DNA of 64,000 nucleotides from Aerococcus urinaehominis (GTDB lineage Bacteria > Bacillota > Bacilli > Lactobacillales > Aerococcaceae). How positions within the stretch are numbered: the stretch's first letter is position 1; each line of letters starts with the position of its first letter. Positions 1 through 64,000 of this stretch are shown piece after piece. The stretch lies in assembly GCF_001543245.1 (NCBI RefSeq), contig NZ_CP014163.1:1160387-1224386 (forward strand). Reading direction: 5' to 3'. The translations under genes were made by a program, and so were the position numbers. The notes under the pieces were generated by a model, which saw nothing but the letters and a program-made list of their open reading frames with translations, was not told the DNA's origin and made no database searches.

Positions 1-878
1 TCCCGGGCGTGGACAAAAGCCTGGCGTAGGTCTTGGTAACTCAAGTCAGGTTGGCAGTCCAGGCTCATCGTGACTTCTTTTTCGCTATCCTGGCTCAAGC
101 TTTGATTAACAAACATGGAGCAACGTAGGGCAGCTGGACCGGAGATACCGAAGTGGGTGAAAATCATATCCATGCGGTGGTTGATAATTGTCTTACCAGC
201 TGGATTCAGTACTTTTAAATCAATGTCACGCAGGGTCAATCCCTGGAGGGTCTTGTCTTTTATAAAGCCTTCCTCAGAAGTAATTGGAGCTTCGGTAGGG
301 TAAAGCGGGGTGATGTGGTGGCCAGCTTGCTTAGCCAGCTTGTAGCCATCTCCAGTGGTACCGGTTCTAGGATAGGACTTGCCGCCAACAGCTAGAATAA
401 GCGTCCTAGCCATTTCAACCTGACCACCATCTAAAACCACGCCAATTTGCTTGTCTTGATCTAGGACGAGGGATTTAACCTGAACCTTGGTCTGGACTTC
501 GATTTTAGCTTGCTTGATCTCCTCAATAAAGACATTGAGGATGGTTTTGGCCGAGTCAGTAGTGGGAAACATGCGTCCGTGGTCTTCTTCCTTGAGCGCT
601 ACGCCCCGGTCAGTGAAAAAGGCCATAATGTCGTAGTTGTCAAAATTAGAAAAAGCGGAGTATAAAAATTTTCCGTTACCGGGAATGTGACGAATGACCT
701 CATCGGCAGGCCGGTTGTTGGTGACATTACAACGGGTGCCACCCGTTAAAAGTAACTTTTTACCTAGACTGGGATTTTTTTCAATAATTTTAATGGATTG
801 AGCGCCATTGAGACTGGCAGAAACTGCGGCCATCAGGCCACTGGTGCCGCCACCAATGACAAGTACATCGTAGATCAT
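1..878 (-). CDS. Partial NAD(P)/FAD-dependent oxidoreductase, BaiN/HI0933 family
   Basis: The reverse strand encodes about 292 residues starting MIYDVLVIGGGTSGLMAA, a Rossmann FAD-binding fold with a GxGxxG-type motif. It is followed by the family's EKNPSLGKKLLLTGGTRCNVTN region. The reading frame stays open to the left window edge, so the C-terminal quarter or so is missing. The ATG at 876-878 has an AGGAGGC-type site just upstream on the minus strand. Members of this family (HI0933, YhiN, BaiN) are soluble flavoproteins of mostly unknown reductase function. It is divergent from the ABC exporter that follows. Family assignment is confident; the substrate is unknown. Confidence 0.85.
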   Translation of the reverse strand, partial: MIYDVLVIGGGTSGLMAAVSASLNGAQSIKIIEKNPSLGKKLLLTGGTRCNVTNNRPADEVIRHIPGNGKFLYSAFSNFDNYDIMAFFTDRGVALKEEDHGRMFPTTDSAKTILNVFIEEIKQAKIEVQTKVQVKSLVLDQDKQIGVVLDGGQVEMARTLILAVGGKSYPRTGTTGDGYKLAKQAGHHITPLYPTEAPITSEEGFIKDKTLQGLTLRDIDLKVLNPAGKTIINHRMDMIFTHFGISGPAALRCSMFVNQSLSQDSEKEVTMSLDCQPDLSYQDLRQAFVHAR

Positions 879-998
879 AGGAGCCTCCTTTATTTCCCAA
901 AGTATAGCATGACCAGAAATTTTTTTAAATAAGCTCTGGTTCATTAAAAGTTCAAAGAAAGATGGTAGACTATAGAAAACAAGAGAAAGGGGCATGAC

Positions 999-1697
999 AT
1001 GTATATTGAGCTAAAAGATGTCGTTAAGACCTATGGGGAGGGTCGGTCCCAGGTTGTGGCGAATGACCATATCTCCTTTGGTATTAACCAGGGAGAGTTT
1101 GTCGTCATTCTAGGGCCATCAGGCGCCGGTAAGTCAACGACCTTAAATATTTTAGGGGGCATGGATAAGCCAACCGCTGGTGAGATTTGGGTGGCTGGCC
1201 AAGACATCAGCCAATTAGATGATAAAGGTCTAACCAAATATCGCCGCGATAAGGTAGGCTTTGTTTTTCAATTCTATAATTTGCTACCTAACTTAACGGC
1301 ACTGGAAAATGTAGAAATGAGTGAACAAATTGCTCAAGACCCGATTGCTGCCGACCAAGCCTTGGCGTCAGTCGGTTTGGACCATCGGGCTAGCAATTTC
1401 CCGGCCCAATTATCAGGAGGCGAGCAGCAAAGGGTGTCGATTGCTCGAGCTTTAGCCAAGAATCCAGACCTCCTGCTCTGTGATGAACCAACTGGGGCCC
1501 TAGATAGTGAAACAGGCCGGCAGGTGTTGGATATCTTGCAACAGCAAAGCCGCCAACATCATACGACGGTAGTTGTGATTACCCACAACCAGACCATTGC
1601 CCAGATGGCGGATCGGGTTATCCATATTAATAATGCTAGGGTTGCGAATATTGAAGAAAATAGTCAGCCTAAGTCAGTTGCAGAGATTGAGTGGTAG
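999..1697 (+). CDS. ABC exporter ATP-binding protein, LolD/MacB type
   Basis: This 232-residue nucleotide-binding domain has Walker [10 protein letters not shown] (about 39-47), a Q-loop [10 protein letters not shown] (about 90-99), signature LSGGEQ (about 138-143), Walker B LLLCDEP (about 158-164) and an H-loop near VITHN. The [11 protein letters not shown] region and overall length match the LolD/MacB subfamily, which pairs with FtsX-type permeases. The stop codon is followed within three bases by the start of such a permease, so the two form one operon and one exporter. Typical roles are export of antimicrobial peptides or lipids, or cell-envelope signalling. No two-component system adjoins it, so the substrate cannot be read from context. 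Confidence 0.93.
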
Positions 1698-1699
1698 TA

Positions 1700-4420
1700 A
1701 TGACTAAGAAAACTTTATGGAAAGATAACTTTAGAGAGATATCGCGTAATTTATCACGTTTTATTGCCTTGATGGCTATTATTATCCTAGGTACTGGTTT
1801 TTTCGTAGGTATTCGCGCAGCGGCACCGGATATGAAGGCTACTGCTGACCAATACTTTAGCCAACAATATTTACAAGACCTAGATATTCAGTCAACAGCT
1901 GGTCTCTATCAAGCAGATCTTGACCGCTTGGAAGAAGTAGAGGGTGTGGATTGGTATCCCTATGCCAGTGTTGACCGAGAGATTGCGGGTAGCCAAGAAC
2001 TGGTTCGCTTCTATCCCAACTTCAATGAAATGGGGGATATTAATCATTTTAATGTCCAGGAAGGCCGGTTGCCCCAGGCTGATGATGAAATTGCTTTGGA
2101 GCTGGGCCGTACCGACCATAAAATTGGTGACCAAATCACTCTGACTGACCTAGGCCTTGTTGATAATGACCAAGCACCACACTTGACTACAGATAAATTT
2201 ACCGTGGTAGGTCTGGTTAAATCACCTTTATATATTGATGAAACGGCTAGTCGTTTTACTAATATTGGTAATGGTCGGCTTAATGGTTTGGCGGTGGTCC
2301 AGCCTCAGATAATTGTAGGTGAGCTTTATACTAATATTGCTGGGCGGATTCCTGCTGCTGCTGATTTAGCTGCTTTTTCAGAGGACTATGAAGATTTGGT
2401 GGCAGACCGTTTGGCTGCCAGCGAAGCAGTTCTAAAGGATCGTCCTGACCAGGTAAAAGCCAACCTACAAGCTGATCTCGACCAGGAAATTGACCAAGGC
2501 CAAACCCAACTTGACCAGGCCAAACAAGCCTTGGCGATGACACAAGCACGAGTGGAACAAACGGCAGCTGCCCTTAGCCAGCCACAAGTTGCCTTGCCCG
2601 GACAAGATGTTAGTCAAGTTCAGGCCCAGCTAGACCAGGCTAGTCAAGCCCTGACCCAGGCTCAGGCAGAAGTCAACCAGCAAGAAAGCCAATTAGCTGA
2701 GGCGCGCCGAGAGGTAGCCCAAATTAGTAAGCCTAATTATATAATTAATGACCGAGAGAGTGTGTCAGGATATTATGAGTATGCCGACAATGCTGATCGG
2801 ATTGCAGCCATAGCTAATGTTTTCCCAATTTTCTTCTTTCTGATTGCAGTTTTGGTCAGTTTTACCACTATGACACGGATGGTTGATGAGCAGCGCACCC
2901 AGATTGGTACCTTAAAGGCCTTGGGCTACCGACCAGCCGAGATAATGACTAAATATGCCAGCTATGCCCTCTTGGCAAGTCTATTGGGTTCAATGATTGG
3001 TATTGGTGTGGGGAACTACCTTTTTCCTTATGTCATTATGTATGCCTACCAGACCATGTTTAACTTCCCAAGCTTTGTTTTTAATTTTTATTGGTTGGAT
3101 GTTTTACTAGCTCTAGTTATTGCGGTGATAACCACAGTAGGCCCTGCTATTTATACGACTTGGCAGACCTTACGGGAAAACACTGCTCAGCTCTTGCGAC
3201 CAAAACCGCCTAAGGATGGGGACCATATTCTGCTAGAAAAAATTCCAGCCTTGTGGTCTCGTCTCGGTTTCCAGAGCAAGATTACCTTGCGTAATATTTT
3301 CCGCTACAAGGGTCGCAATGCCATGACAGTTATTGGCATAGCTGGTTGTACCGCCCTAATTTTAACCGGACTGGGTATCTCGGATTCAATTGCTGGTTTG
3401 GCCCAGGCCCAGTTCTATCATTTTCAAACTGCCGATGCTACTGTATCCTTGCAAACTGACCTGGGTCAGGACCAGTATCAAGAGCTTATTGACCAGGTTA
3501 ATCAGGATGAGCGTATTCAAAATTACTTGGCCTATGCTAACCTGCGCTACCAGACTGATAGCCAGGGGGATGTGCTTAGTCAGGATGTTAATGTGAACGT
3601 GCTAGCAGATGACCAGGCTAATACCGATTTTTTCAATTTTGTTGATCCTAATAATCCAGATCAGACCTTAACTTTAGACCAGTCAGGGGCTATTGTGACA
3701 GAAAAGCTCTTAGACCTCTTAGACTTAGAAGTTGGGGACAATCTGGTGCTAAAAAATGAACAAGGTGAGGAATTAATAGTGCCAATTGCAGGAGCCAGCC
3801 TGTCTTATGTTTATCATGATGTCTATTTGACTAGCCAATTGTATGAAGACTTGACGGGTCAAACGGCTGCTAATAATCGTGTGCTCTTGGCCTACCAGGC
3901 TAATCTATCTACTGACCAGGTGGACCAATTAACTAGTGATTTGACGGCTTTAGCTGGGGTGGCTGGTGTTATTGATACGGACGAAATGGCTGCGATGTTC
4001 GACCAAACTATTGAGATGCTGGATATTATTACCATTGTCTTGATTCTGGCCGCGGCTAGTCTAGCCTTTATTGTTCTTTACAGCTTGACCAATATTAATG
4101 TATCTGAGCGGATTCGTGAGTTATCCACTATTAAGGTGCTTGGCTTTTATCCGCTTGAGGTTAGCATGTATATTTACCGGGAGACCCTAATCCTAGCTAG
4201 CGCGGGGATTTTTCTGGGATGGGGACTAGGCTATTTGCTCTGTCGCTATATCTTGTCTACGGTAGAAGTTGATTTTATGCGTTTCCCAGTGGCTGTTAAC
4301 TGGCAGAGCTATTTGCTAGCTAGCTTACTTTCTCTAGCCTTCTCACTGATTGTCATGATGATCATGCATGTGAAACTGAAAAGAGTAGATATGGTTGAAG
4401 CCCTAAAAGGGGTTGAGTAA
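1700..4420 (+). CDS. ABC exporter permease, FtsX family, two FtsX domains
   Basis: I chose the ATG at 1700 (MTKKTLWKDNF). A GTG at 1691 in the same frame overlaps the upstream ATPase gene. The protein is 906 residues: a short cytoplasmic start and one TM near 20-40, then a large extracellular region ending in a Gln/Ala-rich coiled coil (about 255-345, many LDQA-type heptads). A three-TM FtsX core follows (about 370-500), then another TM, a second extracellular domain, and a C-terminal three-TM FtsX core (about 780-900). This is the usual layout of the large DUF214-type exporters of Firmicutes. It is the partner of the ATPase just upstream. The coiled coil suggests a periplasm-like contact with envelope partners, which is inference. 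Confidence 0.9.
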   Translation: MTKKTLWKDNFREISRNLSRFIALMAIIILGTGFFVGIRAAAPDMKATADQYFSQQYLQDLDIQSTAGLYQADLDRLEEVEGVDWYPYASVDREIAGSQELVRFYPNFNEMGDINHFNVQEGRLPQADDEIALELGRTDHKIGDQITLTDLGLVDNDQAPHLTTDKFTVVGLVKSPLYIDETASRFTNIGNGRLNGLAVVQPQIIVGELYTNIAGRIPAAADLAAFSEDYEDLVADRLAASEAVLKDRPDQVKANLQADLDQEIDQGQTQLDQAKQALAMTQARVEQTAAALSQPQVALPGQDVSQVQAQLDQASQALTQAQAEVNQQESQLAEARREVAQISKPNYIINDRESVSGYYEYADNADRIAAIANVFPIFFFLIAVLVSFTTMTRMVDEQRTQIGTLKALGYRPAEIMTKYASYALLASLLGSMIGIGVGNYLFPYVIMYAYQTMFNFPSFVFNFYWLDVLLALVIAVITTVGPAIYTTWQTLRENTAQLLRPKPPKDGDHILLEKIPALWSRLGFQSKITLRNIFRYKGRNAMTVIGIAGCTALILTGLGISDSIAGLAQAQFYHFQTADATVSLQTDLGQDQYQELIDQVNQDERIQNYLAYANLRYQTDSQGDVLSQDVNVNVLADDQANTDFFNFVDPNNPDQTLTLDQSGAIVTEKLLDLLDLEVGDNLVLKNEQGEELIVPIAGASLSYVYHDVYLTSQLYEDLTGQTAANNRVLLAYQANLSTDQVDQLTSDLTALAGVAGVIDTDEMAAMFDQTIEMLDIITIVLILAAASLAFIVLYSLTNINVSERIRELSTIKVLGFYPLEVSMYIYRETLILASAGIFLGWGLGYLLCRYILSTVEVDFMRFPVAVNWQSYLLASLLSLAFSLIVMMIMHVKLKRVDMVEALKGVE

Positions 4421-4464
4421 TCACTCATATTAAGTGTGCTTTAGCTTTGAAAAATTAAGCTCTG

Positions 4465-4497
4465 AGGGTGTGATTTTTGTCGCACCCTTATTTTTTA
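4465..4497 (+). terminator. Intrinsic terminator after ABC exporter operon
   Basis: An 8-bp stem GGGTGTGA/TCGCACCC (one G-T pair) is followed by a T-rich tract. Confidence 0.8.
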
Positions 4498-4525
4498 TTC
4501 CCGGGTGGCTCTTAAGCGACCAGTA

Positions 4526-4555
4526 TTGACCTTTTTTTGAGGGGTGTGGTATATT
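4526..4555 (+). promoter_or_regulatory. Promoter of the small NfeD-like gene
   Basis: TTGACC at 4526-4531 and TATATT at 4550-4555 are separated by 18 bp, about 30 bp upstream of the coding start. Confidence 0.65.
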
Positions 4556-4584
4556 CACTATGAAGAAAAATGAAGGATGAGAAT

Positions 4585-4779
4585 ATGGACCAATTAGGAA
4601 TAGTGATTGAGCCTGTTTCTGCTGACCAGGCTGGAAAAGTAAGAATTATCAATCAAAATACTGCTGTTAGCGCTGTTGCTGAGGGCGCAGATCATGAATT
4701 TTTAAAAAATGAGTTGGTGCGCATCTGTCGTATCAAGGACAATGTTGCTTACTGCCAGCAATCTATGTTGGATTTATAG
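4585..4779 (+). CDS. Small protein resembling the NfeD C-terminal OB-fold
   Basis: The 64-residue product starts MDQLGIVIEPVSADQ. I chose the ATG at 4585 because AAGGATGA lies at proper spacing before it; the in-frame ATG at 4570 would overlap that site. The pattern G(I/V)VIEPV...GKVRI..QNTAVSAVAEG...LKNELVRICRI.DNVAYCQ resembles the OB-fold of NfeD-type proteins, here without the membrane part. It has two Cys residues and no signal peptide. It has its own promoter and terminator, so it is monocistronic. The fold assignment rests on pattern only and could be wrong; the function is unknown. Confidence 0.6.
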   Translation: MDQLGIVIEPVSADQAGKVRIINQNTAVSAVAEGADHEFLKNELVRICRIKDNVAYCQQSMLDL

Positions 4780-4792
4780 TTAAAGTTAGAGC

Positions 4793-4823
4793 GAAAATGT
4801 TGCTTGGATAGCAACATTTTTTC
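4793..4823 (+). terminator. Intrinsic terminator after small NfeD-like gene
   Basis: The stem AAAATGTTGCT/AGCAACATTTT has a 5-nt loop and ends in a T run. Confidence 0.85.
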
Positions 4824-4885
4824 TATTATTGGCTAAACAAGTGCTAGGAAAAAGCAAAATTTTTATAAACTTGATCGCTTATACC

Positions 4886-4914
4886 TTGCAAGAATTGTCA
4901 GAATTTTCTATACT
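4886..4914 (+). promoter_or_regulatory. Promoter of the liv operon
   Basis: TTGCAA (4886-4891), a 17-bp spacer and TATACT (4909-4914) lie 36 bp before the livJ start. There is no room for a long leader or riboswitch. Confidence 0.65.
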
Positions 4915-4949
4915 GGAAACTATGTTAAAAAAATTAGAGGAGACTAGCC

Positions 4950-6113
4950 ATGAAGTTAAAAAAATTAGTCCTACTACTCGCTAGTGTAGGCGTGCTCGGT
5001 GCTTGTGAAGCAGCGACACAAACAGTTAACAATAATCAAGATGATTCGGCTACCATTAAATTAGGTGGCAACTGGGAACTATCCGGTGATGTATCAGCTT
5101 ACGGGGTGGTACAGAATAATGCGATTAAAATGGCTGTTCAAGAGCAAAATGATCGGGGCGGTATTGATGGTAAGCCGGTTGAATATATTGAGTTTGATAA
5201 TAAATCAGCACCAGAAGAGTCGGCCAATGGGGCGACCCGTTTAACTGATGTCGAGAATGTCTCTGTGATTTTGGGTCCAGCCACTACGGGGTCAGTCTCA
5301 GCACAAACTCCTTTGGCTACCAATGCGACTACGCCGGTCATCACAGCAACGGCAACAGGAGATGGCATCACTTTAGATCATACCGGTGAAGTATTAGAGT
5401 ACATCTACCGGGTCTGCTTCCAGGACTCATTCCAGGGGGTTGCCTTAGCTCGTTTTGCCAACCAACAAGGCTGGAAAAAGGGCGCTGTGATTATGGATAA
5501 TTCATCCGACTATGGTCAGAACCTGTCGCGGGAATTTACTGAAAACTTTACGGGAGATATTGTCGCTAATGAGTCCTATGTGTCAAAAGAAACTGACTTT
5601 ACGACTATTTTGACTAACGTTAAGAGTAAGGGCGCTGAATTTATCTTTGTGGCTGGCTACTACCAAGAAGCAGGACCTCTGATTAAGCAAGCTCGGGAAA
5701 TGGGCATTGATGCCGCGATTTTAGGGCCAGATGGCTTTGGTAACCAAGAAATTATTTCTTTAGCTGGGCCAGAAAATATGAATAATATCTACTATTCAGC
5801 CCACTTTGTCCAAGGAAAGGACATGACGCCTAAGGCCCAGGCCTTTGTTGATAAATATCGTCAGACTTATGGTGAAGATCCAGATATGTTTGCGGCCTTA
5901 GCTTATGACGCGGCTTACCTAGCTTTTGACGCTATTGACCGTGCTGATTCAGCCAATCGTCAAGCCATTACTGACCAGTTGGCACAAACCACTAACTTTG
6001 AAGGGGTAACAGGTACCTTCTCATTTGATGAACAGCATAACCCAATCAAAACTGCTTATATCCAGGAAATCCAGCAAGGACAAGTTGCTGGTACAACTGT
6101 GATTGAGCCCTAG
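4950..6113 (+). CDS. livJ: Branched-chain amino acid ABC transporter, substrate-binding lipoprotein
   Basis: This 387-residue protein has a lipoprotein signal with lipobox LGAC (Cys at residue 19). It is followed by a periplasmic-binding fold of the Leu/Ile/Val-binding class (KLGGNWELSGDVSAYG, then the GPATTGSVSAQTPLA and YDAAYLAFDAI regions). It delivers leucine, isoleucine, valine or a related amino acid or amide to the LivHM permease encoded directly downstream. The gap to livH is 14 bp and the five genes form one operon. Family and system are clear. The exact ligand is not, because some members bind urea or other amides, but no urease genes are nearby. Confidence 0.92.
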   Translation: MKLKKLVLLLASVGVLGACEAATQTVNNNQDDSATIKLGGNWELSGDVSAYGVVQNNAIKMAVQEQNDRGGIDGKPVEYIEFDNKSAPEESANGATRLTDVENVSVILGPATTGSVSAQTPLATNATTPVITATATGDGITLDHTGEVLEYIYRVCFQDSFQGVALARFANQQGWKKGAVIMDNSSDYGQNLSREFTENFTGDIVANESYVSKETDFTTILTNVKSKGAEFIFVAGYYQEAGPLIKQAREMGIDAAILGPDGFGNQEIISLAGPENMNNIYYSAHFVQGKDMTPKAQAFVDKYRQTYGEDPDMFAALAYDAAYLAFDAIDRADSANRQAITDQLAQTTNFEGVTGTFSFDEQHNPIKTAYIQEIQQGQVAGTTVIEP

Positions 6114-6127
6114 AAAGGTTGTAAATA

Positions 6128-7006
6128 ATGATTAATTTTATTCAACAATTAATTAATGGCCTGTCCCTGGGCTCTATCTATGCTTTGATGGCCCTGGGTT
6201 ATACCATGGTTTATGGGATTATTGGCTTGATTAACTTTGCCCATGGTGACATCTACATGGTGGGCGCTTTTGTTGGTTACGGACTAGTTACTCGGGTTGG
6301 ACTTGGTGTGTTTCCAAGTATTATTATCTCTATGATTTTTACCGCCATTTTGGGCGTGATTATTGAAAGAGTGGCTTATAAGCCCCTGCGGAAATCAACA
6401 CGAATTGCGGCCTTGATTACAGCGATAGGGGTCTCTTACCTCTTACAAAATGTCATGATTTACTTTATGGGTCCCGAAGTGAGGGCCTTTCCGACTGAAT
6501 TGAGCAACCAGCGTTTTAGCCTAGGCCCGATTTCCATTTCAAGCCAGCAACTCTTAATTTTTGGGGTGACCTTGGTCTTGATGCTAGCCCTACAATATAT
6601 CATTAAAAACACTAGGATGGGTCAAGCCATGCGGGCGGTCTCCGTTGATGCAGATGCTGCCCGTCTGATGGGTATCAATGTCGATTCTGTTATTTCTTTC
6701 ACCTTTGCCTTAGGTTCAGCTTTGGCTGGTGCCGGTGGTGTGCTAGTTGGTATCTACTACAACTCTATTTCGCCGCTAATGGGGGTAACGCCAGGGATTA
6801 AGGCCTTTGTGGCTGCCGTTTTAGGCGGGATTGGATCGGTGCCAGGCGCCATGCTTGGTGGCATCTTAATTGGCTTAGTTGAAACCTTTACCGCTATGAT
6901 CGGTTTATCGACCTGGAAAGATGCGGTTGTTTACTTTATTTTAATTATAATCCTAGTGATTAAGCCAACTGGCTTGCTAGGTAAGTCAAGTAAAGAGAAA
7001 GTGTAG
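6128..7006 (+). CDS. livH: Branched-chain amino acid ABC transporter permease LivH
   Basis: This 292-residue integral membrane protein begins QQLINGLSLGSIYALMALGYTMVYGIIGLINFAHGD, the hallmark LivH start. It contains the EAA-like stretch RAVSVDADAARLMGINVDSVISFTFALG and a C-terminal KPTGLLGK. It has about eight membrane segments. It forms the transmembrane pore with LivM, which begins nine bases after its stop codon, and is fed by the lipoprotein LivJ. Confidence 0.95.
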   Translation: MINFIQQLINGLSLGSIYALMALGYTMVYGIIGLINFAHGDIYMVGAFVGYGLVTRVGLGVFPSIIISMIFTAILGVIIERVAYKPLRKSTRIAALITAIGVSYLLQNVMIYFMGPEVRAFPTELSNQRFSLGPISISSQQLLIFGVTLVLMLALQYIIKNTRMGQAMRAVSVDADAARLMGINVDSVISFTFALGSALAGAGGVLVGIYYNSISPLMGVTPGIKAFVAAVLGGIGSVPGAMLGGILIGLVETFTAMIGLSTWKDAVVYFILIIILVIKPTGLLGKSSKEKV

Positions 7007-7015
7007 GTGGTAAAT

Positions 7016-7981
7016 ATGAAAAAACGTTCTTGGTTTGAAAATTTCTTTACACCTGCGACTAATAGTTGGTTAGTTAGTATTCTAGCTCTATTCACTATTA
7101 TTATTACCATCTACCTAACTGGTAATATGACGACTTATAACCAAAATATTATGATTACTATTGGTATCAATATGATTTTGGCAATTGGTCTTAACTTAGT
7201 TGTGGGTTACTCCGGCCAGTTCTCCTTGGGTCATGCTGGTTTTATGGCAATTGGCGCCTATGCTGGTGCTATTACCTCTATGAAAGTCCCTGGCCTGATG
7301 GGTATGTATCTGGGCATGATAGTAGGGGCGGTCCTAGCGGCCATTGTCGCCTTGATTGTTGGTATCCCAACTTTACGTCTGAAAGGGGACTACTTGGCTA
7401 TTGCTACTTTAGGGACTTCGGAAATTATCCGGGTAATTATTATGAACCTGGAAGTCACTAATGGTGCTGCTGGTCTAACTGGTATTCCACAAAATACAGA
7501 TTGGATTATTCTTTTCTGCTTTATTGTGGCAACCTCCCTAGTGATTTTAAACTATGTCAACTCTAGTCCAGGTCGTGCTACCATATCGGTGCGTGAAGAT
7601 GAAATTGCTGCAGAATCAGTTGGGGTAAATGCTACCCGGGCCAAGATTGTTGCCTTTGTGATTGGTGCTATTACGGCTGCAATTGCTGGTACCCTGTACG
7701 CTTCTTACTTTACTGTAATTACTCCGAGTCAATTTACCTTCCAAAAATCAATTGATATTCTCATTATTGTTGTTTTTGGTGGGATTGGTTCCATTACCGG
7801 CTCGTTTGTGGCAGCCATTGTCTTGGGCCTCTTAAATACAGTCTTGGCACCGTTTGGGCAGTTGCGGATGATTGTCTATGCCATTGCCCTGATTGTCATT
7901 ATGATTTTTAGACCAGCTGGTTTGCTGGGTGACTACGAATTTAGATTCAGCCGTCTCTTCAAGAAAAAGGAGGAAGTTTAG
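7016..7981 (+). CDS. livM: Branched-chain amino acid ABC transporter permease LivM
   Basis: I chose the ATG at 7016 (MKKRSWFENFF), preceded by AGGTGG; a GTG at 7007 in frame is less likely. The 321-residue membrane protein carries the LivM signatures GLNLVVGYSGQFSLGHAGFMAIGAY and ISVREDEIAAESVGVNATRAKIVAFVIG. A C-terminal FRPAGLLGDYEFRF follows. It pairs with LivH in the membrane. The gene is separated from livG by a single base. Confidence 0.95.
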   Translation: MKKRSWFENFFTPATNSWLVSILALFTIIITIYLTGNMTTYNQNIMITIGINMILAIGLNLVVGYSGQFSLGHAGFMAIGAYAGAITSMKVPGLMGMYLGMIVGAVLAAIVALIVGIPTLRLKGDYLAIATLGTSEIIRVIIMNLEVTNGAAGLTGIPQNTDWIILFCFIVATSLVILNYVNSSPGRATISVREDEIAAESVGVNATRAKIVAFVIGAITAAIAGTLYASYFTVITPSQFTFQKSIDILIIVVFGGIGSITGSFVAAIVLGLLNTVLAPFGQLRMIVYAIALIVIMIFRPAGLLGDYEFRFSRLFKKKEEV

Positions 7982-7982
7982 G

Positions 7983-8756
7983 ATGTCTTTATTATCAATT
8001 GATCACCTAACCAAACGCTTTGGTGGATTGACGGCGGTATCTGATGTGAGCTTGGATATTAACCAACAAGAGATTGTAGGTTTAATTGGACCCAATGGTG
8101 CGGGTAAGTCGACTCTCTTTAATCTGATTACCGGTGTTTATGTGCCAACTGAGGGGAGTATTGATATGCAGGTAGACCACCAAGAGGTATCACTAATTGG
8201 TCGATCTGCTGATAAGATTAATGACTTGGGCTTGGCTCGGACCTTCCAAAATATTCGCTTGTTTAAAGATATGACGGTTAAGGAGAATATTTTGATCGCC
8301 ATGGACAACAAGCAAGGGACCAGTTTAATGCATTCAATCCTGCGTACCCAAACCTATTATGATAACCGTGACAAGTTACACCATAAGGCTGACCAACTAT
8401 TAGAACACTTCGGTTTAGCTGATGAGGCTAATAATAAGGCTAAAAATTTAGCTTATGGCCAGCAGCGGCGCTTGGAGATTGTTCGAGCTTTGGCAACAGA
8501 ACCTAAGATTATTTTCTTAGATGAGCCAGCGGCTGGGATGAATCCTAACGAGACCCAGGAACTTTTGGACCTGATTCGAATGATTCGTGATGAATTCAAG
8601 GTCACGGTCGTCTTAATTGAGCACGACATGTCCTTAGTCATGAAGGTATGCGAGCGCATCTATGTCTTGGAATACGGCCGCTTAATTGCGGAAGGTAGTC
8701 CCCATGAAATTCAAAATAACCAGGCTGTAATCAACGCCTACCTAGGAGGTGCTTAG
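7983..8756 (+). CDS. livG: Branched-chain amino acid ABC transporter ATPase LivG
   Basis: The start is ATG 7983 ([15 protein letters not shown]), preceded by AAAGGAGGAAG located in the end of livM. The 257-residue ATPase has Walker A GPNGAGKS (about 36-43), the LivG-type signature [11 protein letters not shown], Walker [14 protein letters not shown] and the H-loop LIEHDMSLV. The [11 protein letters not shown] sequence and the GMNPNE motif are typical of LivG. It is one of the two ATPases that power LivHM. Confidence 0.95.
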
Positions 8757-8757
8757 G

Positions 8758-9468
8758 ATGACCATGTTACAAGTAGATAATATCCACGTCGCCTATGGTA
8801 TGATTGAAGCCATCAAGGGCCTGAGCTTTGAAGTCAAAGAGGGGGAAATTGTTTCCCTGATCGGTTCTAACGGTGCCGGTAAGACCACCACTTTGAAGAC
8901 CATTTCTGGTCTCATGCGGCCTAAAGCAGGAGAAATTTTCTATCGCGGGCAATCCCTTAATCACATGTCCACCATGGATATTGTTAAAAAGGGTATTTGC
9001 CAGGTGCCTGAGGGCCGCCATGTTTTTCCTGGTATGACTGTTAAAGAAAACTTACTCATGGGTGCCTTTACCCGTAAGGAACGCGACCACTTAGATTCTG
9101 AAATGGCAGGTCTCTTTGAGTACTTCCCAATTCTAAAAGAGCGGATTAACCAGGATGCAGCGACCTTGTCTGGTGGTGAGCAGCAAATGTTGGTAATGGC
9201 CCGTGCCTTAATGGGGAAACCCCGCTTGCTTCTTCTGGATGAACCATCTATGGGCTTGGCGCCTTTATATATCAAGCAAATTTTTGAAATTATTAAAGAA
9301 ATCCATCAAATGGGTGTGACTGTCCTCTTAATTGAGCAGAATGCCAAGGCAGCCTTGGAAATTTCTGACCGGGCTTACGTACTAGAGACCGGCAAATTAA
9401 TTGCTGAGGGTACTGGCTTGGAATTATTAGATTCTGAAGCAGTACAAAAAGCCTACCTGGGCGGCTAA
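8758..9468 (+). CDS. livF: Branched-chain amino acid ABC transporter ATPase LivF
   Basis: The ATG at 8758 (MTMLQVDNIHVAYG) follows AGGAGGTG at good spacing; the upstream GTG at 8749 overlaps livG. The 236-residue ATPase has Walker A GSNGAGKT (about 36-43), signature LSGGEQQML, Walker B LLLLDEPSMGLAP and H-loop LIEQNAKAAL. The EGRHVFPGMTV and SMGLAP motifs identify LivF. It is the last gene of the liv operon, which ends in a strong terminator. Confidence 0.95.
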   Translation: MTMLQVDNIHVAYGMIEAIKGLSFEVKEGEIVSLIGSNGAGKTTTLKTISGLMRPKAGEIFYRGQSLNHMSTMDIVKKGICQVPEGRHVFPGMTVKENLLMGAFTRKERDHLDSEMAGLFEYFPILKERINQDAATLSGGEQQMLVMARALMGKPRLLLLDEPSMGLAPLYIKQIFEIIKEIHQMGVTVLLIEQNAKAALEISDRAYVLETGKLIAEGTGLELLDSEAVQKAYLGG

Positions 9469-9486
9469 ATATATTGAAGCAGAACG

Positions 9487-9517
9487 GACTAGCTTGGATA
9501 AGCTAGTCTATTTTTTT
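9487..9517 (+). terminator. Terminator of the liv operon
   Basis: A perfect 9-bp stem GACTAGCTT/AAGCTAGTC with a 4-nt loop is followed by seven T residues. Confidence 0.92.
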
Positions 9518-9701
9518 GTTTGCCTGGGTCCTTGAGCATGTTGCTGGTTAGAATCGGCTAGTTAATTACAAACCACGATTTCGAGTCAAGGTCAACCTAG
9601 CTAACAGTTCCAGGCATAAATTTCTTAAAATAAAAGCTGGAATTAGTTTTTCGTCATGCAATCATGGTATGATAGACTGTGAATTTTAGGGGGGTGACAC
9701 T

Positions 9702-10367
9702 GTGGCAAAAGGGCGGAAAAAGGCTAAGCGGCCTACTAGGCGCAAGCAGACTTTAACTAAAAAGCAATTACAGCAACGCAACCAGGCCCTTATCGTCGTA
9801 GGACTTTTAGCTTGCTTACTAGCCCTACCCTTAGCCAGGGTCCAGCTGGCCGACTGGCTTAACAAAGTCCCAGGGGTTGGCCGGGTTAACCAGGTTAAGT
9901 GGCCTAGTCAGGAGGATTTTATTATTTCGGTGGGAGAATATGCCCAGTCACGTTATCCCAAAACACAAATCCTGCCATCTATTGTGACGGCCCAAGCCAT
10001 TTTAGAATCTGATTTTGGTCAGAGTGATTTAGCATATTATTACAATAATCTCTTTGGTCGCAAGGCCCAGTCTTTTGACCGGTCGGTGAGCTTGCCCACC
10101 CAGGAATTTGTTGATGGTGAATTTATTACGATCAATGATTACTTCAAGGTCTACCATAATTGGCAGGACTCAGTGGATGACCATGCCGCCTTGATGCACC
10201 GGGGAGTAGACTGGAATCCTGACCTTTACCAGGCTTTGATAGGCGAGCGGGACTACCGGCTAGCTGCGCAGGCCCTACAAGCGGCCGGCTATGCGACTGA
10301 TCCAGGCTATGCAGATAAATTAATTACGACAATTGAGACCTATAACCTAGCCCGTTTTGACCCCTAA
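9702..10367 (+). CDS. Membrane-anchored endo-beta-N-acetylglucosaminidase domain protein (GH73)
   Basis: The GTG start at 9702 follows GGGGGGTGA. The 221-residue protein has a very basic N-terminus (about 1-28), one TM segment (about 29-48) and an extracellular FlgJ/LytG-like domain. The motif PSIVTAQAILESDFGQS carries the catalytic Glu near residue 102, followed by YYNNLFGRK. The domain ends with the usual YRLAAQALQAAGYATDPGYADKL segment. Such enzymes cleave GlcNAc-MurNAc bonds in peptidoglycan during growth or separation. There are no cell-wall repeats, so it stays membrane-tethered. It is a single gene with no operon partner. Confidence 0.9.
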   Translation: MAKGRKKAKRPTRRKQTLTKKQLQQRNQALIVVGLLACLLALPLARVQLADWLNKVPGVGRVNQVKWPSQEDFIISVGEYAQSRYPKTQILPSIVTAQAILESDFGQSDLAYYYNNLFGRKAQSFDRSVSLPTQEFVDGEFITINDYFKVYHNWQDSVDDHAALMHRGVDWNPDLYQALIGERDYRLAAQALQAAGYATDPGYADKLITTIETYNLARFDP

Positions 10368-10371
10368 GTAT

Positions 10372-10400
10372 TTGTCAAAGTGACTTTTAAAGTGTATGAT
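10372..10400 (+). promoter_or_regulatory. Promoter of the GntR-family regulator
   Basis: TTGTCA (10372-10377), a 17-bp spacer and TATGAT (10395-10400) lie 50 bp before the start codon. Confidence 0.6.
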
Positions 10401-10449
10401 AATAGAGAGAATACACGTTTTGTATATTTACTAAAACAAGGAGGATACC

Positions 10450-11106
10450 ATGGCAAAATCACAATCTTATAAAGATATTGCTTATAATTATTTAAAGGAG
10501 CAGATTGACAATAACATATTACTGCCTGACACCCACCTTAAAGAAGTAGATATAGCTAATCAATTAGGCATGAGTCGGACCCCCGTTCGTCGAGCTATGC
10601 ATGAATTAGAAGAAGAGGGTTATATTCGTACGGAACCTTACAAGGGGGCTGTGGTAGCTAAGAGCGTGCTTAATTCCCGGGCCTTGATTGATCGTTTACA
10701 GGTGATCGAGATTTTAATTATGACCCTGCTCCAACAGATGCAAAATAAAGAGGTCACTGTCGACCCTGAGCCAGCTCGGAAAAATTATCAGGCCATGAAG
10801 GAAGCTATGGATAACAATGACGCCGAAGCTTATTATAAAGCGGAATTTGATAATTTTGCTGAATTGGTATCCTATCATCCTAATTCCTACTTCCGGCAAA
10901 TTACCCTCAATACTATCTCTACGCTACATGAACTTTACCTACAGGACCTGCGCGAAGACGCTAATCACTGGGCTGAAGCCCAGCGGGAATTGGTTAATAT
11001 TTACCCGGACTTGATTGATAATATCTTGAATAAGGATTATCAAAATGCGCGTAAAAAGGTACGTATTTGGCTCAACCAACTCATCTTGATGCAAATCAAT
11101 CGTTAA
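10450..11106 (+). CDS. GntR-family transcriptional regulator (FadR/FCD-like)
   Basis: This 218-residue protein has an N-terminal winged helix (LKEVDIANQLGMSRTPVRRAMHELEEEGYIRTEPYKGAVVA, about 28-70). An all-alpha C-terminal domain of about 145 residues follows, consistent with the FCD class of GntR regulators that sense small carboxylates. The start has AAGGAGG at good spacing. It stands alone between a glucosaminidase gene and pcrA, so its target and ligand cannot be read from context. FCD metal-binding residues are not obvious, so the C-terminal class is less sure than the DNA-binding domain. Confidence 0.85.
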   Translation: MAKSQSYKDIAYNYLKEQIDNNILLPDTHLKEVDIANQLGMSRTPVRRAMHELEEEGYIRTEPYKGAVVAKSVLNSRALIDRLQVIEILIMTLLQQMQNKEVTVDPEPARKNYQAMKEAMDNNDAEAYYKAEFDNFAELVSYHPNSYFRQITLNTISTLHELYLQDLREDANHWAEAQRELVNIYPDLIDNILNKDYQNARKKVRIWLNQLILMQINR

Positions 11107-11116
11107 TATTTAAAAT

Positions 11117-11143
11117 AAGCTGGGAGAAATTCTCAGCTTTTTC
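11117..11143 (+). terminator. Terminator after GntR regulator gene
   Basis: An imperfect stem AGCTGGGAG/CTCAGCT with a short loop runs into a T tract. Confidence 0.7.
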
Positions 11144-11168
11144 TGTTTAGCAGGGCCTGGTTAAAAAG

Positions 11169-11197
11169 TTAACCCCAAGCCCTAAAAAGGTTATAAT
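11169..11197 (+). promoter_or_regulatory. Promoter of the pcrA-ligA-camS operon
   Basis: TTAACC (11169-11174), a 17-bp spacer and a consensus TATAAT (11192-11197) lie about 34 bp before the pcrA start. Confidence 0.65.
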
Positions 11198-11230
11198 AAA
11201 TAAGCACTTATCAAAGAAAGGCGTGTCTTG

Positions 11231-15699
<4,469 letters not shown>

Positions 15700-15720
15700 A
15701 TTGATAAGTAAGGGGAATTA

Positions 15721-16830
15721 ATGATGCGATTTAATAATTTAGCCAGGCTAGCTATAGCCACTAGCCTAGTTTTGGGTCTAGCTGGTTGCCAGAGTCAGGA
15801 CCAGGATGAAGCCGTATCCTTGGCAACCACTGAGGCGGATGCTGGCGGTAATCAGCGTTTTTATACTGCTAACATTGAGGATGGTTTCTATGATATCAAC
15901 CGCACCCGGGGTATCATGGTAAATGCAGCTTCCCAGGCCAATTTAGACGGTTTGGACCGGGCCCTTTATGATGGCACCAAGCTGGAGTTTCCAACCAATG
16001 ATTATATTTTGCGGGAAGGCCAGGCGATTACTGCTGATGAAGCGCGCCAGTGGTTAGCGCCTAAGAGCCAAGACAACGATCAGGGGCTTAACCCAGAGCA
16101 GGCGGCCGCTGATAAGCTGGATAGCTTCGAACCCCATTATCTGAATTCCATTATGTCCTATGACCTTTTAAGTGAACCGGGCCAAGGGAATGACCACCTA
16201 GCAGGGGCTTCAGTAGTTCTGGCTCTTAATAGTCAAGATATCTTTCAGAATGAGAGTCAGACTGAAGTAGTGGATATTGATCCGGGTGTAGCTGAGGAAA
16301 AAGGTAAAGAGATGGCTAAGGAAGTGGTCCGCCGTTTACGCCAAAAAGAGGGCTACCAGGATATTCCTATTGCGGTCACTCTCTACCTAAATGGTGACCT
16401 CACTGACTTAGCTGGGGGGGTGGCCTTGGCTCAGACCGTTTCCAACCGCGGTGACAGCCTAGGTTCATGGACTAATTTTGACCAAAAGAACTATGTCTTT
16501 GGGACTGAGGAGCTACCTAACCAAGAGGAACAAGTTGCCTTTGAACAGTTCCGGACCGAAATCGAGGCTCTTTTTCCACGGCTAAACGGTATTACTGGTG
16601 TTGCCCGTTATGAAAATAATAATATGGTTGGTATTGATGTTCGGATTACTAGCCAATTTGATGGTTATTCCGAGATTATTGCCCTGGCTCAAAAGCTGTC
16701 TAGTTCGGCAACTAGCATTTTTCCAAGTAATATTGCCATTAAAATAGAGGTGGTGAGCCCTTCCGGTACTAGCGCAATCCTGGCTAGAGCTGTGGACGAA
16801 AAGGCCTTTAACTATGAAATTATCCAATAA
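15721..16830 (+). CDS. camS: CamS-family sex-pheromone-type lipoprotein
   Basis: This 369-residue lipoprotein has lipobox LAGC (Cys at residue 23) and matches the CamS family by order and content: RFYTANIEDGFYDINRTRGIM, a central QDIFQNESQTEVVDIDPGVAEEKGKEMAKEVVRRLRQ, and a C-terminal RFRTEIE/GYSEIIALAQKL region. In enterococci and staphylococci the signal peptide of this protein is processed to a pheromone-like peptide (cAM373 type). Here that segment would derive from ARLAIATSLVLGLAG. It lies between ligA and gatC, the usual place. Pheromone activity in this organism is unproven. Confidence 0.9.
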   Translation: MMRFNNLARLAIATSLVLGLAGCQSQDQDEAVSLATTEADAGGNQRFYTANIEDGFYDINRTRGIMVNAASQANLDGLDRALYDGTKLEFPTNDYILREGQAITADEARQWLAPKSQDNDQGLNPEQAAADKLDSFEPHYLNSIMSYDLLSEPGQGNDHLAGASVVLALNSQDIFQNESQTEVVDIDPGVAEEKGKEMAKEVVRRLRQKEGYQDIPIAVTLYLNGDLTDLAGGVALAQTVSNRGDSLGSWTNFDQKNYVFGTEELPNQEEQVAFEQFRTEIEALFPRLNGITGVARYENNNMVGIDVRITSQFDGYSEIIALAQKLSSSATSIFPSNIAIKIEVVSPSGTSAILARAVDEKAFNYEIIQ

Positions 16831-16898
16831 ACTTTGTTGCTAACAGTGGCTTATGCTAAAATAATAGTATCTGATAAGAAAATTAAGGAGGCAAGACT

Positions 16899-17204
16899 GT
16901 GGAATTTACTAATGAAGAAATCCAACACATTGCTAATTTATCTAAATTGGCCTTTAATGATGAAGAAGTAGCAATGATTAGAGATCAGTTTGCTAATATC
17001 GTGAACATGGTACAAGAACTAGACCAAGTGGATACAGAAGGTGTTGAGGCGATGGCCTATGCGACTGATGTCCACAATATCATGCGTGAAGACCAGGCCC
17101 AAGCTGGTACTGACCGTGATCTATTAATGAAGAATGTTCCAGCGCAAAAAGATGGTATGATTGAAGTACCGGCTATTATGAATGATGAAGGAGGCAAGGC
17201 TTAA
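16899..17204 (+). CDS. gatC: Asp/Glu-tRNA amidotransferase subunit C
   Basis: The GTG start follows AAGGAGG. The 101-residue protein has the GatC pattern (EEIQHIANLSKLAFNDEE near the start, MREDQAQ in the middle and a C-terminal VPAIMND). It bridges GatA and GatB in the amidotransferase that converts Glu-tRNA(Gln) and Asp-tRNA(Asn). The stop overlaps the gatA start by one base (TAATG), indicating translational coupling. Confidence 0.95.
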   Translation: MEFTNEEIQHIANLSKLAFNDEEVAMIRDQFANIVNMVQELDQVDTEGVEAMAYATDVHNIMREDQAQAGTDRDLLMKNVPAQKDGMIEVPAIMNDEGGKA

Positions 17205-18655
17205 TGAATCGCTATGAAGAGACTTTTCGTGGTTTAAACGAAAAATTAGTAGCAGGTGAATTGACATCTGTTGAATTAGTTGAAAAGACCTTGGAACGGA
17301 TTAAAAACTTAGACCAAACCTATAATGCCTTCATCACTTTGAACGAAGAAAAGGCCTTAGAAGCAGCTAAGGCTAGTGATGAGCGCGGTTATACTAGTGA
17401 CCGTCCCCTACAAGGGATTCCAATCGCAATTAAAGATAATATCTTGACCGATGGCCTGTTAACGACTGCTGCGTCAAAAATGTTATCTAATTTTGAACCA
17501 ATTTTTTCGGCCACTGTGGTTGAGAAATTAGAAGCAGCAGGTGCCATTATTATTGGTAAGACCAACTTAGATGAGTTCGCCATGGGTGCTTCAACCGAAA
17601 CTTCTTATTATGGCAACACCCTTAACCCTTGGGATACTGATCGGGTACCAGGTGGTTCATCTGGTGGTTCAGCTGCAGCAGTAGCTTCTGGTGAAGTAGT
17701 AGCGTCTCTAGGTACTGATACTGGTGGTTCTATCCGGCAACCATCCGCCTTTACTGACTTAGTTGGTATGAAACCAACTTACGGGCGGATTTCACGCTGG
17801 GGTGTGATTGCCTTTGGTTCATCTTTAGACCAAGTAGGGCCAATGACTCGGACTGTTGAAGATAATGCCTTACTATTAGAAGTATTGTCAGGTGCTGACC
17901 AATATGATTCAACCGTTTCTGACCAACCAATTCCTAATTATGTGGAAGAAATAAAAAAAGGCGTTAAAGGCTTGAAAATTGCTGTGCCAAAAGAATTCTT
18001 CGGTGAAACAGTGGATCCTGAGGTCTGCGAAATTGTTAAAGGCGCCATTAATACCCTGAAAGAATTAGGTGCCGAAGTTGAAGAAATTAGCCTGTCTCAT
18101 ATCAAGTATGGGGTACCAGCCTACTATATTATTTCTTCAGCAGAAGCTTCTTCAAACTTACAACGTTTTGATGGTATTCGTTATGGTTACCGGTCACCTG
18201 AAGCTCAAAACTTAGAGGAAGTGTATATTAAATCACGCTCGGAAGGTTTTGGCCTAGAGGTTAAACGCCGGATTATGCTCGGCTCATTTGCTCTGTCTTC
18301 AGGTAACTATGAGGCCTTCTTTAAAAAGGCTAGCCAAGTTCGCCGGTTACTTCGTCAAGCTTTTGAAAAGACCTTTGCTGAATATGATTTAATTGTTGGT
18401 CCGGTTGCGACCCATACTGCTGGTAAATTTGGTGTTAACGATGAAAATCCTGCTAAAACTTACCAGGAAGATATCTTAACTGTACCAGTAAACTTGGCAG
18501 GTCTACCAGGTATGTCTGTGCCAGCCGGTTTTGCTTCTGATGGTTTACCAGTTGGTCTACAAATCATTGGTAACTATTTTGATGAAGCGACCATGTACCG
18601 GGCAGCTTATGCTTTAGAAGAAGCAACAGACTTCTCAGACAAACACCCAGAGTAA
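17204..18655 (+). CDS. gatA: Asp/Glu-tRNA amidotransferase subunit A
   Basis: This 483-residue amidase has the Ser-cisSer-Lys triad: Lys77 in AIKDNI, Ser152 in GGSSGGS and Ser176 in TDTGGS. It releases ammonia from glutamine, which is channelled to GatB. The start codon overlaps the gatC stop. gatB follows after 13 bp. The length matches the family. Confidence 0.97.
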
Positions 18656-18668
18656 GGAGGACCATCTA

Positions 18669-20099
18669 GTGAATTATGAAACAGTCATTGGACTTGAGAT
18701 CCATGTGGAATTAAAAACTGACTCGAAAATGTTCTCGCCATCACCTGCTCATTTCGGTGCCGAACCCAATACCAATACGAATGTGATTGATTGGGGTTAC
18801 CCAGGTGTTTTACCGAAAATGAACAAGGGCGCCATTGAAAAATCAATTATGGCGGCCTTGGCTCTGAACTGTGAAATTAACAACGACCAATACTTCGACC
18901 GAAAGAATTACTTCTATCCAGACAATCCCAAGGCTTACCAAACAACTCAGTTAGACAAGCCAATCGGTGAACATGGTTATGTAGAAATTGAAGTTGAGGG
19001 CGAAAAGAAAAAAATCCGCATCAACCGTCTCCACTTAGAAGAAGATGCTGGTAAATTGATCCACGGTAAGGATGGCCACTCTTATGTGGACTTGAACCGT
19101 CAAGGAACTGGTTTAATGGAGATTGTTTCTGAAGCCGATATGCGGTCACCAGAAGAAGCCTATGCTTACCTCGAAAAAGTTAAAGAAATTATCCTTTATA
19201 CTGGCGTTTCTGACGTTAAGATGGAAGAAGGTTCAATGCGTTGTGATGCCAATATCTCTATCCGTCCTTTTGGCCAAGAAGAGTTTGGTACTAAGACTGA
19301 GCTTAAGAACTTGAACTCCTTTAACTTTGTCCGCCGCGGTTTAGCTTACGAAGAAAAGCGTCAAGCTAAGGTCTTGAACTCAGGTGGTGAAATCTTACAA
19401 GAAACCCGTCGTTATGACGAAAGTACTGGTAAGACGATCTTGATGCGGGTTAAAGAGGGAGAAGCTGACTACCGTTACTTCCCTGAGCCAGACCTACCAC
19501 CATTCCACGTAACTGACGAAGAAATCCAAGCGATTAAGGAACAGATTCCTGAATTGCCACAGGCTCGTCGGGAACGCTATGTTAGTGAGTATGATCTACC
19601 AGAATACGATGCTGGTGTCTTAACCTTAACCAAGGAAATGTCTGACTTCTTTGATGCCTCAGTAGCGGCTGGTGCTGATCCTAAGCAGGCTTCTAACTGG
19701 TTAATGGGTGAGGTTTCTGCCTACCTAAATAGTGAAGAAAAAGCCCTAGATGAAATCAGCCTAACCCCTGAAAATCTAGCCGGCATGATTGCCCTGGTTG
19801 AAGATGGTACGATTTCAAGCAAGCAGGCTAAGAAAGTCTTTACTATTTTAGCTAAAGAAGGCGGCGACGCTAAAGAAGTAGTCGAAAGAGAAGGCCTAGT
19901 ACAATTATCTGATCCAGCTCAATTATTACCAATTATCAACGAGGTCTTGGATAACAATCAAAAATCAGTTGATGATTTTAAAGCTGGTAAAGACCGGGCA
20001 ACTGGCTTCTTAGTGGGACAAATTATGAAGGCGACCCGTGGTCAAGCTAACCCACAAGTCGTCAACCAACTTCTACGTGAAGAATTAGAGAAGAGATAA
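18669..20099 (+). CDS. gatB: Asp/Glu-tRNA amidotransferase subunit B
   Basis: The GTG start follows AAGGAGGACC. The 476-residue protein has the N-terminal kinase and transamidation domain ([44 protein letters not shown]). It also has the C-terminal tail domain ([11 protein letters not shown]...[17 protein letters not shown]). It phosphorylates and amidates the mischarged tRNA. It is the last gene of gatCAB and is followed by a terminator. Confidence 0.97.
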
Positions 20100-20144
20100 G
20101 ATTAAATTCAATAGCGCCACTAACTATTAGTTGCGGAGTATGAG

Positions 20145-20170
20145 AAAAGCCGGTGTCAGCCGGCTTTTTT
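20145..20170 (+). terminator. Terminator of gatCAB
   Basis: The stem AAAAGCCGG/CCGGCTTTT has a 6-nt loop and ends in T residues. Further small palindromes follow before the next gene (GAGGAATT/AATTCCTC near 20192-20210), with no coding signal. Confidence 0.9.
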
Positions 20171-20383
20171 GAATATATCGATATTTATTTTGGAGGAATT
20201 CAAATTCCTCTAACTACAAAATGACTAGTGGATGACCTAGTCTGGCGAGCTGACTAAGGTGGTTAGCTAATAGCAGCTTAGCCAGTCTTTCTTATCAGTA
20301 CTAAAAACCTTATAATAAAAGAAATTAGCGTCAGCCTTTTATATAGGTGATGCCAAGTTAAGTGGTGTGAAAGGGTGGTAATT

Positions 20384-20938
20384 ATGGATTTAACAACTAT
20401 TGCAATGGAAACACGGGCGGCGGTTGAGGAGTTACTAGACCAGGCCCAACTCAAGCCAGGAGATATTTTTGTGCTGGGCTTATCCACTTCAGAGGTGCAG
20501 GGTCACAAGATTGGTAAGCATGCCAACCTGGAAGTGGGGCGAACAATCATACAGACAATCCTTGATATTTTGGATGAAAAAGGCATTTATCTGGCTGTTC
20601 AGGGTTGTGAACATACCAACCGCGCTATTAGTTTAGAACGGGTAGCTGCGGAGAAATATGGCTATGAGATTGTCAATTTATACCCAGCTTTAAATGCTGG
20701 TGGGGCTGGGTCAGTAGCGGCCTTTGAATGTCTTGAAGATCCAGTTTGCATTGAGCACGTGACGGCCAAGGCAGGGATTGATATTGGTGACACGGCAATC
20801 GGCATGCATGTCAAGTTTGTCCAAGTCCCAGTCCGCCTGCAAATAAAAACAATCGGCCAGGCCCATGTAACGGCACTCCGGTCACGGCCCAAGTATATTG
20901 GCGGACCGCGAGCGACTTATGATGAAGCTCTGTCCTAG
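20384..20938 (+). CDS. DUF436 / TIGR01440 family protein (YwlG-like)
   Basis: I chose the ATG at 20384 ([14 protein letters not shown]), preceded by AAAGGGTGG; the GTG at 20375 lies in that site. The 184-residue protein matches the YwlG family: [61 protein letters not shown] and a C-terminal [20 protein letters not shown]. It is cytosolic and its function is unknown, though it is widely conserved in Firmicutes. Conserved Cys and His residues (GCEHTN) hint at metal or redox chemistry, which is inference. TATAAT near 20310 may be its -10 box. Confidence 0.88.
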
Positions 20939-21003
20939 TAAGTGGATAATTTAGCCCATTCTCTCCTAAATTGCATGGTTTCTGGCTAGGGTCAAGCTAG
21001 CTT

Positions 21004-21699
21004 TTAAGTTAGATCCAGACTCGCTATATCAAATTGCTGCCACGGATTGGTTGTCAAATCAGGCAAACTAGTAACCTGGATCCTTTCCTTTGTGGTCGGG
21101 TGGGTTAAGCTCAGATGATAGGCCCACAAGGCAATTTGTTGGCCAGGCTGGTTAACTGCTTGGCCGTATTTTTGGTCGCCGTACAAAGGGCAATCTTGGT
21201 TGGCAAGCTGGAGTCGGATTTGGTGAGACCGGCCGGTTTCTAATGCTACCTTAACTAGACTTAAATCCGATTGGCTGGCAATGACCTGGTAGCTTAAGAT
21301 GGCTTTTTTAGCTTGGTCATGGTTAGCATCAACGACATATGAGATATTTTTGCGTCGGTCTTTATAAAGAAAGTCGACCAAGTGACCGCTATCTGCCGTT
21401 AAGTGGCCACGGCAGATAGCTAGGTATTTGCGGTCAATTTTATGGCGGCGCAATTGGTCAGCTAGTCGGCTGGCAGCCTTGGAGGTGCGAGCAAAGACAA
21501 TGGCTCCTCCCACTGGCCGGTCGAGTCGGTGGACGAGACCCAAATAGACCTGGCCAGGTTTGTTATATTTTTCTTTGATATAGGTCTTGGCCATCGTTAG
21601 TAGGTCCAAGTCTTTTGAGGCATCTGCCTGGACAGGGATATTGACGGGCTTGTCGACAATTAAGAGGTGGTTATCTTCATAGCGTACATTTAATTTCAT
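21004..21699 (-). CDS. RluA-family RNA pseudouridine synthase
   Basis: This 231-residue enzyme has the catalytic Asp60 in VHRLDRPVGG and the downstream motifs GRSHQIRLQLA and YGDQKYGQ. It lacks an N-terminal S4 domain, as in the short RluA-like group of Firmicutes. It isomerises uridine to pseudouridine in rRNA or tRNA; the target site cannot be predicted. A good AGGAGG precedes the start on the minus strand. It is convergent with the DUF436 gene and divergent from luxS. Confidence 0.9.
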   Translation of the reverse strand: MKLNVRYEDNHLLIVDKPVNIPVQADASKDLDLLTMAKTYIKEKYNKPGQVYLGLVHRLDRPVGGAIVFARTSKAASRLADQLRRHKIDRKYLAICRGHLTADSGHLVDFLYKDRRKNISYVVDANHDQAKKAILSYQVIASQSDLSLVKVALETGRSHQIRLQLANQDCPLYGDQKYGQAVNQPGQQIALWAYHLSLTHPTTKERIQVTSLPDLTTNPWQQFDIASLDLT

Positions 21700-21777
21700 A
21701 AGTCCTCCTGGGATAGTTTATTTTAGCCATTGTAACATACCCCCGCAAACAGGACGGTCGCAGGTCGGGCTCAAGTA

Positions 21778-21786
21778 TGCTATACT
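21778..21786 (+). promoter_or_regulatory. Extended -10 promoter element of luxS
   Basis: TGcTATACT is an extended -10 box about 30 bp before the luxS start. No good -35 box is seen. Confidence 0.55.
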
Positions 21787-21816
21787 AGGGAACGAAAAAT
21801 GAAGAGGAGGATGACC

Positions 21817-22287
21817 GTGGCAAAAGTAGAAAGTTTTTCCTTAGACCATGATGCAGTACAGGCCCCTTACGTTCGTTTGGCGGGTCGGGAGTTTGGTGAT
21901 AAGGGTGACCAAATTTCTAAATTTGATTTACGTTTCTTACAACCCAACCAAGCTGAATTACCAACCGGTGCCATGCATACGCTGGAGCACCTATTAGCTG
22001 CTTATATGCGTGACTATTTAGACCATATCATTGATATTTCACCGATGGGATGCCGGACAGGCTACTATATGGTTGTATGGGGAGCACCTACTAACGAAGA
22101 GGTAGCCAAGGCCCTAAAATCAGCTTTAGAAGATGTGGTTAAATCAACTTGGGAAGATGTCCAAGGTACTGAACGTAAACAATGCGGTAACTACCGCGAC
22201 CACTCACTAGTCGGTGCCCATGAATACGCCAAGCAAGTCTTAGCTGATGGTATTTCAACTGATGCCTTTGAGCGTCAAGTTGTATAA
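21817..22287 (+). CDS. luxS: S-ribosylhomocysteine lyase LuxS
   Basis: I chose the GTG at 21817 because GAGGAGG ends 6 bp before it and the product starts MAKVESF like other LuxS proteins; in-frame ATGs at 21799 and 21811 lie in or next to that site. The 156-residue enzyme has HTLEH (54-58), the catalytic Cys79 in MGCRTGY and zinc ligand Cys123 in KQCGNY. It cleaves S-ribosylhomocysteine to homocysteine and the AI-2 precursor DPD. No pfs gene is adjacent. A palindrome follows but lacks the T tract of a terminator. Confidence 0.96.
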   Translation: MAKVESFSLDHDAVQAPYVRLAGREFGDKGDQISKFDLRFLQPNQAELPTGAMHTLEHLLAAYMRDYLDHIIDISPMGCRTGYYMVVWGAPTNEEVAKALKSALEDVVKSTWEDVQGTERKQCGNYRDHSLVGAHEYAKQVLADGISTDAFERQVV

Positions 22288-22299
22288 AATTTTAAATAG

Positions 22300-22325
22300 G
22301 AGCCTGGGGCATAAGTCCCAGGCTC
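22300..22325 (+). other. Hairpin after luxS without T tract
   Basis: GAGCCTGGG (22300-22308) pairs with CCCAGGCTC (22317-22325). The hairpin looks like a Lactobacillales terminator, but the following bases (TCGCTATTAC) are not T-rich, so termination may be weak and transcripts may enter the repeat array. Confidence 0.6.
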
Positions 22326-22350
22326 TCGCTATTACACAAATGTTAGCAGC

Positions 22351-22704
22351 TTAGTTGGGTTTGAAAAAAGCTGAACTGATGTTGCTTCACAAAAATCGAC
22401 ACAATATCTGTGATATTGATCGCTTTTTGCTCCAGCAAATCAGTTCAGAGCGCTGCTATTCACACCCTTAGTCAGGCTCGCTTTGGCATATCAGGCGTCC
22501 TTTCGCAGAATTCAAGACAATATCTGACGATATTGCTTGTCTTCTACTCCAAGGTTCCTGGTCTAAGCGCCAAAGCTCACACCCTTATTTAGTCGGGTTC
22601 GACTTGGCAGGCATGACGTCACTTCAGAAATTAGTCTCAATAGCTTGCAGCTATTGGCCTAATTCCTTCCAGTGATTCATTCCTGAGCGCCAAGTCTCGC
22701 ACCC
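22351..22704 (+). repeat. Three tandem imperfect-hairpin repeats of about 117-120 bp
   Basis: Units run 22351-22467, 22468-22584 and 22585-22704. Each starts TTA(g)T..GGGTT or GGCTC, ends CRCACCC, and folds into a long hairpin. Unit 1 pairs CTGAACTGAT (22371-22380) with ATCAGTTCAG (22439-22448) and has the tip CAATATC/GATATTG. Unit 2 has the arms GCTTTGGC/GCCAAAGC and tip GACAATATC/GATATTG. Unit 3 has ACTTGGC/GCCAAGT and tip CAATAGC/GCTATTG. The arms differ in sequence between units but covary, so the structure is conserved rather than the sequence. The array fills the gap between luxS and the rRNA methyltransferase gene and ends just before that gene's ribosome binding site. No protein-coding signal is seen. 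Confidence 0.75.
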
Positions 22705-22723
22705 TGTTTTCTGGGAGGAAAAG

Positions 22724-24106
22724 ATGAAGCAAACACCACCAGTTAAAAAGAATGACCGTTTGGAAGTGGAAATTGAAGATTTAACTTACGAGAGATTGGG
22801 GTTAGCTAAGGTAAATGGCTTTCCCTTGTTTATCGCCAATGCCCTGCCGACCGAAAAATGCTTGGTCCATGTGGTAAAAGTGACCAAGCGCTTTGCCTAT
22901 GCCAAATTGGTTGAACGTTATAATGATGCGGCTATCCGTGTGCCCCTAGTTGATGAGGATGGTCTGCGCGTTGGAACTATGCCCCTCCAGCACATGGCTT
23001 ATGAGGCCCAGTTAGCCTTCAAGCAGGACCAAGTTCAACGCCTTTTAGCTAAAAGCAAACTTGAAGCTATTCCTGTTAAAGCAACTTTAGGTATGGATGA
23101 TCCCTGGCACTATCGCAACAAGGCCCAGGTGCCAATTGGCCAAAAAGATGGGCAACTTTATACCGGCTTTTTCCGTAAGGGTAGCCATGATATCCTACCG
23201 ATTGAGGATTATCAGATTCAACTGCCAGGCATAGATGAGGCCTTGCAGACCGTTATTGACATTTTAAATGATTACCGGGTGTCGGCTTATAATGAGAAGA
23301 CCCACCAAGGACAGTTGCGCCACTTGATTGTTCGTCGTGCCTATTATACTAATGAGATGATGATTATCTTGGTCGTCAATGGTCAAGGCTTGGCTGAAGA
23401 AGCAGCCATTAGCCAGACGATTGTGGCCCAGGTACCAAGTGTGGTATCTGTTGTGCTCAATAGTAACCAGGCTAAGACTAATGTTATTATGGGACCTAAC
23501 AGTCGGGTGCTCTATGGAGAGGATTACTACCAGGACCGTATGCTAGGCCTAGATTTTATGATATCTAGCCAGTCCTTTTTCCAAGTAAATACCGCTCAGG
23601 CTGAGGTCTTATACCAAGAAGCTATCAAGGCAGCCGAGCTAACTGGTCAAGAAAAAGTAGTTGATGCCTATTGTGGGATTGGTTCAATTAGTCTTAACCT
23701 AGCTAAACAAGCTGGTCAAGTTTATGCTATGGAAATTGTGCCAGCTGCTATCGATATGGCCAAGAAAAACGCTCGCATTAACGAGCTTGATAATGTTCAT
23801 TTTGAAGTGGGTAAGGCTGAAGACGTTATGCCCCAGTGGCAGGACCAAGGGCTGGATTTTGATGTAGTGGTGGTTGATCCTCCACGCAAGGGCCTAGCGC
23901 CTTCCTTTATTGATGCGGCAGTTGCCACTAATCCTGACCGAATTGTCTATGTTTCCTGCAATCCGGCTAGCCTAGTAAGAGACTTGGAAATTTTTGCCGA
24001 ACAAGGTTACCAAACCCAATATATTCAACCGGTTGATATGTTCCCGCAGACCCATCACATTGAATCAGTCGCATTATTGACCAAGGTAAAGACAGATAAA
24101 TCGTAA
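22724..24106 (+). CDS. 23S rRNA (uracil-C5)-methyltransferase, RlmCD/RumA family
   Basis: This 460-residue protein has an N-terminal TRAM domain (about 1-65), a central RNA-binding region and a C-terminal SAM methyltransferase fold (VVDAYCGIGSISLNL). The catalytic motif VVDPPRKGL is followed by YVSCNPASL with the nucleophilic Cys. Where E. coli RumA has iron-sulfur cluster cysteines (CGGCxLQH), this protein reads RVGTMPLQH with no Cys, so the cluster is probably absent. It methylates uracils in 23S rRNA. GGGAGG precedes the ATG. Its upstream region is the hairpin repeat array. Confidence 0.92.
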   Translation: MKQTPPVKKNDRLEVEIEDLTYERLGLAKVNGFPLFIANALPTEKCLVHVVKVTKRFAYAKLVERYNDAAIRVPLVDEDGLRVGTMPLQHMAYEAQLAFKQDQVQRLLAKSKLEAIPVKATLGMDDPWHYRNKAQVPIGQKDGQLYTGFFRKGSHDILPIEDYQIQLPGIDEALQTVIDILNDYRVSAYNEKTHQGQLRHLIVRRAYYTNEMMIILVVNGQGLAEEAAISQTIVAQVPSVVSVVLNSNQAKTNVIMGPNSRVLYGEDYYQDRMLGLDFMISSQSFFQVNTAQAEVLYQEAIKAAELTGQEKVVDAYCGIGSISLNLAKQAGQVYAMEIVPAAIDMAKKNARINELDNVHFEVGKAEDVMPQWQDQGLDFDVVVVDPPRKGLAPSFIDAAVATNPDRIVYVSCNPASLVRDLEIFAEQGYQTQYIQPVDMFPQTHHIESVALLTKVKTDKS

Positions 24107-24154
24107 GTAATAGAAAATTAATTTCAGAAGTGCTATAGATGTTAATCAGTTAGC

Positions 24155-24198
24155 AAAAAGACCTGAAGAGAGGAAAAATTTTCTCTTCAGGTCTTTTC
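24155..24198. terminator. Bidirectional terminator between convergent genes
   Basis: AAAAAGACCTGAAGAGA pairs with TCTCTTCAGGTCTTTT, with A-rich and T-rich flanks serving both strands. Confidence 0.9.
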
Positions 24199-24206
24199 TA
24201 CTTTTA

Positions 24207-24896
24207 TTAGTCATTTTCCCAAATAAAGTTATGGTTATAGAATTCACCGTTATCGACAATAATATCTTGGGCGGTGCAGGACCGGTTGATTATAGCCATA
24301 AAATAGACCCACTGGGCGGCTTCTTCGGCGGTCACCCATTTTTTGGGGGGGGTTTCGGCCATAATTTGGGCCCATAAATCAGTATCATCCATCACAGGTT
24401 GGTTGAGTTCAGTGATGACACCACCAAATGAGAGGCTATTGCAGACAGCTCCGTATTGGGCGATTTCTTTGGCGGTCCACTTGGTATAGGCTAGGACACC
24501 ACCCTTAGAAGCAGTATATTCGCCGAACTCAGCGCCGTTATGGGCAGAAACTGAGGCGAGGTTGACGATGGCCTTAATGCTAGGTTGGAGGCCATATTTC
24601 TCAGTACATAATATCGTACCAACCAGGTTAGTAGCTAGATCTCCGCCTCTATATTTTTCTGAAGGCGTCTGCTGGCCCGCATTATTAATCAAGACGCTGA
24701 CCTGGTCTAAGTCTGGTAGTTGTGTAGCTTGGGAAATATCGCAGCTGATATGGGTATAGTTTGGATTGTCGGTTACAGGCGGTTGGGGGTTGGTATCTAG
24801 CCCGTAAATTTGGCTATGCCCTTTAGCCAAGAAATAGGCTACGCAGGCCGCGCCAATACCTGATGAGGACCCGGTAATAACAATTTTTTCAGACAT
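24207..24896 (-). CDS. Short-chain dehydrogenase/reductase (SDR)
   Basis: This 229-residue protein has the cofactor motif TGSSSGIG (8-15), NNAG, a catalytic Ser in NLASVSAHNG and YTASKGG with the catalytic Tyr and Lys. It is a classical SDR, cytosolic, using NAD(P)H. It is slightly short for the class and has an unusual C-terminal end (YNHNFIWEND). It is monocistronic, and the substrate is unknown. Confidence 0.9.
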   Translation of the reverse strand: MSEKIVITGSSSGIGAACVAYFLAKGHSQIYGLDTNPQPPVTDNPNYTHISCDISQATQLPDLDQVSVLINNAGQQTPSEKYRGGDLATNLVGTILCTEKYGLQPSIKAIVNLASVSAHNGAEFGEYTASKGGVLAYTKWTAKEIAQYGAVCNSLSFGGVITELNQPVMDDTDLWAQIMAETPPKKWVTAEEAAQWVYFMAIINRSCTAQDIIVDNGEFYNHNFIWEND

Positions 24897-24990
24897 ATAA
24901 TAAACTCCTCACTAGACACTTACTTCTATCAATTAAGCTTAGACTAGGATTAGGGAAAGCGCAATAATTAATATTGATTAGCAGACACCT

Positions 24991-25020
24991 AAAAAGGCTG
25001 GATCAAAGTCCAGCCTTTTT
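24991..25020. terminator. Bidirectional hairpin terminator
   Basis: AAAAAGGCTGGA pairs with TCCAGCCTTTTT. It lies downstream of the phosphatase gene on the minus strand. Confidence 0.88.
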
Positions 25021-25039
25021 AGTGGTAGCTAATAGAGTG

Positions 25040-26842
25040 TTATTTCTTAACAATTCCGTACGAGTTAATTAACTCAACTGTACGTTCTTCACCATTATGT
25101 AGGTCACCTGATACCTGGTAGAATTCAATCAGGAATTTGTCTTCACTTACTGTATAAGATGCAAAGTTTTGCACAGCGGATTGACGGTAGTTATCGTGGT
25201 TAAAGGCAAATTTAGGTGAGTTTTCTGGTCGGGCAGCAATATCAAAAAGTGAGTTCCGGAGGTCAGTATCTTTATCAGTCATCCAATCTAATTTAGGACG
25301 GACTTTAGCCACGTGGTCGGCACCTTTTTGGTAAATAGCATCATAGGTTTTGGTTCCAGAGGTGTTAGGGATAACATAGGTAACACCTTTAGGATTGACA
25401 TGGTATTCAACACCGTCGATTGTTTCTTTTTGGGTATCTTCAATTTGACCATAGGCAAAGTTATCCGGGGTATAAGTAAGAGACTTGGTTCGGGTTAGGT
25501 TGTGGTCGTGACCTTGTAAGACAATATCAACACCTAGTTCATCAGCAACTTGAACCATTTGCTCCCGGACAACTTGAACATCTTCATCTTGTAGGGCGTG
25601 GTAGGATGCTGAGTAAACTGGCTTATGATAGGCCATAACAATCCAATTGGCACCATTTTCTTTGGCTTTTTTAATATCCTTTTTAGCCCATTCCATTTGG
25701 GCCTTGCCGATAGCGCCAGCTTCTGGGTTATCTTTTTTATCTGCCTTGTTGTCGTTCGTATTTAAAACAACAAAGTGAGCGCCGTTATAGTCGAAGGAGT
25801 AATAAGAACCACCAGAAACAGCTTCATTAGTAATTGGCACATTGGTATGTTCATTAAAGGCCGTTAAATCTTTTTCATCATTCCAACGTACAGTGTATTC
25901 ATCATGGTTGCCTGGTGTATACACATGAGGTAGATTTAAGTTTGCTGCTTGCGACATGTCAAGATTGTCTACCCACTCATCTTCGACCTGGGCAGTTTCT
26001 ACGAAGTCTCCAGTATGGAGCGCAAAGTCAGCTTCAGGAGCAATTTCAAGAGCATGATTGACCGTGTCAGCACCGTATGCGGCTTCATTATTGACATTAG
26101 CGTTCCAGTAGGCGTTTTGGGTGTCTGTGTAGTGGATGAATTGAAATTCTTGACCAGCCTTGCCAGCAGTTCTAAATGATCCCACTTCAGAAAAGCCGCC
26201 GTCAGCGGAACCGACCTGGTAATAATATTGGGTATCAGCTTCTAAACCGTCAGCAGTAGCCTTGTAAATATGCTCTTTCACATCTACTAATCCCAGATGG
26301 GCAATCTTCCCATCTTGGTCCTTAGAACCATCCGCAGTCCATTGGGTGTTGTCACGAGTAATTTGCTCATCCGTAAAGTAACCCACTATTTCAGCAGGTT
26401 CACCCTTATCATTGGTAATCAAGTTACCTTCATCGTCAACTTTGGCTGCTGAATAAATGTAGTAGCCATTTTCATCACGCTCGGCATATTCGGAAGTGAC
26501 TGCTTCAATATTAGCCTTGAATTCTTTGGCGTCGCTCATATCATCAGATTTAGATACTTTAACAATGGCCCCGTCCATCTTGTCGGTGGTATACCAGTTG
26601 AAGGCCATAGATGTGGTCGGCTCCTTGGTCAAGCTAGTTGCGATACGGTTAGGTGTATTACGGGCCTCAACTGGGGCAACCTTAGGCTTATCTTTTGATA
26701 AATTAATTAGGTCAAAACCATTTTCAGCGCCATAAGCTGGATCGACTTCTTCTGCTAAGACTGCCGGTGCAACTGTTATTGTATGAGCACTGAGGGTTAA
26801 AACTGAGCTCACTAAAATAGTAAACTTCTTTAAACGATTCAT
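25040..26842 (-). CDS. Secreted metallophosphoesterase, purple-acid-phosphatase-like
   Basis: This 600-residue protein has a cleavable signal peptide (about 1-30, ending near VLAEE) and an N-terminal fibronectin-like domain (about 55-220) with RIATSLTKEPTTSMAFNWYT and DTQYYYQVG. A calcineurin-like catalytic domain follows with metal motifs YTDTQN, GDFVETA, GNHDEY, MAYHKPVY and GHDHN. There is no sortase motif or TM, so it should be released or loosely wall-bound. It probably frees phosphate from organic phosphoesters. Its promoter carries four TTTACA-like hexamers at 10-11 bp spacing, a Pho-box, which fits induction by phosphate starvation. GGAGGA precedes the ATG. Confidence 0.9.
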   Translation of the reverse strand: MNRLKKFTILVSSVLTLSAHTITVAPAVLAEEVDPAYGAENGFDLINLSKDKPKVAPVEARNTPNRIATSLTKEPTTSMAFNWYTTDKMDGAIVKVSKSDDMSDAKEFKANIEAVTSEYAERDENGYYIYSAAKVDDEGNLITNDKGEPAEIVGYFTDEQITRDNTQWTADGSKDQDGKIAHLGLVDVKEHIYKATADGLEADTQYYYQVGSADGGFSEVGSFRTAGKAGQEFQFIHYTDTQNAYWNANVNNEAAYGADTVNHALEIAPEADFALHTGDFVETAQVEDEWVDNLDMSQAANLNLPHVYTPGNHDEYTVRWNDEKDLTAFNEHTNVPITNEAVSGGSYYSFDYNGAHFVVLNTNDNKADKKDNPEAGAIGKAQMEWAKKDIKKAKENGANWIVMAYHKPVYSASYHALQDEDVQVVREQMVQVADELGVDIVLQGHDHNLTRTKSLTYTPDNFAYGQIEDTQKETIDGVEYHVNPKGVTYVIPNTSGTKTYDAIYQKGADHVAKVRPKLDWMTDKDTDLRNSLFDIAARPENSPKFAFNHDNYRQSAVQNFASYTVSEDKFLIEFYQVSGDLHNGEERTVELINSYGIVKK

Positions 26843-26884
26843 CTAAAATCCTCCAATTAAATTCAGACTGCGAGTTACCCTTTC

Positions 26885-26937
26885 AGTATAGAAAATCAAT
26901 GTAAATTTAAAGTAAAAATCGTGTAAATAATTGTAAA
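26885..26937 (-). promoter_or_regulatory. Pho-box and -10 of the secreted phosphatase gene
   Basis: On the minus strand, hexamers TTTACA (26932-26937), TTTACA (26922-26927), TTTACT (26911-26916) and TTTACA (26900-26905) repeat every 10-11 bp, followed 9 bp later by TATACT (26885-26890). The layout matches PhoP-activated promoters of Gram-positives, which need direct hexamers on one helix face. The rest of the gap up to 27174 shows only a possible -10 TATAGT near 27136 for the next gene. Confidence 0.75.
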
Positions 26938-27174
26938 TTTGAAACTAAAGTGTACTGTATGAGACCGTGTGTAAAGAAAAATCGATTAGATAATTCTGAG
27001 TGTTGGTCTTTCACACCGGCATTTTTATTAGTATATTCAGGGTGTTTGTCTGATGATTCCTCTGGCGGACTGGCAGCCTAGCTAGTTTGCGAAAATACCA
27101 AGCCTTATAGTCGGCATTTAATTTCATTTTTAGGTATAGTGAAGGTAAATAATAAATGAAAGAAGTGAAATTTT

Positions 27175-28959
27175 ATGTCTGATCAATTAAATGGGCCAAA
27201 CGAGCATCCTGATGGTCTAGGTGCGGCTGATACGGCCTTAGTCGGGGTTTCGGTTGCTGATGCGCAAAAGGCGGAAGCTGAGCGTTTGACATCGGGCAAC
27301 AAGGGACGGTCGGGAATTATGGCTGACCTAGTCGCCTCGGTTGTTAATGCGGTATCCAATGTACCAGATGCCCTGGCGACGGCAATTATGGCTGGTGTCA
27401 GCCCAATTCATGGTCTTTATGCAACTATTTTTGCCCCTAGTGTGGGTGGGCTCTTGCAGTCTTCCCAGTTAACTATTATCGGGGTCACTGTTGCAGCGGC
27501 TGTTTCAAAGGGACAAGCCCTGGCAGCAGTGCCTGATGAAGGGAAGCTAACAGCCCTAGTCTCCTTGTCTATTCTGACCGGGATATTCCTTATTTTATTT
27601 GGGGTTCTTAAGCTAGGACGCTTGATGAAGTATATTTCCTATCCGGTGATGCGGGGCTTCCTCTATGGGGTCGGTATTTTGCTGATATTAAACGCTATTC
27701 CTGATTTAGTAGGTTACTCAGCAACAGGAGCGAATGCCTTTACTAAGTTATTTAATACCCTGGCTCATATTGGCCAGTGGAACTGGGCAGCGGTCTTTAT
27801 TTCGGCCTTGACTTTAGCAATGATTTTGATTTTCCAAAAGACAAAGTTGAAATTATTTGCTTCCGCCATTGCCTTGATTATCAGTGGTCTCTTGGTTTAC
27901 TTCACCAATATGGATATGCAGATTGTGGTGGATATCTCAACCATTCCGCAAGGGCTACCCAAGCTCTATTTGCCTGATTTAAGCCTGCTTGGTCAATTGC
28001 TGGTGCCGGGCTTATCCTTAGCAGCGATTATCGCGATTCAAGGGATTGGTGTTTCGCAAATGTCAGAAAACCCAGATGAGACGCCGATTAATGCCTCACG
28101 CGATATGATTGCCCAGGGTGGTGCCAATATTGCCTCGGGTTTCTTTGCTGGTTTACCGGTGGGTTCTTCTATCGGGTCAACCGCTTTGAACCTGACCCTA
28201 GGCGCCCAGTCACGGCTATCATCAATTTTGACTGGTTTGTGGATGGTGATTATTATCCTGTTCCTACCCAGCCTAATTGAACAGGTACCGATGCCAGCTT
28301 TAACCGCCCTGATTATTATGGCCGGAGTTGGGGCAGTTAATCTCCAAGATATGAAATCAATTCTGCTTTCAGGCTGGTCAGCCCGGCTTGGCTTTATTGT
28401 TACCCTGCTGTGTGTGATTTTCTTCTCTATTCCGGTAGCCTTAGGCGTGGGGATTATCTTATCCATCATCTTTAACTTTGTCGTTTCAGCTAATGATATC
28501 CAGGTTTCTCATTTGGTTAAGGCTGGTGACGGCCAGTTTGCGGTTGCTGAAATGCCAGAATTTGTCCCTAGCAATGACCCCATGGTGATTACGGTTGAAG
28601 GTCATCTTTTCTTTGCTGGTGCTCAGACCCTGCAAGAGAAGTTACCTAAGGTTGGTGATAGCGAACGACCTGTTGTCATTATTCGCATGCGTAATTCCAA
28701 CCAGATGGGGGCAACTCTAATTGATGTTTTAGATCGTTACGCCGATGACTTAGAAGAAAATGGCGGTAAGCTCTACCTGTCAGGTTTAGATCCTGACCAG
28801 ATGGCTCTGTTGAAAGCCGCTGGTAAGTTGGAGCTAGGTCAAGACTCAGAATTATATCCAGAGCAGGAAATTTTAATGGCCTCAACCTGGGATGCCTTTA
28901 ATGATGCAGAAGCTTGGGTTAAAAGCCAAGTTCATCAAGACCGGGTACAGGATATTTAA
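27175..28959 (+). CDS. SulP/SLC26-family anion transporter with STAS domain
   Basis: This 594-residue membrane protein has a cytosolic N-terminal tail (about 1-45), then a membrane domain of 10-14 segments including the SulP motif VSNVPDALATAIMAGVSPIHGLYATI and the GLPVGSSIGSTALNL segment. A C-terminal STAS domain (about 455-590) follows, with PMVITVEGHLFFAGAQTLQEKL. Bacterial members carry sulfate, bicarbonate or dicarboxylates. No sulfur-assimilation genes are adjacent, so the substrate is open. It is a single gene with its own terminator. Confidence 0.9.
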   Translation: MSDQLNGPNEHPDGLGAADTALVGVSVADAQKAEAERLTSGNKGRSGIMADLVASVVNAVSNVPDALATAIMAGVSPIHGLYATIFAPSVGGLLQSSQLTIIGVTVAAAVSKGQALAAVPDEGKLTALVSLSILTGIFLILFGVLKLGRLMKYISYPVMRGFLYGVGILLILNAIPDLVGYSATGANAFTKLFNTLAHIGQWNWAAVFISALTLAMILIFQKTKLKLFASAIALIISGLLVYFTNMDMQIVVDISTIPQGLPKLYLPDLSLLGQLLVPGLSLAAIIAIQGIGVSQMSENPDETPINASRDMIAQGGANIASGFFAGLPVGSSIGSTALNLTLGAQSRLSSILTGLWMVIIILFLPSLIEQVPMPALTALIIMAGVGAVNLQDMKSILLSGWSARLGFIVTLLCVIFFSIPVALGVGIILSIIFNFVVSANDIQVSHLVKAGDGQFAVAEMPEFVPSNDPMVITVEGHLFFAGAQTLQEKLPKVGDSERPVVIIRMRNSNQMGATLIDVLDRYADDLEENGGKLYLSGLDPDQMALLKAAGKLELGQDSELYPEQEILMASTWDAFNDAEAWVKSQVHQDRVQDI

Positions 28960-28973
28960 TAACATAAAAGTAG

Positions 28974-28998
28974 CGCTGGTTTTGGACCAGCGTTTTTT
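28974..28998 (+). terminator. Terminator after SulP gene
   Basis: CGCTGG pairs with CCAGCG around a 7-nt loop, followed by six T residues. Confidence 0.85.
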
Positions 28999-29073
28999 AC
29001 TTGCCCCAAAATCCAAAGAGCTGTGAGCTAAGGATAAGTGGCTGATATTATTAGCTTTTTAAGCTGTGAAATA

Positions 29074-29105
29074 AAAATAGGCTGGCAAAGCGGCCAACCT
29101 ATTTT
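29074..29105 (-). terminator. Terminator of nadC
   Basis: AAAATAGGCTGGC pairs with GCCAACCTATTTT. It serves nadC and can act from both sides. Confidence 0.8.
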
Positions 29106-29114
29106 GTATAAATA

Positions 29115-29969
29115 TTAATTTTGGTCTAAAATACGGAAGTTTTTCATGCTCATGTCTAAGATACCGGCTGAATGGGTGATAGATCCTGAAGAAATATAGT
29201 CCAGGTCTAAATCAGCAAAGTTAGCCACATTATCCACTGTCATATTACCAGAGCCTTCAATTATGGCTCGTCCATCAATGTAGGCAATGGCTGCTGCCAT
29301 TTGATCATGGTCCATATTATCAAGCATAATAATATCAGCACCAGCGGCCACAGCTTCTTTGACCATATCCAGATTCTCTGTTTCAACTTCAATTTTATGG
29401 ATAAAGGGGTCAAGTGCACGAACAGCCTCAACAGCTGGCTTGATCCCGCCAGCGGCTTGGATATGGTTGTCCTTTAGCATAATCAAATCAGACAGGCCGT
29501 GGCGGTGGTTATAGCCGCCACCGACTTTGACAGCGTATTTTTCAAGATTACGTAGACCAGGGGTTGTTTTTCGAGTGTCCATCAATTTAATACCAGTACC
29601 TGCTAAGGCTGTTACAAAGCGGTTAGTAGCAGTAGCGATACCTGATAGACGCTGCAAGAAGTTGAGGGCAACGCGTTCACCAGTTAAGAGTGTTGTCGCT
29701 TTAGCAGTCACGCTGGCCACCACTTGCCCTTTTTTCAGGGCTTGGCCTTCTTCAATAAAAATCTCAATGACACTGTCCGCCTCTAGATATTTAAAGACTG
29801 CTTGAAAAATAGGTAATCCACAGAGGATACCATCCTGCTTGGCAATGAGGTCTACTTGACCAGTTTGACCATGAAAGATGGCCTGGCTGGCAAAGTCTTC
29901 GTAGGGTACGTCCTCAGCTAAGGCACCTTTAATTAAATCAGTTATTTCACGCTCTTTTAAAGTATTCAT
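29115..29969 (-). CDS. nadC: Nicotinate-nucleotide pyrophosphorylase (quinolinate phosphoribosyltransferase)
   Basis: The ATG at 29969 follows GGAAGG; a TTG six bases upstream is less likely. The 284-residue enzyme has the QPRTase hallmarks LTGERVALNFLQRLSGIATAT, DTRKTTPGLRNLEKYAVKVGGGYNHRHGLSD, LKDNHI and VETENLDMVKEA...IMLDNM. It turns quinolinate and PRPP into nicotinate mononucleotide, CO2 and PPi. The usual partners nadA and nadB are not in the neighbourhood. The gene stands alone, so quinolinate may come from the environment or from genes elsewhere. Confidence 0.95.
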   Translation of the reverse strand: MNTLKEREITDLIKGALAEDVPYEDFASQAIFHGQTGQVDLIAKQDGILCGLPIFQAVFKYLEADSVIEIFIEEGQALKKGQVVASVTAKATTLLTGERVALNFLQRLSGIATATNRFVTALAGTGIKLMDTRKTTPGLRNLEKYAVKVGGGYNHRHGLSDLIMLKDNHIQAAGGIKPAVEAVRALDPFIHKIEVETENLDMVKEAVAAGADIIMLDNMDHDQMAAAIAYIDGRAIIEGSGNMTVDNVANFADLDLDYISSGSITHSAGILDMSMKNFRILDQN

Positions 29970-30137
29970 TTTCAATCAACCTTCCTATATAGCTATTATA
30001 AACGGTTTCATTCCTTATCTCCTATTCTATGATTAATAGCCAGCTAGTGTAAAGTTTTTAGCTAAGTAGCTTGGGCGTAAAAAATGAGTTAGAGGCCTTT
30101 ACAAGTTAAAAAAATAGGCATAAAATAATATTGTTTC

Positions 30138-30218
30138 GCGGAAGTGGCGGAATGGCAGACGCGCTGTCTTCAGGCGGCAGTTCTTAATCGAGTGTGGGTT
30201 CAAATCCCATCTTCCGCA
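30138..30218 (+). tRNA. tRNA-Leu (anticodon CAG)
   Basis: Acceptor arm GCGGAAG (30138-30144) pairs with CTTCCGC (30211-30217), followed by discriminator A. The anticodon stem CTGTC/GGCAG encloses loop TTCAGGC with anticodon CAG. It has a long variable arm and a T-loop GGTTCAAAT, as expected for a class II leucine tRNA. CCA is not encoded. It stands alone between nadC and a regulator gene. Confidence 0.92.
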
Positions 30219-30262
30219 TTTTTAAAACAAATAAATTTTACGCCTCCAACCGTGGAGGAAAG

Positions 30263-30297
30263 AGATCACCAGTTTAAAACTAGGTGGTCTTTTTTTG
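30263..30297 (+). terminator. Terminator after tRNA-Leu
   Basis: AGATCACCAGTTT pairs with AAACTAGGTGGTCT and is followed by seven T residues. A second small hairpin, CCTCCA/TGGAGG, precedes it at 30243-30258. Confidence 0.85.
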
Positions 30298-30340
30298 CAT
30301 AAGTTTATCAATTAGCAGGCATAAAAATTTTAAAAAGTTA

Positions 30341-30359
30341 ATGACAACTATATTGTCAT
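30341..30359. promoter_or_regulatory. Palindromic operator, copy 1
   Basis: ATGACAA-N5-TTGTCAT is a perfect 7-bp inverted repeat identical in its arms to copy 2. It lies about 290 bp before the XRE regulator start. Confidence 0.6.
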
Positions 30360-30552
30360 CTGATGAGACAAGGGTAATTAATTAGTCATAGGCGATAATT
30401 CCCTTACATTATTGTTATACTACTAGTTGTTTAGCTCATAATGATTAAATTAATGTAACCCATAAAGTATAATAAATTGTCTGATAGTTTACTGTGCATG
30501 GTTGTAATCAATATGCTCAGGGCAATAATTATATGCAGAATATTGGTTTTAT

Positions 30553-30577
30553 GTAATGACAAAATCCTTGTCATTAC
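30553..30577. promoter_or_regulatory. Palindromic operator, copy 2
   Basis: GTAATGACAA-N5-TTGTCATTAC is a perfect 10-bp inverted repeat just upstream of the XRE regulator, so it is probably its autoregulatory operator. Confidence 0.65.
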
Positions 30578-30581
30578 CTGA

Positions 30582-30600
30582 ATGGCAAGGTTCTTGTCAC
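30582..30600. promoter_or_regulatory. Palindromic operator, copy 3 (imperfect)
   Basis: ATGGCAA-N5-TTGTCAC has one mismatch per arm relative to the other copies, and its centre is 26 bp from the centre of copy 2. It covers an in-frame ATG at 30582, which argues for the regulator starting downstream. Confidence 0.55.
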
Positions 30601-30632
30601 CACAAAGGTTAGTTTTTAGTTATAGTAGGGAT

Positions 30633-31067
30633 GTGATCAAAATATATTTTGCCACTAATTTAAAAAAGCTGAGAAAAGAAAAAGGAATGACTCAGGAGGA
30701 TTTGAGTAAAGAGCTGAGTGTATCTAGGTCGACCATATCCAGTTGGGAGAGGGGGAATAGTTATCCAGATTTAAATATGTTAATTACCATCAGCATATTT
30801 TTTGATATTTATCTAGACCACTTGCTAAAGGAGGATAAGGAGATGGTAAAAGCTTTTCAAGATAAAATCAAAAAGGGAACAATTATTGATTATTGGCCTG
30901 TTAATTTGTTCCTATTTCTGACAACTTTCTTTTTAGTTTCTTATTTTGCTAATAAGTTTTTTGGTTTACCTTTTAATCCAATTGATGAGCTGATTACCGG
31001 AGGTTTTTTCTGGCTGTTTTGTAAAATATTGTTTACTGTTTATAAAAAGAAGAACGGAGAACGGTGA
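30633..31067 (+). CDS. XRE-family regulator with two C-terminal membrane segments
   Basis: I place the start at GTG 30633 (MIKIYFATNLKKLRKEKG), where the usual XRE N-terminus begins; an in-frame ATG at 30582 would put operator copy 3 inside the gene. The 144-residue protein has a helix-turn-helix of the Cro/C1 type (MTQEDLSKELSVSRSTISSWERGNSYPDL, about 19-47). A hydrophobic C-terminal half follows with two likely TM segments (VNLFLFLTTFFLVSYFA and a GGFFWLFCKILFTVY stretch), so it is a membrane-tethered DNA-binding protein. Its stop overlaps the ATG of a second, broken reading frame. Targets are unknown apart from the likely operators upstream. Confidence 0.82.
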   Translation: MIKIYFATNLKKLRKEKGMTQEDLSKELSVSRSTISSWERGNSYPDLNMLITISIFFDIYLDHLLKEDKEMVKAFQDKIKKGTIIDYWPVNLFLFLTTFFLVSYFANKFFGLPFNPIDELITGGFFWLFCKILFTVYKKKNGER

Positions 31068-31330
31068 TGGCTAAGATTAAAAAAGTTGTTCCTATATATT
31101 GTGCACTGACCCCCAAAAGTGAGAGTTAAAAATCTAACTTTTGGAGGGCAACTCATTTTGTTGGCTACGAATGGCTTTTTTATGCAATGGTCTATGGTAT
31201 TTCAGTTTTCTTGCTCTAGTTTCCTCAGTATGGTGATGGATTTGCTGAGAATAGTGTGTGCAGCCAAAATTCATTCGACAAAAGTACCTGGAAATGCCTT
31301 ACTTTATTAAGTATTGGTTTTCAGCTTAAA
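31067..31330 (+). pseudogene. Broken second gene of the XRE operon
   Basis: An ATG at 31067 overlaps the XRE stop (TGATG) and reads MAKIKKVVPIY before running into IS-end sequence and a stop. Past that debris, one frame reads a hydrophobic stretch YAMVYGISVFLL, a stop, then an open stretch with FPQYGDGFAENSVCS. This looks like a small membrane protein gene disrupted by an insertion that later decayed. The identity of the original protein cannot be told. Confidence 0.4.
31100..31155. mobile_element. Remnant of an IS end (IS3-family-like)
   Basis: The stretch has TGTGCACTGACCCCCAAAAGT followed by an inverted ACTTTTGGAGGG, resembling terminal repeats of IS3-family elements of Lactobacillales as I recall them. 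No transposase is present. It interrupts the small gene after the XRE regulator. Confidence 0.45.
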
Positions 31331-31376
31331 AACAGTACAAATCCCGCCCTTAAGCCTTTTTTAAAGAGTGAATGCC

Positions 31377-31405
31377 TTTACAATAAAGTACACTAGTCAT
31401 ATAAT
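31377..31405 (+). promoter_or_regulatory. Promoter of the LPSTG surface protein
   Basis: TTTACA (31377-31382), a 17-bp spacer and a consensus TATAAT (31400-31405). Confidence 0.75.
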
Positions 31406-31449
31406 ATAAGTGTAAGGAAAGGTATTAGTATAGAATGGAGACGGTGAAA

Positions 31450-32577
31450 ATGATGGTTCGTAAATTATCTTTAGGACTTGCATCCTGTGCTTTAGTAGCA
31501 AGTTTAATTACGAGTCCAGTTAATGCAGAGTCTGGCTATGCTACTGAAGCCGAAGCAGCTAAGGTAGCAACAGAAGTATACGGTAAGGACAACTTCTTAG
31601 TTGCTCAAGGCGCCGACGGTAAATATTACTGGACAGCCAATGCAGGTTCTATACCAATTGTTAAATTGTACAATACCGAAGCCGAAGCCAAGGCAGCCGG
31701 TGAAGAAGCACTGGGTGCTGGCAAAGTCGATGTTAAAGAAGACCCTAATGGTCAGTTCTATTATGTTGAAAAATCAGCCACTACTTTATCAAGTGACAAA
31801 AAAGCTGAAGAATTAGGTCAAAGCGAAACTGAGGCCACGGGTTACGCTACTGAAGCCGCAGCCATCGCTGCCGGTGAAAAAATTTACGGCCAGGGTAATG
31901 TCACTGCTGCCCAAGGCGCTGACAGCAAGTACTACTGGACATCAAAACCTGGTGCCGTAAGAATTGATCAAAAGCAAACCCCAGAACAAGTTGAACAAGA
32001 AGCTTCATCCAACAAGAAAGCTGAAAACTTAAACGAAACTAGTGGTTATAAGACAGAAGCTGAAGCTCGGGCTGCAGCCAAGAAAGCACTGGAAACTGAT
32101 TTAGTCAATAAATCCTTCACTGTTTCCCAAGATGCTAATGGTAACTACTACTACCTGCTTTCGCCATTAGAAGCCGAAAATGCTAGTGAGTCTAGCAAGC
32201 AAGAAGCCAAGAAGACTGAATCTAGTAAGGAAGAGTCTAAAAAAGACGAATCCAAAAAAACTGAAACCAGCAAGAAGGCCGAAGAATCTAAGAAGGCAGA
32301 CTCTAGCAAGGCCAGTGAAGCTAGTAAGAAAGCCGATAAAGCTAAGAAGGCTGATCAAGTTAAACCAGCTGAATCTAAACAATCTAGCCAAGCTAGCACC
32401 AATAACAAGGGTCAAAGCAAGCAAGCTGCTAGTCAAAAGCAAGGCACTTACAGCCAACAAAAGGCAAGATCTGCTAAGGCAGCCCTACCTTCAACCGGTA
32501 GCGTAGCCAGCATGGCAGGATTGGCCCTCGTCCTAGCTGGTTTAGGTGGTACTATCGTCTACAAGAACCGTAAATAA
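31450..32577 (+). CDS. LPSTG-anchored surface protein with four about 40-residue repeats
   Basis: I chose the ATG at 31450, preceded by GGAGACGGTG; an in-frame ATG at 31435 lies in that region. The 375-residue protein has a signal peptide ending near SPVNA. Four related units of the form Y.TEAEA.AA.....V..Q...G.YYW/YYY begin near residues 29, 74, 133 and 200. A Lys/Ser/Glu-rich linker follows (about 240-340), then the sortase signal LPSTG (346-350), a hydrophobic stretch and KNRK. It should be covalently attached to the wall with the repeats held outside by the charged linker. Possible binding function is unknown. The linker is highly repetitive and probably length-variable between strains. 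Confidence 0.85.
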   Translation: MMVRKLSLGLASCALVASLITSPVNAESGYATEAEAAKVATEVYGKDNFLVAQGADGKYYWTANAGSIPIVKLYNTEAEAKAAGEEALGAGKVDVKEDPNGQFYYVEKSATTLSSDKKAEELGQSETEATGYATEAAAIAAGEKIYGQGNVTAAQGADSKYYWTSKPGAVRIDQKQTPEQVEQEASSNKKAENLNETSGYKTEAEARAAAKKALETDLVNKSFTVSQDANGNYYYLLSPLEAENASESSKQEAKKTESSKEESKKDESKKTETSKKAEESKKADSSKASEASKKADKAKKADQVKPAESKQSSQASTNNKGQSKQAASQKQGTYSQQKARSAKAALPSTGSVASMAGLALVLAGLGGTIVYKNRK

Positions 32578-32582
32578 TCATA

Positions 32583-32648
32583 AATTAATTTCAGGTACTG
32601 TTTACATTACACTGACAGCATAAATGCTGTGCGCTATAACTGAAATTA
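32583..32648 (+). other. Structured 3' region after the LPSTG gene
   Basis: AATTTCAG pairs with CTGAAATT across about 50 nt, with an inner hairpin ACAGCAT/ATGCTGT. It precedes the terminator and may be a processing or stability element, or a small RNA. No coding signal is seen. Confidence 0.4.
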
Positions 32649-32652
32649 GCTG

Positions 32653-32679
32653 AGGCCGGGATTTTCGTCCCGGCCTTTT
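32653..32679 (+). terminator. Terminator of the LPSTG gene
   Basis: AGGCCGGGA pairs with TCCCGGCCT, then TTTTC. The ISL3-type element inserted in its T tract, which is part of the target duplication. Confidence 0.85.
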
Positions 32680-32772
32680 CTTGGCTCTTTGTCAAATAGT
32701 GTTGGTGATATTAAAGATCGAAGTTTTGACTTCGGTCTTTTTTATTTTTTCTAGCCATAGGCTAGAGTCTCC

Positions 32773-32957
32773 AGAGAATTGGTCATCTGTTCAACAGCCA
32801 TGGCACCGGTTCGAGCCAAGGTCTCTCACCTCGCCAGCCTCAAACAAGCTGTAGTCAATCGCTATATCCGTACGTCGCGTTGCTCCTACGGCTCTAGGAT
32901 TGTCACAGCTTGTATTTCTTTGGCGTGCTTAACATGGCTAACAGATGCCCATTCTCT
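32773..32957. repeat. 185-bp long palindrome inside the IS
   Basis: The outer arms AGAGAATTGGTCATCTGTT and AACAGATGCCCATTCTCT pair nearly fully and continue into AGCCATG/CATGGCT. The inner arms CAAGCTGT..TCAATC (32845-32860) and GATTG..ACAGCTTG (32898-32912) pair as well. The element is non-coding and unlike normal ISL3 layout, where the transposase gene reaches close to both ends. It may be a nested MITE or a structured RNA. Confidence 0.6.
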
Positions 32958-32986
32958 TCCGCCTCTAGTAAAAAATATCTTTTAAC

Positions 32987-34339
32987 TTAGGCACATAGGG
33001 CCCTAGATTCTGTATCTAGCTTTTCAATCTTTCTATTTATGGTAGGTTTATTTTCCCTCTTTACCTCATATGATTTAAAGGAAAGAAAAGCCCTTGCCCT
33101 TAAATGATAAAAATTGCGGTAACCAAATCCGGAACGCTTAATATTCTTAATTTTATTATTCATACCCTCAATTGGCCCATTGGAAAGTGTATAACGAAAG
33201 CTATTGATAATAGCAGGTAAGTATTTGAGCAGAGTATTCATCGTTTTTCTCAAATTCTTCGGGAGCCGTTGGCTCTTATTGCGACTAATTGTATGTAGGA
33301 AAGCATTGATATTCCCTGTTTTAAGGTGATATTTGAGCTCATTGACGACATCATAGACTTTTCTAAATTTACTGTCGATATTAAGCATAAATTCAACTAT
33401 ACCTGCTTCTGTTATAAGGCCATCAAATAAGCGATGTGTGCGGTAATTAACACTATTCAGTGCTTCTTGGTTCTTTAAAATCAGCTTCCATAACTGTTTC
33501 AATTTCCGATAGTGTGTTGATTGCTTAGGTTGTTGATTCATCACAAGAATCCGTTGGCTATTCAAAGTCTGATTCAGTAGTTGGACAATATGGAATCGGT
33601 CAATAATAATTTTCGCATTTGGAAAGATTTGTTGTAAAAAATCATAATAAGGTGAGTACATATCCATGGTAATCGTTTCAACTAGCTTTCTCTTTTCCAG
33701 AGGGAAACGCATAAAATAATCTCTTAAATAAGCTTGCGTCCGATCTTCTAATATATCAAATAAACGATGATTAGCTGCATCCACTAGGATGCAAGACATA
33801 GCGCCTGAGACATTTTTAACAGATTTAAACTCATCAATAGATAAATGCCTAGGTAGTTGCCGGTAACTTTGTTTGAATTGTTTAGCAGTCGATTCAAGCA
33901 GACGAATAACAGTAGAATTTGAAATATTAAGTTTTTTAGCGATTAAGGACATACTTTGCGACTCTGATAATTCTTGTATCGCTAAACACTTGATTTGGCG
34001 ACTAATAAAGCAATTTTTAGCAACTAGATTAGAAGAGGCTGTAAACGTAATTTGGCAATTTTTACAGAAAAATCGCTGTTTTTTTAATACTAAAGAGATT
34101 GGTTGTGTGTTGAATTCACCTATTAAAATGCGCGATAGTTTATAACCATGCTTAATAATACTAGCTTGGTCAGCCTCCTTATGGAGGCAATTTGGACAGC
34201 TGTCTGGTTGATAAGTTAGTGTGTCGTAGATTACTTTATGAGTCACTTGTTTAATCTTTTTAATCGTTACCTTGTCCTCTAATTTAATATTTTCGTCTGT
34301 AATACTTAATAGGTTTTTGATACAATCATTTTGAGCCAT
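32987..34339 (-). CDS. ISL3-family transposase
   Basis: This 450-residue protein has an N-terminal zinc-finger region (CPNCLHKEAD, FFCKNCQITF). A helix-turn-helix follows (MSLIAKKLNISNSTVIRLLES), then the DDE domain with SIDEFKSVKN, ETITMDMYSPYYDFLQQIFPNAKIIIDRFHIVQLLNQ and a C-terminal SNGPIEGMNNKIKNIKRSGFGYRNFYHLRAR. It is full length with no frameshift, so it is probably active. It moves the surrounding element by DDE chemistry. Confidence 0.95.
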   Translation of the reverse strand: MAQNDCIKNLLSITDENIKLEDKVTIKKIKQVTHKVIYDTLTYQPDSCPNCLHKEADQASIIKHGYKLSRILIGEFNTQPISLVLKKQRFFCKNCQITFTASSNLVAKNCFISRQIKCLAIQELSESQSMSLIAKKLNISNSTVIRLLESTAKQFKQSYRQLPRHLSIDEFKSVKNVSGAMSCILVDAANHRLFDILEDRTQAYLRDYFMRFPLEKRKLVETITMDMYSPYYDFLQQIFPNAKIIIDRFHIVQLLNQTLNSQRILVMNQQPKQSTHYRKLKQLWKLILKNQEALNSVNYRTHRLFDGLITEAGIVEFMLNIDSKFRKVYDVVNELKYHLKTGNINAFLHTISRNKSQRLPKNLRKTMNTLLKYLPAIINSFRYTLSNGPIEGMNNKIKNIKRSGFGYRNFYHLRARAFLSFKSYEVKRENKPTINRKIEKLDTESRALCA

Positions 34340-34479
34340 GTGAATTCTCCTTTGTAGTTTTGTCTGACAACTTAATTATAAAGAATTCACTGGCTTTTTG
34401 TGATTCCAAATAAAAAAAGGTGTCAGTGAGTTTTTACTCACCAACACCAAAAAGTATAGAACCCTTTTCTTCTGTCTAA

Positions 34480-35220
34480 TCAAATAGGAAAATTTTCACT
34501 AAAGAAGTCAACGACCTGCTTAATGGTTGCTACCTTAACTAGGTGCCCCTCATCTTCAGCAATAAAGTCTATATTAGCTTGGGGATTAGCTGCGACAAAG
34601 TCACGGGCATGATCAAAAGGGATACGGTCATCTTGGTGACCATGCCAAATTAGGAAGGGCCGGTCAGCTAATCTTTCCGGATGTAGGGATAGGTCATAGT
34701 GATTTATCCAGGCTAAGAGGTCTAGATAGTCGCTTGGCATATAGCGACCAGCAGCTTGCGCGTGGTAGGCAATTCGCTGGGCATAACGGAGTGGTTGCGG
34801 GGTGCCCATTAAGCAGGCAGCGGCCTGGATTTCGGGATGGTGGGTCATTAAGGCGCAAGTTGTGATGCCACCCATAGAAACGCCTGCTACTGCAATCCGG
34901 TCGTCTGCCAAGCCGAGTTTTTGAAAATGATCTAAGAGATAGCCAAATTCCATCAGGTTGGTATGGATACTCTGCCAAAATGTCAGCGAAGGAATGCCGG
35001 AGTAGGGCCGGTAGCGTTCGCCATGGTTCTCAGCATCAGGGAGGATAATGCGGTAACCAGCCTGGGCCAGCCGGCGGGCAGCAGTTAGGTTGAGTTCCTT
35101 TTGTGATTGCCAGCCATGGTAGTAAATAATTAAAGGCAGGGTGTCACGACGCTTGGCCCGGGGAACGACCTCTAATAAAGGAATGGTACCGACTTGGCGG
35201 CGACGAATGGTGAGGGACAT
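34480..35220 (-). CDS. Alpha/beta hydrolase (esterase/peptidase family)
   Basis: This 246-residue protein has an oxyanion-region YYHGWQSQKELN, the nucleophile motif GVSMGG, WHGHQDDRIPF with the likely acid residue and EDEGHLV with the catalytic His. It is cytosolic with no signal peptide, and resembles the YjhP/YitV-like esterases of Firmicutes. The gene ends within 20 bp of the IS right end and is intact. Substrate unknown. Confidence 0.88.
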   Translation of the reverse strand: MSLTIRRRQVGTIPLLEVVPRAKRRDTLPLIIYYHGWQSQKELNLTAARRLAQAGYRIILPDAENHGERYRPYSGIPSLTFWQSIHTNLMEFGYLLDHFQKLGLADDRIAVAGVSMGGITTCALMTHHPEIQAAACLMGTPQPLRYAQRIAYHAQAAGRYMPSDYLDLLAWINHYDLSLHPERLADRPFLIWHGHQDDRIPFDHARDFVAANPQANIDFIAEDEGHLVKVATIKQVVDFFSENFPI

Positions 35221-35402
35221 GATTGACCTTCCTTTCTGGACTGAGGGGATGATTGACGGCTACCAAATTAGCATGAATCAGCTTAAAAATAAAATGATTA
35301 GCCTTAAAATAATTTTATCTTATTATGCAGGACCAATTTAGGGGACGAGTGCCCGACTTTGTGATATATTTTAAGATAAGATTAAGAGAGGTAGGTAAGT
35401 GG

Positions 35403-37382
35403 ATGAAATTAAAAAACATAGTCAGGCCTGTTATGGTAGGTTTGCCAGTTTTGGCTCTTTTGACGAGTCAGGATATCGTGGTTAGGGCACAAGAAGAAAC
35501 AAACCTAACCAATAATCTGGATGAGCAAACCCAAGATCAAAATTCGGCTGCCTTGGATAGTTCAGTTAATGATGACCAAATTCTAGAAGGAGTTTCTAGC
35601 AACTCAGCTTCGGCTATCCAGGAGGAAGCTTCTGAAAATGGCCAGCTTGGGTCCAGTGAGTCACCTGTACCTAACACGGCTGATACAGCCCTTAAGGAAG
35701 AAACTCCACCCGAACGCCTTAGTTACACGTCCGGCAAGACACTTGCAAGTGGCCATCAGCTGACTGAAATTCCTACCAGTCTAGCCTTACTAAATTTTCC
35801 AGCTGACTGGGACTTGAGCCAAGTTTATCCGGTCCACCGGGAGGCAGATTTAGTGGTTTATGCCTACCAACCAGTGGATAGCCCACAGTTGATTAAGAGT
35901 TACCGCTACCAACTAACTGAACCAGCTAGTGGCCATAGTCAAGTTATCAGGGTATATGACGTTACCGCCAATCCACCCTATGTGACCCAAAACTGGCAGG
36001 CTGACTACCGTCAATTTATGGTAGTTGATGAGGCTGGTCAAGACAAGGTTAGCCAGGCCCGTTACTACTGGCAGCCCCTAAATGATTTAAAGCAGATTTA
36101 TACGACCCAAGCAGCTCCTGACCAGGGTCTCTTAGGAATCACTAGCCAGCCAGCTAGAGATATTGCTGATATCAGTACAGAGTTGGGTATCAGCCCAGAG
36201 GAATTATTGGCACACAGACAAGTAGACGCAGCTCGAGCAGATTTAGAAAAAGCCTTAGACGATGCCAAAAATAATGAGCAGCCGGCAATAGGTGCAGGTC
36301 CAGGTAATGAAACTAGTATCAACGATGGCAAACCTTATACTTCAAATGAAATTAGTCTAGCTGGTGGTGGCAACAAAGCTAACCAGGACAATAATGTCTC
36401 AGAGGCATTACCTCTTGCGAGTGAAGACCCTATTAATTCAAGAAATAAAGTAGAAGCTGAAATAGCTGCAGGTCCGGGCAATGAAACTAATATCAATGAT
36501 GGCAAACCCTATACCTCTAATGAAATTAGACTTAGTGATAAAGATGCCTCAGGAGCATTACCTGTTGCGAGTGAAGCGCCTATTAATTCAGGAAATGATC
36601 ATGCTGGCAAGATAGCAGATACGCTAGGTGGAGATTCCAATATCAGTGATGACAAGCCTTATAGCTCAACTAATATTATCCTTGAAGGCAAGGGTGAGTC
36701 AGGTGTGGCTAGCCATGCTGATGGGGTCAAGTATAATCCTAAAGAGTCTAGCGTGCCTAGTCACACATCTAGACCGCTTTACTTACAGGATAAGCAGACT
36801 GGTCAGCTAGCTAATACAACCATTGTCAATTTACCTAGCAGTCGGGGAACAGCGCTAGAAAAATTGGAAAACCAAGTGAAACAAGACCAGCAGGTTAGTC
36901 AATCTTCACCGTCTAGTGGCCTGACTCGGACAAGTCACCGTGTCGTCGTTGCCCAGGCCAACCGGGCTCAGGGTGATTCAAAGCTAGCAACTGGCTTGCA
37001 GGATTTGGGACGTCAACTTGGCCACAGTTTAGCCATGGTGACCAATCAATTTAGCAGGCCACTAACGAACACCTTAGAGTCAGCTAGCACCAATATTGGA
37101 CGCTGGTTAGGCGAAGAAGAGGTAACGGCAGCTGACCACCAAACTGACCAAGTCGTTGATCAACTAGCAGTTAATGAAGCAGACCACAATCAAGCTGATA
37201 GGCAAGTAGCACAAGCTGGCCAACCGGCTAGTCAGCCAACCAATAGCCAGGCGGATACAGTGAAAGATGCAAGCCAGACCATAGCCAAAGGCCAGTTATT
37301 AATTTATTGGCCGATTGCCTTAGTCGGTTTACTGGTTAGCTTACTAGTTGCCTTTATAGCCAAAGGTCGTAGGAATATCTAG
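35403..37382 (+). CDS. Repeat-bearing surface protein with C-terminal membrane anchor, no LPXTG
   Basis: I chose the ATG at 35403 (MKLKNIVRPVMVG) after GAGGTAGG. The 659-residue protein has a signal peptide (about 1-29). A globular-looking N-terminal domain (about 100-290) follows with two-strand patterns such as LVVYAYQPVD and QVIRVYDVTANPPYV. Three repeats of about 55 residues come next, each with GxGNETxINDGKPYTSNEI or a variant, starting near 296, 353 and 404. Then come a Ser/Gln/Asp-rich stretch and a final TM (about 637-655) with KGRRNI. No LPXTG-like pentapeptide is seen before the TM, so it is probably membrane-anchored. I do not recognise the family. It is divergent from the hydrolase and convergent with a sensor kinase. 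Confidence 0.75.
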   Translation: MKLKNIVRPVMVGLPVLALLTSQDIVVRAQEETNLTNNLDEQTQDQNSAALDSSVNDDQILEGVSSNSASAIQEEASENGQLGSSESPVPNTADTALKEETPPERLSYTSGKTLASGHQLTEIPTSLALLNFPADWDLSQVYPVHREADLVVYAYQPVDSPQLIKSYRYQLTEPASGHSQVIRVYDVTANPPYVTQNWQADYRQFMVVDEAGQDKVSQARYYWQPLNDLKQIYTTQAAPDQGLLGITSQPARDIADISTELGISPEELLAHRQVDAARADLEKALDDAKNNEQPAIGAGPGNETSINDGKPYTSNEISLAGGGNKANQDNNVSEALPLASEDPINSRNKVEAEIAAGPGNETNINDGKPYTSNEIRLSDKDASGALPVASEAPINSGNDHAGKIADTLGGDSNISDDKPYSSTNIILEGKGESGVASHADGVKYNPKESSVPSHTSRPLYLQDKQTGQLANTTIVNLPSSRGTALEKLENQVKQDQQVSQSSPSSGLTRTSHRVVVAQANRAQGDSKLATGLQDLGRQLGHSLAMVTNQFSRPLTNTLESASTNIGRWLGEEEVTAADHQTDQVVDQLAVNEADHNQADRQVAQAGQPASQPTNSQADTVKDASQTIAKGQLLIYWPIALVGLLVSLLVAFIAKGRRNI

Positions 37383-37392
37383 CTAAATTAAG

Positions 37393-37437
37393 AAAAAATC
37401 TCCAGCAGCCTAATTTGGCGACCTGGAGATTTTTTTA
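37393..37437. terminator. Bidirectional terminator overlapping the kinase gene 3' end
   Basis: AAAAAATCTCCAG pairs with CTGGAGATTTTTTT. It serves the surface protein on the plus strand. The last codons and the stop of the convergent kinase gene lie inside it. Confidence 0.88.
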
Positions 37438-38732
37438 GTTTGGAAAGGGATGACCAGTTCCTGAATCAGAAAGTCATCTTGATTGTAGGTAAAAATTTGG
37501 ATGCCTTGGCCATGAGCTAATTCGTGCAAGTTAGCCAAACCTTGGCTGCGTCCTGGTCCCTTAGTGGAATGGCCCGGTTTTTTAACCTGGTCTAGGCTAG
37601 CTTGGATGTTTTGGCACTGGTTAGCGATGCTAATATTGAGTAAGACTTGGTCGCCAGCCAGGCTGATGACCAATTGCCCCTGGTCTAACTTGCCCAATTC
37701 TTCAATCGCGTTATCCAAAAGGATCCCCAACATCCGCGTTAAGGGCAGTTGGTTTATAGGGCCTTGGTAGAGGGGGTCTTGAATCTCTAAAGCACATTGG
37801 ATACCCTGGCGCTGGGCTTGGTATAATTTGGTATAAAAGAGATTGCTGAGGCTAGAATAAGTTAGACGGTTAAGTTGGCTGACAGGTAGGTCTTGGTTTA
37901 GACGACTATTGGGGGCAGTTTGGTTTAGGTCATTCAGGTAATCCGCTAAATCCGGATAGCGTTGCTGGTCCACCAAGCCTTGCAGGCCAGTCATGATGTT
38001 AGCCCAATCGTGGCGAAAGGCGCGTAGTTCTTCGTATTGCTGGTTGATTAACTTTTGGTAGTCCTGGTTAATTTTCTGTTGGGCCTGCTGACGTTCAGCT
38101 TGCTTAATGCGACTGGTACCTAAATAATACAAGACGACCCCAATAATTAGGAAGATCGCCAAACCTAAGTTTGAAATTAGGAGAAAGATGAGCGCCATGC
38201 GGTTGCTACCAGAAAAAGTCAGAAATTCCCGGTAAAAAGTTGGTATAAAAATGATTAAGGTTAGCAGTGAAGTAGCCAAAAGCATCCAGGTGGTTCTCTT
38301 CTCTGATCCGGCTATATAATTTTGCCAGAGGTATTTCTCGAAATAGGTCAGGCCAGTAATGAGCAGCAAAGACCCGCTTACCCAGAGTAGGTAGTGGGAC
38401 CATGATTGGCTAGAAAAATTGGGATAAATAACTGAAAAATAATAAAGATCCTGGCAATAGAGATTCATATAGACCAAGTTAGCAAGTAAAATGGCCCGAT
38501 CCAATTGTCGCTGGTCATAAAATATGAAGAGGGCAACAACCAGATAGTTAAAGATAATGTAGAAAATAAAAGAGAGAATAAGGGGGTTGATTGCTGTAGA
38601 CAACAGGATAAAATATAAGGGGATTTTTAAGCTGGGGCGTTGATCCTTGATAAATGGACTGACAGCAAACACGACAATGGCTTGGAAGATTAAATCATAT
38701 AGGGTGATATGATTGGCTAAAAATTCGAGCAT
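37410..38732 (-). CDS. AgrC-like sensor histidine kinase (GHKL ATPase)
   Basis: This 440-residue protein has an N-terminal membrane sensor with six or seven TM segments (about 1-205) and a coiled linker. The phospho-acceptor His241 lies in the AgrC-type motif FRHDWANIMTGL. A GHKL ATPase domain follows with N-box LLDNAIEEL and GxG region GPGRSQGLANLHEL. Such kinases usually detect a peptide and phosphorylate a LytTR response regulator. No regulator is adjacent; one is encoded 2.6 kb upstream on the same strand, beyond two unrelated genes. No agrB or agrD gene is visible nearby. The final codons form half of a terminator hairpin. Confidence 0.88.
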   Translation of the reverse strand: MLEFLANHITLYDLIFQAIVVFAVSPFIKDQRPSLKIPLYFILLSTAINPLILSFIFYIIFNYLVVALFIFYDQRQLDRAILLANLVYMNLYCQDLYYFSVIYPNFSSQSWSHYLLWVSGSLLLITGLTYFEKYLWQNYIAGSEKRTTWMLLATSLLTLIIFIPTFYREFLTFSGSNRMALIFLLISNLGLAIFLIIGVVLYYLGTSRIKQAERQQAQQKINQDYQKLINQQYEELRAFRHDWANIMTGLQGLVDQQRYPDLADYLNDLNQTAPNSRLNQDLPVSQLNRLTYSSLSNLFYTKLYQAQRQGIQCALEIQDPLYQGPINQLPLTRMLGILLDNAIEELGKLDQGQLVISLAGDQVLLNISIANQCQNIQASLDQVKKPGHSTKGPGRSQGLANLHELAHGQGIQIFTYNQDDFLIQELVIPFQTKKISRSPN

Positions 38733-38988
38733 AGTGGCCTCCTTTGGTTAGGATTATTATAAGTTAAAAAGATTAGCTTGGATAGTCAGGTCTTAAGTAG
38801 GCGCTATTAGAACTTGTGCCGAGTATATTATTTTTCTAATAAAATCCGAATTAACTTTACTTGTAGATTGGTAAAATATTAATGATAATTAGTTATCGAA
38901 TATATGAAGGGCTAACTGCTTAATTTTTTAATAGCTGCCCTTGACACGATTAATATTTTTTAACTTTTAGAAAAGTGAGAGTGATGAA

Positions 38989-39894
38989 ATGAATCGCAAA
39001 CTAAAAGGGATTTTATTAGCCGGTTTCGGTGGGAGCATGTGGGGTGTCTCCGGCATATTAGCCCAGATTTTCTTTGATAATTATCAAGCTTCGTCAGAAT
39101 GGTTAGTTAGCACACGTCTATTATTTGCTGGTTTATGCATTTTGTTATACGCCAGTTTTTTCAAAAAAGAGAATATTTTTAAGATATTCAAATCAGGTTC
39201 AGATATCATTCAGCTATTGATGTTTGCCCTATTAGGTATGGTTGGGGTTCAATATTTATTTTTCAAGACGATAGAAATTTCAGGTGCTGCGACAGCTACT
39301 ATCCTACAATTTACTTCACCTATTTTTATTTACCTCTATCAATTATTAAGAGGTGAGAAGCGGATTAAATTAATTGAACTGTTTTTAATTATTTTGACCG
39401 TATTTGGCGTCGTTTTAATTGTTACCAATGGACAATTCCAAGCCTTACATATCTCTCCATTGGGTCTTCTAGCTGGTTTAGGATCGGCTGTTGCAGTTGC
39501 CTTCTATACCTTGCAGCCACGTGCCATTCAATCAATATACGGTTCACCTGTGGTTGTGGGTTGGGGCATGATGATTGGTGGCCTAGCTTTTCAATTCATC
39601 CACCCCTTCTGGAAAACTAGCTCACCATTAGATGGACAAGCTTATTTATTGTTAATAGTCATTATTGTATTCGGTACAGCTCTTGCCTTCTTGTCCTACC
39701 TATCAAGTACATCTTATATTAATGCTAGTCTAGCTAGTATCATGACTGCCCTAGAACCACTTTTAGCTGCTGTATTAGCAGTTGTTGTTTTTAATGAGTC
39801 CTTTGGTTTGTTTGAAATAATAGGTATTGTCATTGTCCTAGTTACCGTTTTGACTCTGACTAATGTTGAAGAGAAGGACGAATCTGTTGCATAA
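38989..39894 (+). CDS. EamA/DMT-family transporter
   Basis: This 301-residue membrane protein has ten TM segments in two EamA halves (GGSMWGVSGILAQIFFDNYQ... and LGLLAGLGSAVAVAFYTLQPRAI). The end has the typical SYINASLASIMTALEPLLAAVLAVVVFNE. Members export amino acids, nucleotides or other metabolites. It has its own terminator and sits between the kinase and regulator genes, on the other strand. The substrate is unknown. Confidence 0.9.
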   Translation: MNRKLKGILLAGFGGSMWGVSGILAQIFFDNYQASSEWLVSTRLLFAGLCILLYASFFKKENIFKIFKSGSDIIQLLMFALLGMVGVQYLFFKTIEISGAATATILQFTSPIFIYLYQLLRGEKRIKLIELFLIILTVFGVVLIVTNGQFQALHISPLGLLAGLGSAVAVAFYTLQPRAIQSIYGSPVVVGWGMMIGGLAFQFIHPFWKTSSPLDGQAYLLLIVIIVFGTALAFLSYLSSTSYINASLASIMTALEPLLAAVLAVVVFNESFGLFEIIGIVIVLVTVLTLTNVEEKDESVA

Positions 39895-39897
39895 AAT

Positions 39898-39940
39898 AAA
39901 AAGTCTGACTACAAGTATTGCTTTGTGGTCAGATTTTTTA
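39898..39940 (+). terminator. Terminator after EamA gene
   Basis: AAGTCTGAC.ACAA pairs with TTGT.GTCAGATTTT, with T tract. Confidence 0.85.
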
Positions 39941-40122
39941 TTAGCAATTTTTTGAACTCAGAATTTAGCAAGGTTAAAAATCACTTCTTTGAAAAGGCTA
40001 GCCTAAAACTTTGACTAGCAAGTTTGGTAGAATAAGCTTAGTAACTATATTTTTATCTAAAAAGATGATTAAGACCATCTGGTCAGCATTAAAATTTGGA
40101 TTCATAGAAGGGAGTAGTAAAT

Positions 40123-41271
40123 ATGGAGCAGGAAAGAAAAGTTCGTCTATTACAAGATATCATTGCCATTGAATCAGTCAACAATCATGAGGAAGAGGTG
40201 GCCCGCTTCTTAAAAGATTTGTTTGACCAATATGAGATTACATCGGAATTAATCAGCTACCAGCCTGGACGGGCTAGCATTGTGGCTGAAATCAAGGGCC
40301 ACCAGCCGGGTCCTGTACTCGTCTTTGCTGGCCATACCGATGTGGTTGATCCTGGTAATCCGGACCAATGGACCTATCCACCTTTTGCAGGTGAGATCCA
40401 TGATGGTTACTTATATGGACGGGGTGCTTCGGATATGAAGGCTGGTACCCTCGCTCTGGCGATCGCCTTCTGTCAATTAAAGGCGCAAGCAGCGGATTTT
40501 AAGGGCACAGTGCGTTATATTGCTAATGTGGCTGAGGAAACCGATATGGCAGGTTCGCGCCAGCTCCAAGCCCTGGGCTACTTGGCTGATGTGGATGGGA
40601 TTGTAGTGGGGGAACCTTCTAATGAGGGCGCTTTTGTGGCCCATAAAGGCGCTATTGCTTTTGAAGTTTCTTCTCTAGGCAAGGCAGCCCATTCCTCAAC
40701 GCCAGATGCAGGAGTCAACGCTATTTACCAGTTAGCTGACTATATGTTAACGGTCCAATCCCGCTTTGAGGCCTATCAAGTACAACATGAAAATGATCTT
40801 TTGGGCCAAGCAACAACAGCCTTTACGGTTATTGAAGGGGGGAATCAAGGGAATACTATTCCGGACTATGCCGTGGTTAAGGGGTCGACACGACCTGTAC
40901 CAGAATTTAATAATGAGGCTTGTATTGCACTGTTTGAAGAAATTATTGCGGAGAAAAATGCAGTCAACCCAGGTGAGCTAAGGTTGGATATTAAGTTCTC
41001 GGCCCCACCGGTAATTAGTGATCCTCATTCACCCCTAGTAGAGGCTCTACAAGCAGTCAACGACCAAGCAGTCGCTGTTGGCACCATTGGTGGCTGTACG
41101 GATGCTTCCTTCTATACTCAGGGTCGTTTAGGGGAAATCGATATCTTGATTTACGGTCCTGGCTATACTAGCGAGGCCCATACGATTGATGAAAAGGTTT
41201 CTGTAGCGAGCTACTTAGACTTTATTGACAAGTACCAGAACTTGGCGCTTGCTTATTTAAATCGTAAATAA
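40123..41271 (+). CDS. M20-family metallopeptidase (ArgE/DapE type)
   Basis: This 382-residue cytosolic enzyme has metal ligand motifs GHTDVVDPG, GRGASDMKAG, ANVAEETDMAGS with the general-base Glu, and GEPSNEGAFVAHKG. The dimerisation domain has KAAHSSTPDAGVNA and the C-terminal metal His is in GPGYTSEAHTIDE. It hydrolyses N-acyl amino acids or dipeptides. Firmicutes homologues are often named succinyl-diaminopimelate desuccinylase, but no lysine-pathway genes adjoin it, so the substrate is uncertain. The start follows GAAGGGAG. Confidence 0.88.
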   Translation: MEQERKVRLLQDIIAIESVNNHEEEVARFLKDLFDQYEITSELISYQPGRASIVAEIKGHQPGPVLVFAGHTDVVDPGNPDQWTYPPFAGEIHDGYLYGRGASDMKAGTLALAIAFCQLKAQAADFKGTVRYIANVAEETDMAGSRQLQALGYLADVDGIVVGEPSNEGAFVAHKGAIAFEVSSLGKAAHSSTPDAGVNAIYQLADYMLTVQSRFEAYQVQHENDLLGQATTAFTVIEGGNQGNTIPDYAVVKGSTRPVPEFNNEACIALFEEIIAEKNAVNPGELRLDIKFSAPPVISDPHSPLVEALQAVNDQAVAVGTIGGCTDASFYTQGRLGEIDILIYGPGYTSEAHTIDEKVSVASYLDFIDKYQNLALAYLNRK

Positions 41272-41307
41272 GGCTAATCTAGATTATTTCAACTAGCAAT
41301 CTCCAAG

Positions 41308-41347
41308 AAAAAACTGACCACAAGTATTAACTGGTGGTCAGTTTTTT
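41308..41347. terminator. Bidirectional terminator between M20 peptidase and LytTR regulator genes
   Basis: AAAAAACTGACCAC pairs with GTGGTCAGTTTTTT, flanked by A and T runs. Confidence 0.9.
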
Positions 41348-41365
41348 AATACGCTAATTATTTAG

Positions 41366-42115
41366 CTAGCTTTTCTGATAGTCCGTTAATGCTTTGACGA
41401 CTGCCTTAACGCGATTACGCGAAAGTGGGATTTTATCACCATTTTGGAAAAGGACTAGCTTTTCTTTGTGATCAATGAGTTTGATATTTTCAATATTTGC
41501 CAAGTATGACCGGTGGGTACGAATAAACTGCGGATAGTTTTCTTCAATATTAGCTAGGGTGTCATAGAAATCGATCTGGTCACTAGTGCCAACTAGGCGG
41601 ATACGATGGGCTGGCAGGGTTTCAAAATAGTTAATTTCAGGACTCGCAAAAAGGCGGGTGTGGGTACCAATCGCAACAACAAAAGGCTCAAAACTGCTGG
41701 CTGATTCAATAAAACGCTCAGCCGCCGAGTTGAGACAAGCAATTACTTGTTGGCGCATGGCATCGTCCGCTTGGTCCTTCATGATATAGTCCATGGCTTC
41801 TAAGTGGTATTTCATAGTAAAAGGAAGATAATTTTCAAATGCCGTTACGAAGGCAATTTTGCACAGGGGTTGCCTCTCCCTGAGTTGACGGGCAAGTTCC
41901 AGCCCGTTCATTTGGTCACCTAACTCGATATCAAGAAAATAAAGACAGTTATGGTCTTTGCCTTTTTCCATTGCTTGCGCTAGTACTTGGTAGCTATCTT
42001 GGCTGACCATGTCTAATTTTGCTGGGATATCTGCCATCAGCAGATAATTTTCTACCATTTTTTGTATTCTATCCCTTTGAAAGTCATTGTCTTCACAAAT
42101 AATGATATCGAACAT
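41366..42115 (-). CDS. LytTR-family response regulator (AgrA-like)
   Basis: This 249-residue protein has a receiver domain with acidic Glu8/Asp9 (ICEDND), phospho-acceptor Asp62 (YFLDIELGDQMNG) and a conserved Thr/Lys region. A LytTR DNA-binding domain (about 145-245) follows, with EINYFETLPAHRIRLVG, THRSYLANIENI and KIPLSRNRVKAV. No kinase gene is adjacent; the AgrC-like kinase gene at 37410-38732 is the nearest candidate partner. It is divergent from a sortase-anchored surface protein gene, a natural target, though I see no clear paired LytTR repeat in the 175-bp gap. Confidence 0.9.
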   Translation of the reverse strand: MFDIIICEDNDFQRDRIQKMVENYLLMADIPAKLDMVSQDSYQVLAQAMEKGKDHNCLYFLDIELGDQMNGLELARQLRERQPLCKIAFVTAFENYLPFTMKYHLEAMDYIMKDQADDAMRQQVIACLNSAAERFIESASSFEPFVVAIGTHTRLFASPEINYFETLPAHRIRLVGTSDQIDFYDTLANIEENYPQFIRTHRSYLANIENIKLIDHKEKLVLFQNGDKIPLSRNRVKAVVKALTDYQKS

Positions 42116-42290
42116 AAGCGTCCTCCTCTATAAAACTTATAGTCTATTTTACCATGAAATGAACTTTTTTCACCTGAAAAACTGGTCAATTCTACCAATG
42201 AGGTGTAAAAAAAGTCTCTTTAGGAGTGGTTGCCATTTTAGTCTTTTTTAAGTGCTAAAATAAGCATTATTTAATTGGGAGGATAAAGTC

Positions 42291-43820
42291 ATGAAGTGTA
42301 AACATTTGTTAGCTAGTTTCCTAGCCCTATTGATGCTAGGTCAGCCTTTATTAGGGATGACTAGCGTCATGGCTAGCGAGACAAGTGAAGTAAGCAATGA
42401 ATCTAGCCTAGATCAAAATCCAGAGCTTGAAGAGACTATCCAAGTTGATAATGGTGGGGCTGATAATGGTCAGGAAGAGACTAACCGGGCGGGCTCCAGC
42501 CAAGCAAGTCAGCCAACTAACCCGCAAGCAGAGGCGTCTAGTCAGTCGCACGCATCATCAGCTAGCTCATCAAGCGCATCAAGTTCAGCCAGCAAAGCGT
42601 CAAGTCAGTCATCATCAGCATCTAGTAAGGCCGAAGATAAACTACTAGATGGTCAAGATATTTTGTTGGTGATTGATGATGAGTTATTTTCAGGGAATAG
42701 TGAAGAAGCTAGGTTAATGTCTCAACAATCTAAGGAAATTGTTAACCATCTGACTAGCAACATGTCTGACCAAAATCGGATGATGGTAGCCTATACTTTT
42801 TATAACTATGGGACTGATCATTGTGTCATAGTACCTACTTATGCTGACATTGACAACAATTCTCCAGCAGCAGTTCAAAAAGAGTTGGATATGCTTTGGC
42901 AAGATAATAGAAGTCATGCAAAAAATCAGTCCCCGATTGATCAATACCGTCAGTTAAGCAATCATTCCAAGAACCTGCAGGTTATCTTACTAACTAGAGG
43001 AAATACTCGTACTGGGTTAATAAACCCTTACCTAAATTTCAGCAAAAACGCCAATATTAAGGGTGTTGAAACAGATGTTACCGCGGTGCAATTTGCCGTT
43101 AGAGGTAAAGACAAGCAGGGCGATGATAATTTTGACAAGAATATTTCAGCTGTCTATAAAAACTATGTCAACCAAGGTGTTGAGCCCGTGGTGATTGACC
43201 CTTACCAATACGCTAGCCAGCGCGAGGGTTATTTACAAGCTATCTTGTCAGACGTTTATGGCAGTGACTTCACAATTACAGCAGGGGCTCAGTCAACTAA
43301 CAAGAAAAAAGAGTCTGGTAGCAGCACTAAACAGTCAGGCCAAGACCAAACATCTCAAGGGTCTGGGGAAAGCCAAGATAATCCAGCTGGGCACCAAGAT
43401 GAAGGTGACGAATCATCAACAAATGATGAAAATAGTCAAGCCAGCGGGGACCAATCTAATGATGGGGGTAGCTTCATAGACAAGCTTATCTTTGAAGATA
43501 ACTCAGAAACGACCACGAATAACCAGGATAAGAAATCATGGTTCTTCTATGACGATGATTCAACGACTAACAATAGTTTCGGTGACCGTATTTACAACTT
43601 TATCACTGAACCAGTTGAAGATGAGAGCCAGGGAAATTCAGGTGGGTCTAGCTACTATAAGACGGATAATAGACACCCTAATAAGAAAAATGATGACAGT
43701 TTACCGCATACAGGTACCAGACGGGTACGTAAAGAGGTCTACATTGTCGCTATTATCCTGCTTGCAGGTGGCGGCTACTTGATTTATCGCAAAAAGGCAG
43801 GTAAAGCTGACCAAGAATAA
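42291..43820 (+). CDS. LPHTG-anchored surface protein with degenerate von Willebrand A-like domain
   Basis: This 509-residue protein has a signal peptide (about 1-28), then a low-complexity Ser/Ala/Gln-rich spacer (about 50-120). A vWA-like domain follows (about 125-325) starting DILLVIDDELFSGNS and containing RMMVAYTFYN and LQVILLTRG strands. The DxSxS metal site of true vWA domains is replaced by DDELFSG, so metal binding is doubtful. A long acidic Ser/Asp/Asn-rich linker leads to LPHTG, a TM segment and YRKKAGKADQE. It should be sortase-anchored. The start follows GGGAGG. It is divergent from the LytTR regulator gene. Confidence 0.78.
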   Translation: MKCKHLLASFLALLMLGQPLLGMTSVMASETSEVSNESSLDQNPELEETIQVDNGGADNGQEETNRAGSSQASQPTNPQAEASSQSHASSASSSSASSSASKASSQSSSASSKAEDKLLDGQDILLVIDDELFSGNSEEARLMSQQSKEIVNHLTSNMSDQNRMMVAYTFYNYGTDHCVIVPTYADIDNNSPAAVQKELDMLWQDNRSHAKNQSPIDQYRQLSNHSKNLQVILLTRGNTRTGLINPYLNFSKNANIKGVETDVTAVQFAVRGKDKQGDDNFDKNISAVYKNYVNQGVEPVVIDPYQYASQREGYLQAILSDVYGSDFTITAGAQSTNKKKESGSSTKQSGQDQTSQGSGESQDNPAGHQDEGDESSTNDENSQASGDQSNDGGSFIDKLIFEDNSETTTNNQDKKSWFFYDDDSTTNNSFGDRIYNFITEPVEDESQGNSGGSSYYKTDNRHPNKKNDDSLPHTGTRRVRKEVYIVAIILLAGGGYLIYRKKAGKADQE

Positions 43821-43824
43821 TACT

Positions 43825-43850
43825 AAAAGCCGGCAAACGCCGGCTTTATT
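43825..43850 (+). terminator. Terminator after LPHTG gene
   Basis: AAAGCCGGC pairs with GCCGGCTTT around AAAC. The T tract is short, so readthrough to the lipoprotein gene 26 bp on is possible. Confidence 0.7.
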
Positions 43851-43875
43851 TATAGTATAGAGAGGATATAAGCTA

Positions 43876-45144
43876 ATGAAAATAAAAATTTTTCTAGTCC
43901 TGTTAACAGCCAGCCTGCTAGCAGCTTGCGGGGACTCAGGCCAAGGGACAGGCCTAACAGACCAGGAGGGAAATACGATACAGGTAGGCGATAGCTTCTT
44001 GGCTCTAGCTGAAGATTTAAATGTGCAACAGGCCGATCAGATGGCAGCTGAATTAGCGGTTAACGATATCCCTGACCACCACCGTTATGTAGTGACCCGA
44101 CAAAAAATGGCTGATTTACTAGTAGATATTGATACCTCTATTCCGGTTTACTCATCGGCTAGTTTGACGATTGAAGAGGTAGGTCAGGAATTAAATGTTG
44201 AAGTGGTTAATCCGGAAAACTTTACCATGGTGGACGAAACGACCTTTGAGAGTGCTGTTTTAAATACCGGCATTGATAATATGACGGTTAGGGTAGCGGC
44301 ACCTAGCCCGGTAACGGGTGAGGGCGGTCTAGCTGGCTTTTATGTGATTTTAGAAAATCTAGGACTGGGCAATCCCGAGGCCTATCAAATGACTAATGAC
44401 CAATTACTCTTATCCAGTCGTCTAGGGGAGTCGACCTCCTATGCATTAATTGATTTAAATCGTTTCTTTGCACAATTACGCCTAGCAATTAACCAGGCCC
44501 TAGCTCAAAACCCAGATTTTAACGATAATGACCTTCAGAGGATTCTATCTGACTGGTCTACAGACTATGGTTTCCGCTTTAAAGCTGATGACCGGACGGC
44601 CATTTTGAGTTATTTACGCAAGTATGTCGACCTATCGCCTGAATTAGAGGTATCAGATGAACAGTTAGAGAATTTTATCAATGACCATCCTGCCAGCCAC
44701 TCTGATGATGACCAAGGACGTGATACTGGAACAGCGGCTAGTCAGCACTTTGTCTACCAATTGAGGGATGATGAGCTAGCAGTTATGGGTTATATGATGC
44801 GGTTATTGGCTGATGATCCGGAAGCTAGATTTAAATTATCAAAAATGATTAACGATGGGGTAGTGGGATTCTCCTATTGGGAGGAAAAAGCTTATTACGA
44901 AATTGGCAATCTTAATGTCTATAATACTTTTCCAATCAAAGTAACAGGTGACCAGGTGATTACCGATCGATTTACGGATCCAGGTAAGCAACACTTGTCC
45001 ACTGCTGAAGCAATCCAGGAGCCTTTTGAAAACCCTGAATCAATGAAAATTTATAGCTATGCAGATTTAGTAGCCTTTGCTGATCGTACCGGGCTAACCA
45101 GAGAGGATATTCAAATTTTCATCAATAATAGTCAGGGTAACTAA
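43876..45144 (+). CDS. DUF1002 (YpuA-like) lipoprotein
   Basis: This 422-residue lipoprotein has lipobox LAAC (Cys near residue 18). The N-terminal half matches the DUF1002 pattern of B. subtilis YpuA: GDSFLALAEDLNVQQADQM, PVYSSASLTIEEVGQELNVEVVNPENFTMVDE, and VAAPSPVTGEGGLAGFYVILE. The C-terminal half (about 170-422) is not recognised and is rich in Asp, Gln and Leu. It would be anchored to the outer face of the membrane. Function is unknown in the whole family. It follows the LPHTG protein closely and may share its transcript. Confidence 0.75.
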   Translation: MKIKIFLVLLTASLLAACGDSGQGTGLTDQEGNTIQVGDSFLALAEDLNVQQADQMAAELAVNDIPDHHRYVVTRQKMADLLVDIDTSIPVYSSASLTIEEVGQELNVEVVNPENFTMVDETTFESAVLNTGIDNMTVRVAAPSPVTGEGGLAGFYVILENLGLGNPEAYQMTNDQLLLSSRLGESTSYALIDLNRFFAQLRLAINQALAQNPDFNDNDLQRILSDWSTDYGFRFKADDRTAILSYLRKYVDLSPELEVSDEQLENFINDHPASHSDDDQGRDTGTAASQHFVYQLRDDELAVMGYMMRLLADDPEARFKLSKMINDGVVGFSYWEEKAYYEIGNLNVYNTFPIKVTGDQVITDRFTDPGKQHLSTAEAIQEPFENPESMKIYSYADLVAFADRTGLTREDIQIFINNSQGN

Positions 45145-45185
45145 ATTAAAAAAGGGCCTACTTTAGATATCGCTGCTTCTTCAAC

Positions 45186-45214
45186 TTGTGAGTCAAATCA
45201 CGGTTAGTTATAAT
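45186..45214 (+). promoter_or_regulatory. Promoter of the SEC-C protein gene
   Basis: TTGTGA (45186-45191), a 17-bp spacer and TATAAT (45209-45214). Confidence 0.65.
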
Positions 45215-45257
45215 AGATGAATACTAAAAGATTAGCAGATAAAGAGGAGATGATGGG

Positions 45258-46583
45258 ATGAGCCAGCAGGAGATATTTGAGCTTTATAATTCAGCTGATC
45301 AATTGGATAAAGAGCGGGTAGTTGATACTGAATGGGCTGCTTTACTGAACCAGTATGTGCTGGCAGCTATCAACCTCTATGATGTGATAAAAGTAGCTGA
45401 CTTAATTGGCAGCTATAACGACCATCATGACAGCTTATTAAGTGTCTCGACTTTTAAACAGGCTATTCTGCCCTTTATTTTGCAAGAAAAGAATTATTTC
45501 TTTTTTGAGGACAAGCTGGCCCATATCTATTACTTAGACCTGCCACAACTTATTGATCGGGTAATAGCTAGTCAGCAGGCCTATCCGCCTTACCGCCCCA
45601 GCTTAGCTGAATTTTTAAACTACCAAGATGAGACTTATAGTGATAATCCCCACCAAAATCGGCTGGTGACCTTTCTTAACCAGGACCAAGGCCTGGCCAG
45701 GGTTGATGCTAAGAAATTAGCCCGCTTGGTCCAGTCTGATATTATTGCTAGGGAGCCAGTTGAGGAATCGCTTTCTATGCTGGAGGTAGCTGGTTGTGAT
45801 TTTAGTCAGGGCCAAGCCCTGAGTCAGTTTTCTGATATTTACCGTGATTTAGTTGACTTTGAACGGCGCTTTTACTGGCATGGCCAGCGTCTAAATGATA
45901 TTAAGGCCAATCAAGTTGAGGTAACGACTGAAGGGGTTGGACCTAGCCAATTAGAGACCAGCGATCCCTGTCCGTGTGGATCGGGAGCGACCTTTATGCA
46001 GTGCTGTTTGCCTAATATGTTTAACCAAACAGCTCTGTTACCTGAATCGGATATCTATCTCTTCTATGCCATGTGGTTAAAACTGATAGCTTGGATTAAT
46101 GACCACCACCATATTGTTGACGCTAGCCGTCAACAAATCTTGACCAAGGTGGGCCAGGACCGCCATGTTTACCAAATTCGCCAGTTTATGTGGGCCCATC
46201 CTGAGCTTATTTTGGACTACCTAGCTAGTGGTGAAGTTCAGGACCAGGAAAATCGCGATATTCTCCAGTCTTGGTATGATCACCACCTGCCAGGACATTT
46301 CTATCTAGGTCGCTATAGTGAGCGGGCTGCCCTCTTTATGGGACGTGACCACCAAGGCCAGGACCGTATTTTTGCTGTTCGTAATAATGGCGATAATTTA
46401 GGTGGTTTTGTGGGTCCGGCGCCCCTATTAGTAGGAACGGTCTTGCTACCCTTTAAAGGAGAGATTATTTACGATTCAATTATTGGCCATCCCGACCAAC
46501 CTGGCCAAGATCGTGCCCCAGGCTATGATTTAAATCAGTTTGAGTGTTTGCTAGCGCAAGGCATTATAACTCATTTTAATTAA
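45258..46583 (+). CDS. SEC-C motif protein of unknown function
   Basis: This 441-residue cytosolic protein has a zinc-binding SEC-C motif SDPCPCGSGATFMQCC near its middle (about 235-250), similar to the C-terminal finger of SecA. The flanking alpha-helical N-terminal half and the C-terminal half (HLPGHFYLGRYSERAALFMG, GGFVGPAPLLVGTVLLPFKGEIIYDSI) look like a domain found in other stand-alone SEC-C proteins of Firmicutes. Function is unknown. A hydrolase and a LysR regulator gene follow in the same direction. Confidence 0.75.
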   Translation: MSQQEIFELYNSADQLDKERVVDTEWAALLNQYVLAAINLYDVIKVADLIGSYNDHHDSLLSVSTFKQAILPFILQEKNYFFFEDKLAHIYYLDLPQLIDRVIASQQAYPPYRPSLAEFLNYQDETYSDNPHQNRLVTFLNQDQGLARVDAKKLARLVQSDIIAREPVEESLSMLEVAGCDFSQGQALSQFSDIYRDLVDFERRFYWHGQRLNDIKANQVEVTTEGVGPSQLETSDPCPCGSGATFMQCCLPNMFNQTALLPESDIYLFYAMWLKLIAWINDHHHIVDASRQQILTKVGQDRHVYQIRQFMWAHPELILDYLASGEVQDQENRDILQSWYDHHLPGHFYLGRYSERAALFMGRDHQGQDRIFAVRNNGDNLGGFVGPAPLLVGTVLLPFKGEIIYDSIIGHPDQPGQDRAPGYDLNQFECLLAQGIITHFN

Positions 46584-46616
46584 TATTTTACTCCGAGCTG
46601 AAAGAGGGCCTTTAAA

Positions 46617-47396
46617 ATGAAATCTTGTGATCGGGCGGGCTATATCTCTCGTCCTGATGGGAGTCAAATTTATTTTCGCCAGGTCGGCCAGGGAGCCCCG
46701 CTCGTCTTCCTTCATGGTAACGGTGGCTCTAGCCGCTATTTTAAACACCAAGTTGACACACTTAGTCGCTATTACCAGCTGATTTTTATGGATAGCCGCG
46801 GTCAAGGTCGGTCAACCAACCAGCAAGACTATTTAGATTTTAATTTGATGGCCGATGATCTGGCTGCCTTGTTAGATTATTTAGCTGTGAAGCAGGTCTT
46901 GCTGGTTGGCTTTTCTGATGGCGCTAATCTAGCCTTGATGTTTAGCTACCGCTATCCTAGTCGAGTTCGCGGTCAGGTGCTTAATGCGGGTAATTTAAAA
47001 TTTGCTGGTTTAAAGTGGTTAGATCAGGCCCTAGTTGCTTTGGAAGTTGGTCTTTTTAGGGTCTTGGCAAGTTTTAGCACTTGGGCAGCGGCTAACTTTG
47101 AGGTGAGTAAACTGATGACCAGAGACCTACCGCTATCCTGGGCGGATTTGACTGAAATCCGTGTACCAAGTCTAGTTTTGATTGGGTCACGTGATGTGGT
47201 GACCTATCGCCATGCCTTGGCAATGACTAGGTTTTTAGATCAGGGTTATTTGCTAGCGGTTTCAGGACAGGGTCATCATTTTGCCCAAAAACAGGCCGAT
47301 TTATTTAATGGCTTGGTATTAAAATTTTTTAAGAGAACTGTTGATGAATGCGGGTCCCAGTCCAGTGACCAGCGTGGCTCGTTCATATATAAATAA
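46617..47396 (+). CDS. Alpha/beta hydrolase
   Basis: This 259-residue protein has an oxyanion-hole motif FLHGNGGSS, DSRGQGRSTN, nucleophile elbow VGFSDGAN and the C-terminal acid and His regions IGSRDVVTYRHA and SGQGHHFAQKQ. It is cytosolic and of the 3-oxoadipate enol-lactonase-like or esterase type. The LysR gene starts 14 bp after its stop, so they are probably one transcript. Substrate unknown. Confidence 0.88.
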   Translation: MKSCDRAGYISRPDGSQIYFRQVGQGAPLVFLHGNGGSSRYFKHQVDTLSRYYQLIFMDSRGQGRSTNQQDYLDFNLMADDLAALLDYLAVKQVLLVGFSDGANLALMFSYRYPSRVRGQVLNAGNLKFAGLKWLDQALVALEVGLFRVLASFSTWAAANFEVSKLMTRDLPLSWADLTEIRVPSLVLIGSRDVVTYRHALAMTRFLDQGYLLAVSGQGHHFAQKQADLFNGLVLKFFKRTVDECGSQSSDQRGSFIYK

Positions 47397-47410
47397 GGAG
47401 GGTAATAGAC

Positions 47411-48322
47411 ATGCGGATAGAAGATTTAGCTTATTTTAGAAAAATGGCCGAGGTAGGTTCTATTACCCAGGCGGCTCAGGCACTTTTTATTTCCCAGCCA
47501 TCCTTGTCTAATGCGATGCAGAAGTTAGAAGAGGAGCTAGGCTTGACCCTCTTTATTCGTAGTCAAAAGGGGATTAGTCTGACAGAGACTGGTGAAGAGT
47601 TCCTCCAGTATGCCAACCAGGTTTTAGAGCAGTTTGACCTACTGCAGCGTCGTTATTCTGGCCAAGCCCACCGCCAGCAAATTTTTAAAGTAGCCACCCA
47701 CCACTATGCCTTTGTGGTTGATGCCTTTGCTCGCTTACTGAAGCGTTATGAGGATACAGACTACCAGGCCTCTTTGTGGGAGCTGAGAACCTGGGAGGTT
47801 CTAGATGAAGTAATTAATCTCAAAAGTGAAATTGGGGTCATTTACCGGTCCAACTATAATCAACGGATTATTGATAAGGCCTTAAAGGATAATAATCTAA
47901 GCTTTCACAGCCTGATTAAAACCCGGCCCCATGTCTTTATCTACCGCGACCATCCCTTGGCTAATCAAGCTCAAGTAACTTTTGAGGATTTAGCGGCTTA
48001 CCCGCGTTTGAATTTTGAACAGGGCCAGCACAACTCTTTTTATTATTGGGAAGAGGTTCATGCTGAGTATGATAGTCCAAAAACCATTACCGTTTCCGAT
48101 CGGGCCACCATTTTTAACCTGATGATTGGTCTCAATGGCTACACCATTTCTTCTGGTATTATCAATGAAGACCTCAATGGGCCCAATATTATCGCCGTGC
48201 CTTTAGTGTCAGATGAAGTGATTGAAATTGGCTATATTACTAACAATTTCCATCAGCTTAATCCGATTGCCGAAGAATTTATTGATATTTTGATTGCCTG
48301 CGTCAATGGTGATGTTAACTAG
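47411..48322 (+). CDS. LysR-family transcriptional regulator
   Basis: This 303-residue protein has the LysR winged helix (MRIEDLAYFRKMAEVGSITQAAQALFISQPSLSNAMQKLEEELGLTLFIRS, about 1-55) and a C-terminal periplasmic-binding-like effector domain. A good RBS (AAGGAGGG) precedes the ATG. Such proteins commonly regulate a nearby gene; the hydrolase or rhodanese genes are candidates. A link to the Met-box near 49937 is possible, since Met-box regulators of this order are LysR proteins, but nothing in the sequence proves it. Confidence 0.9.
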   Translation: MRIEDLAYFRKMAEVGSITQAAQALFISQPSLSNAMQKLEEELGLTLFIRSQKGISLTETGEEFLQYANQVLEQFDLLQRRYSGQAHRQQIFKVATHHYAFVVDAFARLLKRYEDTDYQASLWELRTWEVLDEVINLKSEIGVIYRSNYNQRIIDKALKDNNLSFHSLIKTRPHVFIYRDHPLANQAQVTFEDLAAYPRLNFEQGQHNSFYYWEEVHAEYDSPKTITVSDRATIFNLMIGLNGYTISSGIINEDLNGPNIIAVPLVSDEVIEIGYITNNFHQLNPIAEEFIDILIACVNGDVN

Positions 48323-48360
48323 TAAAGCAAGCCCTACTTCTAACAAGCTAAAAATAAAAG

Positions 48361-48420
48361 GGCTGGGATTATCGTCCCAGCCTCTAAGATTCCTATGACC
48401 AGATTAGATATCTGGTTTTT
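48361..48420 (+). terminator. Two tandem hairpins after the LysR gene
   Basis: GGCTGGGA/TCCCAGCC (48361-48382) lacks a T tract. CCAGAT/ATCTGG (48399-48415) is followed by TTTTT and acts as terminator. Confidence 0.7.
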
Positions 48421-48727
48421 ATTTTGAGCTGCTTTCCATTGGTCCTGGATAGGCAGGAGAGCCTTCCGAAACATTGGTCACATTGTAGCCATGTTGGCTA
48501 AGGATTTGGCAAGCTTCTTTAGATTTAATCGATTTTTGACAGATGATGTAGTAGTGTTGGTCTTTATCAAACTGGTCCAAGCTATCAGGGATTTGTGATA
48601 GGGGAATATGAATTGCCCCAGGCACATGTCCTTCATCGTAGAGTTCTTTGGTACGCACATCGACAATATTGATGTCCGCTTGACTAGTAACTAATTGATA
48701 AAGTTCTTGTGGGCTAATTTCCTTCAT
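48419..48727 (-). CDS. Rhodanese-domain protein
   Basis: This 102-residue single-domain protein has NIVDVRTKELYDEGHVPGAIHIPLSQI and the active-site loop CQKSIKSK with the persulfide-forming Cys near residue 69. It would move sulfur in the cytosol. AGGAGG precedes the start. It is a single gene. Confidence 0.92.
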   Translation of the reverse strand: MKEISPQELYQLVTSQADINIVDVRTKELYDEGHVPGAIHIPLSQIPDSLDQFDKDQHYYIICQKSIKSKEACQILSQHGYNVTNVSEGSPAYPGPMESSSK

Positions 48728-48902
48728 AAATAGAACCTCCTAGGCTTATTATTGTTATTATTTCCATTTTAAATAAAGCCTAATCGAAAGACTATTTTTT
48801 TGCTTGAAAGCGCATGCTTTGGTAAAGTTAATTTGTAGGGTAGCGTTAGTAAGTTTTTGTTGATTCTACTAGCTTAAATCTCGAGAGATAGAAGGGAATA
48901 CT

Positions 48903-49772
48903 ATGCCAAAAAATATTGAAATTCAAGATTATCGCTTAAAACCAGGCCAAACTCCTAATTTTGAGGATTTGAAGCAGTTCGAAGCTGACCAAGCCAGCCA
49001 GGATGAATTAAAAAATGAATTGTTGCCAGAATTAGTTGACCAGCTCTATGACTGGCATGTAAAGCTCCAAGCTGAGGAGAAACAAGCCATTGTTTTAGCT
49101 CTCCAAGCCTTGGATGCAGCTGGCAAGGATGAAATAATCACTTTTGTTTTCTCTCATTTGATGGCTCAAGGGTTGAAAGTAGCTGCTACTGGGAAACCGA
49201 GCGAAACGGACCAGGCCCATGATTTTTTATGGCGCCATTGGGATAAATTGCCGGAACGTGGTCAAATTGGGATTTTAAATCGGTCTTATTATGAGGACGT
49301 GGTGAGTCTGATTGTCCACGGTCCTGATGAGCAAGTGCCCATGAGCCACGATAGCTTGGAAGAGGAAGTAGACTTCCGTCTTCAGGCCATTCGTCACATG
49401 GAGGAATACCTTTATGATTCAGGTTTCCATGTGCTTAAACTTTTCCCTTATGTATCCCCAGCTGTTCAAAAAGAACGTCTGCTTGAACGGATGAAAAATG
49501 AAGACAAGCAATGGGAATTCTCCTTCTCAGACTTGAGCGACCGGGACAAGTGGGAGAAATTCCACCAGGCCTATGAATATATCTTACAGGAAACATCAAC
49601 TGACAAGGCACCTTGGTATGTCTTGCCTGGTGATAATGCCTGGTTTACACGTTTTGTAGCTGGAAAAATTGTTTTGGCTGAGCTCAAGGAAATGAATCCA
49701 CAATATCCGGAACTATCCGAAGAAGACCAAGAAAAGATTGATCAAGCGATTAAAGAGTTAGAACAAGATTAG
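48903..49772 (+). CDS. Polyphosphate kinase 2 family protein
   Basis: This 289-residue cytosolic enzyme has the PPK2 Walker A motif ALDAAGKDE (about 69-77). The lid and Walker B regions are GKPSETDQAHDFLWRHWDKLPERGQIGILNRSYYEDV, and the C-terminal part contains YVLPGDNAWFTRF. It transfers phosphate between polyphosphate and nucleoside mono- or diphosphates, regenerating ATP or ADP. A ppk1 gene is not seen here. The start codon lies a few bases after GAAGGG. Confidence 0.92.
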   Translation: MPKNIEIQDYRLKPGQTPNFEDLKQFEADQASQDELKNELLPELVDQLYDWHVKLQAEEKQAIVLALQALDAAGKDEIITFVFSHLMAQGLKVAATGKPSETDQAHDFLWRHWDKLPERGQIGILNRSYYEDVVSLIVHGPDEQVPMSHDSLEEEVDFRLQAIRHMEEYLYDSGFHVLKLFPYVSPAVQKERLLERMKNEDKQWEFSFSDLSDRDKWEKFHQAYEYILQETSTDKAPWYVLPGDNAWFTRFVAGKIVLAELKEMNPQYPELSEEDQEKIDQAIKELEQD

Positions 49773-49936
49773 ATTTTTGAGCAAAGAGGGTGTGACAAAA
49801 GTCGCTAAACCTCCTCTAGGATACATTACATTGAGACAAGCTAAGTATAGCATAAAGGTATTTTTATACTTAAAAAGAGCATCTGCTAGCTGGTGCTAAT
49901 TAACTGTTAATTTAAATTTTTAGCCAGCCTGATGTA

Positions 49937-49953
49937 TATAGCTTAAAACTATG
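49937..49953. promoter_or_regulatory. Met-box-like palindrome
   Basis: TATAGCTTAAAACTATG resembles the Lactobacillales Met-box TATAGTT-N3-AACTATA bound by LysR regulators of methionine genes. It lies about 110 bp upstream of the extended -10 of the MetE-like gene. The rest of the gap 49773-50052 holds a decayed hairpin GAGGGTGTGAC/GTCGC and no coding signal. Confidence 0.5.
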
Positions 49954-50053
49954 GATATCTATCAATAAATTAAATCACTCATTAAAATGTCCTATGTATC
50001 AAGCTTTAGATACTAGAGTGGTATAGTCGCAAATTATGGTAGCTCTTTTAATA

Positions 50054-50062
50054 TGCTATAAT
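50054..50062 (+). promoter_or_regulatory. Extended -10 of the MetE-like gene
   Basis: TGcTATAAT lies about 30 bp before the chosen start. There is no space for a SAM riboswitch or T-box between it and the gene. Confidence 0.6.
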
Positions 50063-50090
50063 GGCTAAAAGTTTACAGGAGGATTTAGAC

Positions 50091-51299
50091 ATGACTCAGA
50101 AAATTTTAACCACTCACGTTGGCTCCCTACCACGGACGCCTGAATTATTAGAAGCAAACAGTCGTCGTGCTAAAGAAGAAATTTCTAATGAGGAATTTGA
50201 CCAAATTATTGCGGAATCCGTTGATAAGGTTGTTAAAAAACAAAAAGAAATTGGTATTGACCAAGTAAATGATGGTGAGTATGGCCACATTACATCAGGC
50301 GCTATCGACTACGGTGCTTGGTGGAATTATTCTTTCTACCGTTTAGGTGGTCTGGAAATGACCGGAGAAGATCGCTGGGCCAAAAAGGAAGCAATCCTTT
50401 CTAAGCCAGGTGAGATTAAGCTAACTAACTTCTCTGACCGTCGTGACCGCCAAAAATTTAGAGCTGCTTATGAAGATCCAGATTCAGGAGTCCTAGGCAA
50501 ACGTGCTAATGTGCCTAACCCAGCCTTTGCTGGCAAGGTGACCTACACTGGTCAAGACCAGGTTAATCGGGATGTTAGCTTATTAACAGCAGCTATGAAG
50601 AAATATGATATTGAGCAAGGCTTCATGGCCGCTATTTCGCCTGGAGCAGCAGCCCGTTTAGAAGACCGTTTCTACCACGATGAAGTGGCACTTTTAAATG
50701 ACTTGGCTGATGCCTTACATGAGGAGTACAAAGCAATTACTGATGCAGGTTTGATTGTGCAAATTGATGCACCGGATTTAGCTGAAGCTTGGGACCAAAT
50801 TAATCCAGAACCTAGTGTGTCTGACTTCCAAAAATGGTTGCAGTTGCGGGTTGATGCCGCTAATCGCGCTTTGAAAGGTATCGATCCAGAATTAGTCCGT
50901 CTGCATATTTGCTGGGGTTCTTGGCATGGCCCTCACACAACGGATATTCCTTTTGAAGATATTGTTGACCAATGCTTAGAAATTAAGGCTGGTTCCTTCT
51001 CTTTTGAAGCCTCTAGTCCACGTCACGCCCATGAGTGGAAGGTTTGGGAAAAACCAGGCCGTCTAGGTAAAAATCAAAAGATTGTGCCAGGTCTAGTTTC
51101 TCATTCAACTAATGCTGTTGAACATCCTGAGTTAATTGCTGACCGGATTGTCCGCTTTGCCGATATTGTTGGTCCTGAAAATGTGATTGCTTCAACTGAC
51201 TGCGGTTTGGGTGGTCGTCTCCATGAACAAATTGCTTGGGCTAAACTAGAAGCTTTGGTTGAAGGCGCTGAACTCGCATCTCAACGTTTATTTAGATAG
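50091..51299 (+). CDS. Cobalamin-independent methionine synthase family protein (MetE C-terminal-like, YxjG type)
   Basis: I chose the ATG at 50091, preceded by AGGAGG; an in-frame ATG at 50061 overlaps the promoter. The 402-residue protein starts ILTTHVGSLPRTPELL and has zinc-site residues in RLHICWGSWHGPH and STDCGLGGR. It covers only the catalytic barrel of MetE. YxjG and YxjH of B. subtilis are similar and are thought to transfer methyl groups to homocysteine from an alternative donor. It would serve methionine supply, linked to luxS-derived homocysteine. A Met-box upstream supports this. Confidence 0.9.
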   Translation: MTQKILTTHVGSLPRTPELLEANSRRAKEEISNEEFDQIIAESVDKVVKKQKEIGIDQVNDGEYGHITSGAIDYGAWWNYSFYRLGGLEMTGEDRWAKKEAILSKPGEIKLTNFSDRRDRQKFRAAYEDPDSGVLGKRANVPNPAFAGKVTYTGQDQVNRDVSLLTAAMKKYDIEQGFMAAISPGAAARLEDRFYHDEVALLNDLADALHEEYKAITDAGLIVQIDAPDLAEAWDQINPEPSVSDFQKWLQLRVDAANRALKGIDPELVRLHICWGSWHGPHTTDIPFEDIVDQCLEIKAGSFSFEASSPRHAHEWKVWEKPGRLGKNQKIVPGLVSHSTNAVEHPELIADRIVRFADIVGPENVIASTDCGLGGRLHEQIAWAKLEALVEGAELASQRLFR

Positions 51300-51315
51300 T
51301 AAGTACTAGCAGTAA

Positions 51316-51345
51316 GGGCTGGCTCCTGATGAGCCAGCCCTTTTT
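51316..51345 (+). terminator. Terminator after MetE-like gene
   Basis: Perfect GGGCTGGCTC/GAGCCAGCCC stem, 5-nt loop and five T residues. Confidence 0.93.
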
Positions 51346-51351
51346 AATTGA

Positions 51352-52086
51352 TTAATCTTTGGATAATACTTTTTTCTCTTTGGCTGGGTCCTCTTGGTCG
51401 GTGTCTATGAGTCGATTTAGATCTTGGCGCAATTTTTGGGCTACGATGCGCGCTTCTTTACGGAAGGAAAGTTCACCGGTAAAGGCATGAACTTTACCGA
51501 CTTGCATTTTACGTAAATTTTTATTGGCATAGATTGGCACGAATTGAATATGATCTTTAAATCGTTTCTGGTAGAGGCGGTCAATGGCTAAAAAGCCTTC
51601 ATAAATTTTACCGACCTGGTCGGTATCATTGGCATAGTCAACATCAGGCATAATTAAAATTGGCACACCTTGTGATAATGCTTCTAGACTGGTGGCAAAG
51701 GTCTGCTTAATTTCTTTATTTTTGCGGTAGACCGGAATGACGCGGGCCTGCTTTAGGGTAAAGGCGGTAATCCAGGAAGTTGGCCAGGCAATCGTTTTAG
51801 CCAGCCACAAGGGTAGACCAAAACGTTTTGAAAAGGTAAAACGAGAAAAGTGTCGATAGCAAGTTTTTTGGTCAACTAATTTAGCGAAGACCCAGGTTCG
51901 CATAAAAATAGGTGTCCAAATGATAATGCGCAGGGGGCCTTTAAGGTTTTCGTGGTGGGTAACAAAAACGGTGGGTCGGTTGAGGTCTAATTGCGGATAG
52001 TCAGCTGGATTGAAGCTGATACGGGGCACGAAAAGTCGGGCAATTTGTCGCAAACAAATTACCCAAAAACCAAATCTCTTCTTCAT
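51352..52086 (-). CDS. PlsC-like acyltransferase family protein
   Basis: This 244-residue protein resembles lysophospholipid acyltransferases: a hydrophobic start, a VFVTHHENLKGPL block where the HxxxxD motif sits, and a later IPVYRKNKEIKQTFATSLEALSQGVPILIMPDVD block. The expected Asp of HxxxxD is not present (HHENLKG), so either it is a divergent subgroup or activity is altered. It is probably membrane-associated. The gene is single and convergent with the MetE-like gene. Confidence 0.65.
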   Translation of the reverse strand: MKKRFGFWVICLRQIARLFVPRISFNPADYPQLDLNRPTVFVTHHENLKGPLRIIIWTPIFMRTWVFAKLVDQKTCYRHFSRFTFSKRFGLPLWLAKTIAWPTSWITAFTLKQARVIPVYRKNKEIKQTFATSLEALSQGVPILIMPDVDYANDTDQVGKIYEGFLAIDRLYQKRFKDHIQFVPIYANKNLRKMQVGKVHAFTGELSFRKEARIVAQKLRQDLNRLIDTDQEDPAKEKKVLSKD

Positions 52087-52208
52087 AATTCACCAACTTT
52101 AAAAAATATTAAATAAATCTTACCACAGGTGGTGCGAAAAAGGCCCGTATAAAGGCTTGGATAGGGGCAGGTGGTTTGGATGCTGGGATAGGATACGTGT
52201 TTTTTTAT

Positions 52209-52237
52209 TTGACAAGGCTGGCTATTCGCGGTATTAT
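52209..52237 (+). promoter_or_regulatory. Promoter of rplM-rpsI
   Basis: Consensus TTGACA (52209-52214), a 17-bp spacer and TATTAT (52232-52237). Confidence 0.85.
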
Positions 52238-52247
52238 ATTAGACGGT

Positions 52248-52296
52248 ATTGTTTGCCCCATGATTAGCCCCGGAAACCTAATTATGATCGAACAAT
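52248..52296 (+). ncRNA. Probable L13 leader (ribosomal protein autoregulatory hairpin)
   Basis: ATTGTT (52248-52253) pairs with AACAAT (52291-52296), and ATGATTAG pairs with CTAATTAT inside it, giving a two-part stem at the 5' end of the rplM transcript. Position and shape fit the L13 leader family of Firmicutes, which binds L13. I could not align it to the family model. Confidence 0.6.
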
Positions 52297-52321
52297 CTGA
52301 CAAGATAACGGAGGAAACAAA

Positions 52322-52765
52322 ATGCGCACTACATACATGGCTAAATCTAGCGAAGTAGAACGTAACTGGGTTGTCCTTGACGCAACTGATGTACCTTTAG
52401 GTCGTTTATCAGCTGTGGCAGCTAGCATGTTACGTGGTAAAAATAAACCAACTTTCACACCTAACGTAGATACTGGTGATTTCGTAATTATTATCAACGC
52501 TGACAAGGTTAAATTAACTGGTAACAAGGCTAAAGATAAAAAATATTACCGTCACTCAGGTTATCCAGGTGGTATCTATGAAACAACTGCTGGCGATATG
52601 TTAAACAACCGCCCAGAACGTTTAGTAGAGTTATCAATCAAAGGTATGCTACCTAAATCTTCTTTAGGTCGTAAACAATTTACTAAATTACATGTTTACG
52701 CTGGTGGCGAACATCCACACCAAGCACAACAACCTAAAACTATCGATATTACAGAATTAATCTAA
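52322..52765 (+). CDS. rplM: 50S ribosomal protein L13
   Basis: This 147-residue protein has the L13 signature sequence ([70 protein letters not shown]). AACGGAGG precedes the ATG. It is co-transcribed with rpsI. Confidence 0.98.
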
Positions 52766-52778
52766 GGAGGGAACAGCA

Positions 52779-53171
52779 TTGGCACAAGCTCAATATTCAG
52801 CAACTGGACGCCGTAAACATTCTACAGCGCGCGTACGCTTAGTACCTGGCTCTGGACGTATCGTTTTCAACGGTAAAGATATGGAAGAATACTTACCATA
52901 TCCATCATTATACGTAATTGTTAAACAACCTTTAGACATCACTCAAACTGATGGTCAATATGACATCTTCATCAATGTTGATGGTGGTGGCTATGCTGGT
53001 CAATCAGGTGCAGCTCGTCACGGGATTGCACGTGCTCTATTAAAAGTTGATCCAGACTTCCGTAAACCATTAAAAGATGCTGGTCTATTAACACGTGACC
53101 CTCGTATGAAGGAACGTAAGAAACCAGGTCTTAAGAAAGCCCGTAAAGCACCTCAATTCTCAAAACGTTAA
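52779..53171 (+). CDS. rpsI: 30S ribosomal protein S9
   Basis: This 130-residue protein has [19 protein letters not shown] and ends [14 protein letters not shown], the conserved S9 tail that contacts P-site tRNA. The start is an unusual TTG, preceded by AAGGAGGG, giving [13 protein letters not shown]. It lies 13 bp after rplM and is followed by a terminator. Confidence 0.98.
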
Positions 53172-53190
53172 TTTTGGACTTTACTGCAAG

Positions 53191-53219
53191 ACACTCGCCC
53201 GAGGGCGGGTGTTTTTTTT
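53191..53219 (+). terminator. Terminator of rplM-rpsI
   Basis: ACACTCGCCC pairs with GGGCGGGTGT, then eight T residues. Confidence 0.92.
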
Positions 53220-53321
53220 GTTTTAGATGGTAATGGTTTGCCCACTGTTTTGGCTTAGTTTAGCTAGAATTAAACTTAGTGTATAATATAAATTAATCAA
53301 AACTATGAAAGAAGGATCAAA

Positions 53322-55136
53322 ATGAGCAATGAGTCAGTCGTAAAATCACGTGACCAAGTCAATCCTGCCGCCAAGTGGGACTTGACGGCTATTTTTCCCA
53401 CTCAAGCGGCTTATGAGCAAGCTTTGGATCAAATTCAGGTTGATGTTAATGATTTTACAGAAAGTTATAAGGGTCGTTTAAACCAGTTAGATCTTTTGTC
53501 TCAAGCAATTTATAGCAGGTCAGATTTAGCAGTCCAGGTATCACAATTGAGTCATTACGCCTTATTACCTGTTGAGGTGGACCGGACTGATAGCCAAGCT
53601 GCTCTGCGTTTAGGTAAATTAGAAGCTATCCTTAACCAGTTAACCAGTGACTTGCTGTGGTTTGAAGCAGAGCTTTTAGACTTGCCACAGAATCTTTTAG
53701 ACCAACTGGCTCAGAGCCAACCTGATCTAGAAGATTTTTGTCGCCAGCTCACCAAAAAACGCCAGCGCTATTTGGGTAAGGACTTGGAGTCGGCCCTAGT
53801 AGATCTGGCGCCAGCCAACCAGCAATTCTATAATATCTATAATGAAGCTAAACTAGCTGACTTGGATTTTCCTGACTTTACCGTTAATGGCAAGACCTAT
53901 CCTTTATCCTTTGTCCTCTATGAAGATAAGTATATGTATGATGAGGATACCGAGGTTAGAAGAACTGCTTACCAAGTCTTTTCAGATCAATTGGCTAAAT
54001 ACCAACATAGTTTTGCCGCAACTTATTATGGCCACTTGCTTCAGGAGAAAGCTCAGGCCAAATTAAGGGGATTCGATTCGACTATCGATTATTTGCTGGA
54101 CAGCCAGGATGTTGACCGTGAGCTTTATAATCGGCAAATCGATGTCATTATGGAAAAATTAGCCCCAGTTATGCAGAAATATATCAGCCACCTTAAAGCA
54201 GTTCGGGGTCTAGATAAGATGACCTATGCTGATCTCAAAATTAGCTTAGACCCTGATTTTTCTAAGCAAATTACTTTCCCAGAAAGTGAGGCATATATTA
54301 AAGGCGCGACGGCAGTTCTTGGTGCAGATTATTACTCTAAACTAGCCATGGCCTACCAGGATAATTGGGTGGATTATGCTCAAAACAAGGGTAAGTCTAC
54401 CGGTGGTTTCTGCACGTCGGTGGCTGGCGTTCATCCCTATATTTTAATGTCCTGGACTAATCAACTGTCTGATTTATATACCCTTATCCATGAATTAGGT
54501 CATGCTGGCCAAATGATAACAGCTGAAGAGCATAATCTCTACTTAACCAGTGAACCTAGTCTTTACCTGATTGAGGCGCCATCCACCTTCAATGAACTCT
54601 TACTCACTGCTTATCTTGAAGACCAGGCTGAGGACACCCGCAGTAAACGCTTTGCTTTAGCTTCGATGATAGCCAATACTTATTTTCATAATTTCGTCAC
54701 CCACCTCTTAGAAGCAGCCTACCAAAGAGAAGTCTACCGAGAAATCGATAAGGGTGAGGCGGTTACGGCTGAGAAGCTATCGGAATTAAAAGAACAGGTG
54801 CTCAAGCAATTCTGGGGATCAGCTGTTGATCTAGAACCGGCCAGCCAGCTAACCTGGATGCGCCAGCCTCATTATTATATGGGCCTCTATCCTTATACCT
54901 ATTCAGCGGGCTTAACTATTGCCACCCAGGCCTTCCTCAACATTCGCGCGGGCCAGGTGGGAGCTGTTGAAAAGTGGTTGGCCTTTTTAACAACAGGGGC
55001 CATGGATCCTGTCCGGGCTGCGGATATCGCTGGAGTAGATATCACAACAGAAGCAGCCTTAGAAAATACTATTGCCTTCCTTGATCGAACAGTTGACCAA
55101 ATTATTGCTTATAGCCAAGACCTCTCTGCAAGCTAG
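53322..55136 (+). CDS. pepF: Oligoendopeptidase F
   Basis: This 604-residue cytosolic M3-family metallopeptidase has the zinc motif HELGHAGQ with a downstream Glu in EAPSTFNELLL. The C-terminal block RQPHYYMGLYPYTYSAGLTIATQAF is typical. It degrades short peptides of about 7-17 residues. TATAAT near 53282 with a weak -35 probably drives it. It stands alone before the aromatic transporter leader. Confidence 0.95.
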   Translation: MSNESVVKSRDQVNPAAKWDLTAIFPTQAAYEQALDQIQVDVNDFTESYKGRLNQLDLLSQAIYSRSDLAVQVSQLSHYALLPVEVDRTDSQAALRLGKLEAILNQLTSDLLWFEAELLDLPQNLLDQLAQSQPDLEDFCRQLTKKRQRYLGKDLESALVDLAPANQQFYNIYNEAKLADLDFPDFTVNGKTYPLSFVLYEDKYMYDEDTEVRRTAYQVFSDQLAKYQHSFAATYYGHLLQEKAQAKLRGFDSTIDYLLDSQDVDRELYNRQIDVIMEKLAPVMQKYISHLKAVRGLDKMTYADLKISLDPDFSKQITFPESEAYIKGATAVLGADYYSKLAMAYQDNWVDYAQNKGKSTGGFCTSVAGVHPYILMSWTNQLSDLYTLIHELGHAGQMITAEEHNLYLTSEPSLYLIEAPSTFNELLLTAYLEDQAEDTRSKRFALASMIANTYFHNFVTHLLEAAYQREVYREIDKGEAVTAEKLSELKEQVLKQFWGSAVDLEPASQLTWMRQPHYYMGLYPYTYSAGLTIATQAFLNIRAGQVGAVEKWLAFLTTGAMDPVRAADIAGVDITTEAALENTIAFLDRTVDQIIAYSQDLSAS

Positions 55137-55160
55137 ATTGAAAATAATTTGAAAAAACAC

Positions 55161-55189
55161 TTGACAATTATTGTCTGGCGACTTAAGAT
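55161..55189 (+). promoter_or_regulatory. Promoter of the attenuated ABC importer operon
   Basis: Consensus TTGACA (55161-55166), a 17-bp spacer and TAAGAT (55184-55189). Transcription would start near 55196, leaving a leader of about 350 nt. Confidence 0.8.
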
Positions 55190-55234
55190 ATCTTTAAGAT
55201 TTGTTAGAGTGAATTTATGAAAGGAGATACTAGG

Positions 55235-55315
55235 ATGACTTGCTTAAAATTAAATATAATTCTTGAGAACCTAGTGTCTCTTAATAATAAATATTACTTT
55301 AGCTTTTTTAGATAG
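55235..55315 (+). CDS. 26-residue aromatic-rich leader peptide
   Basis: An ATG at 55235 follows AAAGGAG at 8-9 bp. The peptide ends KYYFSFFR before TAG at 55313-55315: two Tyr and three Phe among the last seven codons, and no Trp. It lies in the leader of the ABC importer transcript, and the first RNA hairpin begins at the base after the stop. This is the arrangement of leader peptides such as pheL, where slow translation of aromatic codons controls folding. I infer a sensing role; it probably has no function as a protein. Confidence 0.75.
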   Translation: MTCLKLNIILENLVSLNNKYYFSFFR

Positions 55316-55518
55316 CTGTTTGTGTTGATGACTCAGTCATAGATGCAAACAGGGTAAACTGCCAAGTTTGTATCTATGAGAGCTAGAGCTATTTCACGTG
55401 ATGAAGCCCTCATAGAGATGAAAAACTCTTGATCGGCTTCGAGATTTCGAGGACATGCGCATACCAAAAGTGTTTTGGGGCCGGTTAAGTTTTTTGACAA
55501 ACTTGACCGGCTCTTTTT
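55316..55518 (+). promoter_or_regulatory. Transcription attenuator with competing helices, antiterminator and terminator
   Basis: Segment 1:2 pairs CTGTTTG (55316-55322) with CAAACAG (55346-55352), plus ATGAC/GTCAT. Segment 2:3 pairs 14 bp, TCATAGATGCAAAC (55337-55350) with GTTTGTATCTATGA (55366-55379). Segment 3:4 pairs CTATGAG (55374-55380) with CTCATAG (55409-55415). CTTGATCGGC (55428-55437) pairs over 10 bp with GCCGGTTAAG (55480-55489), which is the 5' arm of the terminator GCCGGTTAAGTTT/AAACTTGACCGGC (55480-55511) with its T tract. So each helix excludes the next. The T-box consensus GGTGG.ACCGCG is not present. Confidence 0.8.
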
Positions 55519-55548
55519 GTGACTAGCTTGATTTAGGAGGAAATAATA

Positions 55549-56526
55549 ATGAAAATTAATCGTTTAGCAAAATATAGTATCTCTTTATTAGCAGCCTTAT
55601 CTTTAGCAGCTTGTGGTAATGGTAACCAAGCTGGTGCTGGTAGCGCTGATGGCCAAGTTAAGGTTGGTGTGCTTCAGTTTATGGAGCACGAGTCATTAGA
55701 CCAAGCGCGTCAGGGTTTTGAAGCGGAGTTGGCAGACAATGGCTACAAGGCAGGCGATAAACTAGAATTAGCCTATTCAAATGCCCAAGGGGACCAATCT
55801 AACCTACAAGGTATTACCCAGCAGTTTGCTAACAGCCAGGATTTGGTCTTATCAATCGCTACCCCAGCTGCTCAAGCCATGTTGAATGCGGACCAATCGA
55901 CCCCACAGCTATTTACTACGGTAACTGACCCTGTATCAGCTGGCCTAGTTCAATCGATTGAAAAGCCAGGTAGGAATATGACGGGTACCTCTGATAGCGT
56001 GGATGTTGCTAAGGTGATTGACCTATTATTGACAACTAAGGATGATATCAAGACTATCGGGGTTATCTATAATTCAAGCGAGGTCAATTCAGAAGTCCAA
56101 TATCAACAAGCTAAAGAATATATTGAATCTAAAGGTCTTAAGGTGGAGCAAGCCACTGTCACTTCTACTAACGAAGTGCAAACAGCGATCACAGGCTTAG
56201 CCAACCGAGTTGATGCCGTTTACCTACCAACTGATAATACGGTAGCTTCTTCGATTGCAACAATCGGTAAAGTGCTAATGGAAACTAAGACCCCTTCAGT
56301 AGCAGGTTTCGATGCAGGTGTTGAAGGCGCCCTCTGTGCTTATGGGGTCGATTATGAAGCCCTAGGTCGGCAAACTGCCAAAATGGCTTTACGGATTTTA
56401 GAAGATGGTCAAGATCCTGCTAATATGCCAGTTGAGTATTCAGAAACGTTCACCATTCGTGTTAACCAAGAGATGGCAGATGCCCTAGGTATCGACGCTC
56501 AAGCCTTAGAAAACACTAAAATTTAG
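55549..56526 (+). CDS. ABC importer substrate-binding lipoprotein 1 (TrpX/ABC_sub_bind family)
   Basis: This 325-residue lipoprotein has lipobox LAAC (Cys near residue 22). It is a two-lobed binding protein with VKVGVLQFMEHESLDQARQGFEAEL, TTVTDPVSAGLVQSIEKPGRNMTGTSDSV, TIGVIYNSSEVNSEVQY and VYLPTDNTVASSI. The family (Pfam ABC_sub_bind) includes streptococcal TrpX, predicted to bind aromatic amino acids. It is the first gene after the attenuator, with AGGAGG before the ATG. It is the most diverged of three tandem paralogues. Confidence 0.9.
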   Translation: MKINRLAKYSISLLAALSLAACGNGNQAGAGSADGQVKVGVLQFMEHESLDQARQGFEAELADNGYKAGDKLELAYSNAQGDQSNLQGITQQFANSQDLVLSIATPAAQAMLNADQSTPQLFTTVTDPVSAGLVQSIEKPGRNMTGTSDSVDVAKVIDLLLTTKDDIKTIGVIYNSSEVNSEVQYQQAKEYIESKGLKVEQATVTSTNEVQTAITGLANRVDAVYLPTDNTVASSIATIGKVLMETKTPSVAGFDAGVEGALCAYGVDYEALGRQTAKMALRILEDGQDPANMPVEYSETFTIRVNQEMADALGIDAQALENTKI

Positions 56527-56544
56527 CTGATAGAGGAAAGGCTT

Positions 56545-57510
56545 ATGGTAATTAAATTAAATAAGCTAGCCTTGCTAGCCCTTGCCTGTTTGGGGATAGC
56601 TGGTTGTCAATCTAGTCAGGAGGCAGACCAGCCCCATTCAGATCAACCGGTTAAGGTCGGTATCTTACAATTTTCAGAAAATCCTGCTATGGACCAAGCT
56701 CACGGTGGCTTTACCAGGGCCCTAGCTGATGCTGGTTATCAAGAGGGGGAGAATTTGATGATTGACTATGAGAATGCTGCCCAGGACCATTCTAACCTTT
56801 ATGGTATTGCCGAAAAGATGGCCCGTGAAGATGACCTACTTTTAGGATTGGGGACTCAGTCTAGTCAGGCTTTCGCTAATATCGAGGAAAAGAAACCAAT
56901 CGTTTTTACAGCGGTGACTGATGCTGAAGGTGCCCAGCTGGTTGCTAGCAACGAATCTCCTGAACGCAATGTTACCGGGACCTCAAATATGGTATTACCT
57001 ATGTCAGGGGTTGATTTCTTAGTGGCTAATGTTGAAAATTTGGAAACAATTGGCATCCTCTATAATGCTGGTGAGGTTAATTCCAATATTCAATATGAAA
57101 ACTGTAAAGCTTATGCTGAATCACTAGGGCTAAAAGTTGAAGGCATGACGATTACCAATACTAACGATGTTCAGGGGGCAATTACGGCCCTGGCTGGTAA
57201 GGTTGATGCTATTTATCTGCCAACAGATAATTCGATCGTGCAGACCGCCCCGACTATTGGTGAAGTTGTTAAACGAATGGGGGTACCCACCGTTGGTAGT
57301 GATAAAACTTCCTTGCCAGCTTGCTTAGCAACATTCGGTGTTGATTATGAGCGTATCGGTTACCGGGCCGGAGAAATGGCTGTTGAAATCTTAGCTGGTA
57401 GGGCACAACCGGCTGATATGCCGGTTGAACTACCAGACCACTTAGAACTAACTGTGAATCCAGAGATGGCAAAAGCTCTAGATTACGATCCAGGAGCCTT
57501 AGCCGATTAA
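56545..57510 (+). CDS. ABC importer substrate-binding lipoprotein 2 (paralogue)
   Basis: This 321-residue lipoprotein has lipobox IAGC (Cys near residue 21) and the same fold as its neighbours. The sequence QFSENPAMDQAHGGFTRAL, NAAQDHSNLYGIAEKMA and YLPTDNSIVQT is much closer to paralogue 3 than to paralogue 1. It lies 18 bp after gene 1. Keeping several receptors for one permease suggests widened or graded ligand range. Confidence 0.9.
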   Translation: MVIKLNKLALLALACLGIAGCQSSQEADQPHSDQPVKVGILQFSENPAMDQAHGGFTRALADAGYQEGENLMIDYENAAQDHSNLYGIAEKMAREDDLLLGLGTQSSQAFANIEEKKPIVFTAVTDAEGAQLVASNESPERNVTGTSNMVLPMSGVDFLVANVENLETIGILYNAGEVNSNIQYENCKAYAESLGLKVEGMTITNTNDVQGAITALAGKVDAIYLPTDNSIVQTAPTIGEVVKRMGVPTVGSDKTSLPACLATFGVDYERIGYRAGEMAVEILAGRAQPADMPVELPDHLELTVNPEMAKALDYDPGALAD

Positions 57511-57531
57511 AAATAGAGAGGAAGGGCGATA

Positions 57532-58488
57532 ATGTCCAGTCGATTTAGCTGGTGGGCCATGTGTTTGATCTTGTTACTTGGCCTGACAGGTTGCCAGCAA
57601 GCTGACCAAGATCCAAGTGTTAAACAGGTAGGTATTTTACAATTTTCGGAAAATCCTACTATGGACCAAGTAGTAGCCGGTTTTAAAAAGGGGCTCGCTG
57701 ATCATGGCTTTCGGGAAGATGATAATCTAGTGATTGATTTAGAAAATGCTGCCCAAGACCATTCTAATTTGTATGGGATTGCTGGCAAGATGACCCGGGT
57801 CTATGACCTTAGTTTAGGTTTAGGCACCCCGCCTACCCAGGCTTTGGCGAATGCGGGCAACGACAACCCGATTGTTTTTGCGGCAGTTTCCGATCCCAAG
57901 GGCGCCAACTTGGTCGCCTCTTATGACCGGCCTGGCGGCAATGTGACTGGGGCTTCTGATATGGTCCTGCCAAACCAGGGTATAGATTTCCTGCGCCAGC
58001 ATGTACCCGAACTTAAAACTATTGGTGTCCTTTACAATGCGGGAGAAGTTAATTCGCAAATCCAATTTGAGAATGTGAAGGCTTATGGTGAGTCAGTTGG
58101 TCTCAAAGTTGAGGGGATGACGATTACTAATACTAATGATGTGCAACATGCCATCACCGCTTTGGCCGGTAAGGTAGATGCCGTTTATTTACCGACTGAC
58201 CACTCGATCGTCCAAACTATTGCCACGATTGCAAATACTTTACATGCTATGAAAGTGCCAGCAGTAGGCGCCGATGTGGCCCAGCTTGAGGCCTGTATTG
58301 CAACTTTTGGTGTGAACTATGAAGAGAGAGGGTATCGAGCAGGGGAGATGGCGGCTGAAATTTTACAGGGGCAAGCTAGTCCAGCTGAATTAGCGGTTGA
58401 CCTGCCAGATAAATTAGACAAAACAATAAATGATGATATGGCCCACCACTTGGGCTTTGATCCCAAGACTTTAAAGGAGGAAAATTAG
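57532..58488 (+). CDS. ABC importer substrate-binding lipoprotein 3 (paralogue)
   Basis: This 318-residue lipoprotein has lipobox LTGC (Cys near residue 21) and shares long stretches with paralogue 2 (QFSENPTMDQ, NAAQDHSNLYGIAGKM, NAGEVNSQIQFEN, VEGMTITNTNDVQ). It carries YLPTDHSIVQT where paralogue 2 has YLPTDNSIVQT. AGGAGG near its end serves the permease gene, whose ATG is 3 bp after the stop. The pair 2/3 probably arose by a recent duplication. Confidence 0.9.
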   Translation: MSSRFSWWAMCLILLLGLTGCQQADQDPSVKQVGILQFSENPTMDQVVAGFKKGLADHGFREDDNLVIDLENAAQDHSNLYGIAGKMTRVYDLSLGLGTPPTQALANAGNDNPIVFAAVSDPKGANLVASYDRPGGNVTGASDMVLPNQGIDFLRQHVPELKTIGVLYNAGEVNSQIQFENVKAYGESVGLKVEGMTITNTNDVQHAITALAGKVDAVYLPTDHSIVQTIATIANTLHAMKVPAVGADVAQLEACIATFGVNYEERGYRAGEMAAEILQGQASPAELAVDLPDKLDKTINDDMAHHLGFDPKTLKEEN

Positions 58489-58491
58489 AAA

Positions 58492-59385
58492 ATGGATTTA
58501 CTACTATCAAGTGTTGCACAAGGTTTCTTGTGGGCTATGCTAGGCATGGGGGTCTACTTGACCTTTAGAATTTTAGATATGGCTGATATGTCAGCTGAAG
58601 GGACTTTTCCATTAGGTGGTGCGGTGTCAGCAGTCTTAATCGTGAACGGTATGAATCCCATTCTGGCTACCCTAGTTGCCATGGTTGCCGGTGCCTTAGC
58701 TGGTGCTGTAACGGGTCTTTTACATACTAAAATGAAAATTCCAACCCTATTATCAGGGGTACTGGTAATGACCGGTCTTTATTCAATTAACTTAAGGGTT
58801 ATGGGTAAGGCTAATTTGCCCTTACTCGGTCAAGATACGGTAATTAGCCTGTTTGAATCTTTTGGCCTTAACCGAGTGATGGCAACAATGCTGGTCGGCC
58901 TAATCTTTGTTAGCCTAGTGATTTTAGCCCTAGTCTTGTTTGTAAATACCTCTTACGGTCTGGGCTTTAGAGCAACAGGGGATAACAATGTGATGGCAGA
59001 GGCAAACGGGATTAAGACTGAATCTATTAAGGTAGTTGGTTATATGCTATCTAATGGTTTGATTGCTTTATCAGGTGCTTTAATTGCCCAATCTAATGGT
59101 TACGCTGATGTCGGTATGGGAACTGGTACAATTGTTATTGGCTTGGCTTCATTTATTATCGCTGAAGTTATTTTACGCAGTATTTCTTTTGGCAAGCGAC
59201 TAGTAACGATTGTTATAGGCTCTATTATCTACCGGGTGGTTATTGATACCATCATGCAACAAAATATATTGCCAATTCTACCAAGTGATATCCGTATCTT
59301 ATCTTCAATCGCACTTGCCTTGATCTTATGGTCGCCGGAAGTATCAGCTTGGATGCGTAATCGTAAAGCTAAACAGGGCCAATAG
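58492..59385 (+). CDS. ABC importer permease (TrpY-like, COG4120)
   Basis: This 297-residue membrane protein has eight or nine TM segments, starting SSVAQGFLWAMLGMGVYLTFRILDMADMSAEGTFPLGGAVSA. That is the family start with the conserved Asp-Met-Ser-Ala-Glu-Gly. The EAA-like loop is GFRATGDNNVMAEANGIKTESIKVVGYMLSNGLIALSGAL. It forms the channel, used with the three binding proteins and the ATPase encoded 10 bp downstream. Confidence 0.92.
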   Translation: MDLLLSSVAQGFLWAMLGMGVYLTFRILDMADMSAEGTFPLGGAVSAVLIVNGMNPILATLVAMVAGALAGAVTGLLHTKMKIPTLLSGVLVMTGLYSINLRVMGKANLPLLGQDTVISLFESFGLNRVMATMLVGLIFVSLVILALVLFVNTSYGLGFRATGDNNVMAEANGIKTESIKVVGYMLSNGLIALSGALIAQSNGYADVGMGTGTIVIGLASFIIAEVILRSISFGKRLVTIVIGSIIYRVVIDTIMQQNILPILPSDIRILSSIALALILWSPEVSAWMRNRKAKQGQ

Positions 59386-59395
59386 GAGGATAGAA

Positions 59396-60202
59396 ATGAC
59401 TGAAATTTTACAATTAGAAAAGGTAAATAAAATTTTTAATACCGGTACAGTTAATGAAAACCATGTCACCAAGGACTTTGACTTGACTTTAAGATCAGGT
59501 GATTTTGTTTCGGTTATTGGTTCAAATGGGGCAGGCAAGTCAACCTTGCTCAACTTGATTGCTGGGACCCAGCAGCCAACGTCTGGTTCTATCAAACTTA
59601 ATGGCAAAGAAATTGCTAATGTACCGGCTTATAAACGTGCCAAATATATCGCCCGGGTTTTTCAGGATCCACAAATGGGGACCGCTAGAAACTTGACAAT
59701 TGAAGAAAATTTGGCTGTTGCTTATAAGCGGGGGCATAGTCGAGGCTTTAGCTTAGGTGTAACTGATCAAATGCGGCAAATCTTTAAAGATCATCTTAAG
59801 GAGGTTGACCTAGGCTTAGAAGACCGTTTAACTACAGATGCTGGGGCTTTATCAGGCGGTCAACGTCAAGTATTAACGCTATTGATGGCAGTTTTACAAA
59901 CGCCAGATATCTTACTCTTGGATGAGCACACAGCTGCCTTGGACCCACGCACAGCTGATATGGTAATGAATTTGACTGAGAAATTAGTGAATGAGAATCA
60001 TATTACTTCCTTGATGATTACCCATGATATGAGTGATGCCATTCGTTATGGTAACCGCCTAATTATGCTCCATGAAGGCAAGATTGCTGTCGATGTTGCT
60101 GGCCAAGAAAAGGCAGATTTGACTGTTGATGACTTGATGAACCTCTTCCAAGCTAGTGTCGGCGCTAGCTTGACTAATGATGAAATTCTACTACAAAGAT
60201 AA
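59396..60202 (+). CDS. ABC importer ATPase (TrpZ-like, COG1101)
   Basis: This 268-residue ATPase has Walker A GSNGAGKST (about 42-50), a Q-loop FQDPQMGTA, signature LSGGQRQVL, Walker B ILLLDEHTAALDP and H-loop MITHDMSDAI. The DEHTAALDP sequence and FQDPQMGTARNLTIEENL are typical of this importer family. It completes the operon and is followed by a terminator. Confidence 0.93.
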   Translation: MTEILQLEKVNKIFNTGTVNENHVTKDFDLTLRSGDFVSVIGSNGAGKSTLLNLIAGTQQPTSGSIKLNGKEIANVPAYKRAKYIARVFQDPQMGTARNLTIEENLAVAYKRGHSRGFSLGVTDQMRQIFKDHLKEVDLGLEDRLTTDAGALSGGQRQVLTLLMAVLQTPDILLLDEHTAALDPRTADMVMNLTEKLVNENHITSLMITHDMSDAIRYGNRLIMLHEGKIAVDVAGQEKADLTVDDLMNLFQASVGASLTNDEILLQR

Positions 60203-60251
60203 TTATCAAGATTAAAAAAATATGTTACACTATAAATACTGATTTGGCATA

Positions 60252-60303
60252 AAAGCCAGCTACAAAAGTGAACCTGAGGTTGAACTTTTGGGCTGGTTTT
60301 TCT
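60252..60303 (+). terminator. Terminator of the ABC importer operon
   Basis: The nested stem AAAGCCAG/CTGGTTTTT has an inner CAAAAGT..ACC/GGT..ACTTTTG and ends in T residues. Confidence 0.85.
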
Positions 60304-60332
60304 TGTTGACAGTGATAAAAGGAGAAGATGAA

Positions 60333-61475
60333 ATGAAAGATAAAAAGACACCCTGGTTAGGGATTATATTAATGATGTTGGCGTCATTGATTGCTGTGAC
60401 CGGCGAATTACTGCCCTCAGGCCTACTTTATGAGATTAGTCAGGATTTAGGGGTCTCTCATGCCCAAGTGGGCTACTTGCTAGGGGCCTCAGCCATAGTG
60501 GCTGCCTGTACCACCATGATTACCACCCGACTGCTGACAGGTTTTAATCGCCGCTATGTTTTGATTGGTGTCGCGCTAGGTTTTGCCTTAGGTAATTTTA
60601 TTGTTGGTTCAGCAGCCAACTTTGCTATGGCTATTATTGGACGCATGATCACGGGCTTATGTGTGGGCATGTTCTGGCCTTTAATTGGTACCTATGCCCG
60701 CCAGGTAGCGGATGGACCCCGAGCTGGCCAGATTATGACTATCGTATTATCTGGCTCAACTATTGGTGTTAGCTTGGGTCTGCCTTTGCTGACTAAATTG
60801 GGTCAGAGCTTAACCTGGTCTTGGAGTTTTTATGCTGTTACTTTATTGTGTCTATTGGTAGCTGGTCTAGGGCTGTTTGCATTGCCATCAGTCCCAGGTC
60901 GACCTGCCCAGGATACGGTATCGCCGATTAATATTATCAAGCGTAAAAATGTTCAAACGGTGCTCTTGCTAGTCTTACTATATGTTATGGGTCAATATGC
61001 TAGTTATGCCTTTATTCAGTTGGTATCAGACCGGATTGGTCTAGCCATTACGACTAGCCAGCTGATTTTTGGGATGGGTGCTATTTTATCCATGGTGATT
61101 GTTAGTCGCTTTATTGATCAGCATTTCCACCAATTACTCGGTGCGGTTATTGCCTGCGGTGTCGTCACTATGCTGATTTTTCTTTTTCTAGCTAAGTGGA
61201 CCTGGTTAGGTGGGCTAGCAATGGGATTATGGGGCTTATCTTATGGCCCCCTGTCAGTCTTGTTACAGAATGCCGTGATCAAGCAAGCACCCAAGGCCGG
61301 GGATATTGCTGTATCAGTCCAATCCACTGTATTTGATTTTTCCATCATGCTAGCCTCAGCTATCGGTGGGCAAATTCTGGCTCTAATGGGATTGCCAGCT
61401 GTGTTAATTTTTGCCTGTGCGATGTTCGTATCAGCTTGGGTATTGGTCCAACAAAGAAAGGAATTATTTATTTAG
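60333..61475 (+). CDS. MFS transporter (DHA1/AraJ-type efflux)
   Basis: I chose the ATG at 60333 (MKDKKTPWLG), preceded by AAAGGAG; an upstream in-frame TTG lies in the terminator. The 380-residue protein has 12 TM segments and the motif A region LGASAIVAACTTMITTRLLTGFNRR. It fits sugar or drug efflux MFS proteins of the AraJ/YdhP group. Substrate unknown. Confidence 0.88.
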   Translation: MKDKKTPWLGIILMMLASLIAVTGELLPSGLLYEISQDLGVSHAQVGYLLGASAIVAACTTMITTRLLTGFNRRYVLIGVALGFALGNFIVGSAANFAMAIIGRMITGLCVGMFWPLIGTYARQVADGPRAGQIMTIVLSGSTIGVSLGLPLLTKLGQSLTWSWSFYAVTLLCLLVAGLGLFALPSVPGRPAQDTVSPINIIKRKNVQTVLLLVLLYVMGQYASYAFIQLVSDRIGLAITTSQLIFGMGAILSMVIVSRFIDQHFHQLLGAVIACGVVTMLIFLFLAKWTWLGGLAMGLWGLSYGPLSVLLQNAVIKQAPKAGDIAVSVQSTVFDFSIMLASAIGGQILALMGLPAVLIFACAMFVSAWVLVQQRKELFI

Positions 61476-61534
61476 TTAAATAAAATTCTTTAGCTTGATT
61501 ATTAATTCATATCATAAGTTATAATAGGGGACGC

Positions 61535-61572
61535 AAAAAAACCGGAGCTAGTTAACTAGCTCCGGGTTTTTT
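61535..61572. terminator. Bidirectional terminator between MFS and HIT genes
   Basis: AAAAAACCGGAGCTAG pairs with CTAGCTCCGGGTTTTTT. Confidence 0.93.
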
Positions 61573-61583
61573 CAATATTACGA

Positions 61584-62018
61584 TTATTTAAGAGGTAGCT
61601 TAGCACGAAGTTCCTCGGCCATAGCTTCATATTCTTCCTCATTCAGGTATTTTTCATCTAGGTTCATGGCAAAAGGTGTGCCCCACTCAACTTGACCTTC
61701 GTATTTAGGCACTAAGTGGAAGTGGAGGTGGCTACCGCCATCACCGTAGGCACCATAATTGATTTTGTCTGGTTGGTATAGTTCATGCATGACTTCTGCT
61801 ACTTGCGCAATTTCATCAAAATAAGCATGACGGGTTTCCGCATCAATATCCACCAGCTCTGAAACATGCTCCTTGTAGGCAACGATGATACGTCCATGAT
61901 GGCTTTGTTCTCTAAATAGGATAACTAGACTGTGTTCCAGTTCCCCCACTAGGTAGCCAAAGTTATTTAATAATTCACCTTGTTGGCAATAGCCACAGTT
62001 TGGGTCTTTTGCAACCAT
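61584..62018 (-). CDS. HIT-family nucleotide hydrolase
   Basis: This 144-residue protein has the histidine triad SHLHFHLVPKY near residue 100 and an N-terminal CGYCQQGELL. It likely hydrolyses dinucleoside polyphosphates or AMP conjugates. AGGTAA precedes the ATG. It follows the small peptide gene on the same strand with no clear terminator between, so it may share that transcript. Confidence 0.92.
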   Translation of the reverse strand: MVAKDPNCGYCQQGELLNNFGYLVGELEHSLVILFREQSHHGRIIVAYKEHVSELVDIDAETRHAYFDEIAQVAEVMHELYQPDKINYGAYGDGGSHLHFHLVPKYEGQVEWGTPFAMNLDEKYLNEEEYEAMAEELRAKLPLK

Positions 62019-62102
62019 TTATCTTACCTCCGTTATTATGAATTTAGTCTTGTTAACACTTACATTCTATCATAAAAACGGCCTTAATAAATACCAGTCA
62101 GA

Positions 62103-62165
62103 TTATTTATTGCGGAAAATTGTAAAAATAGCTTCTAAAGCTGCTGCGATTGGTAGGTTATTCAT
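62103..62165 (-). CDS. 20-residue peptide gene behind a Pho-type promoter
   Basis: The frame ATG...TAA on the minus strand encodes MNNLPIAAALEAIFTIFRNK. A strong GAAAGGAGG lies 6 bp before the ATG. A -10 TATAAT (62207-62212 reverse) and TTTACA hexamers lie upstream, giving a 5' UTR of about 35 nt. Residues 4-17 are almost all hydrophobic, followed by RNK, so it could be a small membrane or amphipathic peptide. A terminator separates it from the DUF1846 gene. I do not recognise it; coding is inferred from the expression signals. Confidence 0.6.
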   Translation of the reverse strand: MNNLPIAAALEAIFTIFRNK

Positions 62166-62206
62166 GATTGGCCTCCTTTCTCTTTTAAAATTTATTAACA
62201 CTGAGA

Positions 62207-62279
62207 ATTATAGCTGATTGTAAATTTAATGTAAAGGTAATTGACTACAAATTTACATCAATTTTACATAAAATTTACA
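62207..62279 (-). promoter_or_regulatory. Phased TTTACA hexamers (Pho-box) and -10 of the peptide gene
   Basis: Reverse-strand TTTACA sits at 62219-62224 and 62230-62235. Forward-strand TTTACA sits at 62252-62257, 62263-62268 and 62274-62279, with a weaker TTGACT at 62241-62246. All six fall on an exact 11-bp grid. TATAAT on the minus strand (62207-62212) lies 6 bp from the nearest hexamer. No -10 box is suitably placed on the plus strand. Confidence 0.65.
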
Positions 62280-62340
62280 ATTAGCCAAGGAAAAGGCAAT
62301 AAATATAGCTAATTTCCTAATATAATAAGCTTTTAAGCAA

Positions 62341-62372
62341 ATAAAAGCTGTGACTCGCTTGGTCACAGCTTT
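62341..62372 (-). terminator. Terminator of the DUF1846 gene
   Basis: AAAGCTGTGAC pairs with GTCACAGCTTT, with T residues on the minus strand. Confidence 0.85.
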
Positions 62373-62384
62373 ACGATTAAAGGT

Positions 62385-63893
62385 TTAACTATTATAAAGA
62401 TTTTTGCTGGCGTAATTAGCATCGCTTGTAATGTCAATACCCAGACGTTTCAGCACTTGTTCATTCTCTAGGGAAGGCATGAAGGTGGCGTGGGCTTGGC
62501 AGTTAACCAACTGGTCTAACTGGTCATAGGCAATTTTGGCAGTTGGGTTAGTGACGGCAGAAATAGCTAGGGCGATTAAAATTTCATTAGCATTTAAAGC
62601 TTGGACCCGATTACTGAGAGCATCGCGCTTGAGTTCTTGGATGGTATTTAAAATCATGGGTGCTACCAGATCAATATTATCGTTAATACCGGCTAAGGTT
62701 TTTAGGCTATTGACAATAATAGCAGCTGAAGCGTCCATGACGTCACCATTACGTCCAGTGACAATCTGGCCGTCAGCTAGTTGCAGGGCCATCACACCTT
62801 GGATGTTGTCAACGCCTAGACGGTCTTGAACACTGGCTTCATAGTCACGGGCTGGTTGTACCACGACTCGGTCAGTTGGCTGTAGGTCACTTTCTTCCAT
62901 AATGATTTGCATCCGTCGGCGGACCTGCTTGTCGGCATGGCCTTTAAAGTAGTCATTTTCAATATTGAAGTAGCGGCGGATAATTTCCTGGTTAGCAGCC
63001 TTAATAACTACCTCGTCATCGATAATGCCGGAAGCAATGTAGTTAACGCCCATATCAGTTGGTGATTGGTAAATAGAGGGGGCCTCAGTGATGTTTTCAA
63101 TAATTCTTTTAATCACGGGGAACATATTGATATCACGGTTATAGTTAACCGCCACTTCACCGTAGGCTTCATAGTGGTAGTTATCGATCATATTAACATC
63201 ATTGAGGTCAACAGTGGCAGCCTCATAAGCAATGTTAACTGGATGCTTAAGGGGCAGGTTCCAAACGGGGAAGGTCTCGAACTTGGCGTAAGAGGCGTTC
63301 ATACCCCGTTTATGCTCATGGTAGAGTTGGTTGAGGCAGGTAGCCAATTTACCAGAACCTGCGCCTGGTGCTGACACAACCACAACAGGTTTGGTTGTTT
63401 CGATATAGTCGTTTTTGGCAAAGCCTTCAGGGCCAAAAATAGCTTCAATATCAGTTGGATAACCTGCAATAGCCTGATGGGTGTATACCTTAATGCCACG
63501 GTTTTCAAGGTTCTTAATAAAACCCTTGGCAGCTGGCTGGCCAGCATAGCGGGTAAGCAGGACACTATTAACCGGTATATGGTAATTTTCATATTCACGG
63601 ATTAGACGTAATACTTCTTCATTATAGGGGATGCCGTAGTCGCCACGTATTTTGTTGGATTCAATATCACCCGCATAGATACAGATAATAATTTCAGTCT
63701 TGTCACGAATGGTTTGCAAGAGCTTCATCTTGGCATCCTCGTCGAAGCCCGGCAGGACCCGCTTAGCATGCTTGTCACCGATAAGTTTGCCCCCAAATTC
63801 TAAATAGAGTTTATCCTTGCCAGCAACTCGACTGAGGATTTTTTCAGATTGTTCTTGTAGATACTTGTCTGTATCAAAACCAATTTTTCTCAT
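62385..63893 (-). CDS. DUF1846 family protein
   Basis: This 502-residue protein starts KIGFDTDKYLQEQSEKILSRV and has the family blocks YLEFGGKLIGDKHAKRVLPGFDEDAKMKLLQ and KPVVVVSAPGAGSGKLATCLNQLYHE (about 168-192, a P-loop-like turn). MNASYAKFETFPVWNLPLKHPVNIAYEAATVDLNDVNMIDNYHYEAYG also belongs to this pattern. It is cytosolic, of normal length and conserved in Lactobacillales; the function is unknown. It has its own promoter and terminator. Confidence 0.92.
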   Translation of the reverse strand: MRKIGFDTDKYLQEQSEKILSRVAGKDKLYLEFGGKLIGDKHAKRVLPGFDEDAKMKLLQTIRDKTEIIICIYAGDIESNKIRGDYGIPYNEEVLRLIREYENYHIPVNSVLLTRYAGQPAAKGFIKNLENRGIKVYTHQAIAGYPTDIEAIFGPEGFAKNDYIETTKPVVVVSAPGAGSGKLATCLNQLYHEHKRGMNASYAKFETFPVWNLPLKHPVNIAYEAATVDLNDVNMIDNYHYEAYGEVAVNYNRDINMFPVIKRIIENITEAPSIYQSPTDMGVNYIASGIIDDEVVIKAANQEIIRRYFNIENDYFKGHADKQVRRRMQIIMEESDLQPTDRVVVQPARDYEASVQDRLGVDNIQGVMALQLADGQIVTGRNGDVMDASAAIIVNSLKTLAGINDNIDLVAPMILNTIQELKRDALSNRVQALNANEILIALAISAVTNPTAKIAYDQLDQLVNCQAHATFMPSLENEQVLKRLGIDITSDANYASKNLYNS

Positions 63894-63942
63894 GTTTTCC
63901 CCACCTTAAAGTATATTCGCTACTACTGTAGCACACCCCTAA

Positions 63943-63972
63943 ATGATATAAAAGAGTCGAGACTTTTGTAAA
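63943..63972 (-). promoter_or_regulatory. Promoter of the DUF1846 gene
   Basis: On the minus strand, TTTACA (63967-63972), an 18-bp spacer and TATCAT (63943-63948). Confidence 0.6.
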
Positions 63973-64000
63973 GTTAATTTTCTACCAAGACAGCTATGCT

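Follow-up and report, generated by a model that had tools for sequence, protein, structure and literature searches.

Ribosome-mediated attenuation of transcription is classical, and the trp, phe and ilv attenuators of Proteobacteria follow the same leader-peptide logic as the one considered here. Panina et al. reportedly treated aromatic regulation in low-GC Gram-positives in 2003, and that work may touch related signals. Branched-chain leader attenuators are already known from Gram-positives: ilv attenuators are on record for S. aureus and Listeria, and predictions exist for L. lactis and Streptococcus (PMC6123439). Leaders for His have been predicted in Bacilli and some other Firmicutes, as the available portions of two reports state (PMC2965389, PMC9413887). 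A preliminary description of the locus studied here had contrasted leader-peptide attenuation with the T-boxes usual in Lactobacillales; that T-boxes are common there is correct, whereas the notion that such attenuation is foreign to Firmicutes does not stand. The nearest Rfam family is RF02863, 'Enterococcus sRNA 2410', and a second family, the trpB motif RF04312, has been put forward as a strong riboswitch candidate, the authors being unable to exclude a classic attenuator (PMC11109978).

The window, that is the whole stretch of DNA analysed, comprises 64,000 nucleotides of Aerococcus urinaehominis (NZ_CP014163.1, positions 1,160,387 to 1,224,386). The leader and operon contain the following features.

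55161..55189, + strand: promoter-like site TTGACA-17-TAAGAT, 10/12, a consensus match only
55220..55226, + strand: ribosome-binding site AAAGGAG of the leader ORF
55235..55315, + strand: leader peptide ORF of 26 codons, sequence MTCLKLNIILENLVSLNNKYYFSFFR*
55292-55309, + strand: control codons TAT TAC TTT - TTT TTT, inside the leader ORF
55297..55314, + strand: arm A, within the control codons; predicted partner D when the ribosome is absent
55316..55333, + strand: arm B; partner C
55335..55352, + strand: arm C; partner B or D
55366..55388, + strand: arm D, the hub; partners A, C or E
55405..55416, + strand: arm E; partner D (on) or F (off)
55425..55445, + strand: arm F; partner E or the terminator 5' arm G
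55477..55518, + strand: strong intrinsic terminator comprising arms G and H and a U run; also placed at 55477-55514
55549..56526, + strand: receptor 1, PF04392; Phe/Tyr at the two specificity positions
56545..57510, + strand: receptor 2, PF04392; Asp/Tyr at the specificity positions
57532..58488, + strand: receptor 3, PF04392; Asp/Tyr at the specificity positions
58492..59385, + strand: permease, PF02653
59396..60202, + strand: ATPase, PF00005

The preliminary description had pointed to a 26-codon frame with a good ribosome-binding site in front of a three-receptor ABC importer, and both the frame, which ends with a TAG stop at 55313-55315, and the gene order agree with it. Tyr or Phe occupies five of the final seven codons and Trp none, again as described, and base 55316, directly after the stop, is the start of the first hairpin (arms 55316-55333 and 55335-55352). 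The fold of the leader RNA outdid 100 of 100 shuffles (z -7.2). A divergent T-box would be a familiar device in this lineage: 17 T-boxes were detected in the window genome (E up to 0.01), all 76 genomes of the family contain them, and related Trp importers bear them. T-box models, however, gave no match in the window leader at E up to 10, in line with the preliminary description, and we rejected this reading on that ground as vanishingly improbable.

Among the Rfam matches to the window leader, RF04312 was absent. RF02863 matched with 43.6 bits (E 5.5e-6, model positions 1-196), below its gathering score of 61 bits, and the match begins within the control codons. A ribosomal protein L13 leader (RF00555, 49.5 bits) was also noted in the window at 52245-52298. 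Under strict filters (E up to 0.01), RF02863 matched 222 of 395 Lactobacillales genomes in 57 of 80 genera, 98 of these genomes above the curated score; 173 order genomes and all 14 control genomes were without a match. A scan of the phylum with the same model returned three of 398 genomes, all from the same order and the window's own among them.

A pattern scan of named genomes yielded at least 80 loci, of which 72 were kept. Among the matches listed, these belong mostly to Enterococcus and Streptococcus, with others from Tetragenococcus, Vagococcus, Lactobacillus and Atopobacter, one from Aerococcus and three from Clostridium/Eubacterium; the leader from this named Aerococcus, like its receptor, is similar to its counterparts in two genomes belonging to the window's genus. 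Six loci outside Firmicutes (L082, L088, L101, L116, L117, L139) as well as L096 and L132 were dropped as chance hits without the arm-D motif. The motif is also missing from L110, L127, L136, L143, L149 and L152, which were kept for their typical leader. Arm D differs in Lactobacillus, L136 runs off the locus end, no terminator was found in L045 and L136, and L069, which has a different end, was excluded.

A model termed R1 was built from 78 deduplicated elements (141 before reduction), Tyr/Phe elements only. In the window's own family, Aerococcaceae, where the preliminary description had proposed to look for conservation, R1 matched 50 of 76 genomes, which represent 20 of 21 genera. Across the phylum it matched four of 398 genomes, one of them outside the order, in front of an NSS-like transporter with a Phe-rich leader. 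The window genome itself carries a second copy, whose leader MLVNCSLSIQSAYYFSFFR (ending in YYFSFFR) precedes aroC-aroA, aroA being read from sequence. Far from being a local curiosity, the element forms a wide family, and it has sisters for Trp and for branched-chain amino acids.

Its Rfam type, sRNA, and its Rfam name imply a trans-acting small RNA, and a 195-nt RNA with two transcripts on Northern blots is described for E. faecium in the available text of PMC5593968. In the loci read, the element nevertheless starts within an ORF that has its own ribosome-binding site, and a terminator marks its end; wherever the contig is long enough, amino-acid genes follow closely downstream in the same orientation. 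A terminated leader would itself resemble an sRNA. RF02863 as a stand-alone sRNA was rejected on this gene context, and a trans-acting role is very unlikely.

As expected of a leader-peptide attenuator, an in-frame start and stop are present in all 78 deduplicated elements. In 73 the start is an ATG whose ribosome-binding site reaches at least -4 kcal/mol in strength, the site being weaker in the other five, and the Streptococcus leaders have weak sites. The last eight codons hold five Tyr/Phe in 60 elements, four in 12, three in five and six in one, so that 73 of 78 have at least four; the conservation of frame and aromatic codons in relatives that the preliminary description had proposed to test for was found. 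The upstream part of these leaders contains 2.7% Tyr/Phe, and a single Trp occurs among 1562 residues. Position -2, which lies outside both the search pattern and the RF02863 model, is Tyr in 37 and Phe in 30 elements (67 of 78); aromatic character is therefore kept while the residue changes.

A further model, R2, starts past the control codons; it was made from 22 aromatic and 11 branched-chain elements and searched in 178 order genomes. The 70 R2 loci read (30 as returned, 40 hand-picked across genera) all have four to six Tyr/Phe in the final 11 residues, a count that denotes consistency rather than an independent estimate. R2 finds all three leader classes: at least 14 further listed matches outside the 70 coincide with RF04312 places, eight of which, once read, bear Trp codons, and another listed match falls on L319, a branched-chain locus. 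In the set of 70, the ribosome-binding site is good in 62 leaders, and 58 leaders differ from every one of the 78. A translatable leader ORF and control codons for the amino acids of the pathway were both found.

A nascent-peptide arrest leader of the TnaC/Erm-leader type would respond, through the sequence of its peptide, to a drug or to free amino acid. In favour of this reading, the end (Y/F)YFS(Y/F)FR* and an upstream LNN are conserved, LNN with synonymous changes. Yet sister leaders with quite different residues share related RNA, and in L319, L322, L335 and L337 Gly, Asn or Glu replace Ser and Arg, which fits codons kept for pairing; arrest by the peptide is highly unlikely. The Leu-Asn-Asn in question stands just before the control codons in the window (55280-55288) and recurs in relatives and also in some Trp leaders.

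Turning back to attenuation, the inverted repeats of the window leader form a chain of mutually exclusive arms. Across the 78 elements, two-sided changes occur in nine of 12 B:C pairs and six of 18 A:D pairs, counts reached by none of 500 shuffles, although these controls ignore relatedness. One A:D position is unpaired in 75 of 78 elements, a U-U mismatch. C:D shows two-sided changes in five of 12 pairs, and none of 500 shuffles, which again ignore relatedness, is as high. The C:D signal is modest: three pairs and seven cells remain when it is shifted by +2 columns, and the number of pair types is no higher than in shuffles (129/500). D:E covaries weakly (two of nine pairs, three cells; equalled by eight of 500 shuffles). 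When 28 aromatic and 13 branched-chain elements are taken together, A:D has two-sided changes in 12 of 18 pairs, with 71 cells compared with 27 after shuffling. Codons and arm D often change together, as in TTTAGC/GCTAAA, ATTAGC/GCTAAT, TACAGC/GCTGT and AACAAC/GTTGTT; the fit is poorer in L307, L314, L319, L320, L039 and L042, and L306, L333 and L343 are longer by one codon. The F:G antiterminator outdoes 95% of shuffles in 61 of 73 elements, five of the 78 having been left out owing to a first terminator too near or a region too short. In the window it outdoes all 100 shuffles (-19.7 kcal/mol vs a shuffle mean of -10.4 kcal/mol). The two-sided changes support the alternative helices; antiterminator and terminator are mutually exclusive, the covariation of D:E alone being weak.

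The effect of ribosome position was calculated by folding with the 5' end blocked up to the ribosome edge, edge 0 being the second T of the TTT codon (55299). In the window, the probability of D:E is 0.00 up to edge 0, 0.19-0.28 at +4 to +6, 0.52-0.82 at +8 to +16, 0.34 at +18 and 0.01 at +20; from +20 to +38 it is at most 0.02, with C:D at 0.97 or above. Family means of D:E run from 0.1 to 0.77-0.86 at +4 to +16 and then to 0.25-0.32 in 70 of the 78 elements, eight being left out for missing alignment columns. The full off-on-off pattern (margin 0.2) is seen in 51 of these 70 and the reverse in none. In the aroC copy of the window genome, D:E is 0.04-0.11 at +20 to +24 and returns to about 0.7 at +28 to +32. 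If a ribosome is taken to shield some 12 bases, counted from the codon in its A site, stalls on the five Tyr/Phe codons correspond to edges +5, +8, +11, +17 and +20, and the stop codon to +26. The second Tyr and the first Phe codon then lie clearly within the ON window; the first Tyr codon and the fourth aromatic one come close to its limits, and the last Phe is on the OFF side. At the edge of a first-Tyr stall, D:E is low in the window (0.19-0.28).

Further downstream, the window F:G helix showed no switch in equilibrium folding, remaining at 0.92 throughout. Pairing of the terminator 5' arm has family means of 0.55, 0.7 and 0.61, with shuffles flat near 0.5 (p 2e-8, the shuffles being nested), and an ON/OFF contrast above 0.1 in only 37 of 78 elements vs 92 of 468 shuffles. 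Once F is transcribed, the equilibrium prefers C:D with E:F even when A is covered, and in the window folding E:F has a probability of 0.73 before G is made. Given the flat F:G and this equilibrium preference, the relay would need co-transcriptional kinetics. In silico, ribosome position alters the structure in the right order for D:E only.

Sequence and computation provide the ORF, the helices, their covariation (weak for D:E), the gene linkage and the ON window of D:E; for stalling, a kinetic relay from D:E to F:G and a starvation response, we infer the following course. Without a ribosome, A would pair with D and E with F, and the terminator would form (off). During a shortage of Tyr or Phe, a ribosome stalled on the aromatic codons would cover A; B:C and D:E could then form, F would be freed for the terminator 5' arm G and polymerase would read on into the putative Tyr/Phe importer operon (on). 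With plentiful Tyr and Phe, a ribosome at the stop codon would cover A and B, so that C:D, E:F and the terminator would form (off). The relay would require that E:F forms first when D is busy and that D:E forms before F emerges. The window leader very probably acts as a ribosome-mediated transcription attenuator in front of a Tyr/Phe importer, the signal being charged tRNA-Tyr and tRNA-Phe; the attenuation reading offered by the preliminary description is supported.

Genes behind Tyr/Phe leaders include aroE-aroF-aroB-aroC, pheA-tyrA, pheA-aroF-aroB-aroA and aroC-tyrA-aroA-aroK, furthermore PF04392 importers, NSS transporters (clostridia) and polar-amino-acid ABC importers; in L324 chorismate mutase is the second gene. 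Family models confirm representatives of aroC, pheA, tyrA, aroF, aroB, aroE, aroA and aroK as well as of NSS, chorismate mutase and polar ABC genes, several of them under the curated cut-off; the other targets were read from sequence. Polar-amino-acid ABC importers were seen behind the leaders of L315, L342, L037, L389, L393 and L410, assigned by family models in L315 and by resemblance in the other five, and are predicted to import aromatic amino acids. The element precedes NSS-type transporters in L107, L124, L141 and L273 (clostridia and one genome of another order), with PF00209 identified for L107 and resemblance used for the rest; in L107 and L141 the E:F hairpin has its own U run. In mitis-group streptococci including S. 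pneumoniae (L055, L153), a Tyr/Phe leader with a weak ribosome-binding site is located on an importer whose receptor is unlike the Trp receptor SP1069. The leader of L396 (..QYWFSYFRESL) contains an additional Trp codon and is followed by an aminotransferase-like gene.

The closest solved relative of receptor 1 by sequence is the Tyr-binder CD0873 of C. difficile (6HNI, 248 bits). In CD0873, Glu263 contacts the Tyr hydroxyl, and Tyr279 corresponds to Gln in the Trp-binder SP1069, as given in the accessible part of PMC6816091. Receptors behind leaders were gathered by HMM search. Among 103 receptors that follow Tyr/Phe leaders, many of them near-identical, 102 carry Tyr at position 279 and the remaining one is truncated; in the low-scoring family set of 33, this position is Tyr in 31, Phe in one and unaligned in one. 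Position 263 is Ser in 90 of the 103 and therefore does not settle Tyr vs Phe. Window receptors 1, 2 and 3 have Phe, Asp and Asp at position 263 and Tyr at position 279 in each case; the Trp-type Gln of SP1069 is absent from all three, and at 297, 252 and 258 bits they miss the cut-off of 390 bits of the TrpX model NF041285. These two residues suggest that receptors 2 and 3 may favour Tyr. Tyr and Phe rather than Trp as ligands, proposed by the preliminary description from the codons, gain independent support from the specificity residues of the receptors.

The counterpart was sought behind RF04312, since the 32 of 32 Gln at L202-L231 say nothing alone, these loci having been retrieved by their Gln-type receptor. 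In this unbiased test, 24 of 30 RF04312 loci had such a receptor, and position 279 was Gln in 24 of 25 receptors, one being truncated. Gln was also found behind the Trp leaders L262 and L323. Scanning of 18 of 30 SP1069-type (Trp) receptor loci gave ten T-boxes, five RF04312 matches, three with neither and no RF02863. RF04312 matches 98 of 198 order genomes. In all 30 RF04312 loci inspected (L232-L261), an ORF that contains Trp codons lies upstream, its end typically being WQSWRR* or WQNWRR*. R1 matched nine of 11 tested RF04312 loci on the expected strand (E <0.01; 1e-9 in L257) and the window genome's own Trp copy (E 0.003), all E-values being rough. That copy (RF04312 at G000:C1:71328; L262:458-523) reads MFTFTTANFSWRWPHRVVVDM* and precedes a paralogous importer with a Gln-type receptor.

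Branched-chain leaders emerged from the lower-scoring family matches: 40 of 99 R1 matches, hand-picked and mostly lower-scoring, comprised 26 aromatic leaders, 13 branched-chain and one Trp leader. Automatic classing left six of the 40 without a downstream tag; on reading, five of these proved LivJ-like and the sixth a PF04392-type operon. All 13 branched-chain leaders (L306-L311, L314, L319, L326, L329, L333, L337, L343), ending in IISIIR*, LLISVIR* and the like, precede ilvB (two), ilvA (three), ilvE (two) or LivJ-like genes (six), whereas none of the 26 aromatic leaders has an ilv or LivJ-like gene among its first downstream ORFs. The nominal Fisher value of 1e-10 for leader class vs gene is only descriptive, given that relatedness makes the sequences non-independent. 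One ilvB, two ilvA and one ilvE passed NCBIfam cut-offs in at least one model, one LivJ match was under its cut-off, and the other ilv and LivJ-like genes were read from sequence. RF02863 matched eight of the 13 loci (E 4.5e-5 to 0.064), all under the gathering score.

Conserved hairpins and a terminator could also belong to a metabolite riboswitch, the published view of the sister motif RF04312 in the available text (PMC11109978). A riboswitch does not account well for a frame with start, stop and mostly good ribosome-binding site, nor for a conserved block that lies within codons and varies with the amino acid of the pathway (Tyr/Phe, Trp or Ile/Leu/Val) while pairing is largely kept. We consider it extremely unlikely for the window leader, and RF04312 looks like a Trp leader-peptide attenuator judging from its codons. 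The window leader, read as an attenuator, is probably a member of a codon-programmable superfamily in which control codons are swapped on one chassis with arm D matching, and in which substrates can be predicted. The conserved chassis would consist of the stop codon, B, C, hub D and E and would be directed to Tyr/Phe, Trp or Ile/Leu/Val by its control codons; these data suggest one attenuator re-coded for different amino acids. If true, the superfamily would be the translational counterpart of the T-box in Lactobacillales, and it would unite RF02863 (an sRNA), RF04312 (a riboswitch candidate) and branched-chain leaders that are sub-threshold in Rfam. It would provide a testable mechanism for an 'sRNA' matched in over half of the sampled Lactobacillales genomes and recast a published orphan riboswitch candidate as a Trp attenuator. 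Control codons would then predict ligands for importers of enterococci, streptococci and food bacteria, including transporters annotated for other substrates.

Literature searches in an open-access library brought up no account that we recognised of this leader. As far as these searches show, the Tyr/Phe leader behind RF02863, its regulon and the hub-and-relay layout are new, as are the interpretation of RF04312 as a Trp element and the idea of one chassis shared by leaders with exchanged codons. RF02863 is a homologous RNA, described as an sRNA in a paper whose main text lacks the word 'leader' (PMC5593968). RF04312 has the same layout and cross-matches with R1, but its uORF ends in WQ(S/N)WRR* and its Trp codons stand before Gln-type receptors. 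The trpXYZ genes of S. suis and S. pneumoniae encode a paralogous importer family under a T-box with a UGG specifier, according to the available text of PMC9382623. SP1069-like receptors have Gln where leader-controlled receptors have Tyr, and CD0873 has Glu at the Tyr-OH contact, in contrast to Phe, Asp and Asp in the window receptors. The Acholeplasma aroF leader uORFC-13-1, compared without alignment, is a predicted Phe-coding uORF before an aromatic gene, reported in the accessible part of its source only from Acholeplasma and environmental sequence (PMC8632094). The ilv attenuators of S. aureus and Listeria share the logic that slow leader translation prevents the terminator, as the available text has it (PMC6123439). 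Set beside the known attenuators without alignment, the leader described here differs in having a hub arm D with three partners and an extra relay hairpin before the terminator.
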